A stretch of 64,000 nucleotides of DNA, from assembly GCF_017255185.1 (NCBI RefSeq), contig NZ_JAFKCZ010000001.1, positions 310,001 to 374,000 of the forward strand, written 5' to 3'. Source of the stretch: Parahaliea mediterranea (GTDB lineage Bacteria; Pseudomonadota; Gammaproteobacteria; Pseudomonadales; Halieaceae). Made by a program: the position numbers and the translations under genes. Every line of letters begins with the position of its first letter. The first letter of the stretch is position 1. The notes beneath the pieces were generated by a model. It made no database searches. It was not told the origin of the DNA and saw nothing but the letters and a program-made list of their open reading frames with translations. Shown here one piece after another: positions 1 to 64,000 of the stretch.

Positions 1-585
1 CACCACGTCCAGGAAAATGTGGTTGACCTCCACCAGCTCGAAGCCCGCCGCCACCACATTATCCACGGTCCTGCGGTTCATCGCCGGCCCGAGTTTCTCG
101 GTCAGCAGGCTCATCAGGTTCATCATGCCGCGAAAGGGATAGAACCGGCTCCCGGTGTGCTCGAACATGCACAGCTCCGCGCCGGGCTTCATCACCCGGT
201 ACAGGGACCGCAGGCCGTTCACCGGGTCCGGCACCGAGCAGAAGGTGCAGGAGGTGAAGACCTGGTCGAAGTGGTTGTCGTCGAATTCCAGTTCGTGCAC
301 ATCCATCACCCGGGCCTCCAGCTCGCCGTCATAGGCCGCCACCCGTGGCGCGGCCACCGCCAGCATGGCCGGGCTGATGTCGATGGCGGTGATGCGCTTG
401 CCCGGCGGGAAGGCGGCGATGTCCAGCCCGGTGCCCAGGGCCATGAACAGGATGTCGCCGTCGCCCATGCGCCCGAACAACCTTTCCTTGTGCGGCCGCC
501 AGCGCACTTCGGCGCCGCGGCCGGCCATCAGGTCGAAGGTGGGCGCGGCCTTGTCCCACTTGGCCTGTGTCAGCGTATCAACCAT
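1..585 (-). CDS. Class I SAM-dependent methyltransferase (3' part cut off by window edge)
   Basis: The reading frame starts at ATG 585 and stays open for all 195 codons to the window edge, so the C-terminus is missing. It begins MVDTLTQAKWDKAAPTFDLM, typical of small UbiE/PmtA-like methyltransferases. The SAM-binding glycine motif is seen as ALGTGLDIAAF and is followed by the acidic motif AIDISPAML. Later the chain reads EFDDNHFDQVFTSCTFCSVPDP and YRVMKPGAELCMFEH, the usual motif 4 to 6 region of Methyltransf_11/25 proteins. The substrate cannot be read; a phospholipid (phosphatidylethanolamine) or quinone-type methyltransferase is plausible by resemblance only. Its start overlaps the stop of the upstream membrane protein by 8 nt, so the two are probably translated as a pair. 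Confidence 0.85.
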   Translation of the reverse strand, partial: MVDTLTQAKWDKAAPTFDLMAGRGAEVRWRPHKERLFGRMGDGDILFMALGTGLDIAAFPPGKRITAIDISPAMLAVAAPRVAAYDGELEARVMDVHELEFDDNHFDQVFTSCTFCSVPDPVNGLRSLYRVMKPGAELCMFEHTGSRFYPFRGMMNLMSLLTEKLGPAMNRRTVDNVVAAGFELVEVNHIFLDVV

Positions 586-976
586 TGCGGCTGTCCTCCC
601 GCGCTGGCGGCTGGACGCCGCGCAGGCTGTTATTGGTGATCCACACCGCGACAATGCAGGCGAGCCCGCACACCGCGCCCTCCACCAGGGCCTGGCCGCC
701 GCCGACGGCGCCCATGGTGGCGCGCATGCCCACGACCATGCCGGCAACCATGCCGGTCAGCATCAGCGGCACCATCACCTCCATCGCCCCGAAACAGGCG
801 CCGAATGGCAGCCACAGCAGGGTGGCCAGCACCATGCCCAGGGCCATGGCGAGCAGCATGACCAGCCACATATTCCAGTCCTGTGGCGTCAGCAGCCACA
901 CCAGCCAGCCGATGATGGCGCCGCCAGCCACATTGCTGAACAGATCGCCCAGCACGAAAAACAATCGTTGATCCAC
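578..976 (-). CDS. Small integral membrane protein, function unknown
   Basis: This is a 132-residue protein beginning MDQRLFFVLGDLF. About four hydrophobic segments can be read, near residues 5-29, 36-58, 65-88 and 95-114. The short tail RGVQPPAREDSRNG is charged. Glycine and methionine are frequent in the helices. I do not recognise the family. It lies immediately upstream of the methyltransferase and overlaps its start by 8 nt, which suggests co-translation and perhaps a shared role in membrane lipid chemistry, but nothing in the sequence shows an active site. The gene is divergent from pyrB. Confidence 0.7.
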   Translation of the reverse strand: MDQRLFFVLGDLFSNVAGGAIIGWLVWLLTPQDWNMWLVMLLAMALGMVLATLLWLPFGACFGAMEVMVPLMLTGMVAGMVVGMRATMGAVGGGQALVEGAVCGLACIVAVWITNNSLRGVQPPAREDSRNG

Positions 977-1027
977 GGAGGGCCTCCTTGAGCCGTTCCC
1001 GAGCTATCCCCAAGTATTGCCGTCACC

Positions 1028-1033
1028 TATAAT
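1028..1033 (+). promoter_or_regulatory. Candidate -10 box (TATAAT) for pyrB
   Basis: A perfect TATAAT hexamer lies 32 nt before the pyrB start codon in the divergent intergenic region. No good -35 hexamer is seen 16-18 nt upstream, so the promoter would be weak or activator dependent. The expected leader of about 25 nt is too short for an attenuator. Confidence 0.4.
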
Positions 1034-1065
1034 GCACCGGAATCCCCATTTATTGGAGCCCCTTC

Positions 1066-2079
1066 GTGCAGTTCGCCGGCAGCCATATTCTCTCCGTCAC
1101 CCAGTTCGAGCGCGCTGATGTCGAACGCATTTTCGCCGTGGCCGATCGCATGCAGCCCTACGCCCATCGCGAGCGCGTGACCAAGGTGCTGGACGGCGCC
1201 ATTCTGGGCTCGATGTTCTTCGAGCCCAGCACCCGTACTCGGGTGAGCTTTGGCAGTGCCTTTAACCTGCTGGGGGGGGAAGTGCGCGAGACCACCGGTT
1301 TCGAGAACTCCGCTATCGCCAAGGGCGAGTCCCTGTACGATACCGCGCGGGTGCTCAGCGGCTATTCCGATGTGATCGCCATGCGCCACCCGGCGGAGGG
1401 CTCGGTCGCGGAATTCGCCGCCGCCAGCCGGGTGCCGGTGATCAATGGCGGCGACGGCGCCAACGAGCACCCCAGCCAGGCCCTGCTCGACCTGTACACC
1501 ATCAAGAAGGAGCTGGCCGGTCGCGGGCGCGGTATCGACCAGCTGCGCATCGCCATGGTTGGCGACCTGCGCTACGGGCGCACGGTGCACTCCCTGTGCA
1601 AGCTGCTGTGCCTGTTCAAGGGTGTCCAGGTGGTGCTGGTGTCGCCCCAGGAGCTGTGCATGCCGCCGGCGATCGTCGAGGAATTGCGCGAGGCCGGACA
1701 CGACGTGATGACCTCCGAGGTGCTCGAGGCCAGTATTGCCCATGTGGACATCGTCTACTCCACTCGCATCCAGGAGGAGCGCTTCAGCTCCCAGCAGGAG
1801 GCGGATTTGTACCGCGGCCGCTTCCGTCTCAACCAGTCCATCTATACCCAGCACTGCGAACCCAATACGGTGATCATGCACCCGCTGCCGCGGGACTCCC
1901 GCGATACCGCCCGCGAGCTGGACGACGATCTCAACGACAACCCCAACCTGGCCATCTTCCGCCAGACCGACAACGGGGTGCTGGTGCGCATGGCGCTGTT
2001 CGCCCTGGTGCTGGACGTGGTGGAGCAGGTGGACGCGCACGCCCGGGACGTCAACTGGTACACGGCGGGCCGTTTCTGA
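1066..2079 (+). CDS. pyrB: Aspartate carbamoyltransferase catalytic chain
   Basis: It catalyses carbamoyl phosphate plus aspartate to carbamoyl aspartate, the committed step of pyrimidine synthesis, in the cytosol. The 337-residue chain starts at GTG 1066. It carries the carbamoyl-phosphate motif FEPSTRTR (S55-T56-R57-T58-R59), then VIAMRHPAEGS, NGGDGANEHPSQ, MVGDLRYGRTVHS and IMHPLPRDSR, all diagnostic of the family. It matches the E. coli-type catalytic chain closely along its length rather than the shorter DHOase-linked type. No pyrI regulatory chain follows: the next gene, a NUDIX hydrolase, overlaps the stop codon. The enzyme may therefore work without the classical regulatory subunit, or pyrI may be elsewhere. 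Confidence 0.95.
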   Translation: MQFAGSHILSVTQFERADVERIFAVADRMQPYAHRERVTKVLDGAILGSMFFEPSTRTRVSFGSAFNLLGGEVRETTGFENSAIAKGESLYDTARVLSGYSDVIAMRHPAEGSVAEFAAASRVPVINGGDGANEHPSQALLDLYTIKKELAGRGRGIDQLRIAMVGDLRYGRTVHSLCKLLCLFKGVQVVLVSPQELCMPPAIVEELREAGHDVMTSEVLEASIAHVDIVYSTRIQEERFSSQQEADLYRGRFRLNQSIYTQHCEPNTVIMHPLPRDSRDTARELDDDLNDNPNLAIFRQTDNGVLVRMALFALVLDVVEQVDAHARDVNWYTAGRF

Positions 2080-2696
2080 TGGCCTTTGCCTTGCGTTTTG
2101 GCGCCGACGCGGTGCGTGTTCTGGAGCAGGAGGCGGTCTACGACGGCCACTTCTCGGTGCGCCGCCTCACCCTGCAGCACCGCTGCTTTGGCGGCGGCTG
2201 GAGCGCACCCCTCAAGCGCGAGGTGTTCGACCGCGGCGACGCGGTGGGTGTGCTGCCCTACGACCCGGAGGACGACAGCCTGGTGCTGATCGAGCAGTTC
2301 CGCCCCGGCGCCCTGCGCGGCAGCGACTCGCCGTGGATGCTGGAGCTGGTGGCGGGGGTGGTGGAGCCCGGGGAGACCGATACCGACGTGGTCCACCGCG
2401 AGGCCATGGAGGAGGCCGGCTGCGAACTCAGCGAGCTGCTCCCCATCGCGCGCTATTACCCCAGCGCCGGCGCCTGTTCCGAGCAGGTGCGTTTGTTCTG
2501 TGGCCGGGTGACCCGGGCTGGCGTGGGCGGTATCCACGGTGAAGACAGCGAGGGCGAGGATATCCTGGTGCATTCGGTGCCGCGCGCCGACGCCCTGCGG
2601 CTGCTGCGGGAGGATCGCATAGCCAACGGCCACACCCTGGTCGCGCTGCAGTGGCTGGCCCTGCAGGGGGATGAACTGCGCCGGCGCTGGACCTGA
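2079..2696 (+). CDS. nudF: NUDIX hydrolase, ADP-ribose pyrophosphatase type
   Basis: The 205-residue protein starts at ATG 2079, whose A is the last base of the pyrB stop codon (TGATG), so translation is coupled. The full NUDIX box is present: GVVEPGE, seven residues, REAMEEAGCE, fitting G-x5-E-x7-REU-x-EE-x-G. Upstream, GDAVGVLPYDPEDDSLVLIE and QFRPGALRG are typical of NudF/TrgB ADP-ribose diphosphatases, which split ADP-ribose into AMP and ribose 5-phosphate in the cytosol. The substrate is inferred from family resemblance. Overlap with pyrB and 12 nt spacing to murJ suggest one transcript. Ribose 5-phosphate is the precursor of PRPP, so a nucleotide-salvage link to pyrB is conceivable. Confidence 0.88.
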   Translation: MAFALRFGADAVRVLEQEAVYDGHFSVRRLTLQHRCFGGGWSAPLKREVFDRGDAVGVLPYDPEDDSLVLIEQFRPGALRGSDSPWMLELVAGVVEPGETDTDVVHREAMEEAGCELSELLPIARYYPSAGACSEQVRLFCGRVTRAGVGGIHGEDSEGEDILVHSVPRADALRLLREDRIANGHTLVALQWLALQGDELRRRWT

Positions 2697-2708
2697 CACC
2701 GGCCCCGC

Positions 2709-4328
2709 ATGAGCGACGCGCCAAGCCAGCAGCCCGGCCCCGACCGATCCCGGCCCCGCCCCGGCCTGTTGCGCTCCAGCGCCCTGGTGGGCGCCATGAC
2801 CATGTTGTCCCGGGTCCTGGGGCTGATCCGCGATATCGTTATCGCCGCCACCGTGGGCGCCAGCGCTTACGCGGACGCATTCTTCGTGGCGTTCAAGATA
2901 CCCAACTTCCTGCGCCGGCTGTTCGCCGAGGGGGCTTTTGCCCAGGCCTTCGTGCCGGTGCTGGCGGACTACCGGGAGCGGGGCAGCGCGGCGGCCGTGC
3001 GCGAGCTGCTCAATCGGGTGGCCGGAGTGCTCGGGGGGACCCTGGTCATGGTGACCGCGGTGGCCGTTGTCGCGGCGCCGCTGGTGGCGGGGCTGTTCGC
3101 CCCGGGTTTTGTCGACGACCCGGGCAAGTTCCGGGCCACCACCGATATGGTGCGCATTACCTTCCCCTACCTGGCGCTGATTTCAATGACGGGGCTGTGC
3201 GGCGCCATCCTCAACAGTTACGGCCGTTTCGCGGTGCCCGCCTTCACCCCGGTGTTCCTCAATCTCTCGCTGATCGGCGCCGCCATCCTGGCGGCGCCGC
3301 ACTTCGCCGAGCCGGTCTACGCCCTGGCCTGGGGGGTGATGATCGCCGGGGTGGTGCAGTTGCTGTTCCAGCTGCCCTTCCTGTACCGCCTGGACCTGGT
3401 GCCGCGACCGGTCTGGGATACCCGGGACGCGGGTGTGCGGCGCATACTCAAGTTGATGGTGCCGGCCCTGTTCGGGGTGTCGGTGAGCCAGCTCAACCTG
3501 CTGCTGGACACGGTGTTGGCCTCTTTCCTGCCCACCGGCAGCGTGTCCTGGCTGTACTATTCCGATCGTCTCGCCGAGCTGCCCCTGGGGGTGTTCGGCA
3601 TTGCGGTGGCCACGGTTATTCTGCCCAGCCTGTCGGCCCACCGCGCCGCCGCCCGCAGCGAGGACTTCACCCTCACCCTCGACTGGGCGGTGCGCATGAT
3701 CCTGCTGGTGGCGGTGCCGGCGGCAGTGGCCCTGGTGGTGTTGGCGGAGCCCATCCTGGTGACCCTGTTCCAGTACGGCGAACTGGGGGCGCGGGACGTG
3801 CGCATGGCCAGTTACAGCCTGCAGGCCTACAGCCTTGGCCTGATCGCCTTCATGCTGATCAAGGTGCTGGCCCCGGGTTACTACGCCCGCCAGGACATGG
3901 TCACCCCGGTGAAAATTGGCATTCGCGCGATGGTGGCCAATATGGTCCTCAATCTGCTGTTCGTGGTGCCGCTGTATATTTACTTCAACCTGGGGCATGT
4001 GGGCCTGGCCTTGGCCACCAGCGCCTCGGCCTGGCTCAACGCGGTACTGTTGCTGCGCGGCTTGCTGCGCGAGGGCGTGTTCCGTTTCCAGCCGGGCTGG
4101 GGGCGTTTTGTCCTGCGGCTGCTGGTGGCTACCGGGTTGATGGCCCTGGTGGCGGCGGTCCTGGTGCCCGGCGTGGACCAGTTGCAGGCCATGACCTGGC
4201 CGTTGCGGGCGCTGTGGATCGGCCTGGTCTGCGCTGGCGGCGGTCTCGCTTACCTGCTGGCCCAGCTGGCCCTGGGCACGCGCCTGGCCCAGCTGCGCAC
4301 GCCCCGAGCCTCTTCCGCGGTCGAATAA
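2709..4328 (+). CDS. murJ: Lipid II flippase MurJ
   Basis: MurJ moves undecaprenyl-linked lipid II across the inner membrane for peptidoglycan synthesis. The 539-residue protein has about 14 hydrophobic segments, the normal length and topology of the MOP/MVF family. Family signatures near the N-terminus include SRVLGLIRDIVIAATVGAS, ADAFFVAFKIPNFLRR and FAEGAFAQAFVPVL. The start at ATG 2709 gives a short proline-rich cytosolic tail before the first helix; MLSRVLG further on is too deep to be the start. The last two codons and the TAA stop (4320-4328) lie inside a REP-type palindrome, so the repeat supplies the MurJ C-terminus. It is followed by a long REP array and then ribF on the same strand, as in related gammaproteobacteria. 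Confidence 0.95.
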   Translation: MSDAPSQQPGPDRSRPRPGLLRSSALVGAMTMLSRVLGLIRDIVIAATVGASAYADAFFVAFKIPNFLRRLFAEGAFAQAFVPVLADYRERGSAAAVRELLNRVAGVLGGTLVMVTAVAVVAAPLVAGLFAPGFVDDPGKFRATTDMVRITFPYLALISMTGLCGAILNSYGRFAVPAFTPVFLNLSLIGAAILAAPHFAEPVYALAWGVMIAGVVQLLFQLPFLYRLDLVPRPVWDTRDAGVRRILKLMVPALFGVSVSQLNLLLDTVLASFLPTGSVSWLYYSDRLAELPLGVFGIAVATVILPSLSAHRAAARSEDFTLTLDWAVRMILLVAVPAAVALVVLAEPILVTLFQYGELGARDVRMASYSLQAYSLGLIAFMLIKVLAPGYYARQDMVTPVKIGIRAMVANMVLNLLFVVPLYIYFNLGHVGLALATSASAWLNAVLLLRGLLREGVFRFQPGWGRFVLRLLVATGLMALVAAVLVPGVDQLQAMTWPLRALWIGLVCAGGGLAYLLAQLALGTRLAQLRTPRASSAVE

Positions 4329-4636
4329 ATTCGACCCTACAGGAGAGCGCTAACCACCCGCAGGGCCGAATCCATTCGACCAACCACAAGAGCCGCACCC
4401 CTGTAGGGTCGAATTCATTCGACCAACCGCGAGACCCGCCCCCTGTAGGGTCGAATTTATTCGACCAACCGCGAGATCCGCCCCCCCGCAGGGCCGAATT
4501 CATTCGACCAACCGCGAGACCCGCCCCCCGCAGGGCCGAATTCATTCGACCAACCGCGAGACCCACCCCCTGTAGGGTCGAATTCATTCGACCAACCACA
4601 AGAGCCGGACCCCCCGCAGGGTCGACCCATTCCGCC
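4319..4636 (+). repeat. REP array: 1 reverse plus 7 tandem GTAG/GCAG-headed palindromes
   Basis: Eight copies of a 22-nt element are seen: a GTAG (or GCAG) head followed by an 8-nt arm, a 2-nt loop and the complementary arm. The canonical arms are GGTCGAAT and ATTCGACC. Copies lie at 4319-4340 (reverse, ending CTAC), 4360-4381, 4403-4424, 4445-4466, 4488-4509, 4530-4551, 4572-4593 and a decayed one at 4616-4636. The seven forward copies repeat every 42-44 nt, with a similar AACCGCGAGACCC-type spacer each time. Copies 2, 5 and 6 have GGCCGAAT on the left but ATTCGACC on the right, so one stem pair is lost. The head-plus-hairpin layout matches REPs mobilised by RAYT transposases; no such transposase is in the window. 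Confidence 0.9.
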
Positions 4637-4679
4637 AATCATCCTGCAGCAAACCATAGGATAAGCCCGCCGCTTTCCG

Positions 4680-4685
4680 TATAAT
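4680..4685 (+). promoter_or_regulatory. Candidate -10 box (TATAAT) for ribF
   Basis: A perfect TATAAT lies 50 nt upstream of the ribF ATG, just after the REP array. No convincing -35 hexamer is visible at the right distance. It would separate ribF-ileS-lspA-fkpB-ispH transcription from murJ. Confidence 0.4.
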
Positions 4686-4735
4686 CGCGGGTTTGAGTTG
4701 ATAATGGGCCGTCAACGGGCCCTGATACCGGTGCC

Positions 4736-5677
4736 ATGGAGCTGATTCGAGGCCTGCACAATTTACGGCCCAGACACCGCGGGTGTGTGGCCACGATCGG
4801 GGCCTTCGACGGGGTGCATCTGGGCCACCAGGCGGTGATCCGTCACTTGCTGGACAAGGCCCGGGAACTCGGGTTGCCATCGGTGGTGATCGTGTTCGAA
4901 CCCCTGCCGCGGGAGTACCTGCTTCCGCTCAAGGCCCCGGCGCGGCTGATGAGTTTTCGCGAGAAGTTCCGCGCCCTCGAGGCCCTGGGCGTGGACCGGG
5001 TACTGCGCATCCGCTTTACCGAGGCCTTGCGTAATATGACGGCCCAGGCCTTTGCCGACACAGTGTTTGTTGCCGGGCTCGGGGTGCGCGCCCTGGTGCT
5101 GGGGGACGACTTCCGCTTCGGCAACGATCGCGAGGGCGATCTCCAGTTCCTGCGCGAGCAGGGGCGGCGCCACGGTTACGAGGCCGGCCCCACCCCCACT
5201 TTCGAGCTGGCGGGCGAGCGGGTCAGCAGCACGCGCGTACGCAAGGCCCTGGCGGACGCCGATTTCGAGTTGGCGGAGCGGCTGCTCAGCCGGCCCTACA
5301 GCATCGCCGGCAAGGTGGTTTACGGCCGCCAATTGGGGCGCGAACTGGGTTTTCCCACGGCGAACATGGAGCTACACCGGCTGCGCGCCCCCCTGTCGGG
5401 GGTGTACGTGGTCTCGGTTCGCGGCGCGGGCCTGGAGCAGACCCACGGCGTGGCCAATGTGGGCACGCGGCCCACGGTCAACGACAGCATCAAGGCCAAT
5501 CTCGAGGTGCACCTGCTGGATCGGAACTGCAACCTGTACGGCAAGCACATAGAGGTCACCTTCCTGCACAAGGTGCGGGACGAGCAAAAATTCGACGCCA
5601 TCCCGCAGTTGCGGGAGCAGATCGGCAAGGACATCGCCACGGCCCGGGACTGGTTGGCCGGGCATGCGACACAGTGA
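4736..5677 (+). CDS. ribF: Bifunctional riboflavin kinase / FAD synthetase
   Basis: RibF phosphorylates riboflavin to FMN and adenylates FMN to FAD in the cytosol. The 313-residue chain is of normal length. The N-terminal adenylyltransferase half shows [10 protein letters not shown] (H28-L-G-H31, the nucleotidyltransferase HxGH motif) and later [13 protein letters not shown]. The C-terminal flavokinase half begins around residue 185 with [19 protein letters not shown], then GVYVV and VANVGTRPT, all family hallmarks. It is first in the ribF-ileS-lspA-fkpB-ispH string. Its stop codon overlaps an alternative upstream start of ileS, so expression is likely linked. Confidence 0.96.
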
Positions 5678-5697
5678 ATGACGGGTTAGACGACGGA

Positions 5698-8502
5698 ATG
5701 AGCGAGTACAAAGACACCTTGAACCTGCCCCAGACGGCCTTCCCCATGAAGGCCAGCCTGGCCCAGCGCGAACCGCAGCGCCTGAATCAGTGGCAGGAGA
5801 TGGACCTGTACGGCAAGATACGCCGGGCCGCCGCGGGGCGCCCGAAATTCATCCTCCACGACGGCCCGCCCTACGCCAATGGCGAGCTGCATGTGGGCCA
5901 CGGCGTCAATAAGATCCTCAAGGACATTATCGTCAAGTCCCGTGGCCTGGCGGGCTTCGACGCCCCCTATGTGCCCGGTTGGGACTGCCACGGCCTGCCC
6001 ATCGAACTGAACGTCGAGAAAAAGGTGGGCAAGCCCGGTGGCAAGGTAACGCCCGCGCAGTTCCGGCAGAAGTGCCGCGAGTACGCGGCCAAGCAAGTGG
6101 ATGCCCAGCGCGAGGATTTCGTGCGCATGGGGGTGCTGGGCGACTGGGACAATCCTTACCTGACCATGAATTTCCGCTTCGAGGCGGATATCGTGCGCAC
6201 CCTGTCGAGGATCATCGACAACGGTCACCTGCACAAGGGCTTCAAGCCGGTGCACTGGTGCATGGACTGCGGCTCCGCCCTGGCGGAGGCCGAGGTGGAG
6301 TACAAGGACAAGCACTCTCCGGCTATCGACGTGGCCTACGTCGCGCTGGACCCGGCGGCGGTCAACGCCGCCTGCGGCAGCGACTACACCGGCGAGATCG
6401 CGGTGCCGATCTGGACCACCACCCCCTGGACGCTGCCGGCGAGCATGGCCGTCAGCCTGCACCCGGATTTGGATTACGTCCTCATTGAGGGCGATGGCCG
6501 CGCACTGCTGGTGGCCGAGGAACTGGCACCGGCCTGCGCCGAACGCTTCGGCCTGCCGGGGGTGACCGTGCTCGGGCGCTGCAAGGGCGCGGCGCTGGAA
6601 AGGCAGTTGCTGCGGCACCCCTTCCTGGAGCGGCAGGTGCCCGTGGTGCTGGGCGAGCACGTGACCACCGACGCCGGTACCGGCGCGGTGCACACCGCCC
6701 CGGCCCATGGCCAGGACGACTTCGCGGTGGGCCAGCGGTACGGTCTCGAGGTGTACAATCCCGTTGGCGGCAACGGGGTTTACCTGCCGGAAACGCCGCT
6801 TTTCGCCGGCCAGCATGTGATGAAGGCCAATGCCGCGATCGTGGAATTGTTGCGGGACAAGGGCGTCCTGCTGCACCACGAGGACTACGAGCACTCTTAT
6901 CCTCACTGCTGGCGGCACAAGACGCCGATTATCTTCCGCGCCACGCCGCAGTGGTTCGTGAGCATGCAGCAGCAGGGCTTGCTGCAGGGAGCCAAGGCGG
7001 CGGTGGAAAACGTGCGCTGGCTGCCCGAGTGGGGCAAGGCCCGCATTGACGCCATGCTCGCCAACCGCCCCGACTGGTGTATTTCGCGCCAGCGCACCTG
7101 GGGCGTTCCCATCGCCCTGTTTATCCACGTCGAGAGCGGCGAGCTGCACCCGCGTACCGCCGAGCTTATGGAGCAGGTGGCCCAGCGCATCGAGGAACAG
7201 GGCATCGACGCCTGGTTTGACCTCGAGCCCGCGGAATTGCTGGGGGAGGAAGCCGCCGACTACGAAAAAGTCACCGATACCCTGGATGTCTGGTTCGACT
7301 CCGGCGTGACCCACGCCTGCGTGTTGCGCCAGCGCGAGGGCCTGCAAGCCCCCGCGGACCTCTATCTCGAGGGCTCCGACCAGCATCGCGGCTGGTTCCA
7401 GTCCTCCCTGCTGACCGGCATCGGCGCCTACGGCGAGGCCCCCTACAAGAGTGTGCTCACCCACGGATTCACCGTGGACGGGCAGGGCCGCAAAATGTCC
7501 AAGTCGCTGGGCAATATTATCCCGGCGAAGAAGGCAATGAACGACCTGGGCGCCGACATCCTGCGCCTGTGGGTGGCGGGGGCCGATTTCCGCGGCGAAA
7601 TCGCGGTGTCGGACGAGATCTTCAAGCGCACCGGCGACGCCTACCGGCGCATCCGCAACACCGCCCGCTTCCTGCTGTCCAACCTCAACGGCTTCGATCC
7701 CGCGCGGCACGCCCTGCCGACGGGTGAACTGCTGTCTCTGGACCGCTGGGCGATCGACCGCGCGGCGCAGTTGCAGGCGGAGCTCGAGCAGGACTACGAA
7801 AACTACCAGTTCCACCTCATCTTCCAGAAGCTGCACGCTTTCTGCGCCAATGACCTGGGCGGTTTCTACCTGGACGTGATCAAGGACCGCCAGTACACCA
7901 CCCGCGCCGACAGTGTGGCCCGGCGCTCGGCGCAGACCGCCATGTACCATATTGGCGAGGCCCTGGTGCGCTGGGTGGCCCCCATCCTCAGCTTCACCGC
8001 CGAGGAGATCTGGGAGAACCTGCCCGGAGAACGGGGCGAGTCGGTCTTCCTGGCCCAGTGGTACGACCAGCTGGCGTCTCTCGACACCGGTGCGGCCATG
8101 GGCCGTGAATACTGGGAGCGGGTCATGACGGTACGCGCGGCGGTCAACCGCGAGATCGAGGTCCAGCGCGCCGCGGGCGCGGTTCGCGGCTCCCTGGATA
8201 CCGAGGTCACCCTGTATTGCAGCGACGACCTGCTGGCCGACCTGGAAGCCCTGGGCGACGAGCTGCGTTTCGTGTTGATTACCTCCGGTGCCGCGCTGGC
8301 ATCGCTGGCGGATGCCCCGGCCGATGCCGCCGCCACCGAGATCGAGGGCCTGTGCCTGCAGGTGGCTGTGTCGGGGAGCGACAAGTGCGAGCGCTGCTGG
8401 CACCGTCGCCCCGACGTCGGCAGCCACCAGGCGCATCCGACCCTCTGTGGGCGCTGCGTGGAAAACATCGAGGGGCCCGGCGAACAGCGTCGGTTTGCCT
8501 GA
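5698..8502 (+). CDS. ileS: Isoleucyl-tRNA synthetase
   Basis: IleS charges tRNA-Ile with isoleucine and edits mischarged valine. From ATG 5698 the protein has 934 residues and begins [17 protein letters not shown], matching the known N-terminus (MSDYKSTLNLPET in E. coli). An upstream in-frame ATG at 5674 would add eight residues and overlap the ribF stop; I prefer 5698 on homology. The HIGH motif is H65-V-G-H68 and the KMSKS loop is at residues 599-603. The editing domain between them reads [11 protein letters not shown]. The C-terminal zinc ribbon has CERCW and [10 protein letters not shown], placing this enzyme in the common bacterial zinc-bearing class. The next gene, lspA, starts 6 nt later. 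Confidence 0.97.
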
Positions 8503-8507
8503 TCGAC

Positions 8508-9011
8508 ATGACGACTCGCAATGGCGTGGCCGCCTGGCGCTGGTATCTGTTGGCCGTGGCGGTCATTGCGCTGGACCAGTACACCAAGTCCCTGGCTTCC
8601 GGCGCTTTGCAGTACGGGCAGCCGGTGGAGATATTTTCCTGGTTCAACCTTACCCTGCAGCACAATACCGGTGCCGCCTTCAGCTTCCTCAGTGACGCCG
8701 GCGGCTGGCAGCGCTATTTCTTCACCGGCATCGCGGTGGTGGTCGGCGCCGTACTGGCGATCTGGTTGTACCGCCTGCCGCGCAACCAGCGCCTGCTGGC
8801 CCTGAGCCTGGCGCTGGTGCTGGGTGGCGCCGTGGGCAACCTTTGGGACCGATTGGTGTTGGGCTACGTGGTGGACTTCATTTCCCTCCACTATGCCGGT
8901 TATTACTTCCCGGCCTTCAACGTGGCCGACTCGGCCATCACCGCCGGCGCCGTCGGCATCATCCTGGACAGTTTCCCGGCTCGCGAACCGGCGGGCGAAC
9001 AAGAGGAGTAG
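8508..9011 (+). CDS. lspA: Lipoprotein signal peptidase (signal peptidase II)
   Basis: LspA cuts the signal peptide of prolipoproteins after lipidation in the inner membrane. From ATG 8508 the protein is 167 residues with four hydrophobic helices. Family motifs are ALDQYTK, FNLTLQHNTGAAFSFL, GGAVGNLWDRL, GYVVDFI and FNVADSAI. The catalytic aspartates are D123 and D141, the same numbers as reported for E. coli LspA. The longer open frame upstream overlaps ileS and has no signal. ATG 8508 is chosen because it sits 6 nt after the ileS stop and precedes the first helix directly. The order ileS-lspA is nearly universal in gammaproteobacteria. Confidence 0.96.
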   Translation: MTTRNGVAAWRWYLLAVAVIALDQYTKSLASGALQYGQPVEIFSWFNLTLQHNTGAAFSFLSDAGGWQRYFFTGIAVVVGAVLAIWLYRLPRNQRLLALSLALVLGGAVGNLWDRLVLGYVVDFISLHYAGYYFPAFNVADSAITAGAVGIILDSFPAREPAGEQEE

Positions 9012-9017
9012 GGCGCT

Positions 9018-9473
9018 ATGGGCACCCTGAATGTACCCGTTAGCGAGGGTACCCGCGTATTCCTGAATTTTTCGGTCAGCCTGGAGGATGGCTCCGAGGT
9101 GGACTCCAATTTCGGCGGCGAGCCGGTGGACTTCGTGGTTGGCGATGGCAGCCTGCTACCCGGCTTCGAGCGCCTGATCTTCGGCATGTCGCCGGGCGAG
9201 CGCCAGCTGTTCACCGTGCCCCCGGAGGACGCCTTCGGCCAGCCCAACGACAACAATGTACAGGAAATCCCCCGCAGCCATTTCGACGACGAGGTGGAGC
9301 TGGAAATCGGCCTGGTGTTTTCCTTCGCCGACGCCGGCGGCGGCGAGCTGCCGGGCCTGGTCGTGTCCTTCGACGACAAGGCGGTCACGGTGGACTTCAA
9401 CCATCCCCTGGCGGGGCGTACAATCCTGTTTGACGTACTCATTCACCGGGTGGAACCCACGGAGCTGCACTAG
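9018..9473 (+). CDS. fkpB: FKBP-type peptidyl-prolyl isomerase (SlpA/FkpB type)
   Basis: This 151-residue cytosolic protein shows the FKBP fold start [18 protein letters not shown], the active-site region [18 protein letters not shown] and PEDAFGQ, and an inserted IF chaperone domain (about residues 72-125) typical of SlpA. It catalyses prolyl cis-trans isomerisation and probably acts as a ribosome-linked folding helper. It begins 6 nt after the lspA stop. Its stop codon shares one base with the GTG start of ispH, so it is translationally coupled on both sides. Neighbours lspA and ispH match the conserved cluster. Confidence 0.93.
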
Positions 9474-10423
9474 TGGACATCCAGTTGGCCAACCCGCGCG
9501 GCTTCTGCGCCGGCGTCGATCGCGCCATCGATATTGTGAACCGCGCCCTCGATCTCTTCGGCGCGCCTATCTACGTGCGCCACGAAGTGGTGCACAACAA
9601 GTTTGTTGTCGATAACTTGCGCGATCGTGGCGCCATTTTCGTCGATGAGCTGGAAGAGGTCCCGGACGATCGCATCGTGATCTTCAGCGCCCACGGCGTT
9701 TCCCAGGCCGTGCGCCGGGAGGCGGCGGACCGCGGCCTGAAGGTCTTTGACGCCACCTGCCCGTTGGTGACCAAGGTGCATATGGAAGTCGCCCGCTACA
9801 GCGCCCAGGGCCGTGAGTGCGTCCTTATCGGCCACCGTGGTCATCCCGAGGTGGAGGGCACCATGGGCCAGTACGATCGCGGCGCCGGCGGCGATATCTA
9901 CCTGGTGGAGGACGAAACGCAGGTGACGCAACTCGAGGTGCGCGATCCGCAGCACCTGTCCTATGTGACCCAAACCACGCTGTCGATGGACGATACGGCG
10001 CGGGTGATCGACGCGCTGCGGGCCAGGTTTCCCGCCATCGAGGGACCGCGCAAGGACGATATCTGCTACGCCACCCAGAACCGCCAGGACGCGGTGAAAC
10101 AGCTGGCGGCCCGCTGTGACCTGATGCTGGTGGTGGGCTCGCCCAACAGCTCCAACTCCAACCGCCTGCGGGAGCTGGCGGAGCGCATGGGGGCCCAGGC
10201 CCACCTGATCGACGGGCCGGGGGATATCGACCCGGCCTGGCTGCAAGGCAAGGCGAACATCGGCATTACCGCCGGTGCCTCGGCGCCGGAGGTGCTGGTG
10301 CAGGAGGTGGTCGAGGGCCTGCGGGCGCTCGGGGCTAAGGCGCCGGTGGAAGTCGAGGGGCGGCCCGAGAATGTGACCTTTTCCCTGCCGCGCGAATTGC
10401 GGATCGAGGCGAAGAACATCTAG
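9473..10423 (+). CDS. ispH: 4-Hydroxy-3-methylbut-2-enyl diphosphate reductase
   Basis: IspH is the last enzyme of the MEP isoprenoid pathway; it reduces HMBPP to IPP and DMAPP using a [4Fe-4S] cluster. The 316-residue protein starts at GTG 9473, overlapping the fkpB stop by one base. The three cluster cysteines are C12 (RGFCAGV), C96 (DATCPLV) and C198 ([10 protein letters not shown]). Substrate-binding residues H41, H74 and H124-P-E126 (GHPEVEG) are present, as is SSNSNRL near the C-terminus. Length and motifs are normal. It closes the ribF-to-ispH string; the minor pilin genes follow after a 790-nt gap. Confidence 0.97.
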
Positions 10424-10757
10424 GTTCCAGGTTCTGGTTATGTCGCGAGTGGCGGCCTGGCGGCCGCTGCGTCGTGCCCCGGCAGGCGGTGCCTCTTTTG
10501 TTCCGCTCCGGGGAGCATGCGGCGCGCCGGCCTCCTTGCTTCTTGATGAGGCGAGTTGCTCCTAACTTCGAATTGCCTGAATGCCGGGCAGGGCTCTTGG
10601 GCTTCGTAACCTCGGTAGTCCGCTGGAGGGTGCTGCGGTCGCGTTGCCACTAAGCGGTTTTGAGCTCGCACCGACTCCCCTGCGCTGCACAAAAGAGGCT
10701 CCACCCAACGCGGGGGACGTTGACGATGCGTTCAGCGCGAACGTTGCTCCTTTCCGT
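10424..10757. other. Intergenic segment after ispH, no gene recognised
   Basis: This stretch between ispH and the next REP cluster shows no convincing gene. Open frames exist on both strands (for example minus 10438-10704) but lack ribosome sites and recognisable motifs. A 6-bp GC hairpin with arms GCGGCC and GGCCGC is at 10452-10467, without a following T-run. The base composition is uneven, with several short low-complexity CG runs. It may be a decayed gene or an insertion remnant; I could not identify its source. Confidence 0.4.
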
Positions 10758-11039
10758 GTAGGGTCGAATTCATTCGACCAAAAAGCGGCGGAATAAATGA
10801 CCCGAAAAGAGGGGCCCGCCGTCCGCCCTACAAGGGCAGGCAGCCCCTCCCCGTAGGGCGAATTTATGCGACCAAAAAGCGGCGGAATAAATTCCGCCCT
10901 ACAATGGCAGGCAGCCCCTCCCCGTAGGGTCGAATTCATTCGACCAAAAAGCGGCGGAATAAATGACCCGAAAAGAGGGGCCCGCTGTCCGCCCTACAAG
11001 GGCAGGCGCCCCCCCCTGTAGGGTCGAATTCATTCGACC
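10758..11039. repeat. REP cluster with paired (BIME-like) copies and two stem versions
   Basis: Seven REP elements alternate in orientation. Forward copies with arms GGTCGAAT/ATTCGACC lie at 10758-10779, 10924-10945 and 11018-11039; a one-base-deleted forward copy is at 10853-10873. Reverse copies with another stem, GGCGGAAT/ATTCCGCC ending CTAC, lie at 10881-10902 and, in a longer form, at 10787-10831 and 10953-10997. The longer form has 23 extra bases (GACCCGAAAAGAGGGGCCC plus CGCTG or a close variant) between the loop and the right arm. Forward and reverse copies are joined by AAAAAGC, giving head-to-head units like the mosaic elements known from enterobacteria. No gene is in this stretch. 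Confidence 0.9.
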
Positions 11040-11213
11040 ATAAACCGGACAATTACATCCTCACCCGTCGATTGCCACCCCGCCACCCCACTCCTACTTC
11101 CACAATGGAAGGCAAAACGCCCCATCCCAATCACCCACAATTCGTCAAATTCCACTGAAACCTGGCCCCCCGGGACTCAGCGCCTAAGCTGGCAAATAAC
11201 AGGGAGGTGCGCA

Positions 11214-11768
11214 GTGAACAGGATGTTCCCCCAATCCCGGCGCCCGGGGTTTACCCTCGTCGAGTTGCTGGCCGTTGTGGCGGTAGTCGCCATCACTCTG
11301 TTCTGGGGGCTGCCGTCCTTTTCGCGCCTCGTTACCGCCAGCCAGTTGCGCTTCGAGGCCGCGCGTATCCAGCGCGCGGTCAACCTGGCCCGGTCCGAAG
11401 CCGTCAGCCGCAATACCCCCGTCACCATTTGCCCCTCCCCGTATGCGACTAGCGGTGCCCTGGAATGTGGGGAGGCTTTTGGCGTCGGGTGGATTGTTTT
11501 CAGTAACCGGGATCGCGACGACGAGTTCGATGCCGGCACCGATAAACTGCTTCGTGCCTTTGGTCCCATGCCGGATGGTTTTCGCGTCATGAACAAGGCG
11601 GGCACCAAGGTGATCGCCACCGAATTGACTTACTGGGCGGATGGCGCCTCGCGGCGAAACCTGACGTTCATGGTCTGCCCTCCGTCGGGTGTGGCCCTCG
11701 ATTCCTGGAGTGTGGTGATCAACCTGGTGGGGCGGCCGCGGCTGGCAAAAGGGTGGGGAACCTGTTGA
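11214..11768 (+). CDS. fimT: Type IV pilus minor pilin, GspH/FimT family (FimT/FimU-like)
   Basis: The 184-residue prepilin starts at GTG 11214, with a strong GGAGGTG ribosome site 6-10 nt upstream. The leader is 12 residues ending in glycine, followed by FTLVELLAVVAVVAITLF, with Glu at mature position 5. The body matches the GspH/FimT family (SRLVTASQLRFEAARIQRA and NLARSEAVSRN near residue 60). It is processed by the prepilin peptidase and is expected to sit in the pilus-tip priming complex with PilV, PilW, PilX and PilE. It opens the minor pilin operon. Whether it is orthologous to FimT or FimU of Pseudomonas cannot be decided here. Confidence 0.9.
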   Translation: MNRMFPQSRRPGFTLVELLAVVAVVAITLFWGLPSFSRLVTASQLRFEAARIQRAVNLARSEAVSRNTPVTICPSPYATSGALECGEAFGVGWIVFSNRDRDDEFDAGTDKLLRAFGPMPDGFRVMNKAGTKVIATELTYWADGASRRNLTFMVCPPSGVALDSWSVVINLVGRPRLAKGWGTC

Positions 11769-11875
11769 TGCCAATAGGCTGGTAAAAAAACGATGCATGG
11801 CCGCCCTGCCCGGTGTTGGGCGGCAGGTTTCATTCAAGCCGAAGAAGTTTGGACGGAAAATGCAGGAGGGGAATT

Positions 11876-12499
11876 GTGCCACGCTGCCCCGTTCGAGTTA
11901 AGTTCCATGGTGGCCCGCCCGGAGCCAGCAGGCAGTCGGGTGCGGGACTGGTGGAGGTATTGATTGCGGTACTCGTTCTGGCCATAGGCTTGTTGGGCCT
12001 GGTGGGCATGCAGCTTGCCGCCAAGCGGGCCAGCTATGAGGCGACCCAGCGGACCATTGCCACTGGCCTGGTGCGCGATTTGATCGAGCGCATGCGCAGC
12101 AATCCCGGGCAAATGAATGCCTACGTCGTGAGTGAACTCGGTGACGAAAGCAATCCTCCGGCGGCGGCGGATTGCATCGCGTTCGATTGCCCTCCCGGGC
12201 ATTTGGCTGCCTTTGATATCCACGACTGGTACCGGCTGCTGATTGGTGTCACCGAGACAATTACCGTGGAGGGTAGTGCCGGCAATGCGGGTGGACTGGT
12301 CAATCCCCGGGCCTGTGTCACCAACAACGGCGGCAATATCAAAGTGGCCATCGCCTGGCTGGGGGCGGGAGAACAGGATAGCCCCACCGACCCCGGCGAC
12401 GTTTTTGGGTCCGCTTGCGGTCTCGGCAAGGGGCTCTACGGCGATGGCGATAAACAGCGTCGCCTGCTGGTGTTGACCAGCTACGTGGGCGCGCCGTGA
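11876..12499 (+). CDS. pilV: Type IV pilus minor pilin PilV
   Basis: I place the start at GTG 11876 because an excellent AGGAGGGG ribosome site sits just before it (11864-11871). A longer open frame back to 11813 has no such site. This gives 207 residues with a 24-residue leader ending SRQSG, then AGLVEVLIAVLVLAIGLLGL with Glu at mature position 5. GMQLAAKRASYEATQRTIA and VRDLIERMRSNP are typical of PilV. It is a component of the minor pilin complex at the pilus tip. Its stop overlaps the GTG start of pilW by 4 nt. The 107-nt gap from fimT holds no other gene. Confidence 0.9.
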   Translation: MPRCPVRVKFHGGPPGASRQSGAGLVEVLIAVLVLAIGLLGLVGMQLAAKRASYEATQRTIATGLVRDLIERMRSNPGQMNAYVVSELGDESNPPAAADCIAFDCPPGHLAAFDIHDWYRLLIGVTETITVEGSAGNAGGLVNPRACVTNNGGNIKVAIAWLGAGEQDSPTDPGDVFGSACGLGKGLYGDGDKQRRLLVLTSYVGAP

Positions 12500-13533
12500 T
12501 CATTGCGTGGAAACGATGCACGCGAGCCAGTCGGTTGTCGGCGGACTTGCACCGAGTGGCCGCGGGGGGCTTTTCCTTGATCGAGCTGATGGTGTCGATC
12601 GTACTGGGTTTGCTACTCACCTCGGGAATTGTGGCAGTCTATCTCGAGAGCAAGCGCCACTACCTGATCGAGGACGAAATGGCCCGGATGCAGGAAAACG
12701 GCCGTTTTGCCCTCCACCTGCTGAAACGGGAACTGACCCTGGCGGGTTTTTACGCCGGCGACCTCACTATCCGGGCAATGACTCCGCCGGGCGTCGCGCC
12801 CGATTGCGGCAGTGCACTTGACTGGTCTCTGGATCCGAACCCGCCGCTGGAGCTGATCAACGATTTTTCCGGCAGCGCGGTCACCGCCCAAGGGTCCACC
12901 CTCGACTGCCTGGATACCGACGACATCCTCGAGGCCACCGACGTGGTTAGCGTCAAGCGCTCGGCGGGAGAGCCCACGCTGCGCAACGGGGTGTATCGGG
13001 CGGGTACCGTCGCGGCGGACCAGAACCAGTGGTACCTGCGGGTAGCCGATTACGGCGACGATGTCACCTGGGAATATATCGGCGAGGCCGACTTCGATGG
13101 CGCCGACGCAACCGCCGGTTCCCGGGTGGACTACTGGGAGGTCTACGCCAACATCTTCTTTATCCGTGAATACTCCGAATCCGGCGACGGTATACCCACT
13201 CTGTGCACCGAGCGCCTGTCCGCCGACAGCATGGGGCCCGTGGAATGTATTGTCGAGGGTATCGAGGACTTGCAGGTCGAGTTTGGAATCGATGCCGATG
13301 CCGATGGGGTACCCAACCAGTACAAGGCAGATCCCACGGCGGCGGACATGCCGGCGGCCGTGGTGGCGCGTGTTTACCTGTTGGTGCGCAGCCTCAACGA
13401 AATCAGTGGCTACACCAACAGCAAGAGCTTTCAATTGGGACAGAAAACCGTGGCCCCCAAGAACGATGGTTACCTGCGCCGTGTGTTGACCACCGCGGTG
13501 CAAATGCGCAACGCCACCTTGCCGCCGGGGTGA
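12496..13533 (+). CDS. pilW: Type IV pilus minor pilin PilW
   Basis: The 345-residue prepilin starts at GTG 12496 inside the pilV stop (GTGA). The leader of 25 residues ends AAGG, followed by FSLIELMVSIVLGLLLTSG with Glu at mature position 5. ENGRFALHLLKRELTLAGFY is the signature region of the PilW family. The large C-terminal domain contains several acidic loops, for example DADADGVPNQYKAD near residue 275, which could bind calcium. That last point is inference. The gene belongs to the fimT-pilV-pilW-pilX-pilY1-pilE operon and is expected to bridge PilV and PilX in the priming complex. Confidence 0.92.
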   Translation: MIIAWKRCTRASRLSADLHRVAAGGFSLIELMVSIVLGLLLTSGIVAVYLESKRHYLIEDEMARMQENGRFALHLLKRELTLAGFYAGDLTIRAMTPPGVAPDCGSALDWSLDPNPPLELINDFSGSAVTAQGSTLDCLDTDDILEATDVVSVKRSAGEPTLRNGVYRAGTVAADQNQWYLRVADYGDDVTWEYIGEADFDGADATAGSRVDYWEVYANIFFIREYSESGDGIPTLCTERLSADSMGPVECIVEGIEDLQVEFGIDADADGVPNQYKADPTAADMPAAVVARVYLLVRSLNEISGYTNSKSFQLGQKTVAPKNDGYLRRVLTTAVQMRNATLPPG

Positions 13534-13540
13534 CACTAGA

Positions 13541-14104
13541 GTGAAGGCAGAACCAGGGATAAAGGATACGGCGCATTGTCACGGCGCCGTGGGACAGCGT
13601 GGCGCGGTGCTGTGGCTTGCCATGATTTTTCTGCTGCTGCTGGCGATGATCGCCAGTACGGTCACCCGCACCAGCGTCCTGGAGTTCCAGATGGCCGGTA
13701 ACGATCAGTTCCGTGAAGAAGCGTTCCAGAAGGCCCAGGCCATTGCGAGCGCGCTGGCCGAGGATGAAGACAACTTCCCGGTGGCGGGCTCGGTGGGTTC
13801 ACGCATCTGTGAGCCGACGGACCCCGACCCCAACTCGGTGTGTAATTTTACCTCGCTGGCGGTGAATGCCGAGACCCGGGCCGTGCCGGCGGGGGTCGAT
13901 GTGAGTTTCCACATCGAACGCCAGGGCCCCCTGTTTATCGAGAGCCTGCCTTTCCGTCAGAGAGAGAGTGAAGCGTCGAGTGCCCAGGCCTTCGGCGCGG
14001 CGGTATTCGAAACCGTGGTGGAAGTGGATGGCAGTGACGCCCGGCTGGGCCGGGCGTCGGTCGTGGAAGGTATTGTCAGGAGGGTTGCGGCCTCCGCCCA
14101 GTAG
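13541..14104 (+). CDS. pilX: Type IV pilus assembly protein PilX
   Basis: This 187-residue protein starts at GTG 13541, 7 nt after pilW. It has a 21-residue leader ending GQRG, then AVLWLAMIFLLLLAMIAST and TRTSVLEFQMAGNDQFREEA, the PilX N-terminal domain. No glutamate stands at mature position 5, unlike the other pilins here; the tip pilin GspK shares that feature, so a tip position is plausible. Two cysteines (ICEP and VCNF) could form a disulfide. PilX usually works with PilY1, encoded next. The start codon and the leader length fit the operon pattern of short gaps and GTG starts. Confidence 0.88.
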   Translation: MKAEPGIKDTAHCHGAVGQRGAVLWLAMIFLLLLAMIASTVTRTSVLEFQMAGNDQFREEAFQKAQAIASALAEDEDNFPVAGSVGSRICEPTDPDPNSVCNFTSLAVNAETRAVPAGVDVSFHIERQGPLFIESLPFRQRESEASSAQAFGAAVFETVVEVDGSDARLGRASVVEGIVRRVAASAQ

Positions 14105-14121
14105 GGCAGGGAATGGTGCTT

Positions 14122-17100
14122 ATGAAGAACTTTATTGGCATGGTCGTGCTTTGCCTCACCCTTGGGGTGGGCAAGGTGTCGGCGGACGATATCGAAATCT
14201 ACCTGAACAGCTCGGCGGGTGGCACGCCCTATGTGCTGCTAGTGCTTGATTTACGCTCCAGTACCTTCAGTACAGCCTGTAACAAATTCAGTAGCTGCGG
14301 GCCCCCCTACATGTCCGTGAAGGCCTATGAAAAACTGACTGAGTTCGGCAGCTTTGGTCCCAACGACAAAGTGTCATTGTTCGAGGTATTTCGCGCGGTA
14401 CTCGCTGGTGTGCTGGAGAACACCGATTTTAACGGCATCCAGTTCGCGATTGCGGGTTCAAATTGGGCGGACGGCGGCACCATGCTCGATGGCTACAAGC
14501 TCCTTGAAACCCACCGTGCCGACCTGGTCGCCACCCTGGCCGCCATGCCGGGCACCATGAGTGGCAAGGACGCCCACGAGTTCGGCGCCAAGGAAACCTA
14601 CTACGAGTGGTTTCGCTACATTACTGGCGGCAATGTGCTCTACGGCGATGAAACCGGCGGCAACTTCAAGGGCACGAAAACGCCCGACTTCGACGATGAC
14701 ATTATCACGGGCAACAAGTACGACTCCCCGTTCCAGGACCCCCAGGCCTGCTCGAAGCTGTTCTCCATTGCGGTCGCCATGCAGGGCCCGCCCAAGGGGC
14801 AGGATGGTTCCGCCGACAATGCCATCAAGAACGACCCCTATCTCAGCGCCCAGCCCAATTTCCCCAGCAAGGGCTTTAGCAAGATCGAGGACCTGTTGCA
14901 GTTTATGCACGCCTCGACCACCGATCTGTTGCCCGTGGTCAACGGCATACAGCCCCTGGAAAAGAGCTGGGTAATATCGGACGACGGCAGTGTCGGCCAG
15001 ACCCGGGATATGGCCCAGGCCGGCGGTAGCGGCGCGCCGCTCAGTCTCAGTGATCCCCAGCAACTGGAGGAGGACCTCACAAATATTTTTAAAGAGGTGA
15101 TCAGTGTCAGCAGCACCTTTGTGGCGGCCTCCGTTCCGGTGAATGTGTTCAACCAGGCCGAGTCGCTCGATAACCTGTTTATTGCCCTGTTCGAGGCCCA
15201 GTCCGAGGTGAGTTGGCCGGGGAATGTGAAAAAGTTGCGGCTTGCGGATACCTTCGATCCGGGGGACCCGAACAACCCCGCCGCGCGAGATGGCATTTTT
15301 GACGAGATCGTTGACGTGAACGGCAATCCAGGATTTGAATCCACCGGTGATAACCGGGGGAGGATTACCTTTGATGCCGTGACCTTCTGGACCGATGTAG
15401 CCAGTTTGCCGCCGCCCGGGGCCAATCCGACAATCCCCTTGAACGCCGATGGCCGGGTGGTCGCCCGTGGCGGGGCGGGGCAGAAAATTCCCGGGTTTAT
15501 CGACGACGGCATCCATACCATCGGCGATAGCAACAGCGGAACCACTCGCAACCTCTACGTCGAGCCGGACACGGTGAACAACGGCTTCAACAACAGCTTC
15601 GTCGAACTCAATGCCACCGACGCGACTCTCGCCACGGCGGGCTATCTGGAAACCGCGCTGGGGGCGGCGAATTCAACCGAGGCCAAGGCCTTGATCCGGT
15701 GGGCGCGGGGCCAGGATGTCGATGACGAAGATGGGGATGGCAATACCGCCGAGGCGCGCTCATGGATATTGGCCGATGCCATTCATTCGCGTCCCTTTGC
15801 CCTTAACTACGGAGCCACCGCCGGCTATAGCGACGACAACCCGAATATTCGCCTGTTCCTGGGTACCGGGGACGGTATTTTTCATGCCATCGAAAACACC
15901 GACACCTCCGGCAATGAAACCGGCAGGGAACTGTACGGTTTCCTGCCGAGGGATGTTCTGGGAGTGGTGCCGGTAAAACGCGCCAATACCGAAACCAGCG
16001 GCAAGATGCGCTATGGCGTGGACGGGCCGCCCGTGGTGATGACCAACGATGTTAACGGCGACGGCAACCTGATCGCCAATGACGGCGACGAGGCCTATGT
16101 CTACTTCGGCCTGCGGCGTGGCGGTATGAGCTATTACGCGCTGGACGTCAGCAATCCCTCGGCACCGCCGGTGCTGAAATGGAAAATCTCCCAGACATCG
16201 GGTGGTGACTTCGACAACCTGGGCCTGACATTCTCCGAGCCGGTCGTCGGCAAGGTGCGTTTCGGCAGTGATTCCACCGACGTGTTAATTTTCGCCGGCG
16301 GCTATAACGGCGGCTGGAACGCCGGTTATACCGCGCGGGTGGGCAAGGACGCGGGCGACGCGGACGATGCGATTGGCAATGCAATCTACATTGTCGACGC
16401 CCGAAGCGGCGGCCTGATCTGGAAAGCAGTTTACGGGGGCGGCACCGGCAGCGTCAGCAACACCGAGTATACCCACACAGGGCTGGTGGACAGCATTCCC
16501 TCCAAGGTGGCGGCCTTGCGGGATAATAATGGCAACATCCACCGCCTCTACGTGGGCGACACGGGAGGCGCGATCTGGCGGGTGGACCTGCCGGTGGGCA
16601 GCGACACCGACCACCGTCTCGACAACTGGTTTATCACCAAGTTTGCCGAATTGGGCACTGACGGCACCACCACCGATCGCCGTTTTTTCCATGCCCCGGA
16701 CCTGGTGGAGGTAACGGGCTCGGATGGCGTGCCCTTTGATGGCGTGTTGATTTCCAGTGGCAATCGCGCGGATCCGAACGAAACCGATGTGACCAACTTC
16801 CACTTTTACCTGAAAGACTTCAAGATCTCCTCGGGCGATACCACGGTCAAAAGCCGTTCGCCACTGACGCTCGCGGACCTGGCGGACCAGACCGCCTGTG
16901 TGATTGGTACCGAGCCGGCCTGTGCCGCGGCGCTGCCCAAGGGCTGGAAGATCGAGTTGGAACGCGCTGGCGAGAAAGGCCTGTCGACGCCACTGACCGA
17001 TGGCGGACGGGTCTTTTTCACCATCTTCGTGCCCTCGTCCGGCGCCGCGATGTGCGCGCCCACCGAGGGTGAGGGCTCGGTATATGTGGTGAACCTCGCC

Positions 17101-17322
17101 GATGGCACCGCGGCGGAGAACAACGTTCGTATCTATGATATCGGCCCCGGCATCCCGCCTGGGGCCATTCTGGTGGGCGACGTGATCCTGCTGCCCGGTG
17201 GTGGCATCGATCTCGAGGACCTGGACCAGGACGGTGATCGCGATACTTCCAAGCTGCCGCAGGTCAAGGGCTCGCGACTGTTCCGGATCTACTGGCGCGA
17301 GCCGGGGATCGATAAACTGTAG
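14122..17322 (+). CDS. pilY1: Type IV pilus tip adhesin / calcium-dependent assembly factor PilY1
   Basis: PilY1 is a secreted tip protein that governs pilus extension, adhesion and surface sensing. I prefer ATG 14122 over 14113 because an AGGGA site is well spaced from it; this gives 1066 residues. A signal peptide (MKNFIGMVVLCLTLGVGKVSA) is clear. The N-terminal part has a von Willebrand A-like start (YVLLVLDLRSS) whose metal-site motif is not a perfect DxSxS. The C-terminal beta-propeller (PilY1/PilC family) begins near SWILADAIHSRPFALNYG. Candidate calcium loops are DVNGDGNLIANDGD (from residue 643) and DLDQDGDRDT near the end. Length is close to the about 1160 residues of P. aeruginosa PilY1. 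Confidence 0.93.
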   Translation: MKNFIGMVVLCLTLGVGKVSADDIEIYLNSSAGGTPYVLLVLDLRSSTFSTACNKFSSCGPPYMSVKAYEKLTEFGSFGPNDKVSLFEVFRAVLAGVLENTDFNGIQFAIAGSNWADGGTMLDGYKLLETHRADLVATLAAMPGTMSGKDAHEFGAKETYYEWFRYITGGNVLYGDETGGNFKGTKTPDFDDDIITGNKYDSPFQDPQACSKLFSIAVAMQGPPKGQDGSADNAIKNDPYLSAQPNFPSKGFSKIEDLLQFMHASTTDLLPVVNGIQPLEKSWVISDDGSVGQTRDMAQAGGSGAPLSLSDPQQLEEDLTNIFKEVISVSSTFVAASVPVNVFNQAESLDNLFIALFEAQSEVSWPGNVKKLRLADTFDPGDPNNPAARDGIFDEIVDVNGNPGFESTGDNRGRITFDAVTFWTDVASLPPPGANPTIPLNADGRVVARGGAGQKIPGFIDDGIHTIGDSNSGTTRNLYVEPDTVNNGFNNSFVELNATDATLATAGYLETALGAANSTEAKALIRWARGQDVDDEDGDGNTAEARSWILADAIHSRPFALNYGATAGYSDDNPNIRLFLGTGDGIFHAIENTDTSGNETGRELYGFLPRDVLGVVPVKRANTETSGKMRYGVDGPPVVMTNDVNGDGNLIANDGDEAYVYFGLRRGGMSYYALDVSNPSAPPVLKWKISQTSGGDFDNLGLTFSEPVVGKVRFGSDSTDVLIFAGGYNGGWNAGYTARVGKDAGDADDAIGNAIYIVDARSGGLIWKAVYGGGTGSVSNTEYTHTGLVDSIPSKVAALRDNNGNIHRLYVGDTGGAIWRVDLPVGSDTDHRLDNWFITKFAELGTDGTTTDRRFFHAPDLVEVTGSDGVPFDGVLISSGNRADPNETDVTNFHFYLKDFKISSGDTTVKSRSPLTLADLADQTACVIGTEPACAAALPKGWKIELERAGEKGLSTPLTDGGRVFFTIFVPSSGAAMCAPTEGEGSVYVVNLADGTAAENNVRIYDIGPGIPPGAILVGDVILLPGGGIDLEDLDQDGDRDTSKLPQVKGSRLFRIYWREPGIDKL

Positions 17323-17364
17323 CCTGGCGGGTTGATGAAAACAGCGCTCGGGAGGAGAGCCACT

Positions 17365-17814
17365 ATGCAGCACAGTCAACGCGCCGGGCGCGGGTTCACC
17401 CTGATCGAAGTGATGATCGTGGTGGTGGTGGTCGGTGTGCTCCTGATGGTGGCCCTGCCGAGCTACCAGCAGCAGGTGCTGAAAACCAAGCGCAGCGTGG
17501 CCAAGTCGACCCTGGAGGCCCTGCGGGTCCGGCAGGAGCAGTTTTTTGTCAATAACCGCCGCTACGCCACCGATCTGACCACACTGGGTTACGCCACCTC
17601 GCCCTACGCCATCGACGAGGAGGGCGAGCCGGTGGCCGTGGGCAGCACGGCGCGTATTTACACCATTTCCATCACCGGCGCTTCGGCCACCGAGTTTACC
17701 CTGAAGGCGGATGCACAGCTGGGGCAGGCCAAGGACGGCAATTGCAAGACGCTGACCCTGAGCCACACCGGGAATCGCGGGGCCAGCCCCGGTAGCGCCG
17801 GTGACTGCTGGTAG
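17365..17814 (+). CDS. pilE: Type IV pilus minor pilin PilE
   Basis: The start is placed at ATG 17365, which follows a strong GGAGGAGAG ribosome site. Upstream TTG/ATG codons at 17332 and 17335 in frame lack one. The prepilin has 149 residues, with a ten-residue leader MQHSQRAGRG followed by FTLIEVMIVVVVVGVLLMVA and Glu at mature position 5. ALPSYQQQVLKTKRS and RQEQFFVNNRRYATDL are typical of PilE minor pilins. A pair of cysteines near the C-terminus (GNCKTL and GDCW) probably forms the usual disulfide loop. It is the last gene of the minor pilin operon and converges on pilR, whose stop lies 9 nt away. Confidence 0.92.
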   Translation: MQHSQRAGRGFTLIEVMIVVVVVGVLLMVALPSYQQQVLKTKRSVAKSTLEALRVRQEQFFVNNRRYATDLTTLGYATSPYAIDEEGEPVAVGSTARIYTISITGASATEFTLKADAQLGQAKDGNCKTLTLSHTGNRGASPGSAGDCW

Positions 17815-17823
17815 CGGGCTGGC

Positions 17824-19194
17824 CTAGTCTTCCAGTTTGAGCTTTTGCAGCCGGTAGCGCAGGCTGCGGAAGCTGATGCCCAGCTGCTTGGCGGTGGCGG
17901 TCTTGTTCCAGCGGCACTGTTCCAGCGCCGCGCTGATGATCTGTCGCTCCACGTCCTCGAGGTAGCCCTCCAGATCGCCCATCGCGGCCTCGATATCGGG
18001 GGAAATCGCCGCGGGTCCGGAGCCGCCGGGCGCGCCGGTGCTGCCGCCCGCGAACTGCAGATCGTCGGCGGTGATGCGCGGGCCTTCGCTCAGTGCCCAG
18101 GCCCGTTCCAGGATGTTTTCCAGCTCCCGCACATTGCCGGGAAAGTGGTAGCGCCGCATGGCGTCCAGGGCCGAGGCGTCGAGTGCGGGCGGTTTGTCGC
18201 CCTCGGCGCCGACGCGGCGCAGTACCGCGTCGACCAGTGCCGGCAGGTCCTCCAGGCGATCGCGCAGGGGCGGCACCTGAACATCGATGACGTGAATGCG
18301 GTAGTACAGGTCGTTGCGGAAACGGCCGGCGGCCACCTCGGCGGCGAGATCCTTGTGTGTGGCGCTCAGCAGGCGCACGTCGGTGGGTTGTTCCGCGCTG
18401 CCGCCCACCGGACGTACGGCCTTTTCCTGAATGGCGCGCAGCAGCTTGACCTGCATCGCCAGGGGCAGGTCGGCCACCTCGTCGAGGAACAGAGTCCCGC
18501 CCTGGGCGGCCTGGAACAAGCCCGGCTTGTCCTGGATGGCGCCGGTAAAGCTCCCTTTTACATGGCCGAACAGCTCGCTCTCCATCAATTCGTGGGGGAT
18601 GGCGCCGCAGTTGACGGCGACGAAGGACGCGTTGGCGCGCGGACCGTGGTTGTGGATCAGGCGGGCCACGACTTCCTTGCCGCTGCCGGATTCGCCCTGG
18701 ATATGTACCGGGGCCTGGCTGCGGGCCAGTTTGAGTGCCTGCTGCCTGAGGGTGGCAATGGCCGGGCTGTCGCCTATCAGGCTGGGGCCCCGCGCGGGGT
18801 CCTGGGGTGTGGCGCGTGCCTCCCCGGCGTCGCTGAGCTTGAGCGCGGAACTCACCAGGCTGCGCAGGCGCTCCAGTTCGATGGGTTTGCTGATGAAGTC
18901 GAAGGCACCCGCCTTGAGGGCCGAGATTGCCGTCTCCACGCTGCCGTGGGCGGTGATCATTGCCACCGGCACCTCGGGGAAATCCCGTTGGATGTATTCC
19001 ACCAGGCTGATGCCGTTGCCATCGGGCAGACGCATGTCCGTCAGGCAGAGGTCTGGGTGTTCCTCGCGCATGCGTCGCTCGGCTTCACCCAGGCTGGCGG
19101 CGCTGCAGGTGTTGAGCCCCATGCGGCTGAGGGTGATGTCCAGCAGCTCTCGGATGTCGGGTTCGTCGTCGACGATCAATACGGTCTGGGTCAT
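17824..19194 (-). CDS. pilR: Sigma-54 dependent response regulator PilR
   Basis: PilR activates pilin transcription with RpoN when phosphorylated by PilS. The 456-residue chain has a receiver domain (phospho-acceptor D53 in LTDMRLPDGNG, lysine in FISKPIELE), then an AAA+ domain with Walker A GESGSGKE, Walker B GGTLFLDEVADL and the sigma-54 contact loop GSFTGA, the variant also known from Pseudomonas PilR. The C-terminal Fis-type helix-turn-helix reads CRWNKTATAKQLGISFRSLR. It starts 11 nt after pilS ends, so the two form one operon. Two dyads with CTGTC half-sites before the LamG/PKD gene at 41 kb resemble described PilR sites and are possible targets. Confidence 0.96.
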   Translation of the reverse strand: MTQTVLIVDDEPDIRELLDITLSRMGLNTCSAASLGEAERRMREEHPDLCLTDMRLPDGNGISLVEYIQRDFPEVPVAMITAHGSVETAISALKAGAFDFISKPIELERLRSLVSSALKLSDAGEARATPQDPARGPSLIGDSPAIATLRQQALKLARSQAPVHIQGESGSGKEVVARLIHNHGPRANASFVAVNCGAIPHELMESELFGHVKGSFTGAIQDKPGLFQAAQGGTLFLDEVADLPLAMQVKLLRAIQEKAVRPVGGSAEQPTDVRLLSATHKDLAAEVAAGRFRNDLYYRIHVIDVQVPPLRDRLEDLPALVDAVLRRVGAEGDKPPALDASALDAMRRYHFPGNVRELENILERAWALSEGPRITADDLQFAGGSTGAPGGSGPAAISPDIEAAMGDLEGYLEDVERQIISAALEQCRWNKTATAKQLGISFRSLRYRLQKLKLED

Positions 19195-19205
19195 ATGCGG
19201 CTAGT

Positions 19206-20858
19206 CTAAAGTGCGCGCTTGTTCAGCGCCAGGCGGAAGCAGCTCTCGCCCTTGTTCGTGGGGGCGTAACGCAGGGAGGCGTTGTTGATCTCGCAAAGCT
19301 CCTGGCACAGGTACAGCCCCATCCCGCTGCCGGATTCCACGGTGGTGTAAAAGGGCTCGAACAGCTTGTTCTGGTCCTGGGGCGGTACCCCGGCGCCGTA
19401 GTCGATGACATCGATCAGGCACTGGCTGGACTGGAAGTCCAGCGCCACCTCGATGCGCGCTCGCTCGTGACCGGTTGCCAGCTTGCTGTGGCGCAGGGCG
19501 TTGTCGAGCAGGTTGCCAAGCACCCGGCGCAGGTTTTCCGGGTCGAACTCCACCAGCAGGTCGCGGTAGCTGCAGTCCACGGTGATGTCGGCGGGGCGGT
19601 TGAGGGTGTCGAGGTAATCGCCGACAAACTTCGCCAACCACTCGGCCAATAGCAGGTACTCCGGTTTCGGGGGTTCGCGGCGGGAGATCTGCATCACGCT
19701 CTCGACGATCTGGTTCACCCGCGCGCTGTGTTCCTGGATGATCTCCGCCAGGCGGCGGTCCGGGGCTTGCAGGTCGGGGGATTCCTGCAGCAGTTGCGCG
19801 GCGTGGCTGATGGCTCCCAGGGGGTTGCGAATTTCGTGGGCGATACTGGCGGTGAGCCGGCCCAGGGATGTGAGCTTAAGGGCCTGGGCGTACTGGGTAA
19901 CGGGGGTGTAGTCCTCCACGAACACCAGCGCCTCGCCCTGGCTGCCGGGTTGCAGTTCGCGGAAGTTGGCGATCACCGGGGGCGCGCCCTCCTGCACGGA
20001 AAAGGGCTGTGCCCGGTGCAGGCCGCTGTCGCGCCAGTGTTCGTACTGGTACGCCAGTTCCTCGCTGTATTCCGCCAGTTGCCGCCCCTGTTCCACGGTG
20101 AGGGGGCGTTCCGGCGCCAGCAGTCCGGTGGCGGCCTTGTTCATCACCCGTACCCGACCCTCGCTGGATACCAGCAGGATGCCGGTCTGCATATGCTGCA
20201 CAATCTGCTCGTTGAGGCGTTGCAGGTTGTACAGGTCGCTGGCCCGGGTCCGCGCCAGCTCCTCGGCGCGTCCCAGGCGGTTGGCGATGGCCTGTACCAT
20301 CAGCGACACGCCGAACAGCAGCAGGCCGAGCAGGCCCGCGGGGAACAAGGCATTGATGGCGAGCTTGTGGACCACCACCAGGCGCGCGGTGTCCAGCAGG
20401 ATGGCCAGTACGCTCAACGCCGCCACCAGGGTCGCCAGGGTTCGGTTGGTTATCATCACCGCGCTGGCCGCGACCGTGATCACCAGTAGAATGGGCAGGC
20501 CGCTCACCATGCCGCCGCTGGCGTCGGCCAGCAGGGTGATGGCGGCGATATCCACCAGGAAAACCAGGAACAGGTAGCGGTGGTTCTGGTGCCAGTTGGC
20601 CGACAGAGAGCCCATCAGGACAACGCTGGTGGCGACATAGGCGATGGCCACGCCAATGTACAGCGGCGGGTTCAGCCCGCCCACCAGCTGCCGGGTATTG
20701 GGGCTGACCAGCATGATCAGCAACACCACCGACAGCAGTGAGCGGTAGGCCACGTAGATGCGGAACAGGGTGGTGTTCTGCTTGCTGCTACTGGTGGTGA
20801 CGGGGTTGGTCAGTATCGAAGGCCGGTTCAAAGTCGCCCTGCTGTCGTTGTATGCCAC
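19206..20858 (-). CDS. pilS: Sensor histidine kinase PilS
   Basis: PilS is the membrane sensor partner of PilR. From GTG 20858 it has 550 residues. About six hydrophobic segments occupy residues 35-190. A PAS-like region follows (about 215-320), then the dimerisation/H-box SIAHEIRNPLGAISHAA with phospho-accepting H341, the N-box NLLDNALRHS, and the ATP lid with DYGAGVPP and GSGMGLYLC. Family length and topology match P. aeruginosa PilS, which monitors pilin in the membrane. The exact start could be up to about 30 codons later, because the first residues (rich in Ser, Thr and Asn) are not conserved. It is transcribed with pilR and away from nadE. Confidence 0.94.
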   Translation of the reverse strand: MAYNDSRATLNRPSILTNPVTTSSSKQNTTLFRIYVAYRSLLSVVLLIMLVSPNTRQLVGGLNPPLYIGVAIAYVATSVVLMGSLSANWHQNHRYLFLVFLVDIAAITLLADASGGMVSGLPILLVITVAASAVMITNRTLATLVAALSVLAILLDTARLVVVHKLAINALFPAGLLGLLLFGVSLMVQAIANRLGRAEELARTRASDLYNLQRLNEQIVQHMQTGILLVSSEGRVRVMNKAATGLLAPERPLTVEQGRQLAEYSEELAYQYEHWRDSGLHRAQPFSVQEGAPPVIANFRELQPGSQGEALVFVEDYTPVTQYAQALKLTSLGRLTASIAHEIRNPLGAISHAAQLLQESPDLQAPDRRLAEIIQEHSARVNQIVESVMQISRREPPKPEYLLLAEWLAKFVGDYLDTLNRPADITVDCSYRDLLVEFDPENLRRVLGNLLDNALRHSKLATGHERARIEVALDFQSSQCLIDVIDYGAGVPPQDQNKLFEPFYTTVESGSGMGLYLCQELCEINNASLRYAPTNKGESCFRLALNKRAL

Positions 20859-20970
20859 CCGGGCCCTGCCCGGGCCGGTTCGCGGTAGGGCACAGTGTAA
20901 CGTAAGCCGGGAGCAGGGTCCCCACGGCCCGTCGGGTCGCCACCTGCGGCCCGTTGATGTCTTGTCCGGA

Positions 20971-21015
20971 ACTCTCCAGTCCGGGACTCTCCAGTCCGGG
21001 ACTCTCCAGTCCGGG
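20971..21015 (+). repeat. Three tandem 15-nt repeats between pilS and nadE
   Basis: The unit ACTCTCCAGTCCGGG occurs three times head to tail, with a decayed partial unit on each side (CTTGTCCGGA before, ACTGG after). It lies in the divergent pilS/nadE promoter region. It may be simple slippage or a set of regulator sites; nothing distinguishes these. Confidence 0.75.
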
Positions 21016-21081
21016 ACTGGCCATGGTGGACGCTTTCCCGGAGAATACGGGGCCCGGCGGTTTGAGCAGATTTTAACCTAG

Positions 21082-22713
21082 ATGACGACCCTGAATATTC
21101 TCATGGCCCAGATGAACACCCTGGTGGGTGGCTTCGAGGGCAATACCCAAAAGGTGATCGAAACCATCCAGCGCGCCGAGGCCGAGCACGCCGCGCCGGT
21201 GGTGGTGTTCCCCGAGCTGACCCTCAGCGGCTATCCGCCGGAAGACCTGCTGTTGCGGCCCAGCATCGAAATCCGTGTTGCCAAGGCCCTGGACCAGGTC
21301 CGCGCGGCCATGACCGGTGGCGCGTGGGTGATCCTGGGTTATCCCCGGCGCATCGGCACCGCCCTGTACAACGTGGCCGGCGTGCTGCACCGCGGCCAGG
21401 TGGTGGCGGAATACCGCAAGCAGAGCCTGCCCAACTACCAGGTGTTCGACGAGAAACGTTATTTCGAGGCGGGCGATGAGCCCTGCGTGGTGGACATTGA
21501 CGGCGTGCGCGTGGGCCTTACCGTGTGCGAGGATATCTGGGAGCCCGGTCCCGCCCGACAGGCCGCCCGCGCCGGTGCCGAACTGTTGCTGAACATCAAT
21601 TCCTCGCCCTATCACCGGGGCAAGCGGGGCGAGCGCTGGCGCCTGGTCGGCGAGCGCGCCCGCGCCGCGGGCATTCCCATCGTCTACGTCAACCAGGTGG
21701 GTGGCCAGGACGAGCTGGTGTTCGACGGCGGGTCCTTCGCGGTTTCCGCGCGCGGCGACGTGTGCGGCGCGGCGCCCAATTTCGAGGAGGGGGAATACTG
21801 GCTGCAGGCGCGGCGTGGCGACACCGGTATCGAGCTTGAAGGCCTGGCGGCGGCCCCCCCCATGGACGAGCTGGAAGCCACCTGGCAGGCCCTGGTGCTG
21901 GGCGTGCGCGACTACGTCAACAAGAACCGCTTCCGCGGCGTGGTGCTGGGGTTGTCCGGCGGGGTCGACTCCGCGCTGACCCTGGCGGTGGCGGTGGAAG
22001 CGCTGGGGCCGGACCGGGTGGAAGCGGTGATGATGCCCTTCCGCTACACCGCCCAGATGAGCGTGGAAGACGCCGCCGAGCAATCCGCGACCCTGGGCGT
22101 CAAGCACAAGGTGATCTCGATCGAGCCCATGTACGAGGCCTTCATGACGGGCTTGCGGGAGGAGTTCGTCGGGCTGGAGGCGGATACCACCGAGGAAAAC
22201 CTGCAGGCTCGCTGTCGCGGCGTGCTGTTGATGTCGATTTCCAACAAAAAGGGCCTGCTGGTGCTGACCACGGGCAACAAGAGCGAGCTGGCGGTGGGTT
22301 ACTCCACCCTGTACGGCGACATGGCCGGCGGTTTCGATGTGCTCAAGGATGTGCCCAAGACCCTGGTCTACGAGCTGTGTCGCTATCGCAACCGTCTCGG
22401 TCCCTGCATCCCGGAACGGGTGATCGAACGCCCGCCCTCGGCGGAGCTGCGTCCCGACCAGCAGGACCAGGACAGCCTGCCGCCCTATGACGTGCTCGAC
22501 CGCATTCTCGAATTGTATGTGGAACAAGATTGCAGCGCGTCCGCGATTATCGCATCGGGGATGGATCCGGACGACGTGCACCGGGTATTGCGCCTGGTGG
22601 ACCTGAACGAGTACAAGCGGCGCCAGGCGCCCATCGGCGTGCGTATCACCCAGCGTGGCTTCGGTCGCGACCGGCGCTATCCGATTACCTCGGGGTGGAC
22701 CCTGGGGGACTAG
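21082..22713 (+). CDS. nadE: Glutamine-dependent NAD+ synthetase
   Basis: This enzyme amidates deamido-NAD to NAD+ using glutamine-derived ammonia. The 543-residue protein has an N-terminal nitrilase-type glutaminase domain with the catalytic triad E45 (FPELTLSGYPPEDLL), K113 (AEYRKQSLPNY) and C149 (LTVCEDIWEPG). The C-terminal synthetase domain has the ATP pyrophosphatase loop LSGGVDSAL (near 294) and TTGNKSELAVGYSTLYGDMAGG. Length is normal for the fused type. The ATG at 21082 follows a TAG by one base and lacks a strong ribosome site. In Pseudomonas pilS lies next to bamD; here nadE is between them, flanked by the 15-nt repeats on one side and REPs on the other. Confidence 0.96.
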   Translation: MTTLNILMAQMNTLVGGFEGNTQKVIETIQRAEAEHAAPVVVFPELTLSGYPPEDLLLRPSIEIRVAKALDQVRAAMTGGAWVILGYPRRIGTALYNVAGVLHRGQVVAEYRKQSLPNYQVFDEKRYFEAGDEPCVVDIDGVRVGLTVCEDIWEPGPARQAARAGAELLLNINSSPYHRGKRGERWRLVGERARAAGIPIVYVNQVGGQDELVFDGGSFAVSARGDVCGAAPNFEEGEYWLQARRGDTGIELEGLAAAPPMDELEATWQALVLGVRDYVNKNRFRGVVLGLSGGVDSALTLAVAVEALGPDRVEAVMMPFRYTAQMSVEDAAEQSATLGVKHKVISIEPMYEAFMTGLREEFVGLEADTTEENLQARCRGVLLMSISNKKGLLVLTTGNKSELAVGYSTLYGDMAGGFDVLKDVPKTLVYELCRYRNRLGPCIPERVIERPPSAELRPDQQDQDSLPPYDVLDRILELYVEQDCSASAIIASGMDPDDVHRVLRLVDLNEYKRRQAPIGVRITQRGFGRDRRYPITSGWTLGD

Positions 22714-22728
22714 GGTTCGGCGGGTTGT

Positions 22729-22889
22729 GGCCGAATGAATTCGGCCCTACGCGGTGAGATGCCCTAGCTTGGGTTTGGCCGAATGAATTCGGCCCTACAA
22801 GGTCTGGTGCCTGGTCTGGGTTTGGCCGAATGATTCCGGCCCCGCAGGGTGTGGTGCTTGCCCCCCTGTAGGGCCGAATTCATTCGGCC
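22729..22889. repeat. REP cluster between nadE and bamD with GGCCGAAT/ATTCGGCC stems
   Basis: Four copies lie between the convergent nadE and bamD genes: 22729-22750 and 22777-22798 (reverse, ending CTAC), 22824-22845 (reverse, decayed, ending CCGC) and 22868-22889 (forward, GTAG head). All have the stem GGCCGAAT paired with ATTCGGCC, so the T-A pair of the first class is replaced by C-G on both arms. The reverse copies are 47-48 nt apart. As hairpins between convergent genes they may also help stop transcription. Confidence 0.9.
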
Positions 22890-22897
22890 GATGTGCC

Positions 22898-23779
22898 TTA
22901 TTCGAAGGTTTCCCGGTTGTCGAACTGGGGCGGCTCCGGCGGATCGAACAGGCCGAAAGTCGCCTTGTTGACCCAGGAGCGCTGCACGCCGTCCAGGGTG
23001 TAGACGCTGTCGAAGTTGCCGTCCTTGTCCAGGGAGGGGTGTTCCGGGTAGTTCAGCGCCAGCACGTCGATGGCGTCCTCCGCCAGGTCGTTCATACCCA
23101 GCAGAATATAGCCCTGGGCCATTACCGCCAGGCCGTCGGCCACCGCCGGGGTGCGCTGGAAATGCTCCACCACATAGCGGCCGCGGTTGGCGGCGGCCAG
23201 GTAGGCGCCGCGGCGGAAGTAGTAGTTGGCCACGTTGATCTCGTGGCGCGCCAGCAGGTTGCGCAGGTGGACCATGCGCGCCTTGGCGTCGGCGGCGTAG
23301 GGGCTATCGGGATAGCGGGACACCAGCTGGGCGAATTCAGCGAAGGCCTCCCTGGCGTGGCTGGTGTCGCGCTTGGTGTCGTCGGTGGGCAAGAAGCGCG
23401 AGAACAGGTCCTGGCTGCCGGAGTAGGCCGCCAGGCCCTTCATGTAGTAGGCGTAGTCCACGTTGGGATGCTGGGGGTGCAGGCGGATAAAGCGGTCCGC
23501 CGCTTCCACCGCCGCCTCGTGCTCGTAGGCGCCGTAGTGGGCGTAGATCAGCTCCAGCTGGGCCTGCTCGGCGTACTTGCCGAAGGGGTAGCGCGATTCC
23601 AGCAACTGCAGGCTGCGCACCGCGAGGTCGTAGTTGCTGTTATTGAGGTAGCGCTGGGCCTCCCGGTACATTTGCTGCTCGCCGGCATCGGCGGCGATGT
23701 CGGGGCTGTCGTTGCCGGAGCAGGCGACGAGGCCGCCCAGTAGCAGGAGTGTTGCGACGATTCTGAGTGATTTCAACAA
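22898..23779 (-). CDS. bamD: Outer membrane assembly lipoprotein BamD
   Basis: BamD is an essential lipoprotein of the BAM complex that inserts beta-barrel proteins into the outer membrane. The signal peptide reads [20 protein letters not shown], with lipobox LVAC and lipidated Cys at residue 20. The mature part has tetratricopeptide repeats with family signatures [60 protein letters not shown] and [16 protein letters not shown] place the start at TTG 23779, directly before the signal peptide. The open frame runs on to 23890 but that part is unconserved and overlaps the divergent rluD leader; the true start is uncertain by a few codons. Length is 293 residues, slightly more than E. coli. Confidence 0.92.
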
Positions 23780-23889
23780 GTTGGCGACCGCTGGCGTGAT
23801 AGACTGTATTCGGGATTGTGGGAGCGTATTTAACCACAGTGGCGCGGGGGCATAAACAGCTCCCGCCAGTTGCATTTCAAGGGAGCACA

Positions 23890-24870
23890 ATGGCGGAAAC
23901 GGTCAGCGAACAGGCAGTGATCACCCCGGAACTGAACGGCGAGCGCCTGGACGCGGCCGCGGCGCGCCTGTTCCCGGCCTATTCCCGCTCGCGGCTGCAG
24001 GCCTGGATCAAGAGCGGCGCCCTGCGCCTGGACGGCGAGAGCTGCCGTCCCCGGGACAAGGTGCGCGCCGGGGCGACGCTGGCGCTGGAGGCGGAGCTGG
24101 AGGCGGAGGTCACGTGGCAGCCGGAGGCCATCGCCCTGGATATCGTCTACGAGGACGACAGTATCCTGGTGTTGAACAAGCCCGCGGGCCTGGTGGTGCA
24201 CCCCGCGGCGGGGCACGCCGACGGCACCCTGGTCAACGCGCTGCTCAATCACGTCCCGGCGATGGAAAACCTGCCCCGGGGCGGCATCGTGCACCGCCTC
24301 GACAAGGAAACCTCCGGCCTGATGGTCGCCGCCAAATCCCTGCCGGCGCACCACAGCCTGGTGGCCCAACTCCAGGCTCGCAGCGTCAAGCGCCAGTATT
24401 GCGCGATTTGCGTGGGTGCCATGACCGGCGGCGGCACTATCGATGAGCCCATCGGGCGCCACCCGCGCCAGCGCAAGAAGATGGCGGTGGTGGCGGTGGG
24501 GGGCAAGCCCGCGGTGACCCACTACCGCATCGCGCAGCGCTTTGGCCACCACACCCGGGTGGCGGTCAACCTGGAGACCGGTCGCACCCACCAGATTCGG
24601 GTGCATATGGCCCACCGCAAATACCCGCTGGTGGGCGATCCGGTGTACGGTGGCCGGCCGCGCATTCCCAAGGGCGCCTCAAGCGACCTGATCGAGGCCC
24701 TGCGCGGTTTTCCCCGCCAGGCCCTGCACGCCGAGGCGCTGGGATTGGTGCATCCGTTGACCGGCGAGGCGATGCAGTTCGAGTGCCCGCTGCCGGCGGA
24801 TATCGCGGCCCTGTTGGCGGTGCTCGCCAGCGAGGATCCGGTGGATGCCGGTGCCGCCAGCCCTTATTGA
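23890..24870 (+). CDS. rluD: 23S rRNA pseudouridine synthase RluD
   Basis: RluD makes pseudouridines 1911, 1915 and 1917 in helix 69 of 23S rRNA. ATG 23890 follows a good GGGAG site and gives 326 residues. An N-terminal S4 domain ([20 protein letters not shown]) precedes the catalytic domain with [16 protein letters not shown]138 is the catalytic aspartate. [18 protein letters not shown] and [11 protein letters not shown] are further RluA-family motifs. It is divergent from bamD, as in Pseudomonas and E. coli. Its 3' end overlaps pgeF by 26 nt in another frame, which indicates translational coupling. Confidence 0.96.
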
Positions 24871-25588
24871 GGCCGACTGGCCCGCTCCCCCCGGGGTGCG
24901 GGCCTTTTGCACCACCCGCCGGGGCGGTTGCGGCGCACCGCCCTTCGACAGCTTCAATCTCGGTCACCATGTGGGCGATCCGGCCTGTGCACAGAACCGT
25001 CGCTGTTTGCAGGCGCTGCTGCCTGGTGGCGCCCGGCTGCAATGGTTGCAGCAGGTCCACGGCACCGCGGTGGTGGAAGTCCCGTCGAGGGTTTTCACAC
25101 CCGAGGCCGATGCCAGCTGGACTCGCACCCGCGGCGCGGCCTGCGCGGTACTGACCGCGGACTGCCTGCCGGTGCTATTTTGCGACCGCGGCGGCACCCG
25201 GGTCGCCGCGGCCCACGCCGGCTGGCGCGGCCTGGCGGCGGGGGTGCTGGAGGCGACGGTGTCAGCGATCGGCGTGGCGCCCGCCGAATTACTGGCCTGG
25301 CTGGGGCCGGCGATCGGCCCGCGGGCCTTCGAAGTGGGACCGGAGGTGCGCGCGGCCTTTTGCGCGGGCGCCGATGACGCCGAGGCCGCCTGTTTCGAGC
25401 CCTCGGGTCGGCCAGGGCACTACTTTGCCGACCTCTACGCCCTGGCCCGCCTGCGCCTGGCGCGCGCTGGACTGACCGCGGTCCACGGCGGTGGACATTG
25501 CACCTTCAGCGACGCCGAGCACTTTTTCTCCTACCGCCGGGACGGCAATACCGGCCGCATGGCCTCCATCGTCACGCTCGCCCCCTGA
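24845..25588 (+). CDS. pgeF: Peptidoglycan editing factor PgeF (YfiH/DUF152 family)
   Basis: The 247-residue protein belongs to the YfiH family, once called polyphenol oxidase or laccase domain proteins and now tied to removal of wrong amino acids from peptidoglycan precursors. Visible metal-site motifs are QQVHGTAVVEV, LTADCLPVLF and AAHAGWRGLAAGV, which supply the conserved His, Cys and His. The C-terminus has the family ending DAEHFFSYRRDGNTGRMASI. It starts within the last 26 nt of rluD. The rluD-pgeF-clpB order equals that of Pseudomonas. Confidence 0.93.
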   Translation: MPVPPALIEADWPAPPGVRAFCTTRRGGCGAPPFDSFNLGHHVGDPACAQNRRCLQALLPGGARLQWLQQVHGTAVVEVPSRVFTPEADASWTRTRGAACAVLTADCLPVLFCDRGGTRVAAAHAGWRGLAAGVLEATVSAIGVAPAELLAWLGPAIGPRAFEVGPEVRAAFCAGADDAEAACFEPSGRPGHYFADLYALARLRLARAGLTAVHGGGHCTFSDAEHFFSYRRDGNTGRMASIVTLAP

Positions 25589-25655
25589 CTACCGCCGCGC
25601 AACGCGGCATCTCGGGGTATTTCACGCCCGTTTACGGCCGAATTTGACGCCCTGT

Positions 25656-25772
25656 GTAGGGTCGAATTCATTCGACCAAAAGCGGCGGAATGAATGACCC
25701 GAAAAGAGGGGCCCGCTGTCCGCCCTACAGGGTGGTTCCTCCCGGCCTCTGTAGGGTCGAATTTATTCGACC
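25656..25772. repeat. REP cluster upstream of clpB
   Basis: Three copies lie in the gap between pgeF and clpB: forward GTAG-headed copies at 25656-25677 and 25751-25772 (arms GGTCGAAT/ATTCGACC) and a reverse long-form copy at 25684-25728 (arms GGCGGA and TCCGCC with the 23-nt insert). The paired forward/reverse layout joined by AAAAGC is the same as at 10.8 kb. The last copy ends 27 nt before the clpB heat-shock promoter. No gene is seen in this 303-nt gap. Confidence 0.9.
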
Positions 25773-25799
25773 AAATACGCCCCTGGAGCTATAACCCCA

Positions 25800-25828
25800 C
25801 TTGAAACAGGGCCATTCCTCCCCCATAT
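25800..25828 (+). promoter_or_regulatory. Sigma-32 (RpoH) heat-shock promoter of clpB
   Basis: CTTGAAA at 25800-25806 and CCCCATAT at 25821-25828, separated by 14 nt, match the sigma-32 consensus (CTTGAAA, 11-16 nt, CCCCATNT) at every consensus position. It lies 63 nt upstream of clpB, a known heat-shock gene in proteobacteria. Transcription should start near 25835. Confidence 0.9.
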
Positions 25829-25891
25829 CTGCAGGCAGAGTTCAAACAACCGCTCCCGCCGCAAGCCGGAGGTTGAAGGAGAATCACACGC

Positions 25892-28471
25892 ATGAGAATG
25901 GACAAACTGACCAACCAGCTGCAGGGCGCGCTGGCCGACGCCCAATCATTGGCCCTGGGCAAGGATCACAACTTTATCGAGCCGGTACACCTGCTGGCGG
26001 CCCTGCTGCAGCAACAGGGCGGCTCGACCCGCCCGCTGCTGCAGCAGGCCGGGGGAGACCTGGTGGGCCTGGCCAACAAGGTCAAGGCCGCGCTGGACGC
26101 CCTGCCCACGGTGAGCGGCGGCAACGCCGGGGACGTGCACCTGTCCAACGACCTGGGGCGCATCCTCAACGTGGCCGACAAGCTGGCCCAGCAAAACGGC
26201 GACGCCTACATCTCCAGCGAGGTGGTATTGCTGGGCATGCTGGAAACCAAGTCCCAGGCCGGCGAGTTGCTCAAGGCCCACGGGGTCACCCAGGAATCGC
26301 TGAAGGCCGCCATCGACCAGGTGCGCGGCGGCGAGGCGGTGAACAATCCCGAGGCCGAGGAATCCCGCCAGGCCCTGCAAAAATACACCATCGACCTGAC
26401 CGAGCGCGCCGAGCAGGGCAAGCTCGACCCGGTGATTGGCCGCGACGACGAGATCCGCCGCACCATCCAGGTGCTGCAGCGCCGCACCAAGAACAACCCG
26501 GTACTGATCGGCGAGCCCGGCGTGGGCAAGACCGCGATTATCGAGGGCCTGGCCCAACGGGTGGTGAACGGCGAGGTGCCCGAGGGCCTGAAGGACAAGC
26601 GCATCCTGTCCCTGGACCTGGGCGCGCTGCTGGCCGGTGCCAAGTTCCGCGGCGATTTCGAGGAGCGCCTGAAGGCGGTTCTCAACGAGCTCTCCAAGCA
26701 GGAGGGCCGCATTATCCTGTTCATCGACGAGCTGCACACCATGGTCGGCGCCGGCAAGGCCGAGGGCTCCATGGACGCGGGCAATATGCTCAAGCCCGCC
26801 CTGGCCCGCGGCGAGCTGCACTGCGTGGGCGCCACCACCCTGGACGAGTACCGCCAGCACCTGGAGAAGGACGCGGCCCTGGAGCGCCGTTTCCAGAAGG
26901 TATTGGTTGACGAGCCCAATGAAGAGGACACCATCGCCATTCTGCGCGGCCTGAAGGAGCGCTACGAGGTGCACCACGGGGTGGATATCACCGACAGCGC
27001 CATTATCGCCGCGGCCAAGTTGTCCCAGCGCTATATCACCGACCGCCAGTTGCCGGACAAGGCCATCGACCTGGTGGACGAGGCCGCCAGCCGTATCCGC
27101 ATGGAAATCGATTCCAAGCCGGAATCCATGGACCGCCTGGAGCGGCGCCTGATCCAGCTCAAGATCGAGCGCGAGGCGGTGAAGAAGGACAAGGACCCGG
27201 CCTCCCAGAAGCAGCTGGACCAGCTCAACGAGGAGATCGACAAGGTCGAGCGCGAGTACTCCGACCTGGAGGAAGTGTGGAAGGCCGAGAAGGCCACCCT
27301 GCAGGGCGCCGCCCACATCAAGGGCGAGCTGGAGCAGGTGAAGCTGGACATGGAGGCGGCGCGCCGGGCCGGCGATTTGACCCGCATGTCGGAACTGCAG
27401 TACGGCCGTATTCCCGAGCTGGAGAAGCAGCTGGCCGCCGCCCATGAGGCGGAGACCACGGAGCGCACCCTGCTGCGCAACAAGGTCACCGACGAGGAAG
27501 TGGCGGAGGTCGTGTCCCGCTGGACCGGTATCCCGGTGGCCAAGATGCTGGAGGGCGACCGCGAGAAACTGCTGCGCATGGAAGAGTCCCTGCACCACCG
27601 GGTGGTGGGCCAGGACGAGGCGGTGACCGCGGTGTCCAACGCCGTGCGTCGCTCGCGCTCCGGTTTGGCCGATCCCAACCGTCCCAACGGCTCCTTCCTG
27701 TTCCTGGGCCCCACCGGGGTGGGCAAGACCGAGCTGTGCAAGGCCCTGGCGGAGTTCCTGTTCGACTCCGAGCAGGCCATGGTGCGGGTCGACATGTCCG
27801 AGTTCATGGAGAAGCACTCCGTGGCGCGGTTGATCGGCGCGCCCCCCGGTTACGTGGGCTACGAGGAGGGCGGCTACCTGACCGAGAAGGTGCGCCGTCG
27901 CCCCTATTCGCTGTTGCTGCTGGACGAGGTGGAAAAAGCCCACCCGGACGTATTCAACATCCTGCTGCAGGTATTGGAGGACGGGCGCCTGACCGACGGC
28001 CAGGGCCGCACGGTGGACTTCCGCAACACGGTGGTGGTGATGACCTCCAACCTCGGCTCCGACCTGATCCAGGAAATGGCCGGCGAGGACAACTACGCCG
28101 CCATGAAGTCGGCGGTGATGGGGGTGGTCGGCAAGCACTTCCGGCCGGAGTTCATCAACCGTATCGACGAGACGGTGGTGTTTCACCCCCTGGCGCAGTC
28201 GCAGATCCGCGGTATCGCCGATATCCAGCTGGCGGCCCTGCGCAAGCGGTTGCAGGAGCGGGAGCTGGGTCTGGAGATCTCGGAGGCCTTTATGGAGCAT
28301 CTCTGCGCCGCGGGCTTCGATCCGGTCTACGGTGCGCGGCCGCTGAAGCGGGCCATCCAGCAGGAGCTGGAAAACCCGCTGGCCCAGCGCATCCTGGCGG
28401 GGGATTTCGAGGCCGGGCAGACCATAGCTGTCGATATGGAGGGCGAATCGGCGGTGTTCAGTCACCGTTGA
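25892..28471 (+). CDS. clpB: ATP-dependent disaggregase ClpB
   Basis: ClpB (Hsp104 family) resolubilises aggregated proteins together with DnaK in the cytosol. The 859-residue chain is of full length. The N-domain starts [23 protein letters not shown]-1 has Walker [11 protein letters not shown] and [16 protein letters not shown]. The coiled-coil middle domain spans about residues 410-525. AAA-2 has [10 protein letters not shown] and [17 protein letters not shown], and the C-terminus reads [19 protein letters not shown]. The ATG at 25892 follows AAGGAGA by 9 nt. Expression is driven by the sigma-32 promoter just upstream and stopped by a strong hairpin 23 nt after the gene. Confidence 0.98.
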
Positions 28472-28493
28472 ACGCGTTCCGATAGCCACCTAT

Positions 28494-28521
28494 AAAAATG
28501 GCCCCGAAAGGGGCCATTTTT
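28494..28521. terminator. Bidirectional rho-independent terminator after clpB
   Basis: A perfect 12-bp stem, AAAAATGGCCCC paired with GGGGCCATTTTT around a GAAA tetraloop, ends in a T-run on either strand. It sits between the convergent clpB and DUF4124 genes and can serve both. Confidence 0.95.
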
Positions 28522-28548
28522 ATATCAGTTGAGGTTGTCCTTCGCGTG

Positions 28549-29016
28549 TCAGGGGCAGTGTACGTCGATCATTTGCTCGGCCTTGGCAACCTCAGCCGCT
28601 TTTTGTTCGTCGCTCAGGAACACCAGTTCGCCATTTTCATCGCGCAGCCTGACGCGGGCGGCGGAATTCAGTGTACTGAGGTTTGAACGCGCCAGCTCGC
28701 ACAGCTCGGGGTTTTTCTCGAACTGCTCTTCCTTCGCCTTGGTATCCACTTGCTCGAATTCATTGCCCACCCGCGGTTTTACTTCCGGCGGCACGGCTCC
28801 CTCATCGGGTGTCACCACGCGCTTGAGGCTGCTGCCGGCGGAGATTACCTCGTAGGGGGTGCCCGCGGGGGGAGGCCGGTCGCTGTGCACGGGATTGCCG
28901 CGGTCGTCGAGCCAGCGGTAATAGCTTTTATCGGCACTGGCGCCCGGACTGGTACAGGCCAGCAACAATGACAACGCCAGCAACAGCGGAGCGTGGTAAC
29001 CCTTGGCAATGTGCAC
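28549..29016 (-). CDS. DUF4124 domain-containing putative lipoprotein
   Basis: The start is placed at GTG 29016, preceded by AAGGGGAAGG; an open frame extends further upstream without a good site. The 155-residue protein has a signal segment MHIAKGYHAPLLLALSLLL followed by AC, so it may be lipidated at C21, or cut after ASA. The DUF4124 motif is clear: KSYYRWLDDRGNPVHSDRPP, near residues 29-48. The rest (KNPELCELARSNL, VRLRDENGELVFLSDEQKAAE) is charged and likely helical. DUF4124 proteins are common small envelope proteins of gammaproteobacteria; their role is unknown. It converges on clpB and shares its terminator. Confidence 0.85.
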   Translation of the reverse strand: MHIAKGYHAPLLLALSLLLACTSPGASADKSYYRWLDDRGNPVHSDRPPPAGTPYEVISAGSSLKRVVTPDEGAVPPEVKPRVGNEFEQVDTKAKEEQFEKNPELCELARSNLSTLNSAARVRLRDENGELVFLSDEQKAAEVAKAEQMIDVHCP

Positions 29017-29125
29017 GCGCCCTTCCCCTTGTGTGCGGTATATCGTGCTAAAAGTAACCCAGAAGCTCACAGGGGTGCAATGCGCGAACCGCAGGCATAT
29101 TTGGCCGTATTCCGCTGCGTGGCGG

Positions 29126-29154
29126 TTGACTTCCGCGGCGCGGCGGCGAACAAT
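29126..29154 (+). promoter_or_regulatory. Candidate promoter for a long ilvIH leader
   Basis: TTGACT (29126-29131), a 17-nt spacer and AACAAT (29149-29154) fit a sigma-70 promoter with 5/6 and 4/6 matches. It would give a leader of about 470 nt before ilvI. No branched-chain-rich leader peptide was found in the leader, so an attenuator of the classical type is not supported. Confidence 0.35.
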
Positions 29155-29369
29155 AGCCCGGTCTTACAGGTGGCAACGGCTAACGTTGAGTACCCTCAAC
29201 CCCTGGCCCACTGCCGCGATGCGATGATTCGCGCCAGCTGCCTGTGAGTCCCGTAACCAGCCAGAGCCGCATGGGCCGGGCTGGGGGCCAGATACTGCGC
29301 TACCCCGCAGGGCGACCGATACACGGGTTCGTGATCGCTTTCCCCTTCCTCGCCAGCCATGGCGAGCGT

Positions 29370-29410
29370 GGAAAGAGCCTTTGAGGATAGCCTCTCCGTG
29401 CGCTCTTTCC
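29370..29410 (+). other. Hairpin in the ilvI upstream region
   Basis: GGAAAGAGC at 29370-29378 pairs with GCTCTTTCC at 29402-29410, and inside it GAGG pairs with CCTC around ATAG. A further short stem (CCGG, loop CAATG, CCGG) follows near 29440. The 615-nt gap between DUF4124 and ilvI holds no recognised gene, and these hairpins are the only clear structure. Close to the ilvI ribosome site, AACGC and GCGTT with a short T-run near 29598-29616 could act as a weak attenuator. Confidence 0.45.
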
Positions 29411-29631
29411 GCTTTCCGCAGAAAGACCCTGGAGGGCTTCCGGCAATGCCGGGGGACGAAGGTTTCGTAGAAGGTCTCGTATCTTCTCGCACTGTATCTC
29501 GCCCGTACCGGGAGTGGCGTCGCCCTGCGGTGTACCGGGCCAGGTATTTCACAGTGCTTCTCCACACAGACGATCGGAACTGCCGCCGGCGAGGGTAACG
29601 CGTCGGGGCGTTTTGCAATCAGGAGATAATC

Positions 29632-31377
29632 GTGGAGATGTTATCCGGCGGTGAAATGATCGCCCGCGCCCTGGAAGACGAGGGAGTCGAGTATATCTTC
29701 GGCTACCCGGGCGGCGCGGTGCTGCATATATACGACGCTTTGTTCAAGACGAGCAAGATTCCCCATGTGCTGGTGCGGCACGAGCAGGCGGCGACCCACG
29801 CCGCCGACGGCTACGCCCGCGCCACCGGCAAGCCCGGTGTGGTGCTGGTGACGTCCGGCCCCGGCGCCACCAACGCGGTCACCGGTATCGCTACCGCCTA
29901 CATGGACTCCATTCCCATGGTGGTGCTGTCGGGCCAGGTGGCCAGCCACCTGATCGGCGAGGACGCCTTCCAGGAGACCGACATGGTGGGCATCTCCCGG
30001 CCCATCGTGAAACACAGCTTCATGGTGCGCGAGCCGGAGGAGATCCCGGCCACCATCAAGAAGGCCTTCCATATCGCCGCCAGCGGCCGTCCCGGGCCGG
30101 TGGTGATCGACATTCCCAAGGACGCCACGCGCCCGGATGCCAAGTTCGAGTACCACTACCCGGACGCGGTGAAAATCCGCTCCTACGCCCCCGCCCAGCG
30201 CGGCCACACCGGGCAGATCAAGAAAGCGGCGCGCCTGCTGCTGTCCGCCAAACGGCCGGTGATCTATGCCGGCGGCGGCGTGGTGCAGGGCGAGGCCAGC
30301 GGCCTGCTCACCGAGTTGGCGCGCGAGCTCAATTACCCGGTGACCAATACCCTGATGGGTCTCGGCGCCTACCCGGGCACCGACCGCCAGTTCCTGGGCA
30401 TGCTGGGCATGCACGGTCTGTACGAGGCCAACATGGCCATGCACCACTCGGACGTGATCCTGGCGGTGGGCGCGCGCTTCGACGACCGCGTCACCAACAC
30501 GGTGTCCAAGTTCTGCCCCGGGGCCAAGATTATTCATATCGATATCGATCCCACGTCCATCTCCAAGACCGTCAACGCGGACATTCCCATCGTGGGCCCG
30601 GTGCAGTCGGTGCTCGCTGACCTCACCGAGCAGGTCCGTCAGCTGCGGAAGAAAGACACGGAACTGCCCGATCCCGGCGCCCTGGCGCGTTGGTGGCAAC
30701 AGATCGACGAGTGGCGCGGGGACCACGGCCTGTGGACCGGCCGCCGCTATGGCGAGAGCGACCGGATCATGCCCCAGCAGGTGATCGAGAGCCTGTACCG
30801 GGTGACCGGCGGTGACGCCTACATTACCTCCGACGTGGGTCAGCACCAGATGTTCGCGGCCCAGTACTACCGCTTCGACCAGCCCCGGCGCTGGATCAAT
30901 TCCGGGGGGCTGGGCACCATGGGCTTCGGCCTGCCGGCGGCCATGGGCGCCAAGTTGGCCTTCCCGGACAAGGAGGTGGCCTGTGTCACCGGCGAGGGCA
31001 GTATCCAGATGAATATCCAGGAGCTGTCCACCTGCACCCAGTACAAGCTGCCGGTGAAGATCATCAACCTGCGCAACAACTACCTGGGCATGGTCAAGCA
31101 GTGGCAGGACATGCAGTACGAGGGCCGTTACGCCATGAGTACCTACGAGGACTCGCTGCCGGATTTCACCCGGCTGATGGAGGCCTACGGCCACGTGGGC
31201 ATGCAGGTCACGGATCTGGCCGATCTGGACACGAAAATGGAAGAGGCCTTCGCGATGAAGGACAAGCTGGTGTTCCTCGATGTCTTCATCGACCCGATGG
31301 AGCACGTGTACCCGATGCACGTGGCGCCCAACGGCGCGATGAAGGACATGTGGCTGAGCAAGAACGAGAGGACCTGA
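29632..31377 (+). CDS. ilvI: Acetolactate synthase large (catalytic) subunit
   Basis: This ThDP enzyme makes acetolactate and acetohydroxybutyrate, the first common step to valine, leucine and isoleucine. The 581-residue protein starts at GTG 29632 after an AGGAGA ribosome site. The N-terminal domain has the catalytic glutamate E51 in [19 protein letters not shown]. The C-terminal ThDP motif runs from [15 protein letters not shown] to [10 protein letters not shown]. It ends 1 nt before ilvH and the two subunits are certainly co-transcribed. Whether it corresponds to IlvI, IlvB or IlvG of E. coli cannot be told from sequence reading; ilvI is used because of the ilvH-like small subunit. Confidence 0.96.
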
Positions 31378-31378
31378 G

Positions 31379-31873
31379 ATGCGACGTATCATATCGATCC
31401 TGATGGAAAACGAGCCCGGGGCCCTGTCCAGGGTGGTCGGCCTGTTCTCCCAGCGCGGCTACAACATCGAGACCCTGAACGTGGCGCCCACCGACGACGC
31501 CACCCTGTCGCGGCTGACCCTGACCACGGTGGGGGATGACCGCATCATCGAGCAGATCACCAAGCAGCTGAACAAGCTGGTGGATGTGGTCAAGGTAGTG
31601 GATTTGACCGAGGGCGCCCATATCGAGCGCGACATGATGTTGATCAAGGTGCGCGCCAACGGCGGCGCCCAGCGCGACGAGGTCAAGCGCACCACCGACA
31701 TCTTCCGCGGCCAGATCGTGGATGTGGGCCCCAACGTCTACACCATCCAGCTCACCGGCACCGGCGAGAAACTGGATTCCTTCGTGGCCGCCATGGCCGA
31801 GGCGGAGATCCTGGAGGTGGTGCGCTCCGGCATCGCCGGCATCTCCCGCGGCGAGAAGGTCCTGCGGTTGTAG
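31379..31873 (+). CDS. ilvH: Acetolactate synthase small (regulatory) subunit
   Basis: The 164-residue subunit carries the N-terminal ACT domain (MRRIISILMENEPGALSRV, GLFSQRGYNIETLNVAPT) that gives valine feedback inhibition, followed by the ALS-type C-terminal domain (ERDMMLIKVRANGGAQRDEV, TGTGEKLDSFVAAM). It activates and regulates the catalytic subunit encoded just upstream. Length equals that of E. coli IlvH (163). The gene is followed by a REP cluster and a convergent ATP-grasp gene. Confidence 0.96.
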   Translation: MRRIISILMENEPGALSRVVGLFSQRGYNIETLNVAPTDDATLSRLTLTTVGDDRIIEQITKQLNKLVDVVKVVDLTEGAHIERDMMLIKVRANGGAQRDEVKRTTDIFRGQIVDVGPNVYTIQLTGTGEKLDSFVAAMAEAEILEVVRSGIAGISRGEKVLRL

Positions 31874-31927
31874 AGTCTACAACAGGCCCGCTGTCCGCCC
31901 CACACGGATAGGAAGTGCCCCCTCCCT

Positions 31928-31984
31928 GTAGGGTCGAATTCATTCGACCAAATACCCGCAATGGCCGGATGAATCCGGCCCTAC
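31928..31984. repeat. REP pair after ilvH, with a fourth stem version
   Basis: A forward copy (31928-31949, arms GGTCGAAT/ATTCGACC) is followed by a reverse copy (31963-31984) with arms GGCCGGAT/ATCCGGCC ending CTAC. The latter has an extra matched change on both arms, so its stem is fully paired. The pair lies between the convergent ilvH and ATP-grasp genes. A partial TCCGCCCC match at about 31894 may be a third, decayed element. Confidence 0.88.
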
Positions 31985-31993
31985 AGGGGGCAG

Positions 31994-33460
31994 TCAATGC
32001 CCCCGCTTTGCTTCCATCCGTTTTAGCAGGGTGGACATAATCATCCGGTACAGCTCCGTTCCCAGGTAGCGATCCTCGACGCCGCTGTCGATGCTGGGAT
32101 TGTCGTTGACCTCGATCACGAAGCCCTTGCCCTGGCTCTCCTTGACGTCCACGCCGTAAAAGCCGTCGCCGATCGGCCGGGTGGCGCGCACCGCGGCTTC
32201 CAGCACCGCCGGGGGCACCTCGAATGTGGGCAGGGTATCGAATCCGCCGGAATCGGTCTTCTGACCGTGGCGGTAGATCTGCCAGTGGTCTTTCACCATG
32301 TAATAGCGGCAGGCGTAGAGCGGTTTGCGATCGAGAATGCCGATGCGCCAGTCGAAATCGGTGTACAGGAACTCCTGGGCCAGCAGCAGGGTGGAGTGCT
32401 GGAACAGGCGCTTGCAGATCGTCTTTAGCTCGCCGGGATCGGCGGCCTTTTCCACACCCTTGGAGAAGGCCCCGTCGGGGATCTTGACCACGATCGGGTA
32501 ACCCAGCTTTTCGCCGAGTTCATCCAGCTGTCCCGGCTGGTCCTTGTACAGCACCACGGTCTTTGGCGAGGGCACTTTGTGGGTGCGGAACAGGTCCGCG
32601 AGGTAGATCTTGTTGGTGCAGCGCAGGATGGAGTTGCTGTCGTCGATGACCACCAGGCCCTCGCTCTCGGCCTTCTTGGCGAAGCGGTAGGTGTAGTGAT
32701 CGATATTGGTGGTGGCGCGGATGAACAGGCCATCGTACTCCGGCAGGCGCAGGTAGTCTCGCTGGGTGATCAGCTCCACGTCCACACCCAGTTCCCGGCC
32801 CGCCTTGACGAAGTGCTTCAGGGCCTTCGCATCCGAGGGCGGCAGCGCCTCCGCCGGGTCGACCAGCACGGCCAGGTCATAGCGGGCGGATTTTTGTTCC
32901 CGCTGCCGGCGCCACACCTTGCGGCTGAACTCGTCCAGCGCCTCGGCAAAGCTGCTCTCCTCGGCGTCGCCGAGTCCTTTCGGCGAGCGCGGGCGCAGGC
33001 TGGCGATTTCCCACTGTTTGCGGTAGCGCAGGGTGATCTCCAGGATCGGGCAGGGGAAGACCTCAAACAGTTTTTGCGCCAGCTCGTCGTAGCGCGGGTC
33101 GCCGGTGTGGCCAAAAAAGCTCAACAGGGGAATGTCGCGCGAGGTGTCGGCGTCCTTCAGCGCCTTGTACACCCGCTGGCTGAAGTCATCCAGGTGGATG
33201 CGGTACAGCGAGCGTTTGCTGAGGTCGTTGAGGGTGCGCACCGAGGGGATGACCCGGTGCCCCCGGGCCTCCGCCAACAGGGAGCAGTAGTAACCCTGGG
33301 ACAGGTAACCGAAACTGCGACTCAGGTTGATGACCCGGGTGCGCGCCGCCCCGGAAGGGTAGTGGCCGCCCAGGTAGTCGGCGAAGGTGATGACCTGTTC
33401 GCTGGGGTAGTAGGGCGCCCAGTCGGCGCGGTTGTCGATGACGATCAGGGTTTGCGACAT
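31994..33460 (-). CDS. RimK-like ATP-grasp ligase with N-terminal RLAN domain
   Basis: The 488-residue protein has an N-terminal half of the RLAN type (found before RimK-like ATP-grasp domains; TLIVIDNRADWAPYYPSEQV, FFGHTGDPRYDEL) and a C-terminal ATP-grasp domain. The ATP-grasp shows KTVVLYKDQPGQLDEL, YPIVVKIPDGAFSKGV, the FLYTDFDWRIGIL strand and metal ligands in GFVIEVNDNPSIDSGVED. Such enzymes join an amino acid or peptide to a carboxylate, with an acyl phosphate intermediate; the substrate here is unknown. The first ATG in frame with homology-like sequence is 33460 (MSQTLIVID); the frame opens upstream at a TTG. Related loci often place a partner enzyme next door, but here the neighbours are REPs. 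Confidence 0.85.
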   Translation of the reverse strand: MSQTLIVIDNRADWAPYYPSEQVITFADYLGGHYPSGAARTRVINLSRSFGYLSQGYYCSLLAEARGHRVIPSVRTLNDLSKRSLYRIHLDDFSQRVYKALKDADTSRDIPLLSFFGHTGDPRYDELAQKLFEVFPCPILEITLRYRKQWEIASLRPRSPKGLGDAEESSFAEALDEFSRKVWRRQREQKSARYDLAVLVDPAEALPPSDAKALKHFVKAGRELGVDVELITQRDYLRLPEYDGLFIRATTNIDHYTYRFAKKAESEGLVVIDDSNSILRCTNKIYLADLFRTHKVPSPKTVVLYKDQPGQLDELGEKLGYPIVVKIPDGAFSKGVEKAADPGELKTICKRLFQHSTLLLAQEFLYTDFDWRIGILDRKPLYACRYYMVKDHWQIYRHGQKTDSGGFDTLPTFEVPPAVLEAAVRATRPIGDGFYGVDVKESQGKGFVIEVNDNPSIDSGVEDRYLGTELYRMIMSTLLKRMEAKRGH

Positions 33461-33611
33461 GTCGCGGTGTCCGCCGTGACTCAAAGGGGCGAGTATTCGC
33501 CACCCGGGCGTGGCGCGTCAATTGGCGCCCGTGCCTTAGCCCATGAATTAATACCAAAGATCCGAAAAAGAAAAATAGGTATCCGTCCCGAAAGGTACTT
33601 GCTCAACCGTT

Positions 33612-33679
33612 GTAGGGCCGAATTTATTCGGCCATTGATGCCGTGAGCGCCTTTATTGGTCGAATGAATTCGACCCTAC
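33612..33679. repeat. REP pair between ATP-grasp and deacetylase genes
   Basis: A forward copy at 33612-33633 (GTAG head, arms GGCCGAAT/ATTCGGCC) and a reverse copy at 33658-33679 (arms GGTCGAAT/ATTCGACC, ending CTAC) lie 24 nt apart. The two use different stem versions. These are the last REPs in the window. The rest of the 290-nt gap is AT-richer and has two copies of GTATCCGTCCC (near 33573 and 33723) and no gene. Confidence 0.88.
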
Positions 33680-33752
33680 AGAGGGCAAAATACCCTGTTT
33701 TTCACCTAAGTAAGCGCCATTCGTATCCGTCCCCCATTTTTTATGTCCCCGT

Positions 33753-34676
33753 TTAGGTGGCGCCGAGGAAGGCTTTCAGGTGGGCCTCCACGCTGCGGGC
33801 CAGGGCGTGCAGTTCATAGCCGCCCTCCAGGCAGGACACCACCCGGCCCGCGGCGGAGGTCTCGGCCTGCTCGCAGATGCGCCGGGTGATCCAGTGGTAG
33901 TCGGTGTCCACCAGGTTCAGGCCCGCCATGTCATCCGCCTGGTGGGCGTCGAAGCCCGCCGATACCAGTATCAGCTGCGGCGCGAAGTCAGCCAGCGGCC
34001 CCAGCCAGTGGTCTTCCACCGCGCGGCGGAAGCCCTCGCTCCCGGTGCCCGCGGGGAGCGGGGTATTGATGACATTGCCCGCCCGGCAGGTGTCGCCGGT
34101 ATGGGGGTAGAAGGGGTGCTGGAAGGTGGAGCAGAACAGGATGCGTTCGTCGCCCTGCACGATGTGCTCGGTGCCGTTGCCGTGGTGGACGTCGAAATCC
34201 AGGATCGCGACGCGTTCCAGGCCGTAGTGTCCCAGCGCGTGATAGGCGCCCACCACGACATTGTTGAACAGGCAGAAGCCCATCGCCCGGTCGCGCTCGG
34301 CGTGGTGTCCCGGGGGGCGCACGGCGCAGAATGCCCGGTCGACCTCGCCCGACATGACCAGGTCCACCCCCAGCTGCGCCGCGCCGGCGGCGCGCAGGGC
34401 AGCGGGCAGGCTGTGTGGGTTCATGCTCGTGTCGGGGTCCAGCGGGTGGTAGCCGCTGGTTGGCGCGGCGGCGAACAGGGACTGTACGTAGGCCGGGTCG
34501 TGAACCTGCTCCAGCAGGGAGCGGCTGACTTGTGGAGCTTCGTGGTGCCGCAGCACCGCGTCCAGGCCGCAGGCAATCAGGCGGTCGGCGATGGCGTTCA
34601 GCCGCGCGGGCTGCTCGGGGTGGGGGCCCATTTCGTGCAGCAGGCATTCCGGATGGCTGATATAGGCGATGGTCAT
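33753..34676 (-). CDS. Zinc-dependent deacetylase of the histone deacetylase family
   Basis: The 307-residue cytosolic protein has the class II HDAC fold markers. The charge-relay histidines H124 and H125 are in RPPGHHAERD. Zinc ligands D162 and H164 are in ILDFDVHHGNGTE and the third, D243, in VSAGFDAHQADD. The catalytic-site glycine-tyrosine motif is LEGGYEL. Bacterial members remove acetyl groups from proteins (AcuC) or polyamines. It is divergent from a Pat-like protein lysine acetyltransferase with 104 nt between the starts, which favours a protein-deacetylase role. The substrate is inference. Start is ATG 34676. Confidence 0.9.
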   Translation of the reverse strand: MTIAYISHPECLLHEMGPHPEQPARLNAIADRLIACGLDAVLRHHEAPQVSRSLLEQVHDPAYVQSLFAAAPTSGYHPLDPDTSMNPHSLPAALRAAGAAQLGVDLVMSGEVDRAFCAVRPPGHHAERDRAMGFCLFNNVVVGAYHALGHYGLERVAILDFDVHHGNGTEHIVQGDERILFCSTFQHPFYPHTGDTCRAGNVINTPLPAGTGSEGFRRAVEDHWLGPLADFAPQLILVSAGFDAHQADDMAGLNLVDTDYHWITRRICEQAETSAAGRVVSCLEGGYELHALARSVEAHLKAFLGAT

Positions 34677-34780
34677 GGTCGCAATTCCCGTGGCGGCCGT
34701 CGCATTGTGGCTGCGGCGTCGCCCTGTTGAGGTCTATACTGCGAGCAACTGTAGTACAGGATGCACCACAGGTTAAGCGA

Positions 34781-37462
34781 ATGAGACCACACAGGCTGCA
34801 CCGCATATTCGAACCGCGCTCGGTGGCGTTGATTGGAGCCTCGCCGCGTGAAAATTCCGTCGGCTACCAGGTACTGCGCAATATCCTCGACGCTGGGTTC
34901 AGCGGCGCGGTGTATCCGGTCAACCGCAACCACGAATCCATTCTCGATCGCCAGTGCTACCCCTCGATCCGGGATGTCGGGGAGCCCGTGGACCTGGTGG
35001 TGATGGCCATTCCCGCCCAGCGTATCCCCGAGGTCATGCGCGAGTGCGTGGACAGCCGGGTGGGCGGCGTGGTGGTGATTTCCGCGGGTTTTGGTGAGGT
35101 GGGCCCCTTCGGCCAGCAACTGCAGGACGAGATCGTGGCCCTGGCCCGGGGCGCGGACATTCCCCTGGTCGGCCCCAACTGCCTGGGTGTTATCCGGCCC
35201 ACGGCGGGGCTCAACGCCACTTTCGCCCACAGCGGCGTGCGCCCGGGCCAGGTGGCGCTGGTGTCCCAGTCCGGGGCCTTTTGTACCGCGCTGATGGATG
35301 CCGCCGAGTCCGGCGGTCGCGGCTTTTCCGCCGTGGCCTCCCTGGGGGCGACGGCGGACGTGGGCTTTGGCCAGGTGCTGGACTACCTCTCGGTGGATGC
35401 GCGCACGCGCAGTATTCTGCTGTACATCGAGGGCATCTCCGATCCGCGGGCCTTTCTCAGCGGCCTGCGCGCGGCGGCGCGGCTCAAGCCGGTGATCGTG
35501 GTCAAGCCCGGGCGGCACGAGGCCGGGCGCCGGGCGGCGGTTACCCATACCGGCGGCCATTTCGGCAGTGACGAGGTGTTCAACGCCGCCCTGGAGCGCG
35601 CCGGCGCGGTGCGGGTGCTGACCGCCAACGAATTGTTCGCCGCCGCCAATATCCTGTCGTCGAAGGTACGGGTGACCGGCCGGCGGCTGGCCATCATTAC
35701 CAACGGCGGCGGCCCCGGGGTGATGGCCGCGGACCGCGCCGACGAACTCGACGTCCCCCTGGCGACCCTGAGCGCGGAGAGTATCGACGCGTTGAGCGCG
35801 GTGCTGCCGGCGCACTGGTCCCACACCCACCCGATCGACCTGTTGGGGGACGCCGATAGCGCGCGCTACGAGCAGGCGGTGCGCATCGTGCTCGCCGACC
35901 GCAATGTCGACGGGCTGTTGGTGCTGCTGACCCCCCAGGGCATGACCGAACCCACGGCCTGCGCGGAGGGGCTGGTCGAGGCGGCCCGGGGCGCCCGCAA
36001 ACCGGTGCTGGCCTGCTGGCTGGGCCAGAACCAGGTGCGCGAGGGGCGGGCGCGCCTGGAAGCCGCGGGCATTCCCCACTTCAACAGCCCCGAGGCGGGG
36101 GTCAACGGTTTCGGTTACCTGGCCGCCTATCGCCGCAACCAGGACAAGTTGATGCAGGCCCCGCCGCCCCTGTCCAGCCACCGCCCGCCGCGGGTGCAGG
36201 CGGCGCGGGCGATCCTGGGCACGGCGATGGCCGAGTCCCGCCGCGCGCTGGACGGCGTGGAGGCCCGGGAACTGCTGGCGGCCTTCCACATACCCGTGGC
36301 CACCTGCGTCAATGCCCGCGACCCGGAGCAGGCGCGGGCCGAGGCGGAGGCGATGGGCCTGCCGGTGGTGATGAAGATCAACTCGCCGGACATCTCCCAC
36401 AAGAGCGATGTCGGTGGAGTGCGCCTCAATGTGCGCGAGGCGGCCTCGGTGCCCATCGTGTACCGGGAAATTGTCGCCGCGGTGGCGGCGGGGGCGCCGG
36501 CGGCGCGCATTCGCGGCGTGACCCTGGAGCGCATGGCGGAACGCCCCCACGCGCGCGAAGTGGTGGTGGGCATCGACCGGGACCCGGTCTTCGGGCCGGT
36601 GATCCGCTTTGGCACCGGCGGCATGGCGATGGACATCTACGCCGACACCCAGGTCGCCCTGCCTCCGCTCAATGTGTTCCTGTGCGAGGACTTGATCCAC
36701 CGCACCCGGGCGAATCGCGCTCTGCGCGGCTTCCGCCACCTGCCGGGGGCAGATGTCCAGGGCCTGGTGGATATCCTGATGCGCGCCTCGGAGATGGCCT
36801 GCGAACTGCCCGAAATCGAGCAGCTGATTATCAACCCGGTGCTGGCCGACGAGCACGGGGTGCTGGCGGTGGATGCCTGGGTCGCCGTGTCGGCGCCCGC
36901 CCGAACCGGCGCGCGCTATGCCCACATGGCGATCCACCCCTATCCGCCGGGACTGGAGTACAGCCTGAATACCCGCGACGGGCGGCCCCTGTCGGTGCGG
37001 CCTATCCGGCCGGAAGACGCGGCCATCGAGCAGCGTTTCGTGGACGGACTGTCGCCCCAGAGCAAGTACTTCCGTTTCATGTACGGCATGGGCCATATCA
37101 CGCCCGCCATGCTCGCCCGCTTTACCCAGATCGACTACGACCGCGAAATGGCCCTGGTGGCGGTCGACGGCGACGGTACCGCCGAGGCCAGTCTCAAGGC
37201 GGTGGCGCGCTACGTGGCCAATCCCGGTGGCGACTCCTGTGAGTTCGCCCTGGCGGTGGCGGACGAGATGCAGCGCCAGGGTATCGGCAGCCAGTTGATG
37301 CAGCGCCTGATGGCGCTGGCGCGGGAGCACGGCTTTCGCGAGATCGAGGGCGAGGTGCTGGCGGAGAATGCGAAAATGCTGCAACTGTGCCGCCGGCTGG
37401 GTTTTTCGATTCACCGCAGCGCGCAGGACGCGGAGGTGATGGCGGTGCGGCGCGCGCTGTAG
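34781..37462 (+). CDS. Acyl-CoA synthetase (NDP-forming)-GNAT fusion, Pat/PatZ-type protein lysine acetyltransferase
   Basis: The 893-residue protein has the order CoA-binding domain (RSVALIGASPRENSVGYQVL), ligase-CoA domains, ATP-grasp domain (about 490-715; MGLPVVMKINSPDISHKSDVG in outline) and a C-terminal GNAT domain (LSVRPIRPEDAAIEQRF; AVADEMQRQGIGSQLMQRL). This is the layout of PatZ/Pka of E. coli and Pat of Salmonella, which acetylate acetyl-CoA synthetase and other proteins. The phosphohistidine of active ADP-forming acyl-CoA synthetases appears to be kept: H256 in RRAAVTHTGGHFGSDE; in classical Pat proteins this residue is reported as lost. It may thus also be an active synthetase. 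ATG 34781 is chosen over the open frame from 34727. Divergent from the deacetylase gene. Confidence 0.9.
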   Translation: MRPHRLHRIFEPRSVALIGASPRENSVGYQVLRNILDAGFSGAVYPVNRNHESILDRQCYPSIRDVGEPVDLVVMAIPAQRIPEVMRECVDSRVGGVVVISAGFGEVGPFGQQLQDEIVALARGADIPLVGPNCLGVIRPTAGLNATFAHSGVRPGQVALVSQSGAFCTALMDAAESGGRGFSAVASLGATADVGFGQVLDYLSVDARTRSILLYIEGISDPRAFLSGLRAAARLKPVIVVKPGRHEAGRRAAVTHTGGHFGSDEVFNAALERAGAVRVLTANELFAAANILSSKVRVTGRRLAIITNGGGPGVMAADRADELDVPLATLSAESIDALSAVLPAHWSHTHPIDLLGDADSARYEQAVRIVLADRNVDGLLVLLTPQGMTEPTACAEGLVEAARGARKPVLACWLGQNQVREGRARLEAAGIPHFNSPEAGVNGFGYLAAYRRNQDKLMQAPPPLSSHRPPRVQAARAILGTAMAESRRALDGVEARELLAAFHIPVATCVNARDPEQARAEAEAMGLPVVMKINSPDISHKSDVGGVRLNVREAASVPIVYREIVAAVAAGAPAARIRGVTLERMAERPHAREVVVGIDRDPVFGPVIRFGTGGMAMDIYADTQVALPPLNVFLCEDLIHRTRANRALRGFRHLPGADVQGLVDILMRASEMACELPEIEQLIINPVLADEHGVLAVDAWVAVSAPARTGARYAHMAIHPYPPGLEYSLNTRDGRPLSVRPIRPEDAAIEQRFVDGLSPQSKYFRFMYGMGHITPAMLARFTQIDYDREMALVAVDGDGTAEASLKAVARYVANPGGDSCEFALAVADEMQRQGIGSQLMQRLMALAREHGFREIEGEVLAENAKMLQLCRRLGFSIHRSAQDAEVMAVRRAL

Positions 37463-37524
37463 CGAGGCGTCTTTCCGGGGTAGTGGTAAGATCCCCGTAG
37501 TGAATCGCAACCGGAGATCTCCAC

Positions 37525-39684
37525 ATGACATCGCCCATGCAACTGCCCGCGCTGACCCTCGCGCTGTGCCTGTCCGGCGCCGCGGCGGCTGGCCTGGATT
37601 ACCCTGACACCCGTCAGGTGGACCAGAAAGACGACTTTCACGGCACCGTGGTGGCCGACCCCTACCGCTGGCTGGAGCAGGATGTGCGCGAATCCGCGGA
37701 GGTGGCGGACTGGGTGGCATCGCAGAATGCGCTGACCTTCGACTACCTCGGGCAGTTGCCGGCGCGGCAGGCAATTGCCGAGCGCCTTACCACCCTGTGG
37801 GATTTCGAGCGCTACTCCACCCCGGAGCGGCGCGGGGAATACTGGTTCTACCTGCACAACGACGGCCTGCAGGACCAGGCGGTGCTGTACCGCAGTAAAA
37901 CGCCGGGGAAGAATCCGCAGGTCGTGCTGGACCCCAACACCTGGTCCGACGACGGCACCGTGGCCCTGGGCGGCTTCGAGGTCAGCCCCGACGGGCGCTA
38001 CATCGCCTACGGTATCCAGGACGGGGGCAGCGACTGGCGCACCTGGCGGGTGAAGGACCTGGCCAGCGGCGAGCTGCTGGCGGAGGAACTGAAATGGATC
38101 AAGTTCTCCGGCATCAGCTGGGCCGCGGATGGAACGGGCTTTTACTACAGCCGCTATCCCGCGCCCGAGGAGGGGGCCGAGTTCCAGGGGCTGAACAAGA
38201 ACATGGCGGTGTATTTTCACCGCGTGGGCACGGCGCAAACCGCCGACCGGCGGGTGCATGCGCGGCCCGATCACCCAGAGTGGGGCTTCAACACCTCGGT
38301 CAGCCGCGATGGCCGCTACCTGTTTATCGCCACCTGGATCGGCACGGATGCCCGCTATCGGCTGGAGTTTATCGACCTCGAGCAGGCCCCGGGTGAAGTG
38401 GTCGTGATCGAGGATGAATTTCGCGCGGATTTCAGCTTTGTGGCGGTGGCCGACGGGCTCGCCTATTTCCGCTCCAGCCTGGATGCGCCCCGCGGCCGGG
38501 TACTGGGCTACGACCTCCGGCAAGCCGGGGAGGCCAGCTGGCGGGAAGTCATACCCGAGCGGGAGCCGGTGCTGCAGGATGTGAGCCTGGTCGGCGGCCA
38601 CCTGGTTCTGGAATACCTTGAGGACGCCCACGGCAAGGCGGAGGTGTTCACCCTTTCCGGCAAGCGGGTGCGCGAGGTCGCGCTGCCGGGGTTGGGCAAT
38701 GTGTCGGGCTTTCCCTCGGATCCGGGGGCAACCGGCACCTACTTCAGTTTTTCCTCCCTCAATCGCCCAGCCACGATTTACCACTACGATGTCGCCAGCG
38801 GCGACATGGAAGCGGCCCTCGCGCCGGAACTGGCCTTCGATCCCGAGGACTACGTGGTCGAGCAGGTTTTTTACCGCTCGAAGGACGGCACCCGGGTGCC
38901 GATGTTCATCGCCCACCGCAAGGACCTGAAACTCGACGGCGGCAATCCGACCCTGCTGTACGGCTACGGCGGTTTCAATATTTCGCTGACGCCGCGGTTC
39001 TCGGTTACCCGCCTGGCCTGGATGGATATGGGCGGCGTGTATGCCCAGGCCAACCTGCGCGGTGGCGGTGAGTACGGCGAGGCCTGGCACAAGGCCGGTA
39101 CCCGGCAAAACAAGCAGAACGTGTTTGATGATTTCATCGCCGCGGGTGAGTACCTGGTGGCGCAGAAATACACCAGTCCGCAACACCTGGGGATCTACGG
39201 TGGCAGCAACGGCGGCCTGCTGGTGGGGGCGGTGCTCAACCAGCGTCCGGACCTGTTTGGCGCCGCTATTCCGGCGGTGGGCGTGATGGACATGCTGCGC
39301 TTTCACCGCTTTACCGCGGGCCGCTTCTGGGTGGACGATTACGGCTCGGCGGAAGACCCCAAGGAATTCGAGGCTCTCTACGCCTATTCGCCCTATCACA
39401 ATATCGCCAGGGGGGGTGACTACCCGGCGGTACTGGTAACCACCGCCGATACCGACGACCGGGTGGTGCCGGGCCACAGCTTCAAGTACATCGCCCGCCT
39501 CCAGGATTACCAGGACGGCGAGGCCCCGGTGCTGATTCGTATCCAGACCCGGGCCGGCCACGGCGCTGGCAAGCCCACGGCGATGGTGATCGAGGAATAC
39601 GCCGACATGTGGGCCTTTATGGCGCGGCACCTTGGATTGAAGGTCGGCGGCCCCGGGGGAGCGGTACCGGGGGCGCGGCAATAA
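37525..39684 (+). CDS. Secreted prolyl oligopeptidase (family S9A)
   Basis: The 719-residue protein begins with a signal peptide (MTSPMQLPALTLALCLSGAA, then AAG), pointing to the periplasm. The seven-blade propeller starts with DPYRWLEQDVRESAEVADWV, the family N-terminal signature. The alpha/beta hydrolase domain at the C-terminus has the nucleophile S561 in YGGSNGGLLV, D645 in TDDRVVPGHS and H679 in RAGHGAGKP. It cleaves short peptides after proline. The gene lies 62 nt after the acetyltransferase and 30 nt before the CBS gene, on the same strand. Confidence 0.95.
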   Translation: MTSPMQLPALTLALCLSGAAAAGLDYPDTRQVDQKDDFHGTVVADPYRWLEQDVRESAEVADWVASQNALTFDYLGQLPARQAIAERLTTLWDFERYSTPERRGEYWFYLHNDGLQDQAVLYRSKTPGKNPQVVLDPNTWSDDGTVALGGFEVSPDGRYIAYGIQDGGSDWRTWRVKDLASGELLAEELKWIKFSGISWAADGTGFYYSRYPAPEEGAEFQGLNKNMAVYFHRVGTAQTADRRVHARPDHPEWGFNTSVSRDGRYLFIATWIGTDARYRLEFIDLEQAPGEVVVIEDEFRADFSFVAVADGLAYFRSSLDAPRGRVLGYDLRQAGEASWREVIPEREPVLQDVSLVGGHLVLEYLEDAHGKAEVFTLSGKRVREVALPGLGNVSGFPSDPGATGTYFSFSSLNRPATIYHYDVASGDMEAALAPELAFDPEDYVVEQVFYRSKDGTRVPMFIAHRKDLKLDGGNPTLLYGYGGFNISLTPRFSVTRLAWMDMGGVYAQANLRGGGEYGEAWHKAGTRQNKQNVFDDFIAAGEYLVAQKYTSPQHLGIYGGSNGGLLVGAVLNQRPDLFGAAIPAVGVMDMLRFHRFTAGRFWVDDYGSAEDPKEFEALYAYSPYHNIARGGDYPAVLVTTADTDDRVVPGHSFKYIARLQDYQDGEAPVLIRIQTRAGHGAGKPTAMVIEEYADMWAFMARHLGLKVGGPGGAVPGARQ

Positions 39685-39714
39685 GACGTATAAACAGGCA
39701 CGAGGAGCACGGCA

Positions 39715-40140
39715 ATGGCAAATCCCACAACCATCCAGGAATGCATGCACCGCAATCCGCTGACGATCCACCCGGAGGAAAACCTGGTGCAGGCCATCTC
39801 CATGATCGTGGAGTACAAGCTAACGGGCATCACCGTCACCGACCACGATGGCGCGGTGGTCGGCATCCTGTCGGAGCTGGATTGCATCCAGGCGGTACTC
39901 GCCGCTATCTACAATGAAGGTGACCCGGAACATGTGCTCGTGGAAGACGCCATGAAGTCCGACGTCAATACCTGTGTCTCAACGGACAGTATCGTGGAAA
40001 TTGCGCAGGACCTGGTAAAAACGAAGCAGCGTCGGCGTCCGGTGGTGGAAAACGGCAGACTCGTTGGCCAGGTCAGTTCCAACAATGTGTTGTGGGCATT
40101 GATGGAACACTCGCGGCGCAAGTACCTGGGGCGCTCCTGA
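39715..40140 (+). CDS. Stand-alone CBS domain pair protein
   Basis: The 141-residue protein has two CBS motifs: MHRNPLTIHPEENLVQAISM with KLTGITVTDHDGAVVGILSE, and VNTCVSTDSIVEIAQDLVKT with RRPVVENGRLVGQVSSNNVL. Such Bateman modules bind adenine nucleotides or similar ligands and act as energy sensors on a partner, here unknown. A GAGGAG ribosome site precedes the ATG. It is the last gene of the core stretch before the accessory region. GCGACC and GGTCGC just after the stop form a hairpin without a T-run, so termination there is uncertain. Confidence 0.88.
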   Translation: MANPTTIQECMHRNPLTIHPEENLVQAISMIVEYKLTGITVTDHDGAVVGILSELDCIQAVLAAIYNEGDPEHVLVEDAMKSDVNTCVSTDSIVEIAQDLVKTKQRRRPVVENGRLVGQVSSNNVLWALMEHSRRKYLGRS

Positions 40141-40319
40141 GGGGGCGACCAACCGTTCCCCGGGGTCGCGACGCGGCCCTGGTGGTATCCGCGGGTGGGT
40201 GGATTGCCCGGCGGTGTACGCCCGCGCCGCGAAATGCCCCGTGTTCGACTCCGGCGGGGACGGGCTCGCCGGCGGAGGCCGGTGACCTATCTCTGTAAGC
40301 TGTTGCTCCGGCACCGATA

Positions 40320-40407
40320 GCTGTCTGGATTTTGCGACAGCGTAACTGCCTGATTTGCGGGGTTTATGGACGAGGCGAGGGTTTTGCTGTCGCCATAAGC
40401 AGACAGC
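40320..40407 (+). promoter_or_regulatory. Two identical dyads GCTGTC-N10-GACAGC, candidate enhancer sites
   Basis: The 22-nt dyad GCTGTC, ten bases, GACAGC occurs at 40320-40341 and again at 40386-40407, with centres 66 nt apart. They sit 85-190 nt upstream of a sigma-54 type promoter (40492-40507), the usual place for activator sites of RpoN enhancer-binding proteins. An AT-rich stretch between (about 40455-40490) could take IHF. The half-site CTGTC equals, as far as I recall, the core described for PilR sites upstream of pilA. The same bases could also fold into a long nested hairpin, so a role as RNA structure after the CBS gene is the alternative. Confidence 0.6.
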
Positions 40408-40491
40408 TTTTGTTGATTTTCACGCAGAGCGCCTCGCGTTCGCACAGCCTTTTTTTCGTAAGTAGCTGATATAACTAAATATAAATAAGCA

Positions 40492-40507
40492 TGGCGCGGT
40501 TTATGCT
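40492..40507 (+). promoter_or_regulatory. Sigma-54 type -24/-12 promoter of the LamG/PKD gene
   Basis: TGGCGCG, four bases, ATGCT keeps the invariant GG and GC with exactly ten bases between, and matches TGGCACG-N4-TTGCT at 10 of 12 positions. It lies 539 nt upstream of the LamG/PKD start codon, leaving a long leader. Matches of this quality occur a few times by chance in 64 kb; the placement after the twin dyads is what supports it. Confidence 0.55.
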
Positions 40508-40762
40508 AAAGGTGATTCTGTTGTCCGCTCGCCCGGTGAAGAATGGCTGTGCGCAAGTCACGACCAGGCAGTTTCACCGGCTGAGGGCCAATCGGTTTAC
40601 GTTTTCTGGGCTTTTCTCAAGAAATTCCTATGAGGAATGAAAAGTTCGATATTAACTTTCGTTTACGGAATGCCTGAGCGAAGGCCTGGCCGCGATACTT
40701 CCAGTTTTCTTGCGTATGAAAATCACCGCAGAGTCTGCAGTGGACAGGTTTGTAACAGGCAG

Positions 40763-40815
40763 CACGGTCATGGGCGAAGCAACCCGGAAGTCGGGATGCA
40801 ACGCCGAAAGCCGTG
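40763..40815 (+). other. Imperfect 53-nt hairpin in the leader of the LamG/PKD gene
   Basis: Arms pair in order: CACGG/CCGTG, GGCG/CGCC, GCA/TGC and CCCG/CGGG around a GAAGT loop, with symmetric AA/AA and A/A mismatches. More small stems follow up to the gene: CGCC-TCG-GGCG, GCGTAG/CTACGC near 40930 and CTGTTC-GCGA-GAACAG near 41000. The GGC..GCAA..stem-loop..GCAA..GCC pattern is vaguely like the c-di-GMP-I riboswitch, but the conserved core is not all there, so it is called only as a structured leader. No protein gene is seen in 40141-41045. Confidence 0.45.
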
Positions 40816-41045
40816 ATAGTTCGCCTCGGGCGTTGACGTCGAAAACGTACCCGGCAGTGCCGGAATCGGTCGGCGAAGGTCCGAGTCGCCACCGGTACTC
40901 GCAAGCCCCCGCTTGTCCTGGGCGCGTAGCCTGTCTACGCTCAAGGGCAGTCTGGTTTTTTGGGCTTGTGGGTTTCGCTGGCGTCAAAGTACCCAAACAC
41001 TGTTCGCGAGAACAGCTCCTAATCCCCATCATCCAAGGCTGCAAA

Positions 41046-44000
41046 ATGTTTCAACTTTTTCTGGTGTTGTTCGGCTTCACGCTGCTGCAAGCATCAAATG
41101 CCAACGCCGCAGATTTGACGCTCGACTGGGACGAAGTCGCTGATCCCACCGTTGATCACTACCAGGTAGCCTGGGGCTACAGCAGCGGTAACTATGCCAA
41201 TTTTAGAGATGGCAATACGCCTCCGCTGACCCTGGAGTCGCTTGCTGAAAAGCAGACCTACTATATTGCCGTCAGGGCATGCACGGCGGACAAGCAGAGC
41301 TGTAGTGACTATTCGAACGAGATAATCGTCGATACGACGGGAGAAGACGCGGGCGAGTCCCTCGGCGATGCCGTGCTGACATACTCTTTTGATGAGGGCC
41401 ATGGCTCGGTGGTAAGGGACGAGAGTGGCAATGGTTACGACGGCCGACTGATCGGTAATCCCGCGTTCGAGAAGGTATCGGAAACCGGGGAAGGCTATGC
41501 GCTGCGTTTCGATGGCGTCGATGACTCTGTCGATGTGGGGTCGCTGGATCTGCGGGGGAATGAAATGACCCTGGCGGCCTGGTTCAAGGCCGATACCTTT
41601 CCTGGTGACTATCGCGATCCGAGGATTATATCGAAGGCCTCGGGCGTGGCTGACAACGATCACATCTTTATGCTGGGTACTATCCGTTCGGGTGACCGAA
41701 CCCGGCTGCGTGGCCGTGTCAGGGTAGGCGGACGAACCACCACACTGATCGCGAGCAGTGGCGATATCGGTGCGGGCAACTGGCATCATGCGGCGCTAAC
41801 CTACAATGGAGCGTCGCTTCGACTCTATCTGGACGGACAGGTTGTCGGCAGCACGGCCCTGTCTGGCACTATCGATACCGATGCATCCATGCCTGTCGCG
41901 ATCGGCAGTCAACCGCTTGGAAACACCCGCTGGTTTGACGGACTCATCGACGGCGTACATATTTTACGGCGCGGTCTCGATGCCGCCGCAATTGCCCAGC
42001 TGGCTTCCGAATTCGGCAATTCAGGAGATCCCGATGATTCGGGTGACCCCGAGCCCGAGCCCGAGCCCGACCCCGAGCCGGAACCGGAACCCGAGCCGGA
42101 ACCCGAGCCGGAACCCGAGCCGGAACCGGAACCGACTGCGCCGACGGCCGAGTTTGGCGCCAATGTAACCGCGGGCCAAGTGCCGCTGCAGGTAAGTTTC
42201 GACAACACATCTACAGATGCAGACTCGTTCCTATGGGATTTTGGCGACGGCAGCGAGAGTACGGCGGCTTCGCCCACTCACACCTATACCCGCCCCGGCG
42301 TGTATTCGGTCAGCCTGTCCGCTACCGGTAAAGGCGGTACCGCGGTGAATTTCAAGGGGAGCTACATTACCGCTCTCTCCCCGGAACTGGACGCCGCGTT
42401 CAGTGCAAGTGTGACCCGCGGGCAGGCGCCATTGAAGGTGCGGTTTACGTCCACTTCCTCGGGTGATATTGACGCCTTCCAGTGGAGCTTTGGCGACGGC
42501 GGCAGCGGCGCCGGGGCCAATCCGGAGTATGTATACGAGAAACCCGGCACCTACAGTGTATCGCTCACGGTCTCGGGCCCGGATGGATCGGATTCGGTGG
42601 AAAAGGCACAACTCATTCAGGTGACGGAAGCCGATGAAGAAAGCGCTGGACTCCAACTGGAAGCGGGGGAGATCCGGGTGAATCATCGCTGGAAGACGAT
42701 CAAGTTCCGCGAGACATACAAGAACCCGATTGTGCTGGTCGGGCCGCTGAGTCTTGAGGATGCCAGCCCGGCCGTTGTGCAGGTCAAAAATGTCACCAAT
42801 GACGGTTTCACCGTGCGAGTGCGGGAATGGGACTATCTTGGACATGTCTGGCATCGTTTCGAAAAAGCCGGTTATATCGTCGTTGAGGCTGGGCGTCACC
42901 AATTGCCGAATGGCGGCTGGATAGAGGCAGGCAGTGTGGATGTCGACTCCTCCACACCTGCCTACCCGGTCAGTTTTGAAGGTGTGTTCCCTGTGCCCCC
43001 CGTTATCTTGAGCACGATTGCAAGTAACAACGACCCCAGCGGGACAGCGGTTACCACGCGAATCAACAATGTCGATGACTACGGTTTTGAGATCGGTCTG
43101 CAAAAAGAGCAGGCTCTGCCCCAGGTTCATGCCAAGGAAACGATCAACTACCTCGCCTGGCAGCGCTCGAAAGGCGTCGTAAACGGCTATGAATACACCG
43201 CCGACCACACCGCAAAGCGGGTGACGGAGCGAGGCTACAAGATAGCGTTTTCCGACGCGCCGGAGGAACCGCCCGTCTTCTTGTCAGACATGCAAACCAT
43301 GAATGGTGGCGATACAGCCAACCTTCGCTGGCATTCCAAAAGCCAAGCCTCGGTGACAGTTCTGGTGGATGAAGAGCAGTCCCTTGATCGGGAGACCAGT
43401 CACGTCAAGGAGACGGTTGGCTTTCTCACCCTGTCTGAATCATCTGCCGAAGATTCGACGGATGACGATGACAAACCGGCGGAAAAAGCCGCTCTTCTGT
43501 TGGTCTATACTTTCGATGACGGTAGTGGCTCGAAGGTCCAGGACATGAGCTCTCAAGGCAATGATGGCCTGCTGAACGGTGGCCCGGAATATGAGTGGAG
43601 CTATACAGCACCGGCCGGGTATGCGCTTGATCTCGATGGCGTTGATGATTATGTCGACGCCGGCAGTGTCGATGTGTCGGGGGGTGGCCTGACCATGGCG
43701 GCATGGTTCAAGGCTGAAAGTTTCCCTGGAAGTTCGCGCGACCCCCGGCTGATCTCAAAGTCCTCTGGCACGGCCGACAACGAACATATTTTCATGTTGA
43801 GTACGATTGCGGTCGGCGGTGATACGCGCCTGCGCGCTAGGGTTCGTGTCGGTGGAAAAACCACGACGCTTATAGCCAGCAAGGGAAATCTCGAAACTGG
43901 CGTCTGGTACCACGCCGCGGCGACTTACGATGGCGCGACGCTGCGCCTGTATCTGGACGGAGCGGAGGTGGGACAGGTCGGCCTCTCGGGCAGCGTGGAT

Positions 44001-44150
44001 CGCGATCCAAGCATGGGCTTGGCGATTGGAAGTCAGCCCCATGGCGCGGCGCGATGGTTTGACGGCTTGATAGACGACGTTCGCATCCTTGACGGCGGCC
44101 TGGACAGCAGTGAGGTGGCTGATCTGGCGAAGCCTGTCGAAACGAAATAG
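41046..44150 (+). CDS. Secreted multidomain LamG / PKD / lectin-like surface protein
   Basis: From ATG 41046 (AAGG site upstream) the protein has 1034 residues. Domains in order: signal peptide 1-21 (ending NANA), fibronectin III-like 22-98, LamG 112-318 (YSFDEGHGSVVRDESGNGYD, AAWFKADTFPGDYRDPR), a Pro-Glu repeat linker 335-362, two PKD domains 368-528 (FLWDFGDGSES; FQWSFGDGGSG), two H-type-lectin-like segments 535-795 (FRETYKNPIVLVG, VTNDGFTVRVREWDYL) and a second LamG 815-1028. All parts bind glycans or form stalks in known proteins, so a matrix adhesin is likely. No PEP-CTERM or LPXTG tail is seen. The open frame extends back to 40710 but that part has no signal. The LamG type equals that of the giant protein at 57.6 kb. 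Confidence 0.88.
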   Translation: MFQLFLVLFGFTLLQASNANAADLTLDWDEVADPTVDHYQVAWGYSSGNYANFRDGNTPPLTLESLAEKQTYYIAVRACTADKQSCSDYSNEIIVDTTGEDAGESLGDAVLTYSFDEGHGSVVRDESGNGYDGRLIGNPAFEKVSETGEGYALRFDGVDDSVDVGSLDLRGNEMTLAAWFKADTFPGDYRDPRIISKASGVADNDHIFMLGTIRSGDRTRLRGRVRVGGRTTTLIASSGDIGAGNWHHAALTYNGASLRLYLDGQVVGSTALSGTIDTDASMPVAIGSQPLGNTRWFDGLIDGVHILRRGLDAAAIAQLASEFGNSGDPDDSGDPEPEPEPDPEPEPEPEPEPEPEPEPEPEPTAPTAEFGANVTAGQVPLQVSFDNTSTDADSFLWDFGDGSESTAASPTHTYTRPGVYSVSLSATGKGGTAVNFKGSYITALSPELDAAFSASVTRGQAPLKVRFTSTSSGDIDAFQWSFGDGGSGAGANPEYVYEKPGTYSVSLTVSGPDGSDSVEKAQLIQVTEADEESAGLQLEAGEIRVNHRWKTIKFRETYKNPIVLVGPLSLEDASPAVVQVKNVTNDGFTVRVREWDYLGHVWHRFEKAGYIVVEAGRHQLPNGGWIEAGSVDVDSSTPAYPVSFEGVFPVPPVILSTIASNNDPSGTAVTTRINNVDDYGFEIGLQKEQALPQVHAKETINYLAWQRSKGVVNGYEYTADHTAKRVTERGYKIAFSDAPEEPPVFLSDMQTMNGGDTANLRWHSKSQASVTVLVDEEQSLDRETSHVKETVGFLTLSESSAEDSTDDDDKPAEKAALLLVYTFDDGSGSKVQDMSSQGNDGLLNGGPEYEWSYTAPAGYALDLDGVDDYVDAGSVDVSGGGLTMAAWFKAESFPGSSRDPRLISKSSGTADNEHIFMLSTIAVGGDTRLRARVRVGGKTTTLIASKGNLETGVWYHAAATYDGATLRLYLDGAEVGQVGLSGSVDRDPSMGLAIGSQPHGAARWFDGLIDDVRILDGGLDSSEVADLAKPVETK

Positions 44151-44182
44151 GTAGTGATGCCCTGTCTTGCAAAGCACGGGCG

Positions 44183-45142
44183 TCAGTTTGAAAAGCCGTT
44201 TGATTCGGGAATTGGCGCGATATCGGAAGCTGGTTTTTTCCACAGCGCCACGAATTCACCGGCGGTGAGTTCTTCGACGGAGTACTCTTTGAGCTGACCC
44301 TGGTTGTGCAAGCTGGCTGCGACCGCGGTGCAATCAGGTACATAGGGCGGAAGCAGGACTTTGACTTCGGGTGCCTTCTGTGAAAAAAGACGCCGCCAGT
44401 CAGGGATGCGGAGTTTGTTCAGATAGGCGTTGGACCGGACCAGGCCACTCGATTCGGAGCGCAAATGAGGCCACATGCCAAGGGCGGCGATGTCGCCGGA
44501 CAACAGCCTGGTATCCAGGCAGCCCGTCGGGTTTGTATAGGGATGAAGCGCAATGTAAGCCGCTCCGCCGGGGCGAACGATGCGATTGATCTCCGCTACG
44601 GCCTTTGCCGGGTCTGGCAAGTGATGAAAAACGGCGCGGGAATAGACGAGGTCAAAGGTGTTGTCCGCAAAGCTCGTTTCGGTGGCGTCCATCTGCATGA
44701 CTTTGAGTTCGGGGGCGGAGGTGCATCCGAGTTGCCTGAAGAGCTCGGACCGGTAACGTCGATCGATTCCCATCGTCCGACGGCCGAGGGTTTTCAGTGT
44801 GCGTCTCGCGCCGTTTACCCGCAGCATCCTGGCGTAGCCCGAAAGCTTCGGGTTTTGGATGATGACGTCGAGATCGATAGCGGTTACTCGGTTGTGCAAC
44901 GCAAAATAGATCGTTTGGCTGAGGTACTGGCCGGGACCTATTTCAAGTACATCCAGGTTGCCGGTGTTTACTCCAAGAAGGTCCTTCAGTCTTCTCTCAA
45001 CTTGCCGGGCATTGTCGATAGAGCGTTTAACGCTGCCGGCTATGTCGTGTGAATGAACATGGTATGAATAGAGTGATTGGCGAAAAATATCAAACCATCT
45101 GGAATGAGAGGTATACGAACCCTTGTTTTTTCGCGCTTTCAT
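44183..45142 (-). CDS. SAM-dependent methyltransferase in the polysaccharide locus
   Basis: The 319-residue protein has a Methyltransf_11 core: VLEIGPGQYLSQ (SAM glycine motif), ELKVMQMDATETSFADNTFD, LVYSRAVFHHLPDPAKAVAE and RIVRPGGAAYIALHPY. The substrate is not readable; neighbours suggest a sugar or polysaccharide. The C-terminal part (VKVLLPPYVPDCTAVAASL, SVEELTAGEFVALWKKP) is typical of methyltransferases in glycan loci. It converges with the LamG/PKD gene and is divergent from the beta-helix gene, with starts about 45 nt apart. Base composition is lower in GC than in the core genes. Confidence 0.85.
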   Translation of the reverse strand: MKARKNKGSYTSHSRWFDIFRQSLYSYHVHSHDIAGSVKRSIDNARQVERRLKDLLGVNTGNLDVLEIGPGQYLSQTIYFALHNRVTAIDLDVIIQNPKLSGYARMLRVNGARRTLKTLGRRTMGIDRRYRSELFRQLGCTSAPELKVMQMDATETSFADNTFDLVYSRAVFHHLPDPAKAVAEINRIVRPGGAAYIALHPYTNPTGCLDTRLLSGDIAALGMWPHLRSESSGLVRSNAYLNKLRIPDWRRLFSQKAPEVKVLLPPYVPDCTAVAASLHNQGQLKEYSVEELTAGEFVALWKKPASDIAPIPESNGFSN

Positions 45143-45187
45143 GAATTTTTTTTACTCCATTTATCCAGCAAATCCAGGGATACCGTC

Positions 45188-46705
45188 ATGCTGAATTGGA
45201 AAAGTCTATTACTGAATATTGTAGTACCGATAGTCGCGTTTTCTACCGCGGCTGGGGCTGGCGCGGCCACCTACTACATAGATTATGCGGGAGGTGCCGA
45301 CGGCAACGATGGCCGCTCCCCTGACACCGCTTGGAAAGCGCACCCGTATATGGCGTGCTGGTCCGGCGGAGAGTACACCCACGCCGCTGGTGACCGTTTT
45401 ATATTCAAGGGTGGAGTTACGTGGCCCAATCGTTGTTTCCAGATGTCCATCTCTGCGGGGGGGCAGGCCGGGAAAGTCGATTACTACGGTGTAGACAAGT
45501 CCTGGTTCCGGGGTAGCTCCTGGGAAAGGCCGATATTCAACGGCGAACACAAATCGCTTGCCAATGGCGGCAACATCGTCAATCTGGGAAGCCAGAAATA
45601 CGTGCGCATGGATAACCTGGACATCAGGGGCCACCGGACTTTTGTTGGAGGTGACCAGACGGCGAGCATTCGCTACAGCTGCCCCAAAAACGTAACCATG
45701 TCGAATCTGTGGGTTCATGACTGGTCGGTGGCTCCGTCTGTTACCAAGGACAATGGCCAGGGCGGAATCTATGGTCATATCGCGGGCTGTAGTCCCGCCA
45801 CGGTATGGGTTGAACATTCCAAGCTGTCAAACGCGGAATGGACTGGGTCCGGTCGGCAGAGCGGTGCGGCGCTGCGGGGCGGGAATTGCCGTTTCTGTGA
45901 AATCCACGATGCCAACACGGGTATTCTCCACGGCACCATGCATGACTCTCACATGTATAACATCTCCAACGAAGGCAATGGCAGTTTTGACAGCTCCTTC
46001 CACACCAACTCGCTCTACATCGACAACTGGGCGGGGGTAGGCGTCAATCCCGGATCGACCCCCGCACTCATTTACAATAATTATATTCATCACGTGGGAA
46101 GTGGTTCGGGAGCTATCTATCCAAATCCGCGATTTGGGGCCGATAGCACTATTTATATCTACAACAACCTTGTGCACGATGTTTCCTGGTTGGGAGCCGT
46201 CAACATTGACACCTATTGCTATGGGTGCAGCCATGATTCCGTGGGCAAAGTGTACATCTGGAACAATACCTTCCAGGTTGGAGCAAATGGCAATGGCTTC
46301 AAAGGGGTAAGGGTTACGCCCACGGGTAACAGTCGCCCGCCGTTGAACAAGCTTGTAATGCAAAACAACCACTCCATCAATGACAATGGCTTTTGGGGTG
46401 GCGGCAATGTGAAACAGCGGATAATCGAGCAGAACCTGTCGCAAACCAACGCACAGGCCAGCGCTTCCGGATACAAGACGGCGAATCAGTTCCGGCCTCA
46501 ATCGTCGAGTAGCCCGACTGTCGATGGCGGAGCTGAAATAAGCTGTCCGTCCTGCTCCTCGATCAATGCCGACAGGTTGCGGTCGGCGCGAGGCCAGGGG
46601 CAGAGCTGGGATCTTGGCGCCTATGAGTTTGGCGGCGCTCCCGTGGCGGAAATCCCCAAGCCCACCAATCTTACGGTCAAGAGTCTCAAGCTGGATAGCC
46701 CCTGA
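45188..46705 (+). CDS. Secreted right-handed beta-helix protein (possible polysaccharide lyase or epimerase)
   Basis: ATG 45188 follows AGGGA and gives 505 residues; an open frame to 45077 lacks a signal. A signal peptide ends AAGAGA. The mature part begins TYYIDYAGGADGNDGRSPDT, the common start of pectate-lyase-like proteins. Repeating strands with Asn ladders follow: YVRMDNLDIRG, NVTMSNLWVHDW, ALIYNNYIHHVG, TIYIYNNLVHDVSWLG, KVYIWNNTFQVGANG, LVMQNNHS. Ten or more cysteines suggest disulfides outside the cytosol. Such folds are found in lyases, epimerases and tailspike-like hydrolases; no catalytic set can be named. Being the only plus-strand gene inside a glycan operon, it may trim or modify the polymer. 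Confidence 0.82.
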   Translation: MLNWKSLLLNIVVPIVAFSTAAGAGAATYYIDYAGGADGNDGRSPDTAWKAHPYMACWSGGEYTHAAGDRFIFKGGVTWPNRCFQMSISAGGQAGKVDYYGVDKSWFRGSSWERPIFNGEHKSLANGGNIVNLGSQKYVRMDNLDIRGHRTFVGGDQTASIRYSCPKNVTMSNLWVHDWSVAPSVTKDNGQGGIYGHIAGCSPATVWVEHSKLSNAEWTGSGRQSGAALRGGNCRFCEIHDANTGILHGTMHDSHMYNISNEGNGSFDSSFHTNSLYIDNWAGVGVNPGSTPALIYNNYIHHVGSGSGAIYPNPRFGADSTIYIYNNLVHDVSWLGAVNIDTYCYGCSHDSVGKVYIWNNTFQVGANGNGFKGVRVTPTGNSRPPLNKLVMQNNHSINDNGFWGGGNVKQRIIEQNLSQTNAQASASGYKTANQFRPQSSSSPTVDGGAEISCPSCSSINADRLRSARGQGQSWDLGAYEFGGAPVAEIPKPTNLTVKSLKLDSP

Positions 46706-46740
46706 ACACCGTGGCAGTCAGAGCCGGACGCCGGACAAGC

Positions 46741-48105
46741 TCATTTCGGGTTCCCGCCTTGCGGTGACCCGAATGGCTTTCTTCCACTATCTTCCCCGCC
46801 CCGAGGTGGTCGTGGAATGGGCATCGGCGTCCGTCTTTTTTCGGGGAAGGTGACATAGGTGCTTGAGAGTGTGGCGAGCATTGCCAGTTGGAACAGATAG
46901 ATAAAATGGAACTGATCGTAGTAGACAAGCCCGAACCAGTTGAACACGTGTATGGTGAGTACGATTCCGAAGGCCCATACGAGTCGTTCGGCTTCGGGCG
47001 TTAGGCCGGGGTCAAGGCGTATTGCACGAAGCGCTCGCCCGACGTAGCTGAACGCTTTGTAGAGCATATAGCAGAATAGCCCGATAGCGCCCAGGCCGGC
47101 TGCAACGCCAAAATCCAGGTAGTAATTGATAATGTCGGCCCCGCCAGTCACTACAATGTAGGGGAACCAGTCCTTCGTATTCAATACCGACATCCCCGCG
47201 AGCCACCATTGGTCAAGTGACCTGAAAGCCATATCCATCAGATAGGACCTGTGCCAGCCGTCGCCACCGGTGATCGCGCTTACTTTCGCTGGCAGATACC
47301 ATAGCGGCGCTTTCATTGCCAGGGATAACAAAACGAGCAGGCAGGCGAATGTGATACGGACAACATGCATTCTCGTTCGAACTATCCACAACAGCCATCC
47401 CAGGATTCCGAGTGCCGCGCACATTAGCGGGCCACCCGAGTTCGAGAAAAAAACAATCGCCGAACACAGCATGGTTCCCAGCAGGCCGATAATGCGAAAG
47501 CTGTGTGTGAGAATCAGTGCAAAAAACAAGGGCATGAAGCTCGCGCCAAAGGATCCCAATAGCGTGGCATGGCTGAAGCTTCCCATTGAGCGCGGATTGC
47601 CGTTGCGAAAGCTGTGCTCATAAATGCCCCCTACAACGGCAAAGGGGTTGTTCCAGGTCGAATATTCGATAAATACCAGTATTGTGTAGGGAATTAGCAA
47701 TAAGGCCAATGATCCGAGCAGCCAGAGCATGTCTTGCGGTGATCGGAGCAATCCTCTGCCCGCGAGATATGCCAGGCTCGTATCGATCATCAGGCCGACA
47801 GCGCTGATTGTCGCGCCGTTGCCACTGGCGATATAGATTACCGTCCTGTAGCCATAGGCCAGCAAAAGTGCCTTATCCAGGCCGTTGAATTCAGACAGCG
47901 GGAATTCCCGGCGAGCGATAATGCGAATAATGGCCGCCAGGGTCAGGAAGCGCATGGGATAGATTGCGATGCCCGCGACCTCGATCGCCTGCCCAAGCGT
48001 CATGAACAAGGCGCCGCCGAAGAGCGCAAGCATTGCCCAGCGGGCGGGTCCAGCCACTACCAATGTCAACAATATGGTGAGTGTCGCCACCCCCAGGCCG
48101 TTCAC
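46741..48105 (-). CDS. O-antigen polymerase/ligase-like membrane protein
   Basis: The GTG at 48105 overlaps the stop of the upstream methyltransferase (GTGA) and gives 454 residues; the longer frame from 48132 is inside that gene. Around eleven hydrophobic segments are seen, with one large soluble loop near residues 265-325 (LPAKVSAITGGDGWHRSY), the Wzy/WaaL topology. The C-terminal tail is charged (PEKRRTPMPIPRPPRGGED). It probably joins repeat units at the periplasmic face of the inner membrane. No flippase or outer-membrane export gene is in the window, so the rest of the pathway must be elsewhere. Confidence 0.75.
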   Translation of the reverse strand: MNGLGVATLTILLTLVVAGPARWAMLALFGGALFMTLGQAIEVAGIAIYPMRFLTLAAIIRIIARREFPLSEFNGLDKALLLAYGYRTVIYIASGNGATISAVGLMIDTSLAYLAGRGLLRSPQDMLWLLGSLALLLIPYTILVFIEYSTWNNPFAVVGGIYEHSFRNGNPRSMGSFSHATLLGSFGASFMPLFFALILTHSFRIIGLLGTMLCSAIVFFSNSGGPLMCAALGILGWLLWIVRTRMHVVRITFACLLVLLSLAMKAPLWYLPAKVSAITGGDGWHRSYLMDMAFRSLDQWWLAGMSVLNTKDWFPYIVVTGGADIINYYLDFGVAAGLGAIGLFCYMLYKAFSYVGRALRAIRLDPGLTPEAERLVWAFGIVLTIHVFNWFGLVYYDQFHFIYLFQLAMLATLSSTYVTFPEKRRTPMPIPRPPRGGEDSGRKPFGSPQGGNPK

Positions 48106-49145
48106 GTCTTCTCCGCTTGTACAACGAGGCACTCGCCGATCAGTGGACGTAGCGGTAGAGCGGCCTGTTCGATAGCTGTGAATAGCAGTGCGCGCATCTT
48201 CTGGCTAGAGCTCAGAGTGTGGTTGGGGCCGCAATTGCCGTTCTCGAGCCAGATGCTTTGCTGCCACATGTAGAGCGAATTCGTGGTTTTGATGTCCGGA
48301 TTGCAAAATCCCGCGGTTGCGAGTGCGGCCTGCATGGCGCGTTGGCTGAACAAGTAAAGATGTCGCGGTGGTTCCAGTCCACGCCAGGACTGCTTGAAGA
48401 CACGGTGGCCCATGCTTTCACTGTTTGGCGTGTACAGCATCAAAACCCCGCCAGGCTTCAAAATACGGTGGCACTCGCTGAGTGTACGAAGCGGGTCGGG
48501 CAGATGCTCGATAACGTGGTTCAGGGTAATCGCGTCAAAGTGGTCTTGAGGATAGTGTTGTGTCTCAAGCGATCCCTGGTCGATCCGCAAGCCCGCGGCT
48601 TTCGCGACCTCTACGGCATCGCTGTCAAAATCGATGCCGCGGGTTTCCCATCCAAGTTGCTGCATCTCGACAAGCCACTTTCCAGAGCCGCAGCCAACGT
48701 CCAGCAAGCGGCCGCCCGAAACCGCGTGTAGATGCCGGACCTCTTCGTCGATCTCGGAGCGTCGACGGGGAAAAAGATGGAGTAGTCTGCTCAAGTAGCC
48801 AAGTGAGGCGCTTGTTGATAACTGGGTGTAACCGAAACGGGTCGCCAGGTAATGTTCCTTTAGTGATCGATAGAGTCGTTTGGGCACGCTGGCCGGTTCG
48901 GCGGAATGCGAATTGGCGTGAGTATAGTAATTGTTGTAAGCCTTTGCGGTTTCACCGGCTTCTGGTGTCGGGTCGAGCCACAGTAGCTTGCAGGAAGGGT
49001 TGGTGCACTGGGAAATTCTCCACGAGCCGGAAGCGCCGAATAGCCGGTCCGTTAGGACGCCGTAGCGCAGTTTGCCGGTGCCTCCGCAAAGAGCGCAACT
49101 GGAGGTTCCGGCATTGGCTGTCGTGGCCGCGGTTGCTATGTCCAT
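48102..49145 (-). CDS. SAM-dependent methyltransferase with N-terminal zinc-binding motif
   Basis: The start at ATG 49145 overlaps the end of the upstream gene by 10 nt and gives 347 residues. The N-terminus has four cysteines in CALCGG and CTNPSCK, typical of sugar C-methyltransferase-like proteins in glycan loci. The core shows GGRLLDVGCGSGKWLVEMQQ, ETRGIDFDSDAVEVA, FDAITLNHVIEHLPDPLRTL and RILKPGGVLMLYTPN (Methyltransf_23). It may methylate a lipid-linked or nucleotide sugar. The gene sits between the fused glycosyltransferase/methyltransferase gene and the polymerase-like gene with overlaps on both sides, a tight three-gene unit. Confidence 0.87.
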   Translation of the reverse strand: MDIATAATTANAGTSSCALCGGTGKLRYGVLTDRLFGASGSWRISQCTNPSCKLLWLDPTPEAGETAKAYNNYYTHANSHSAEPASVPKRLYRSLKEHYLATRFGYTQLSTSASLGYLSRLLHLFPRRRSEIDEEVRHLHAVSGGRLLDVGCGSGKWLVEMQQLGWETRGIDFDSDAVEVAKAAGLRIDQGSLETQHYPQDHFDAITLNHVIEHLPDPLRTLSECHRILKPGGVLMLYTPNSESMGHRVFKQSWRGLEPPRHLYLFSQRAMQAALATAGFCNPDIKTTNSLYMWQQSIWLENGNCGPNHTLSSSQKMRALLFTAIEQAALPLRPLIGECLVVQAEKT

Positions 49146-50569
49146 TGGGACCTGACGCTCCAGGACGAGTTTGCCCGGGTAGAGAATACGATATCGGGCG
49201 CGAGCAACGTGTTGTCTGTGCGCTTGGCGATAAGGCTCCGGACCGATGAAGATGGGTTCCTGCGATAGCGTATGTCGGAGTGAGGCAATCCACTTGCCCG
49301 AAGCCAGCAAAGCAGGCGATTTGCATTGGTTAAATGTAGCTTCGATTGGGTGAAGGGCTGTTCCATAAACCTGAATTTATTGCGGCCAGAGAGCTTCGCA
49401 AGGAAACGTCGCTGCGTACCGAGGTTCGGCACAATCCCTACCATGACGCCGTCCTCCGTCAGAAATTCAATGAGCTGACGAAGGGTGCGCATTGGATCTT
49501 CGATATGTTGAAGAACGTTCAGCAGAACTATTGCGTCGTACTTTTTACCTCTGATTTTCTCGAAAGCCAGATTGAAATCGGGAGGCAGTACCTTGACTCC
49601 GCGTACCTCCGTGATTTTTCCGATGATCGAATCCAGGGGTATGACCGTAACATCCTTGCCCAGGTCGGTGAGCGCGGTTTCGGTTTCGCCACTCCCGCAG
49701 CCAACGGAGAGAATACGTGTCGCCTGTGATGGGATCTGATCAATAATGTCTGTGTGGCACGACTCGTAGTAGTGCTTGTCCCATTCTGGAGTTTGCAGGT
49801 TTTTCTGCGCACACAGTAATGTCGAGGAACACAGTCGCTTATCCAGAATGCCGAACATGGTTTCGATCTGTAGCTGGTAGTCCTGCTCGGAAAGGCCCAC
49901 TTTGCCGAGATAGGCATTGGAAAGGTGATATAGCTCAAACTCGGCCAAATGTGAAATACAGATTACCTTGGACATGCCACACTGTGTATATGGGTCCGTC
50001 GCGGCCGCGCACAGCATATCGTAGCGCCCCTTGTGTGGTTCTACCAGGTAACCCCCGGATGCTATTGCGCGACCGAGCTGTTGTTGAGTGAGCATGTAGC
50101 AGGCCGAGTGTTCATTGGACAGGCTGGCCACCACGTACTGATTGATACGCCGTACCGAGCCGGCAATCCAGTGAAAGGGGCCGTGAAAATCCAGATAGTT
50201 ACGTCGGCCGTCCGGGTATTCCTCGTATCGTACGAACCCGGGAATAAGATCGGGTGGCAGCGCGCTGGATGCTTTCAGGAAGGCTTCTATATGTCCTTCA
50301 GTGATCAGCATGTCGTCTTCCGTATATATAAACAGGTCGTAGTCCGTGGCGCGATCACAAAACAGTCTTCGGTGAGCAAACGGCAGCGACCAGGGGTCCG
50401 AATTGGGCAAGCCTACCAGCTCGCTGATATCGGGCCCAAGATTCTTTGGGGTCTCGCAAAGCACAACGATATCCGTTTCATAACGCATCGATGAGTATTC
50501 ATCGATAATCCGCTCTACAAGCGACCTGTTTTTTGTCCCGTAATTCGCTATTGCTACCAGTACTTTCAT
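49136..50569 (-). CDS. Glycosyltransferase-like / methyltransferase fusion protein
   Basis: The 477-residue protein has two parts. The N-terminal part (1-250) starts MKVLVAIANYGTKNRSLVER and has FIYTEDDMLITEGHIEAFLK, a GT-A-like fold with a DxD-type motif (EDD). The C-terminal part (about 262-440) is a methyltransferase: TRILSVGCGSGETETALTDL, YDAIVLLNVLQHIEDPMRTL, EFLTEDGVMVGIVPN. One chain could add a sugar and then methylate it, which would fit chain-end capping. The pairing is visible; the function is inference. A 168-nt gap separates it from the next upstream gene, where a promoter may lie. Confidence 0.8.
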   Translation of the reverse strand: MKVLVAIANYGTKNRSLVERIIDEYSSMRYETDIVVLCETPKNLGPDISELVGLPNSDPWSLPFAHRRLFCDRATDYDLFIYTEDDMLITEGHIEAFLKASSALPPDLIPGFVRYEEYPDGRRNYLDFHGPFHWIAGSVRRINQYVVASLSNEHSACYMLTQQQLGRAIASGGYLVEPHKGRYDMLCAAATDPYTQCGMSKVICISHLAEFELYHLSNAYLGKVGLSEQDYQLQIETMFGILDKRLCSSTLLCAQKNLQTPEWDKHYYESCHTDIIDQIPSQATRILSVGCGSGETETALTDLGKDVTVIPLDSIIGKITEVRGVKVLPPDFNLAFEKIRGKKYDAIVLLNVLQHIEDPMRTLRQLIEFLTEDGVMVGIVPNLGTQRRFLAKLSGRNKFRFMEQPFTQSKLHLTNANRLLCWLRASGLPHSDIRYRRNPSSSVRSLIAKRTDNTLLAPDIVFSTRANSSWSVRSQWT

Positions 50570-50737
50570 GATGATTCCCGTCTGGCGGATAGGCTGGGTA
50601 TCTGGTTATTCTGCCGTACGCTGACATCTGCGGCGCGCTGCACCGGATACTTTCCCTGTTGGAAAACGAATGCCTTTTCTCGCGTTCGGCGGCAGCCGTT
50701 TAGTCCTGTGTTATCGAGTCCGCTATTTCTCATTGCG

Positions 50738-51640
50738 TCATGCGGTGCTTTTGGCGGCGGATCTGAACGGGGACGCGAGCCGGGTCAGTCGAAGTTTCTG
50801 CTCGCGACGGAGATAGTCGACGGTTTCGGGGGGTAGTAGTGGCGTATCCATGCTCATGCTGCCCCTGACGTATCCATAAAACCGAATCAGGCTGGCGATG
50901 ACATAGGGCTTTTCGCGGTATCTGCGTGCGCACTTCAATATCTCGAATACAGGATGCGAGCCGAAAGAGGCATCCATCATGCCGAGACGCACCAGCCCGC
51001 GAAGGCGGCCATCGGCGCTTGATGTGGGTCTGTGATGAAAGGCGGCCAATGTGGTGAGCGCGCGAATATGCCAGCCGAACCTCTTCGCTTCTATCTGCGC
51101 CAGCCAGTCTTCTCCGCCGAAACGCAAAGGGGTATAGCCACCGATATCCTCGAAACAGCGGCGTCTGAACATCTGAAGACCGCCCGCCACTGCTTGCGGC
51201 GAGTTTGCCGGGCGCGATCGCCAGCGCCCATGATTCTTTTCGAAAATGTAGCCTCCGGCCACGCCGAGCGAAGAATCCGCTGTGAAGGCCGCCAGTAGGT
51301 TTTTGAAATAGTCTGTACTCTGCAGGGCGATGTCGGCGTCGTGCATGCCGACAAAATCGTAGTCTAGCCCGGATTTTCGCGCCGTTTGATATGCCATTGT
51401 TATTGCCCGGTATTGCGCGCCGAAACTTCTCTCGCCTCCGGACTGGTTGTGGAGCAGATGTATGAAGGGATAAGCTAGCGCATAGCGCTCCACGACATGT
51501 GGCGTACTGTCCGTCGAGCCATCGTCGACAATGTACCACGCCAGCGGGTGGACGCTTTGCCGCACGACAGATTCCAGTGCGAGCCCTATATATTTCTCTT
51601 CGTTTTTTGCCGCTGTCAGGAGTACGAAGCCGGAATCCAT
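50738..51640 (-). CDS. Family 2 glycosyltransferase
   Basis: ATG 51640 follows GGGGGAG at a good distance and gives 300 residues; the open frame upstream to 52000 is a shadow of the neighbouring gene. GT2 motifs are FVLLTAAKNEEKYIGLALES, YIVDDGSTDSTPHVV (nucleotide binding), FVGMHDADIALQS (the DxD position) and RFGGEDWLAQIEAKR. It transfers a sugar from a nucleotide donor to a lipid-linked acceptor at the cytosolic membrane face; donor unknown. No transmembrane segment is seen. It lies 52 nt after the preceding GT2 gene in the same operon. Confidence 0.88.
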   Translation of the reverse strand: MDSGFVLLTAAKNEEKYIGLALESVVRQSVHPLAWYIVDDGSTDSTPHVVERYALAYPFIHLLHNQSGGERSFGAQYRAITMAYQTARKSGLDYDFVGMHDADIALQSTDYFKNLLAAFTADSSLGVAGGYIFEKNHGRWRSRPANSPQAVAGGLQMFRRRCFEDIGGYTPLRFGGEDWLAQIEAKRFGWHIRALTTLAAFHHRPTSSADGRLRGLVRLGMMDASFGSHPVFEILKCARRYREKPYVIASLIRFYGYVRGSMSMDTPLLPPETVDYLRREQKLRLTRLASPFRSAAKSTA

Positions 51641-51692
51641 TGTAGTTGTGCTCCCCCTGGACCTTGAAGGCCAGGCTGTGCTGTCGAAAACG

Positions 51693-52646
51693 TCAATGCG
51701 TTGCGTGCCCAAACAGTGTGGCGAGGCATGCGGCGCTTCGCCGGACCTTGTACCAGGGCTTGATTCCGCGGCCGCGATACGCGATGGTTTTGATGGAATA
51801 GCCGAGCACGCGAATGGAGTGATGGCACACGGCGATGATCGAGTAGAGGGCAGAAGGCAGTCCAGGGTGGTGCTTTCGCCAGTACTGCAAGTCGGCTTTC
51901 TGCTTTTCAACGAAGAAGCGGGTAGGTGAGTTGCTCGAACTGGCTCCGCCATAGTGAATGGCTTTTGCCTGCGGAATGAATACGACGTCCCAGCCTGCAT
52001 CGTGAAATCGTTTGCACCAGTCCATGTCTTCGCCGTAGATAAAAAAGGATTCGTCGAGCACGCCGACGCTATCCAGGGCGAAACGCGACGTTAGCCAAAA
52101 ACAGCCACTTAGAATATCTACCGAAGCAGTGCTGGCATGGTCCCAGTCGCCCATGAAATACCTGTTGAAAAGCCCGCTTTTGGGGAAAATCGAGTCGAGC
52201 GCCAAGGCGCGGCATGTCATATTCCAAAGGGTTGGCGCCGCCCGACAGGAAAGCTGTTGCCTTCCGTCAGCGCCAATGATGAACGGACCCACCAATCCAA
52301 CCGATGCATGGCCCTCCAAAAACTCAACCAGGGTTCGCAGGCAGCCGTTCAGGATGTGTACATCAGAATTTACCAGGGCGATATAGCGGCCCTGGCATAC
52401 GTTTATGCCGAGGTTGTTGGCCTTGGCGAATCCGAGGTTTTCAGAATTACACAGGAGTACGGTTTCGGGAAACTGTTCCTTGACCATGCCAACAGAGTTG
52501 TCATCGGATGCGTTGTCGACAACGATGACCTCAATTTTTCCCGAAAGGCCTTCCTCGCGGATGGATTGAAGGCATTCCCTGAGATAGTCGCTTGCGTTCC
52601 AGCTGACTATAATAATGGACAGGTCAGGTGGTGTTTCCGCTTTCAT
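51693..52646 (-). CDS. Family 2 glycosyltransferase, rhamnosyltransferase-like
   Basis: The ATG at 52646 overlaps the stop of the upstream gene (ATGA) and gives 317 residues; an alternative ATG three codons earlier is possible. Motifs: LSIIIVSWNASDYLRECLQS, EVIVVDNASDDNSVGM, GFAKANNLGINVCQGRYIAL, VNSDVHILNGCL and FIYGEDMDWCKRFHDAGW. The VDNASxD and GEDMDxCxR signatures are those of WbbL-type rhamnosyltransferases, so a deoxyhexose donor is plausible but unproven. Cytosolic, membrane-associated by family. It is translationally coupled to the deacetylase gene. Confidence 0.88.
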   Translation of the reverse strand: MKAETPPDLSIIIVSWNASDYLRECLQSIREEGLSGKIEVIVVDNASDDNSVGMVKEQFPETVLLCNSENLGFAKANNLGINVCQGRYIALVNSDVHILNGCLRTLVEFLEGHASVGLVGPFIIGADGRQQLSCRAAPTLWNMTCRALALDSIFPKSGLFNRYFMGDWDHASTASVDILSGCFWLTSRFALDSVGVLDESFFIYGEDMDWCKRFHDAGWDVVFIPQAKAIHYGGASSSNSPTRFFVEKQKADLQYWRKHHPGLPSALYSIIAVCHHSIRVLGYSIKTIAYRGRGIKPWYKVRRSAACLATLFGHATH

Positions 52647-53722
52647 GATTCGCAACTCGTTGCCTGGTGTAAGTCGAAGTCCGAAAACCCCCCAAACCCT
52701 ACCCGGTCCCGATGCTGTGCAATGTACTTCAGCAGCGGGCGCATTGAACGCGCGTTATAGTCCGTAAATAGCTTGGAATGGCCGATAAGCACAAAGGGGA
52801 TCGGGGTGGGGGAATCTGTAATACCTGATTCCGCGCGTTTTAATGCCGATATCAGTTGCCGGCCGGTACATTGATTGAAATCCGCCTTCCACGCGTGTTT
52901 GGCAAACAGCTTGCTCGCCTGCGTCGCCAGGCTGGAGGTTCTTGTTCGACGACTGGCGGACTGTTGGCTTGCTGGTTCCTGGATGCGGTGATGTCTGCCC
53001 AGTACGGCCCTGTGAAGGCGTCCGGCCGTGGCAAAGGCCGCGATCGATCGGTTTTCCGCGTAGATGGGGAACTCCCAGATGGGTCCGTCCGGTGTGCTGC
53101 GGCAAATGTCTTTCCTGTTCACCCGCCAAGGGCGAAGCGCGCTGTACGCGGAGCGATAGTCAAAGTTCACCCTGCCTTCGCGACGGCCGTACTTGAAGAC
53201 GGAGGTATCAATACGTATATCGTTGTTTTCCAGTGTCTTAACCACATTTTCGGACGGCGATACAGACCAGTTCGCCGCGCGAAATACGTAACATCGATAG
53301 TTGCTGTCGACAGGGCGCAGCATTGACTCGAGAAAACGCTTGCCTGTGTCGACCATGCAGTCCATGCGCCCGGGAGGCAAGCTGGCGAAGTCGTATTCGT
53401 CCCAGTTTTGCTTCCATCGCTTACCATCGAAACGGGCGCCAAAGTACGAGGAATGTATATGCAGCTGGACATCGTGACCGCATTTTATGGCGTCGCGAAG
53501 CTGCTGCTTGATGCTTTGGTAATGAAAGCGATCATTGCCCGTATCCCGGAAGTAGTCCCGGTATTTTATTATCTCGGCAACGTCGGCCATGATCGTGAGT
53601 CTGGCGCCGTATTCGCTGAAGAGACGAAGCAGGCGATCGGTAGGGTCGACCATGAGTGCCATGGGGCATCCGTCGCCGTTTCCGTGAATTTCGTAGTCCA
53701 ATGTGAATATCGATGAGAGCAT
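52643..53722 (-). CDS. Polysaccharide deacetylase-like protein (NodB superfamily, divergent)
   Basis: The 359-residue protein begins SSIFTLDYEIHGNGDGCP, where the Asp of the first NodB motif stands, and has DVQLHIHSSYFGARF, giving the two metal-binding histidines. The fold fits carbohydrate esterase 4-like deacetylases found in glycan loci. No signal peptide is present, so it may act on a cytosolic lipid-linked or nucleotide sugar rather than on the finished polymer. The C-terminal half (after about 230) is not recognised. It overlaps the next GT2 gene by 4 nt and follows the DUF354 gene after 93 nt. Confidence 0.75.
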   Translation of the reverse strand: MLSSIFTLDYEIHGNGDGCPMALMVDPTDRLLRLFSEYGARLTIMADVAEIIKYRDYFRDTGNDRFHYQSIKQQLRDAIKCGHDVQLHIHSSYFGARFDGKRWKQNWDEYDFASLPPGRMDCMVDTGKRFLESMLRPVDSNYRCYVFRAANWSVSPSENVVKTLENNDIRIDTSVFKYGRREGRVNFDYRSAYSALRPWRVNRKDICRSTPDGPIWEFPIYAENRSIAAFATAGRLHRAVLGRHHRIQEPASQQSASRRTRTSSLATQASKLFAKHAWKADFNQCTGRQLISALKRAESGITDSPTPIPFVLIGHSKLFTDYNARSMRPLLKYIAQHRDRVGFGGFSDFDLHQATSCES

Positions 53723-53815
53723 GTTAAAACACTTCGTGTTATGTCCCGATTGCGAAAATTACCATGAACTCACCCAGGGCCTGCTCATTGAACGTGTCAA
53801 CTCTCAGTCGCCCTT

Positions 53816-54886
53816 TCACACGGCATGCGCCTGCGAGCACAGGTTTTCCTGCCGCAAGATCTCTTCGATATGCTCCAGGATCGTTGTGAGGGGAGTGTTC
53901 TGAGTTTCCTCGATTGGCCTGGACGTTTTTTTTCGCAAGCCGATCTCTTGCACTGCGCTCACACTGTCGACCATTACCAGGCGCCGCTGTCGAGCCAGCT
54001 CTTTGTCTACGAGGCCGGCCGGGCCCCTGAAGATGCTGTATACAGGCACATTGAGTGCCGCCGCTTCCCGGTTCATCGTGCCGCCACCGCTCACCACGAG
54101 GTCCGAGTGCCACAGCAGGTCCAGCCCGTTTACGGCGATTTCCGGTACAATCACTCGTTTACCGATGAACCACTCAGGGTGAGAGGCTCGATAGAAAGCC
54201 TCCTGCTTCCGGTTTCTGGGAAGTAAAATGATCTGCAGTTCACTGTTTGAGCAAGCCCGGTCCATGAACGCCTCGAACAGCAAATCGCTTTCAGCTTGAT
54301 GGTAGTGAGATTCTGTCGCGGGCGGCCTCACGGTGACGACGATTTTGTCGGTATTTATCCCCAGCGCCCCCGGTAGTGAAGGGTCCACGACAAAGTCGTG
54401 GGCATAGACGTCCTCCTTGATGCCGTCGTATGCGAGGATGCGTTTCCTGTTTCTGCATTGCAGGCGCTCGCTCCAGATCGCGCTGGGCACTATCTGCCAG
54501 CGTGGCCTGAGTAGCAGTGGTGTTTTTGCATGTTCGTAGTCCATCAGCATGACAGTAGGTATGCGCAGGAGATTACAGATCAGGATTTGCGATCTGGATC
54601 CGTGCGAAAGCGCCAGGGACGGACGCTTGCGCAGCACAAACGGAATCATTTGCACGCTGCGCCAGACGAGCCCCGTTATCTTGAGGAATGGGTTTTTCCC
54701 GTAGTGGCGCCCGATTTTCTGGTAGCGGACACCCAATAGGTCAGCCAGTTGGCATACCTGAAAAGCTTCGCGTGCCGTCACCGCTACCTTTTCCCCCCGG
54801 TCGGTGAGTTGTGCGATGATCGGCCGGAAGAAGGGGACGTGGGGCGTATTGTCCAGGTCGATCCATATTCCGTTGTTGCTGGCCAC
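53816..54886 (-). CDS. DUF354 family predicted glycosyltransferase
   Basis: The 356-residue protein begins NGIWIDLDNTPHVPFFRPII, the DUF354 signature, and continues LTDRGEKVAVTAREAFQVC and SLALSHGSRSQIL. A donor-site-like loop DLVVSGGGTMNREAAALNVP lies near residue 275, as in GT-B glycosyltransferases such as MurG. The family is found in archaeal and bacterial glycan loci; the sugar is unknown. No transmembrane segment is seen. It lies 110 nt from the aminotransferase gene, possibly within one operon. Confidence 0.85.
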   Translation of the reverse strand: MASNNGIWIDLDNTPHVPFFRPIIAQLTDRGEKVAVTAREAFQVCQLADLLGVRYQKIGRHYGKNPFLKITGLVWRSVQMIPFVLRKRPSLALSHGSRSQILICNLLRIPTVMLMDYEHAKTPLLLRPRWQIVPSAIWSERLQCRNRKRILAYDGIKEDVYAHDFVVDPSLPGALGINTDKIVVTVRPPATESHYHQAESDLLFEAFMDRACSNSELQIILLPRNRKQEAFYRASHPEWFIGKRVIVPEIAVNGLDLLWHSDLVVSGGGTMNREAAALNVPVYSIFRGPAGLVDKELARQRRLVMVDSVSAVQEIGLRKKTSRPIEETQNTPLTTILEHIEEILRQENLCSQAHAV

Positions 54887-54996
54887 AGTCTGTCCTGATT
54901 AAGTGGTGGATGGACGCTGTTCGTCGCGCCTTTTGGCTCCGTCGGCTCGTCCTATCCGCGTTACGATTTTTTGCCGGCAGGCTCGTCGGCAAGCTG

Positions 54997-56103
54997 TCAT
55001 GCGGTTTCCTTTAGCGCAGAGCGCAGTACGTTATTCACTTGCATTGCCTCGTGTTTTCCCAGCTCGGCAAAGATTGGCAGCGAAAGAAGTTCTCCCGCGG
55101 CGCGTTCTGTAACCGGCAGATCGCCACTGACGCAACGGCTGGTCGCGTAGGCGGCCTGCAGGTGAACCGGTATTGGGTAGTGAATGCCCGTTTGTATATG
55201 GCTTTTATCGAGGTGTTGTCGTACGCGATCCCTGTCGCGAACACGTATTGCATATACGTGGTACACATGCCTGGTGTTGCTTTGCTCCCAAGGGCATGTG
55301 ATATCACTGCCCGCGAGCAGCTCGTCGTAGTAACTGGCGATATCGCGCCTGGCCGTGGTCCAGGCGTCAAGATGTCGAAGTTTTACGCGAAGTATGGCGG
55401 CCTGAAGACCTTCCATGCGATAGTTGAACCCCTTGTGCACATGGTGGTATTTCCGCTCCTGTCCCCAGTCGCGCAACATGCGTATTTTTTCGGCATACAG
55501 AGGGTTGTCTGTCAGTACGATGCCGCCTTCGCCACAGGCGCCGAGGTTTTTTCCAGGATAGAAGCTAAAACAGCCCATGTCGGCCAGGGTGCCGACCCGC
55601 CGACCCCTGTATTCGGCGCCGTGAGCCTGCGCTGCATCCTCTATGACAACCAGGCCGTACCGCCTGGCTATTTCCATAATAGGGTCCATGTCCGCCGGCT
55701 GGCCATGAAGGTGAACAGGAACGATTGCTTTCGTTTGCGTTGTTATGGCTGACTCTATCAGGCCGGGATCGATGTTCAGGGTGTGTTCGTCGACGTCCAC
55801 GTATACAGCCTGGGCCCCGGTGTAATCGATCGCCGCCACGGTCGCGACAAAGGTGTTTGCAACGGTGATGACTTTATCGCCGGGCCCGATACCGGCGGCC
55901 AGTAGCGCGAGGTGCAAGGCGCTGGTGCCGGAATTCACGCCGACTCCGATACCCGCCGAGCAGTACTGTGCGAACTCATTCTCAAACGCCGTCACCTGAT
56001 CGCCCAGAATCCATTGCGTGCTCGCCAGCGTCTCACTGACCGCCGGCATGATTTCATCCTTGATGCTTTCGTATTGAGCCTTCAGGTCCAGAAACGGTAT
56101 CAT
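54997..56103 (-). CDS. DegT/DnrJ/EryC1 family sugar aminotransferase
   Basis: The 368-residue PLP enzyme shows NSGTSALHLALLAAGIGPGD, VIEDAAQAHGAEYRG (with the PLP-contact D156) and the Schiff-base lysine K185 in SFYPGKNLGACGEGG. It aminates a keto group of a nucleotide sugar. The upstream partner, overlapping by 4 nt, is a Gfo/Idh/MocA dehydrogenase, the pair used to make 3-amino sugars (compare WbpB-WbpE of P. aeruginosa). The exact sugar is inference. Length is typical of the family (about 360-390). Confidence 0.92.
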   Translation of the reverse strand: MIPFLDLKAQYESIKDEIMPAVSETLASTQWILGDQVTAFENEFAQYCSAGIGVGVNSGTSALHLALLAAGIGPGDKVITVANTFVATVAAIDYTGAQAVYVDVDEHTLNIDPGLIESAITTQTKAIVPVHLHGQPADMDPIMEIARRYGLVVIEDAAQAHGAEYRGRRVGTLADMGCFSFYPGKNLGACGEGGIVLTDNPLYAEKIRMLRDWGQERKYHHVHKGFNYRMEGLQAAILRVKLRHLDAWTTARRDIASYYDELLAGSDITCPWEQSNTRHVYHVYAIRVRDRDRVRQHLDKSHIQTGIHYPIPVHLQAAYATSRCVSGDLPVTERAAGELLSLPIFAELGKHEAMQVNNVLRSALKETA

Positions 56104-57137
56104 GCCACTTTCATGCCTCTCCCGTTCCAGCCGAGTTTAACGGGCCTGCCCCGTTCCGAGAGTGACACTGTCGCCGCTTCGAGAATTCGCAGCACGCGCA
56201 GGCCAGCCTGCCCGTTACTGGGCGAAGCTATATTCTCGTTGATACAACGCAGGAACTGCTCGGCTTCAACCTGAAGCGCTTCCCTGATGTCCAGTTCCGG
56301 TGCAAGCATGTCGCCGCTGCGATAGGCCACCCTTTGTTGATAGGCTTTTTCCTTGTCTTCGTGCAAGGTAATTCCCTTGTCATAGATTTTTATCTTTTCG
56401 CTCGGTTCAAGGTCGTCGTACACAATCATCTTGCGACTTCCGCCGAGCAGGGTTTTGCGCAGCTTGACTGGTGATAGCCAGTTCACGTGCAGGTGGGCGA
56501 TACAGTTGTCTTCAAAGAAGACGGTAAGATATGCGACGTTAGCGGGTTGCCCTTTGAGATGACTCACGCCCGACGCCGAGACAGCCGTAACCTTGGACGG
56601 CAATACATAGTCCATTATGGACAGGTCGTGTACAGCCAGGTCCCACATTACGTTGACGTCGGACTGGAACAGGCCGAGATTGACGCGGGTCGAGTCGTAG
56701 TAGTAGATATCACCAATTTCGCCGTCTCGCACTAGATCGCGCATTTTTCTCACCGCACCTGTATAGATAAAGGTGTGGTCGACGTGCAGCACGAGATCGC
56801 GCTTTTCGGCTTCTTCGATTAGGTGCTCGGTCTGCTCGGAATTTTCGGCGATCGGCTTTTCGACAAATACGTGCTTGTTTGCACGCAGGGCCTGCAATGC
56901 AAGTTCGTAATGCGTGGAAACCGGCGTCGCAATAGCAACGGCGTCCAGGTCGGGATTGGCGAGGAGGTCCTGTATATCCGCCGTTACTTCAATTGCCGGG
57001 TTCAGCTGCTTTACCCTGGCCAGCCGCGCGGGGTCGAGATCGGCGACGATTTTGACTTCGGCTCCCTGTGTTGTGGAAAAATTCCGGACCAGATTCGGGC
57101 CCCAATACCCATAACCGACGATACCTATCCTTAGCAA
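56100..57137 (-). CDS. Gfo/Idh/MocA family nucleotide-sugar dehydrogenase
   Basis: The 345-residue oxidoreductase begins LRIGIVGYGYWGPNLVRNF (NAD-binding Rossmann motif GYGYWG), has the catalytic EKP motif (E93-K94-P95 in HVFVEKPIAENS) and WDLAVHDLSIMDY with the catalytic-site His. The start is TTG 57137, supported by a GGGGG ribosome site just upstream; no ATG alternative exists. It probably oxidises C3 of a UDP-sugar for the aminotransferase coded next (4-nt overlap). As first gene of the minus-strand polysaccharide operon it follows a sigma-54 like site at 57216-57231. Confidence 0.92.
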   Translation of the reverse strand: MLRIGIVGYGYWGPNLVRNFSTTQGAEVKIVADLDPARLARVKQLNPAIEVTADIQDLLANPDLDAVAIATPVSTHYELALQALRANKHVFVEKPIAENSEQTEHLIEEAEKRDLVLHVDHTFIYTGAVRKMRDLVRDGEIGDIYYYDSTRVNLGLFQSDVNVMWDLAVHDLSIMDYVLPSKVTAVSASGVSHLKGQPANVAYLTVFFEDNCIAHLHVNWLSPVKLRKTLLGGSRKMIVYDDLEPSEKIKIYDKGITLHEDKEKAYQQRVAYRSGDMLAPELDIREALQVEAEQFLRCINENIASPSNGQAGLRVLRILEAATVSLSERGRPVKLGWNGRGMKVA

Positions 57138-57215
57138 AGTGGCCCCCTATTCATTGGCTAGGTGGAAGCAAGGACTGCAACACTTCGATCCGCGCTGCGA
57201 AGTCTCGCGAGTCGC

Positions 57216-57231
57216 TGCAAGATGCAGGCCA
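57216..57231 (-). promoter_or_regulatory. Sigma-54 type -24/-12 site before the polysaccharide operon
   Basis: Read on the minus strand, TGGCCTG, four bases, TTGCA keeps GG-N10-GC and matches the consensus at 10 of 12 positions. Transcription would begin near 57204, about 67 nt before the TTG start of the first gene. It is divergent from another sigma-54 site 130 nt away. Alone it would not be significant. Confidence 0.45.
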
Positions 57232-57361
57232 ATTTCATGGCCCGCTTCGCTGGCGCACTGCGGTATGAGGCTTTCAGCCGCCCGCTCCTTGCAATGGCTT
57301 GCCAGGTGTTGAGTCGTATCAGTCGGCGGGCCCCAATGCGGATTCCCGGCCCGTCAGTTGG

Positions 57362-57377
57362 TGGCGCGTTATTTGCA
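57362..57377 (+). promoter_or_regulatory. Sigma-54 type -24/-12 promoter of the giant LamG gene
   Basis: TGGCGCG, four bases, TTGCA matches TGGCACG-N4-TTGCA with one mismatch, and GG-N10-GC is exact. It lies 189 nt upstream of the gene. The TGGCGCG half is identical to that before the other LamG protein. The GCTGTC dyads are not present in this 428-nt divergent gap (57138-57565); another dyad, ACTTCG-N10-CGAAGT near 57183-57204, is. No gene is seen in the gap. Confidence 0.6.
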
Positions 57378-57565
57378 AAAGGAATAGAGATATACGGAAT
57401 CAATTCACTGGTGGAGGAAATTCATTGTTCAAGCACTCGGTGGGGCGGGCGCCTGGTTTAACGGGCCATTCAGAATACTGTCCTTTTGTTAAGTAAGCCG
57501 AACACTTTGAAGTACCACGCTATACACCGAGTCATGTCGGGCCGCGCCATGAACAGGAACTGTCT

Positions 57566-60500
57566 ATGAGGACACCCGCGTCCATTTTCGGCGTCTTTCT
57601 CCTGGGGCTATGCTGCATCTGGTCCACGCCGGGTTTCGGCGCCAAGGTTGTGCAGCTGTCCCTCGACGAGGGCAGTGGCACCCAGGCGCTGGATGGCAGC
57701 GGCCAGGGCAACCACGGCGAGCTTATCGGCGGCCCGGCTTATGAGTCCGGCACGGCGGACGGCAGCGCCTACGCGCTGCGGCTGGACGGCGTCAACGACT
57801 GGGTCGATCTCGGCAACCTCGACGTGGCCGGGGCCGGCCTGACGCTGGCCGTGTGGTTCAAGGCGGACAGTTTTCCCGGCGCCGCGCAGGACCCGCGGCT
57901 GCTGTCCAAGGCCGTGGGATTGTCCGACAACGAGCACGTGTTCATGTTGAGCACCATCCGCTCGGGCGACGCGGTTCGCCTGCGCGGCCGGGTGCGGGTG
58001 GGTGGCAGCACGCGGACGCTGATTGCCGATACCGGGAATCTGCTCACCGGGGTGTGGCAACACGCGGCCCTGACCCACGACGGGTCGACGCTGCGGCTCT
58101 ACCTCGACGGGCAACTGGTTGGCAGCGCGCCGCTGGCGGGGGCGATGGACGTGGACCCCTCGATGGGCGTTGCGGTGGGGGCGCAGCCGGGCGGGGGCAA
58201 CCGCCTGTTCGCGGGCCTGCTGGATCGGGTGCAGATCCTGGACCGGGCGCTGGATGCCGGCGAGGTACTGGCGCTGGTCACCGGGAACGGGGCTCCGCAG
58301 GCCGCGGCGGACGAGTACGCGGTGTCCGAGGATACGCCGTTATCGGTGGTGGCGGGTGGCGGCGTATTGAGCAACGACACCGACCCGGAGGGCGACCCGC
58401 TGCAGGCGGAACTGGTGGACGATGCCGCGCATGGCGGCCTGGTGCTGAACGCGGACGGTTCATTTGACTACACGCCCGGGGCCGACTATGTCGGCACCGA
58501 CACCTTTACCTACCGGGCGAGCGATGGCTTGCAATTCTCGTCCCTCGCGCAAGTCTCCCTGGTTGTGGGGGATGTCGCCGACGCGCCTTTGGCGGTGGAC
58601 GATACTTATCTCGCAGTCCCCGGAGAGTCTCTGGCGGTCGCCGCGGGCAGCGGCGTGCTGGCCAACGACACGGATGTTGACAGCGTGACTTTACAGGCAG
58701 TGCTGGAGGCCGGTGTCAGCAACGGTCAGTTGAGCCTGAGTCCGGACGGTTCCTTTACCTATTCACCCGACGTGGGCTACGACGGCAGCGACAGCTTCCG
58801 CTATCGAGCCAGTGACGGCGAACTGGAGTCGGAGTCCGCAACGGTGACCATTATTATCGCCACTCCGCCCGTGGCGATGGCGGATGCCTATACAGTGAAC
58901 GAGGACGAACTGTGGCTGACCACGGCGCTGGACGGCCTGCTGCTCAATGATATCGATTCCAGCGGCGCACTGGATTTAGTGGCTGAACTGGTGTCGGGGC
59001 CGGTCCACGGAACGCTGCAGAGCCTCGGGGCGGACGGTGCCTTCAGTTACCTGCCCGCGGCGAACTTTGTCGGAGACGACAGTTTTGTCTATCGGGCGGT
59101 GGATGGCGGCACGGGTGCCAGCGCCGAGGCGACGGTGACGCTGACGGTGCTGGCGGTAAACGACCCCCCGGTGGCCCTCGCGGACAGCTACCAGATCAGC
59201 GAAAACGGCGCGCTGGTGGTCGGGGTGGCCGACGGCGTGCTGGCCAACGATACCGATGTGGATGGCGACTCGCTGCAAAATGCGACCCTGGTGGACGATG
59301 TCGATCACGGCACGCTGGCGCTGAATGCCGACGGCTCCTTTACCTATATGCCGGAAGCGGGTTACCGCGGCGCAGACCTGTTCAGCTATACCGTCGGGGA
59401 TGGCCTTGCCCTGTCGAACACGGCAACCGTGACGATCGACGTTCAGGCGGAGCTGCCGGTGATCTCAGGTTCGGTGGTGCAGTTGTCCCTCGACGAGGGC
59501 AGTGGCACGCAGGCGCTGGACGGCAGCGGCCAGGGCAACCACGGCGAACTCGTCGGCGGCCCGGCCTACGAGTCCGGCACGGCGGACGGCAGTGCCTACG
59601 CGCTGCGGCTGGACGGGGTCAACGACTGGGTCGATCTCGGCAACCTCGACGTGGCCGGGGCCGGCCTGACACTGGCCGTGTGGTTCAAGGCGGACAGCTA
59701 TCCCGGCGCGGCGCAGGACCCGCGGTTGCTGTCCAAGGCCGCGGGATTGTCCGACAACGAACACGTGTTCATGTTGAGCACCATTCGCTCGGGCGGCGCG
59801 GTTCGCCTGCGCGGCCGGGTGCGGGTGGGCGGCAGCACGCGGACGCTGATTGCCGACGCCGGGAATCTGCTCACCGGGGTGTGGCAACACGCGGCCCTGA
59901 CCCACGACGGGTCGACGCTGCGGTTGTACCTCGACGGGCAACTGGTTGGCAGCGTGCCGCTGGCGGGGGCGATGGACGTGGACCCGTCGATGGGCGTCGC
60001 GGTGGGAGCGCAGCCGGGCGGGGGCAGCCGTCTGTTCGCTGGCCTGCTGGATCGGGTGCAGATCCTGGACCGGGCGCTGGATGCCGGCGAGGTGCTGGTG
60101 CTGGCCTCGGGGAACGGGGCGCCGCAGGCCGTGGCGGACGAGTACGCGGTGTCCGAGGATACGCCGCTGTCGGTGGCGGTGGGGGGCGGCGTGTTGAGCA
60201 ACGATACCGACCCGGAGGGCGACCCGCTACAGGCGGAGCTGGTGGAGGATGTGGCGCATGGCGGCCTGGTGCTGAACGCGGACGGCTCATTCGACTACAC
60301 GCCCGGGGCCGACTATAGCGGTTCCGATACCTTCGTCTATCGGGCGGTGGATGGCAGCACGGGTGCCGGTGCCGAGGCGACGGTGACGCTGACGGTGCTG
60401 GCGGTAAACGACCCCCCGGTGGCCCTCGCGGACAGCTACCAGGCCAGTGAAAACGGCGCGCTGGTGGTCGGGGTGGCCAACGGCGTGCTGGCCAACGATA

Positions 60501-63500
60501 CCGATGTGGATGGCGACCCGCTGCACAACGCGACCCTGGTGGAGGATGTCGATCACGGCACGCTGGCGCTGAATGCCGACGGCTCCTTTACCTACATGCC
60601 GGAGGCGGGTTACCGCGGCGCGGACCTGTTCAGCTATACCGTCGGGGATGGCCTTGCCCTGTCGAACACGGCAACCGTGACGATCGACGTTCAGGCGGAG
60701 CTGCCCGTGATCCCAGGTTCGGTGGTGCAGTTGTCCCTCGACGAGGGCGGTGGCACGCAGGCGCTGGACGGCAGCGGCCAGGGCAACCACGGCGAACTCG
60801 TCGGCGGCCCGGCCTACGAGTCCGGCACGGCGGACGGCAGCGCCTACGCGCTGCGGCTGGACGGGGTCAACGACTGGGTCGATCTCGGCAACCTCGACGT
60901 GGCCGGGGCCGGCCTGACGCTGGCCGTGTGGTTCAAGGCGGACAGCTATCCCGGCGCGGCGCAGGACCCGCGGTTGCTGTCCAAGGCCGTGGGACTGTCC
61001 GACAACGAGCACGTGTTCATGTTGAGCACCATCCGCTCGGGCGGCGCGGTTCGCCTGCGCGGCCGGGTGCGGGTGGGCGGCAGCACGCGGACGCTGATTG
61101 CCGATGCCGGGAATCTGCTCACCGGGGTGTGGCAACACGCGGCCCTGACCCACGATGGGGCGACGCTGCGGTTGTACCTCGACGGGCAACTGGTTGGCAG
61201 CGTGCCGCTGGCGGGGGCGATGGACGTGGACCCGTCGATGGGCGTTGCGGTGGGAGCGCAGCCGGGCGGGGGCAGCCGTCTGTTTGCGGGCCTGCTGGAT
61301 CGGGTGCAGATCCTGGACCGGGCGCTGGATGCCGGCGAGGTGCTGGCGCTGGTCACCGGAAACGGGGCGCCGCAGGCCGTGGCGGACGAGTATGCGGTGT
61401 CCAGGGACACGCCGCTGTCGGTGGCGGCGGGTGGCGGCGTGTTGAGCAACGACACCGACCCGGAGGGCGATCCGCTGCAGGCGGAGCTGGTGGACGATGT
61501 GGCGCATGGCAGCCTGGCGCTGAACGCGGACGGTTCATTCGACTACACGCCCGGGGCCGGCTACATCGGCACCGACACCTTTACCTACCGGGCGAGGGAC
61601 GGTTTGCAGTCATCGAGCCCGGTGGCGGTTGGATTGACGGTGGGCGGCCTGGTCTCGGATGACTTTGTGGGGACCTCGCTGGACCCCGGTGTCTGGACCC
61701 TGGTGGACCCGCTTGGCGGTGGCCAGGCCAGCGCGGTTGGCGGCCGGCTGGTGATCGATGTCCCGGCCGGGCAGAACCATGAACCCTGGGTCGGAGGCAA
61801 CAGCGCGGTACGTGTCATGCAATCGGCCGCGGACGAAGACTTCCAGGTCGAGGTGAAGTTCGACAGTGTGGGGAGTCAGGTCTTCCAGATGCAGGGCGTG
61901 CTGGCCGAGCAGGACGGCGCGACCTTTGTTCGGGCCGGGTTCTATCACGATGGCTCCCAAATCCGGGTTTTCACCGCCGTTATCGACGGTGGCAATTCGG
62001 TGGTGCAGGCCAATCTGGCGCTGCCCGGCGCGGTGCCGCCGCTGTACGCGCGCCTCGCGCGCGAGGGCGATAGCTGGACGCACAGCTACTCCATGGATGG
62101 CGGTGACTGGCAGGTCGCGGCGACCTTCACACAGCCCCTGTCGGTGTCCGCGGTGGGCATCTACGGCGGCAATAGCGGCAGTCCGGCACCGGCGCACGCG
62201 GCCCTGGCCGATTACTTCATGAACCTGGCCGCCCCCCTCGAGCGCAGCTATGTTCTGTCGCGGGAGACAACCGGCCGGGGCGCGGTGGTGGCGACCCCCG
62301 ACCAGGGCAGCTATGCGCCGGGCTCCGCGGTGACCGTTGAGGCGAAAGCGGACCCCGGCTGGCTGTTCCACAGCTGGAGCGGTGACCTGGCCGGGGCCGG
62401 GAATCCGGCGCAGCTCACGATGGACGGCAATGTCGAGGCGCTGGCGAATTTCGTGCAGGACTGCGGTGGCTTGGCGCAATACAGCCTGGGTATCTCGACC
62501 TCGGGCTCCGGGCTTGTTGCCGCCGATCCGGCGGTGGGCTGTTCTCCGGGCAGCGCCCTGTATCCGGAAGGGGCGGTGGTCACGCTGACGGCCCTGCCGG
62601 ACACGGGCTGGATGTTCGAGGGCTGGAGCGGCGATCTGGCGGGCGCGGTCAGTCCGGCGAGCATTACCATGAGCGGTGATGCGGTGGTGCAGGCGCACTT
62701 TAGTCCGGTACCGGTGCCGGAGTACACCCTGACGGTGGCCACCAGTGGCGCCGGTGCCGTGACACTGGACCCGGCGGGCGGTACCTATGAGGAGGGAACG
62801 GTGGTCACGCTGACCGCGGCACCAGAGGCGGGCTGGCTGTTCGAGAGCTGGGATGGCGACCTGGCCGGGACCGTCAATCCGCAAACGCTGACGGTGACAG
62901 CGGATGCGCTGGTTCAGGCGAACTTTATCGAGCCGGGCAGTGCCAGTGGCCTGGTCTCGGATGACTTTGTGGGGACCTCGCTGGACCCCGGCGTCTGGAC
63001 CCTGGTGGACCCGCTTGGCGGTGGCCAGGCCAGCGCGGTCGGCGGCCGGCTGGTGATTGATGTCCCGGCCGGGCAGAACCATGAACCCTGGGGCGGGGGC
63101 AACAGCGCGGTACGTGTCATGCAGTCGGCCGCGGACGAAGACTTCCTGGTCGAGGTGAAGTTCGACAGCGCGGGAAGTCAGGCGTTCCAGATGCAGGGCG
63201 TGCTGGCGGAGCAGGACGGCGCGACCTTTGTTCGGGCCGGGATCTATCACGATGGCTCCCAGGTCCGGGTTTTCACCGCCTTTATCGACGGTGGCAATTC
63301 GGTGGTGCAGGCCAACCTGGCGCTGCCCGGCGCGGTGCCGCCGCTGTACGCGCGCCTCGCGCGCGAGGGCGATAGCTGGACGCACAGCTACTCCATGGAT
63401 GGCGGCGACTGGCAGGTCGCGGCGACCTTCACACAGCCCCTGTCGGTGTCCGCGGTGGGTATCTACGGCGGCAATAGCGGCAGTCCGGCACCGGCGCACG

Positions 63501-64000
63501 CGGCCCTGGCCGATTACTTTATGAACCTGGCCGCCCCCCTCGAGCGCAGCTATGTTCTGTCGCGGGAGACAACCGGCCGGGGCGCGGTGGTGGCGACCCC
63601 CGACCAGGGCAGCTATGCGCCGGGCTCCGCGGTGACCGTTGAGGCGCAAGCGGACCCCGGCTGGCTGTTCCACAGCTGGAGCGGTGACCTGGCCGGGGCC
63701 GGGAATCCGGCGCAGCTCACGATGGACGGCAATGTCGAGGCGCTGGCGAATTTCGTGCAGGACTGCGGTGGCTTGGCGCAATACAGCCTGGGTATCTCGA
63801 CCTCGGGCCCCGGGCTCGTTGCCGTCGATCCGGCGGTGGGCTGTTCTCCGGGCAGCGCCCTGTATCCGGAAGGGGCGGTGGTCACGCTGACGGCCCTGCC
63901 GGACACGGGCTGGATGTTCGAGGGCTGGAGCGGCGATCTGGCGGGCGCGGTCAGTCCGGCGAGCATTACCATGAGCGGTGATGCGGTGGTGCAGGCGCAC
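57566..64000 (+). CDS. Giant secreted LamG / cadherin-like repeat protein (3' part beyond window)
   Basis: The frame opens at ATG 57566 and stays open for 2145 codons to the window edge; I checked the frame at several points. A signal peptide (MRTPASIFGVFLLGLCCIWS, then TPGFGA) is followed by LamG 27-238, four cadherin-like/Big_9 domains 245-628 (SNDTDPEGDPLQ, DGSFDYTPGADYVGTDTFTY), LamG 635-847, two Big_9 domains 850-1045, LamG 1051-1267, one Big_9, then a concanavalin-like domain 1362-1553 (DUF1349-like), three InlB-like bacterial repeats (WLFHSWSGDLAG) and a second round of the same. It is probably an exported matrix or adhesion protein binding the nearby polysaccharide. How it is anchored is not visible; the C-terminus is missing. 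Confidence 0.9.
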   Translation, partial: MRTPASIFGVFLLGLCCIWSTPGFGAKVVQLSLDEGSGTQALDGSGQGNHGELIGGPAYESGTADGSAYALRLDGVNDWVDLGNLDVAGAGLTLAVWFKADSFPGAAQDPRLLSKAVGLSDNEHVFMLSTIRSGDAVRLRGRVRVGGSTRTLIADTGNLLTGVWQHAALTHDGSTLRLYLDGQLVGSAPLAGAMDVDPSMGVAVGAQPGGGNRLFAGLLDRVQILDRALDAGEVLALVTGNGAPQAAADEYAVSEDTPLSVVAGGGVLSNDTDPEGDPLQAELVDDAAHGGLVLNADGSFDYTPGADYVGTDTFTYRASDGLQFSSLAQVSLVVGDVADAPLAVDDTYLAVPGESLAVAAGSGVLANDTDVDSVTLQAVLEAGVSNGQLSLSPDGSFTYSPDVGYDGSDSFRYRASDGELESESATVTIIIATPPVAMADAYTVNEDELWLTTALDGLLLNDIDSSGALDLVAELVSGPVHGTLQSLGADGAFSYLPAANFVGDDSFVYRAVDGGTGASAEATVTLTVLAVNDPPVALADSYQISENGALVVGVADGVLANDTDVDGDSLQNATLVDDVDHGTLALNADGSFTYMPEAGYRGADLFSYTVGDGLALSNTATVTIDVQAELPVISGSVVQLSLDEGSGTQALDGSGQGNHGELVGGPAYESGTADGSAYALRLDGVNDWVDLGNLDVAGAGLTLAVWFKADSYPGAAQDPRLLSKAAGLSDNEHVFMLSTIRSGGAVRLRGRVRVGGSTRTLIADAGNLLTGVWQHAALTHDGSTLRLYLDGQLVGSVPLAGAMDVDPSMGVAVGAQPGGGSRLFAGLLDRVQILDRALDAGEVLVLASGNGAPQAVADEYAVSEDTPLSVAVGGGVLSNDTDPEGDPLQAELVEDVAHGGLVLNADGSFDYTPGADYSGSDTFVYRAVDGSTGAGAEATVTLTVLAVNDPPVALADSYQASENGALVVGVANGVLANDTDVDGDPLHNATLVEDVDHGTLALNADGSFTYMPEAGYRGADLFSYTVGDGLALSNTATVTIDVQAELPVIPGSVVQLSLDEGGGTQALDGSGQGNHGELVGGPAYESGTADGSAYALRLDGVNDWVDLGNLDVAGAGLTLAVWFKADSYPGAAQDPRLLSKAVGLSDNEHVFMLSTIRSGGAVRLRGRVRVGGSTRTLIADAGNLLTGVWQHAALTHDGATLRLYLDGQLVGSVPLAGAMDVDPSMGVAVGAQPGGGSRLFAGLLDRVQILDRALDAGEVLALVTGNGAPQAVADEYAVSRDTPLSVAAGGGVLSNDTDPEGDPLQAELVDDVAHGSLALNADGSFDYTPGAGYIGTDTFTYRARDGLQSSSPVAVGLTVGGLVSDDFVGTSLDPGVWTLVDPLGGGQASAVGGRLVIDVPAGQNHEPWVGGNSAVRVMQSAADEDFQVEVKFDSVGSQVFQMQGVLAEQDGATFVRAGFYHDGSQIRVFTAVIDGGNSVVQANLALPGAVPPLYARLAREGDSWTHSYSMDGGDWQVAATFTQPLSVSAVGIYGGNSGSPAPAHAALADYFMNLAAPLERSYVLSRETTGRGAVVATPDQGSYAPGSAVTVEAKADPGWLFHSWSGDLAGAGNPAQLTMDGNVEALANFVQDCGGLAQYSLGISTSGSGLVAADPAVGCSPGSALYPEGAVVTLTALPDTGWMFEGWSGDLAGAVSPASITMSGDAVVQAHFSPVPVPEYTLTVATSGAGAVTLDPAGGTYEEGTVVTLTAAPEAGWLFESWDGDLAGTVNPQTLTVTADALVQANFIEPGSASGLVSDDFVGTSLDPGVWTLVDPLGGGQASAVGGRLVIDVPAGQNHEPWGGGNSAVRVMQSAADEDFLVEVKFDSAGSQAFQMQGVLAEQDGATFVRAGIYHDGSQVRVFTAFIDGGNSVVQANLALPGAVPPLYARLAREGDSWTHSYSMDGGDWQVAATFTQPLSVSAVGIYGGNSGSPAPAHAALADYFMNLAAPLERSYVLSRETTGRGAVVATPDQGSYAPGSAVTVEAQADPGWLFHSWSGDLAGAGNPAQLTMDGNVEALANFVQDCGGLAQYSLGISTSGPGLVAVDPAVGCSPGSALYPEGAVVTLTALPDTGWMFEGWSGDLAGAVSPASITMSGDAVVQAH
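57661..61640 (+). repeat. Three near-identical LamG-Big_9 coding repeats
   Basis: Matching points (the CCTCGACGAG of each LamG start) lie at 57661, 59488 and 60736, so the units are 1827 and 1248 nt long, both multiples of three. The LamG parts differ at only a few percent of positions on inspection. Unit two lacks 579 nt (193 codons) compared with unit one: its first Big_9 domain starts like domain 1 and continues, from about 60315, like domain 3 of unit one. This looks like an in-frame recombination product. Confidence 0.88.
61651..64000 (+). repeat. 1302-nt tandem coding repeat (concanavalin-like plus InlB-like domains)
   Basis: The unit beginning GGTCTCGGATGACTTTGTGG at 61651 begins again at 62953, 1302 nt (434 codons) later, and the second unit runs to the window edge. 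Only scattered single-base differences are seen between the two, for example at the start of the first domain. The similarity indicates a recent duplication or gene conversion. Further copies may follow beyond the window. Confidence 0.92.

Follow-up and report, generated by a model that had tools for sequence, protein, structure and literature searches.

Two exact GCTGTC-N10-GACAGC dyads stand ahead of a sigma-54 promoter in the stretch of Parahaliea mediterranea DNA analyzed here (64,000 nucleotides in all, hereafter the window, with positions counted from its first letter). Judging from the sequence, these dyads are very probably upstream activating sites of GlrR (QseF), from which RpoN-dependent transcription would be directed toward a gene encoding a LamG/PKD surface protein, with IHF probably aiding. 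The regulator is of a type already known, and the LamG gene is a new predicted target for it. What is known of GlrKR (QseEF) comes mostly from enterics, in which the small RNA GlmY and sigma-E are under its control. The initial annotation of this DNA had proposed PilR as the protein that binds the dyads; the regulator of interest for the LamG gene now shifts from pilR to glrR.

Paired dyads ahead of a sigma-54 promoter

The distal dyad occupies positions 40320 to 40341 (CTGTC-N10-GACAG core at 40321-40340) and the proximal dyad positions 40386 to 40407 (core at 40387-40406), with no strand assigned to either and a start-to-start spacing of 66 nt. Both match GCTGTC-N10-GACAGC exactly, as the initial annotation had reported when it described two dyads with identical arms and N10 spacing 66 nt apart, and no other exact match occurs in the 64-kb window, where 15 sites with up to two mismatches were found (4.4 expected). 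The whole-genome search that the annotation had suggested returned four exact dyads in 5.03 Mb, the same number as the reversed control, so single dyads occur at chance level. According to their translations, the other two lie within genes, one in a tricorn-protease-like open reading frame and the other in a FimV-like one. The probability of finding any two exact dyads less than 100 nt apart at this genomic density was calculated as ~3e-4, in agreement with the earlier statement that such a chance pair is very unlikely. The unusual feature is the pairing and the intergenic position ahead of a sigma-54 site, not the single dyads. The same picture emerged when exact cores were tallied across the genome (a count of exact CTGTC-N10-GACAG matches, not an enumeration by matrix): among 11 cores, only for the two in the window does a sigma-54 match lie less than about 250 nt away.

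A dyad matrix was trained on 66 dyads from other genomes, giving the symmetrised consensus CTGTCGCC-N4-GGCGACAG, in which the inner GCC/GGC is conserved even though the search did not impose it. With this matrix, the proximal dyad (22.8) and the distal dyad (19.6) were the best and second-best sites in the window, and the next site outside the dyads scored 10.4.

The promoter, TGGCGCGGTTTATGCT at 40492-40507 on the plus strand, matches the -24/-12 consensus. Its distance is 85 nt from the proximal dyad core, 84 nt from the whole proximal dyad, and 172 nt from the first position of the distal dyad. The range of about 85-190 nt given previously was thus approximately right, and the dyad pair together with this site supports the earlier reading, an RpoN enhancer region upstream of the gene for a LamG/PKD surface protein. 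Between the dyads lies an IHF-like site, AATCAGGCAGTTA (40343-40355, minus strand), which matches WATCAANNNNTTR at 8 of 9 positions; this is a loose consensus, and the score was reached by 0.5% of shuffled spacers.

A functionless chance pair is extremely improbable as an explanation of these sites. Single dyads are, it is true, no commoner here than chance predicts, but the pairing, the 66-nt register, the in-phase sigma-54 site, and the recurrence of the same architecture at ~34 other loci, described below, all speak against it.

GlrR and twin dyads in this and other genomes

The published upstream activating site of QseF/GlrR is TGTC-N10-GACA (alternatively TGT-N12-ACA), and its use is assisted by IHF (PMC8745638, PMC6075780); the window dyads fit this site exactly. 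The P. mediterranea genome encodes one RpoN and, on a contig other than that of the window, a GlrR (L018) that scores 660 bits against NCBIfam NF011695, with the next family at 393. As 660 bits lies below the curated equivalog cut-off of 763, orthology to enterobacterial GlrR is taken from the margin over the other families. Ahead of glrR are genes for a GlrK-like kinase and a QseG-like lipoprotein, assigned by gene order and sequence inspection only, in the order qseE-qseG-qseF. A second, weaker element lies directly behind this glrR (L160:7886-8059), consisting of a TGTC-N10-GACA at 7886-7903 and, 64 nt on, a degenerate TGTC-N10-GACG. A sigma-54 site, TGGCACGGCTTTCGCT at L160:8044, follows ahead of a FeeM-like acyltransferase gene; it is 75 nt from the degenerate partner and hence in phase. 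A similar gene for an acyltransferase in a relative from a different genus (G443, L172) has an exact twin dyad in front of it.

To find other twin dyads, 84,980 genomes were scanned for two CTGTC-N10-GACAG cores separated by 26-56 nt. The scan matched 91 stretches, some of them tandem repeats; among the non-repetitive ones, the span was mostly 83-89 nt (66-96 nt allowed), compared with 86 nt in the window. From these, ~34 non-repetitive loci were chosen by inspection for analysis, a number that is a lower bound because an exact-match scan misses degenerate twins such as the one behind the P. mediterranea glrR. The loci are mostly beta- and gammaproteobacterial, with a dyad register of 63-69 nt like that of the window. 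A sigma-54 site (score ≥14.4) was found within 250 nt in 31 of 34 loci (32 of 35 when the window is included); at positions drawn at random from this DNA, the figure was 10%. Distances from dyad to promoter cluster at ~64, 74, 84, and 94 nt, a periodicity near 10.5 bp (Rayleigh p ~2e-8), and the 85 nt seen in the window is offset in phase by 0.7 bp from the mean of the 31 other loci, calculated with the window left out. IHF-like sites, again by a loose consensus match, do not occur at every locus; the mean best match in the spacers between dyads was 7.6 of 9, compared with 6.1 of 9 in shuffled spacers, and the register of the window site recurs at three loci (L073, L095, and L099).

At least 21 of the 34 loci encode a protein whose closest counterpart among the P. 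mediterranea enhancer-binding proteins is GlrR, mostly at 54-62% identity, with the next best P. mediterranea protein at 47% or less. The glrR-like gene abuts the dyads in 16 loci, and about one-third of the twin-dyad loci have no glrR in the surrounding DNA examined. The glrR genes adjoining dyads share with the P. mediterranea GlrR a recognition helix, NRT[DE]FY[KR]L[LM], that is unlike that of the organism's own PilR. A built-in positive control was provided by an Erwinia locus, whose twin dyad and sigma-54 site stand ahead of the small-RNA gene glmZ (Rfam, 129.5 bits); the scan was blind to glmZ, which is a known kind of GlrR target.

The window element closely resembles the glmY and glmZ promoters of Enterobacteriaceae, which likewise combine an array of TGTC-N10-GACA sites, a downstream -24/-12 promoter, and a genome that encodes GlrK-QseG-GlrR. 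However, the enteric promoters have three sites and serve small-RNA genes next to qseEGF, whereas in the window two sites precede the gene of a large surface protein, far away from glrR. Also close are the glrR-linked twin dyads of Burkholderiales and other proteobacteria (L069, L076, L086, L127, and others), which share the 63-69 nt register, the phased sigma-54 promoter, and often an IHF-like site, although these elements drive genes for opgG/MdoG, BON, EF-hand, or glycine-zipper proteins adjoining glrR. Across the other loci, the targets include MdoG (opgG), BON, EF-hand, glycine-zipper, and mannose-1-phosphate guanylyltransferase-like proteins and are mostly envelope proteins. In no other genome found by the scan does a LamG gene lie behind a twin-dyad element, so the target in the window is so far unique. 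Among open-licence papers, we found no published account of the twin-dyad architecture outside enterics.

Taken with the known biology of the system, these observations suggest the following sequence of events. Presumably in response to the signal of GlrK-QseG, the state of the envelope, GlrK would phosphorylate GlrR, the sigma-54 enhancer-binding response regulator of this envelope-sensing system, and dimers of phosphorylated GlrR would occupy both dyads. Bending of the intervening DNA, probably by IHF, would favor a GlrR oligomer on one face of the helix. Located some eight turns upstream of position 40492, this oligomer would touch RNA polymerase-sigma54 there and cause promoter opening. 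The transcript would pass through a leader of ~530 nt into the LamG/PKD surface-protein gene at 41046. More broadly, the conserved architecture suggests a general beta- and gammaproteobacterial envelope regulon that includes periplasmic glucan synthesis, BON and EF-hand periplasmic proteins, and, here, a LamG/PKD surface protein. Further members could be sought as pairs of CTGTCGCC-N4-GGCGACAG 63-69 nt apart and ~64, 74, 84, or 94 nt before a -24/-12 element.

PilR and other enhancer-binding proteins

Binding of the dyads by PilR, as initially proposed, would tie the LamG protein to pilus sensing. The pilS-pilR genes do lie inside the window (17824-20858), and the CTGTC half-site is akin to the TGTC-type elements of the PilR literature; at pilA, too, TGTC-containing elements lie upstream of a sigma-54 promoter. 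However, PilR sites at pilA do not take the form of CTGTC-N10-GACAG dyads, and the published hallmark of PilR, TGT-N11-AGA plus GTCT elements (PMC6058289), differs from the window dyads. The initial annotation would have counted absence of the dyad before pilA and all other sigma-54 genes as a refutation, and for pilA this absence was observed. At the pilA promoter of P. mediterranea (L162/L068), the sigma-54 site, TGGCATTACCTTTGCT at L162:2356-2371, is a good one, but no dyad lies upstream of it; the best motif score there is -2.4, whereas the window dyads score 19.6 and 22.8. In addition, the recognition helix of PilR, SFRSLRYRLQKL, is unlike that of the dyad-linked glrR genes, and twin dyads in other genomes abut glrR rather than pilR. 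PilR is therefore a very improbable binder of the window dyads. Several TGTCA/TGACA elements upstream of the TGGCATTACCTTTGCT site are candidates for the true PilR sites at pilA.

A second enhancer-binding protein, VpsR-like or PrsR-like, is encoded on the minus strand where the polysaccharide cluster bordered by the LamG gene ends (G000:C1:391673-393082, equivalent to L065:5670-7103), and by binding the dyads it could co-regulate the LamG protein and the polysaccharide. It had been the first candidate because of this position, within the same 40-kb neighborhood as the LamG gene. Its own upstream region contains a sigma-54-like site, TGGCCTGTTTATTGCT, together with a CTGTC-N25-GACAG pair, and related regulators such as BerB govern exopolysaccharide via RpoN. 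Yet the N10 dyad is absent from its presumed promoters, with matrix scores below zero before 57362 and 83380, and twin dyads elsewhere go with glrR. The candidate was set aside on account of its dyad-free promoters, and we regard its binding to the window dyads as distinctly unlikely. A search of 58 genomes at 1e-100 found no close relatives of this protein.

PrsR, the PEP-CTERM response regulator, is also encoded in this genome (712 bits) and governs surface proteins via sigma-54 promoters, with an enhancer site and a sigma-54 promoter before genes for secreted proteins (PMC1569441), a layout like that of the window. Its described motif, however, is a 17-mer ending in TTTACA, unlike the dyad, and the proteins that it governs carry a PEP-CTERM tail, which is absent from the translation of the gene at 41046. 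PrsR was rejected as the binder because the dyads themselves differ from this motif, and its involvement here is scarcely credible.

The LamG gene, its leader, and its surroundings

The proposed target of GlrR (41046-44150, plus strand) encodes a protein of 1,034 amino acids that is predicted to be secreted and contains an fn3-like domain, two LamG-like domains (Laminin_G_3), two PKD domains, and an H-type-lectin-like domain. It sits at the border of a ~40-kb polysaccharide cluster made up of glycosyltransferase, methyltransferase, chain-length, and tyrosine-kinase-like genes. A search for orthologues in 58 genomes returned domain-level matches only. The protein may be adhesive, and its predicted control by GlrR suggests that P. 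mediterranea regulates a sticky surface protein in response to envelope stress.

The predicted leader, with its start placed by the -12 element, extends over ~530 nt (40518-41045, plus strand). This is unusually long, and the LamG gene may therefore not be the sole, or the real, product of the promoter. The last 347 nt of the leader (40700-41046) fold better than dinucleotide shuffles (z -3.4), and a terminator-like stem at 40931-40950 is followed by T-rich DNA. It is conceivable, if unlikely, that this structured leader of the GlrR-controlled transcript includes a regulatory RNA, which would be a lineage-specific equivalent of GlmY/GlmZ made alongside or instead of the LamG protein; if so, GlrR would govern an RNA as well as a matrix protein from one promoter. 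An Rfam search of the leader gave no match, and no DNA match to it was found in 37 related genomes. A cyclic-di-GMP or other riboswitch, suspected from a look at the sequence, was dropped for want of an Rfam match.

Farther along, a perfect sigma-54-like site, TGGCGCGTTATTTGCA, was seen at 57362-57377 of the window on the plus strand, with a divergent one, TGGCCTGCATCTTGCA, at 57231-57216 on the minus strand. These two sites lie between a second LamG open reading frame of 3,103 amino acids (57566-66877, counted from the window start) and the polysaccharide genes on the minus strand. GlrR dyads are absent there, so another enhancer-binding protein probably acts at these sites. Elsewhere in the window, at 29161-29370, lies an ilvB-OMG cis-regulatory RNA (RF02919, 127.7 bits).
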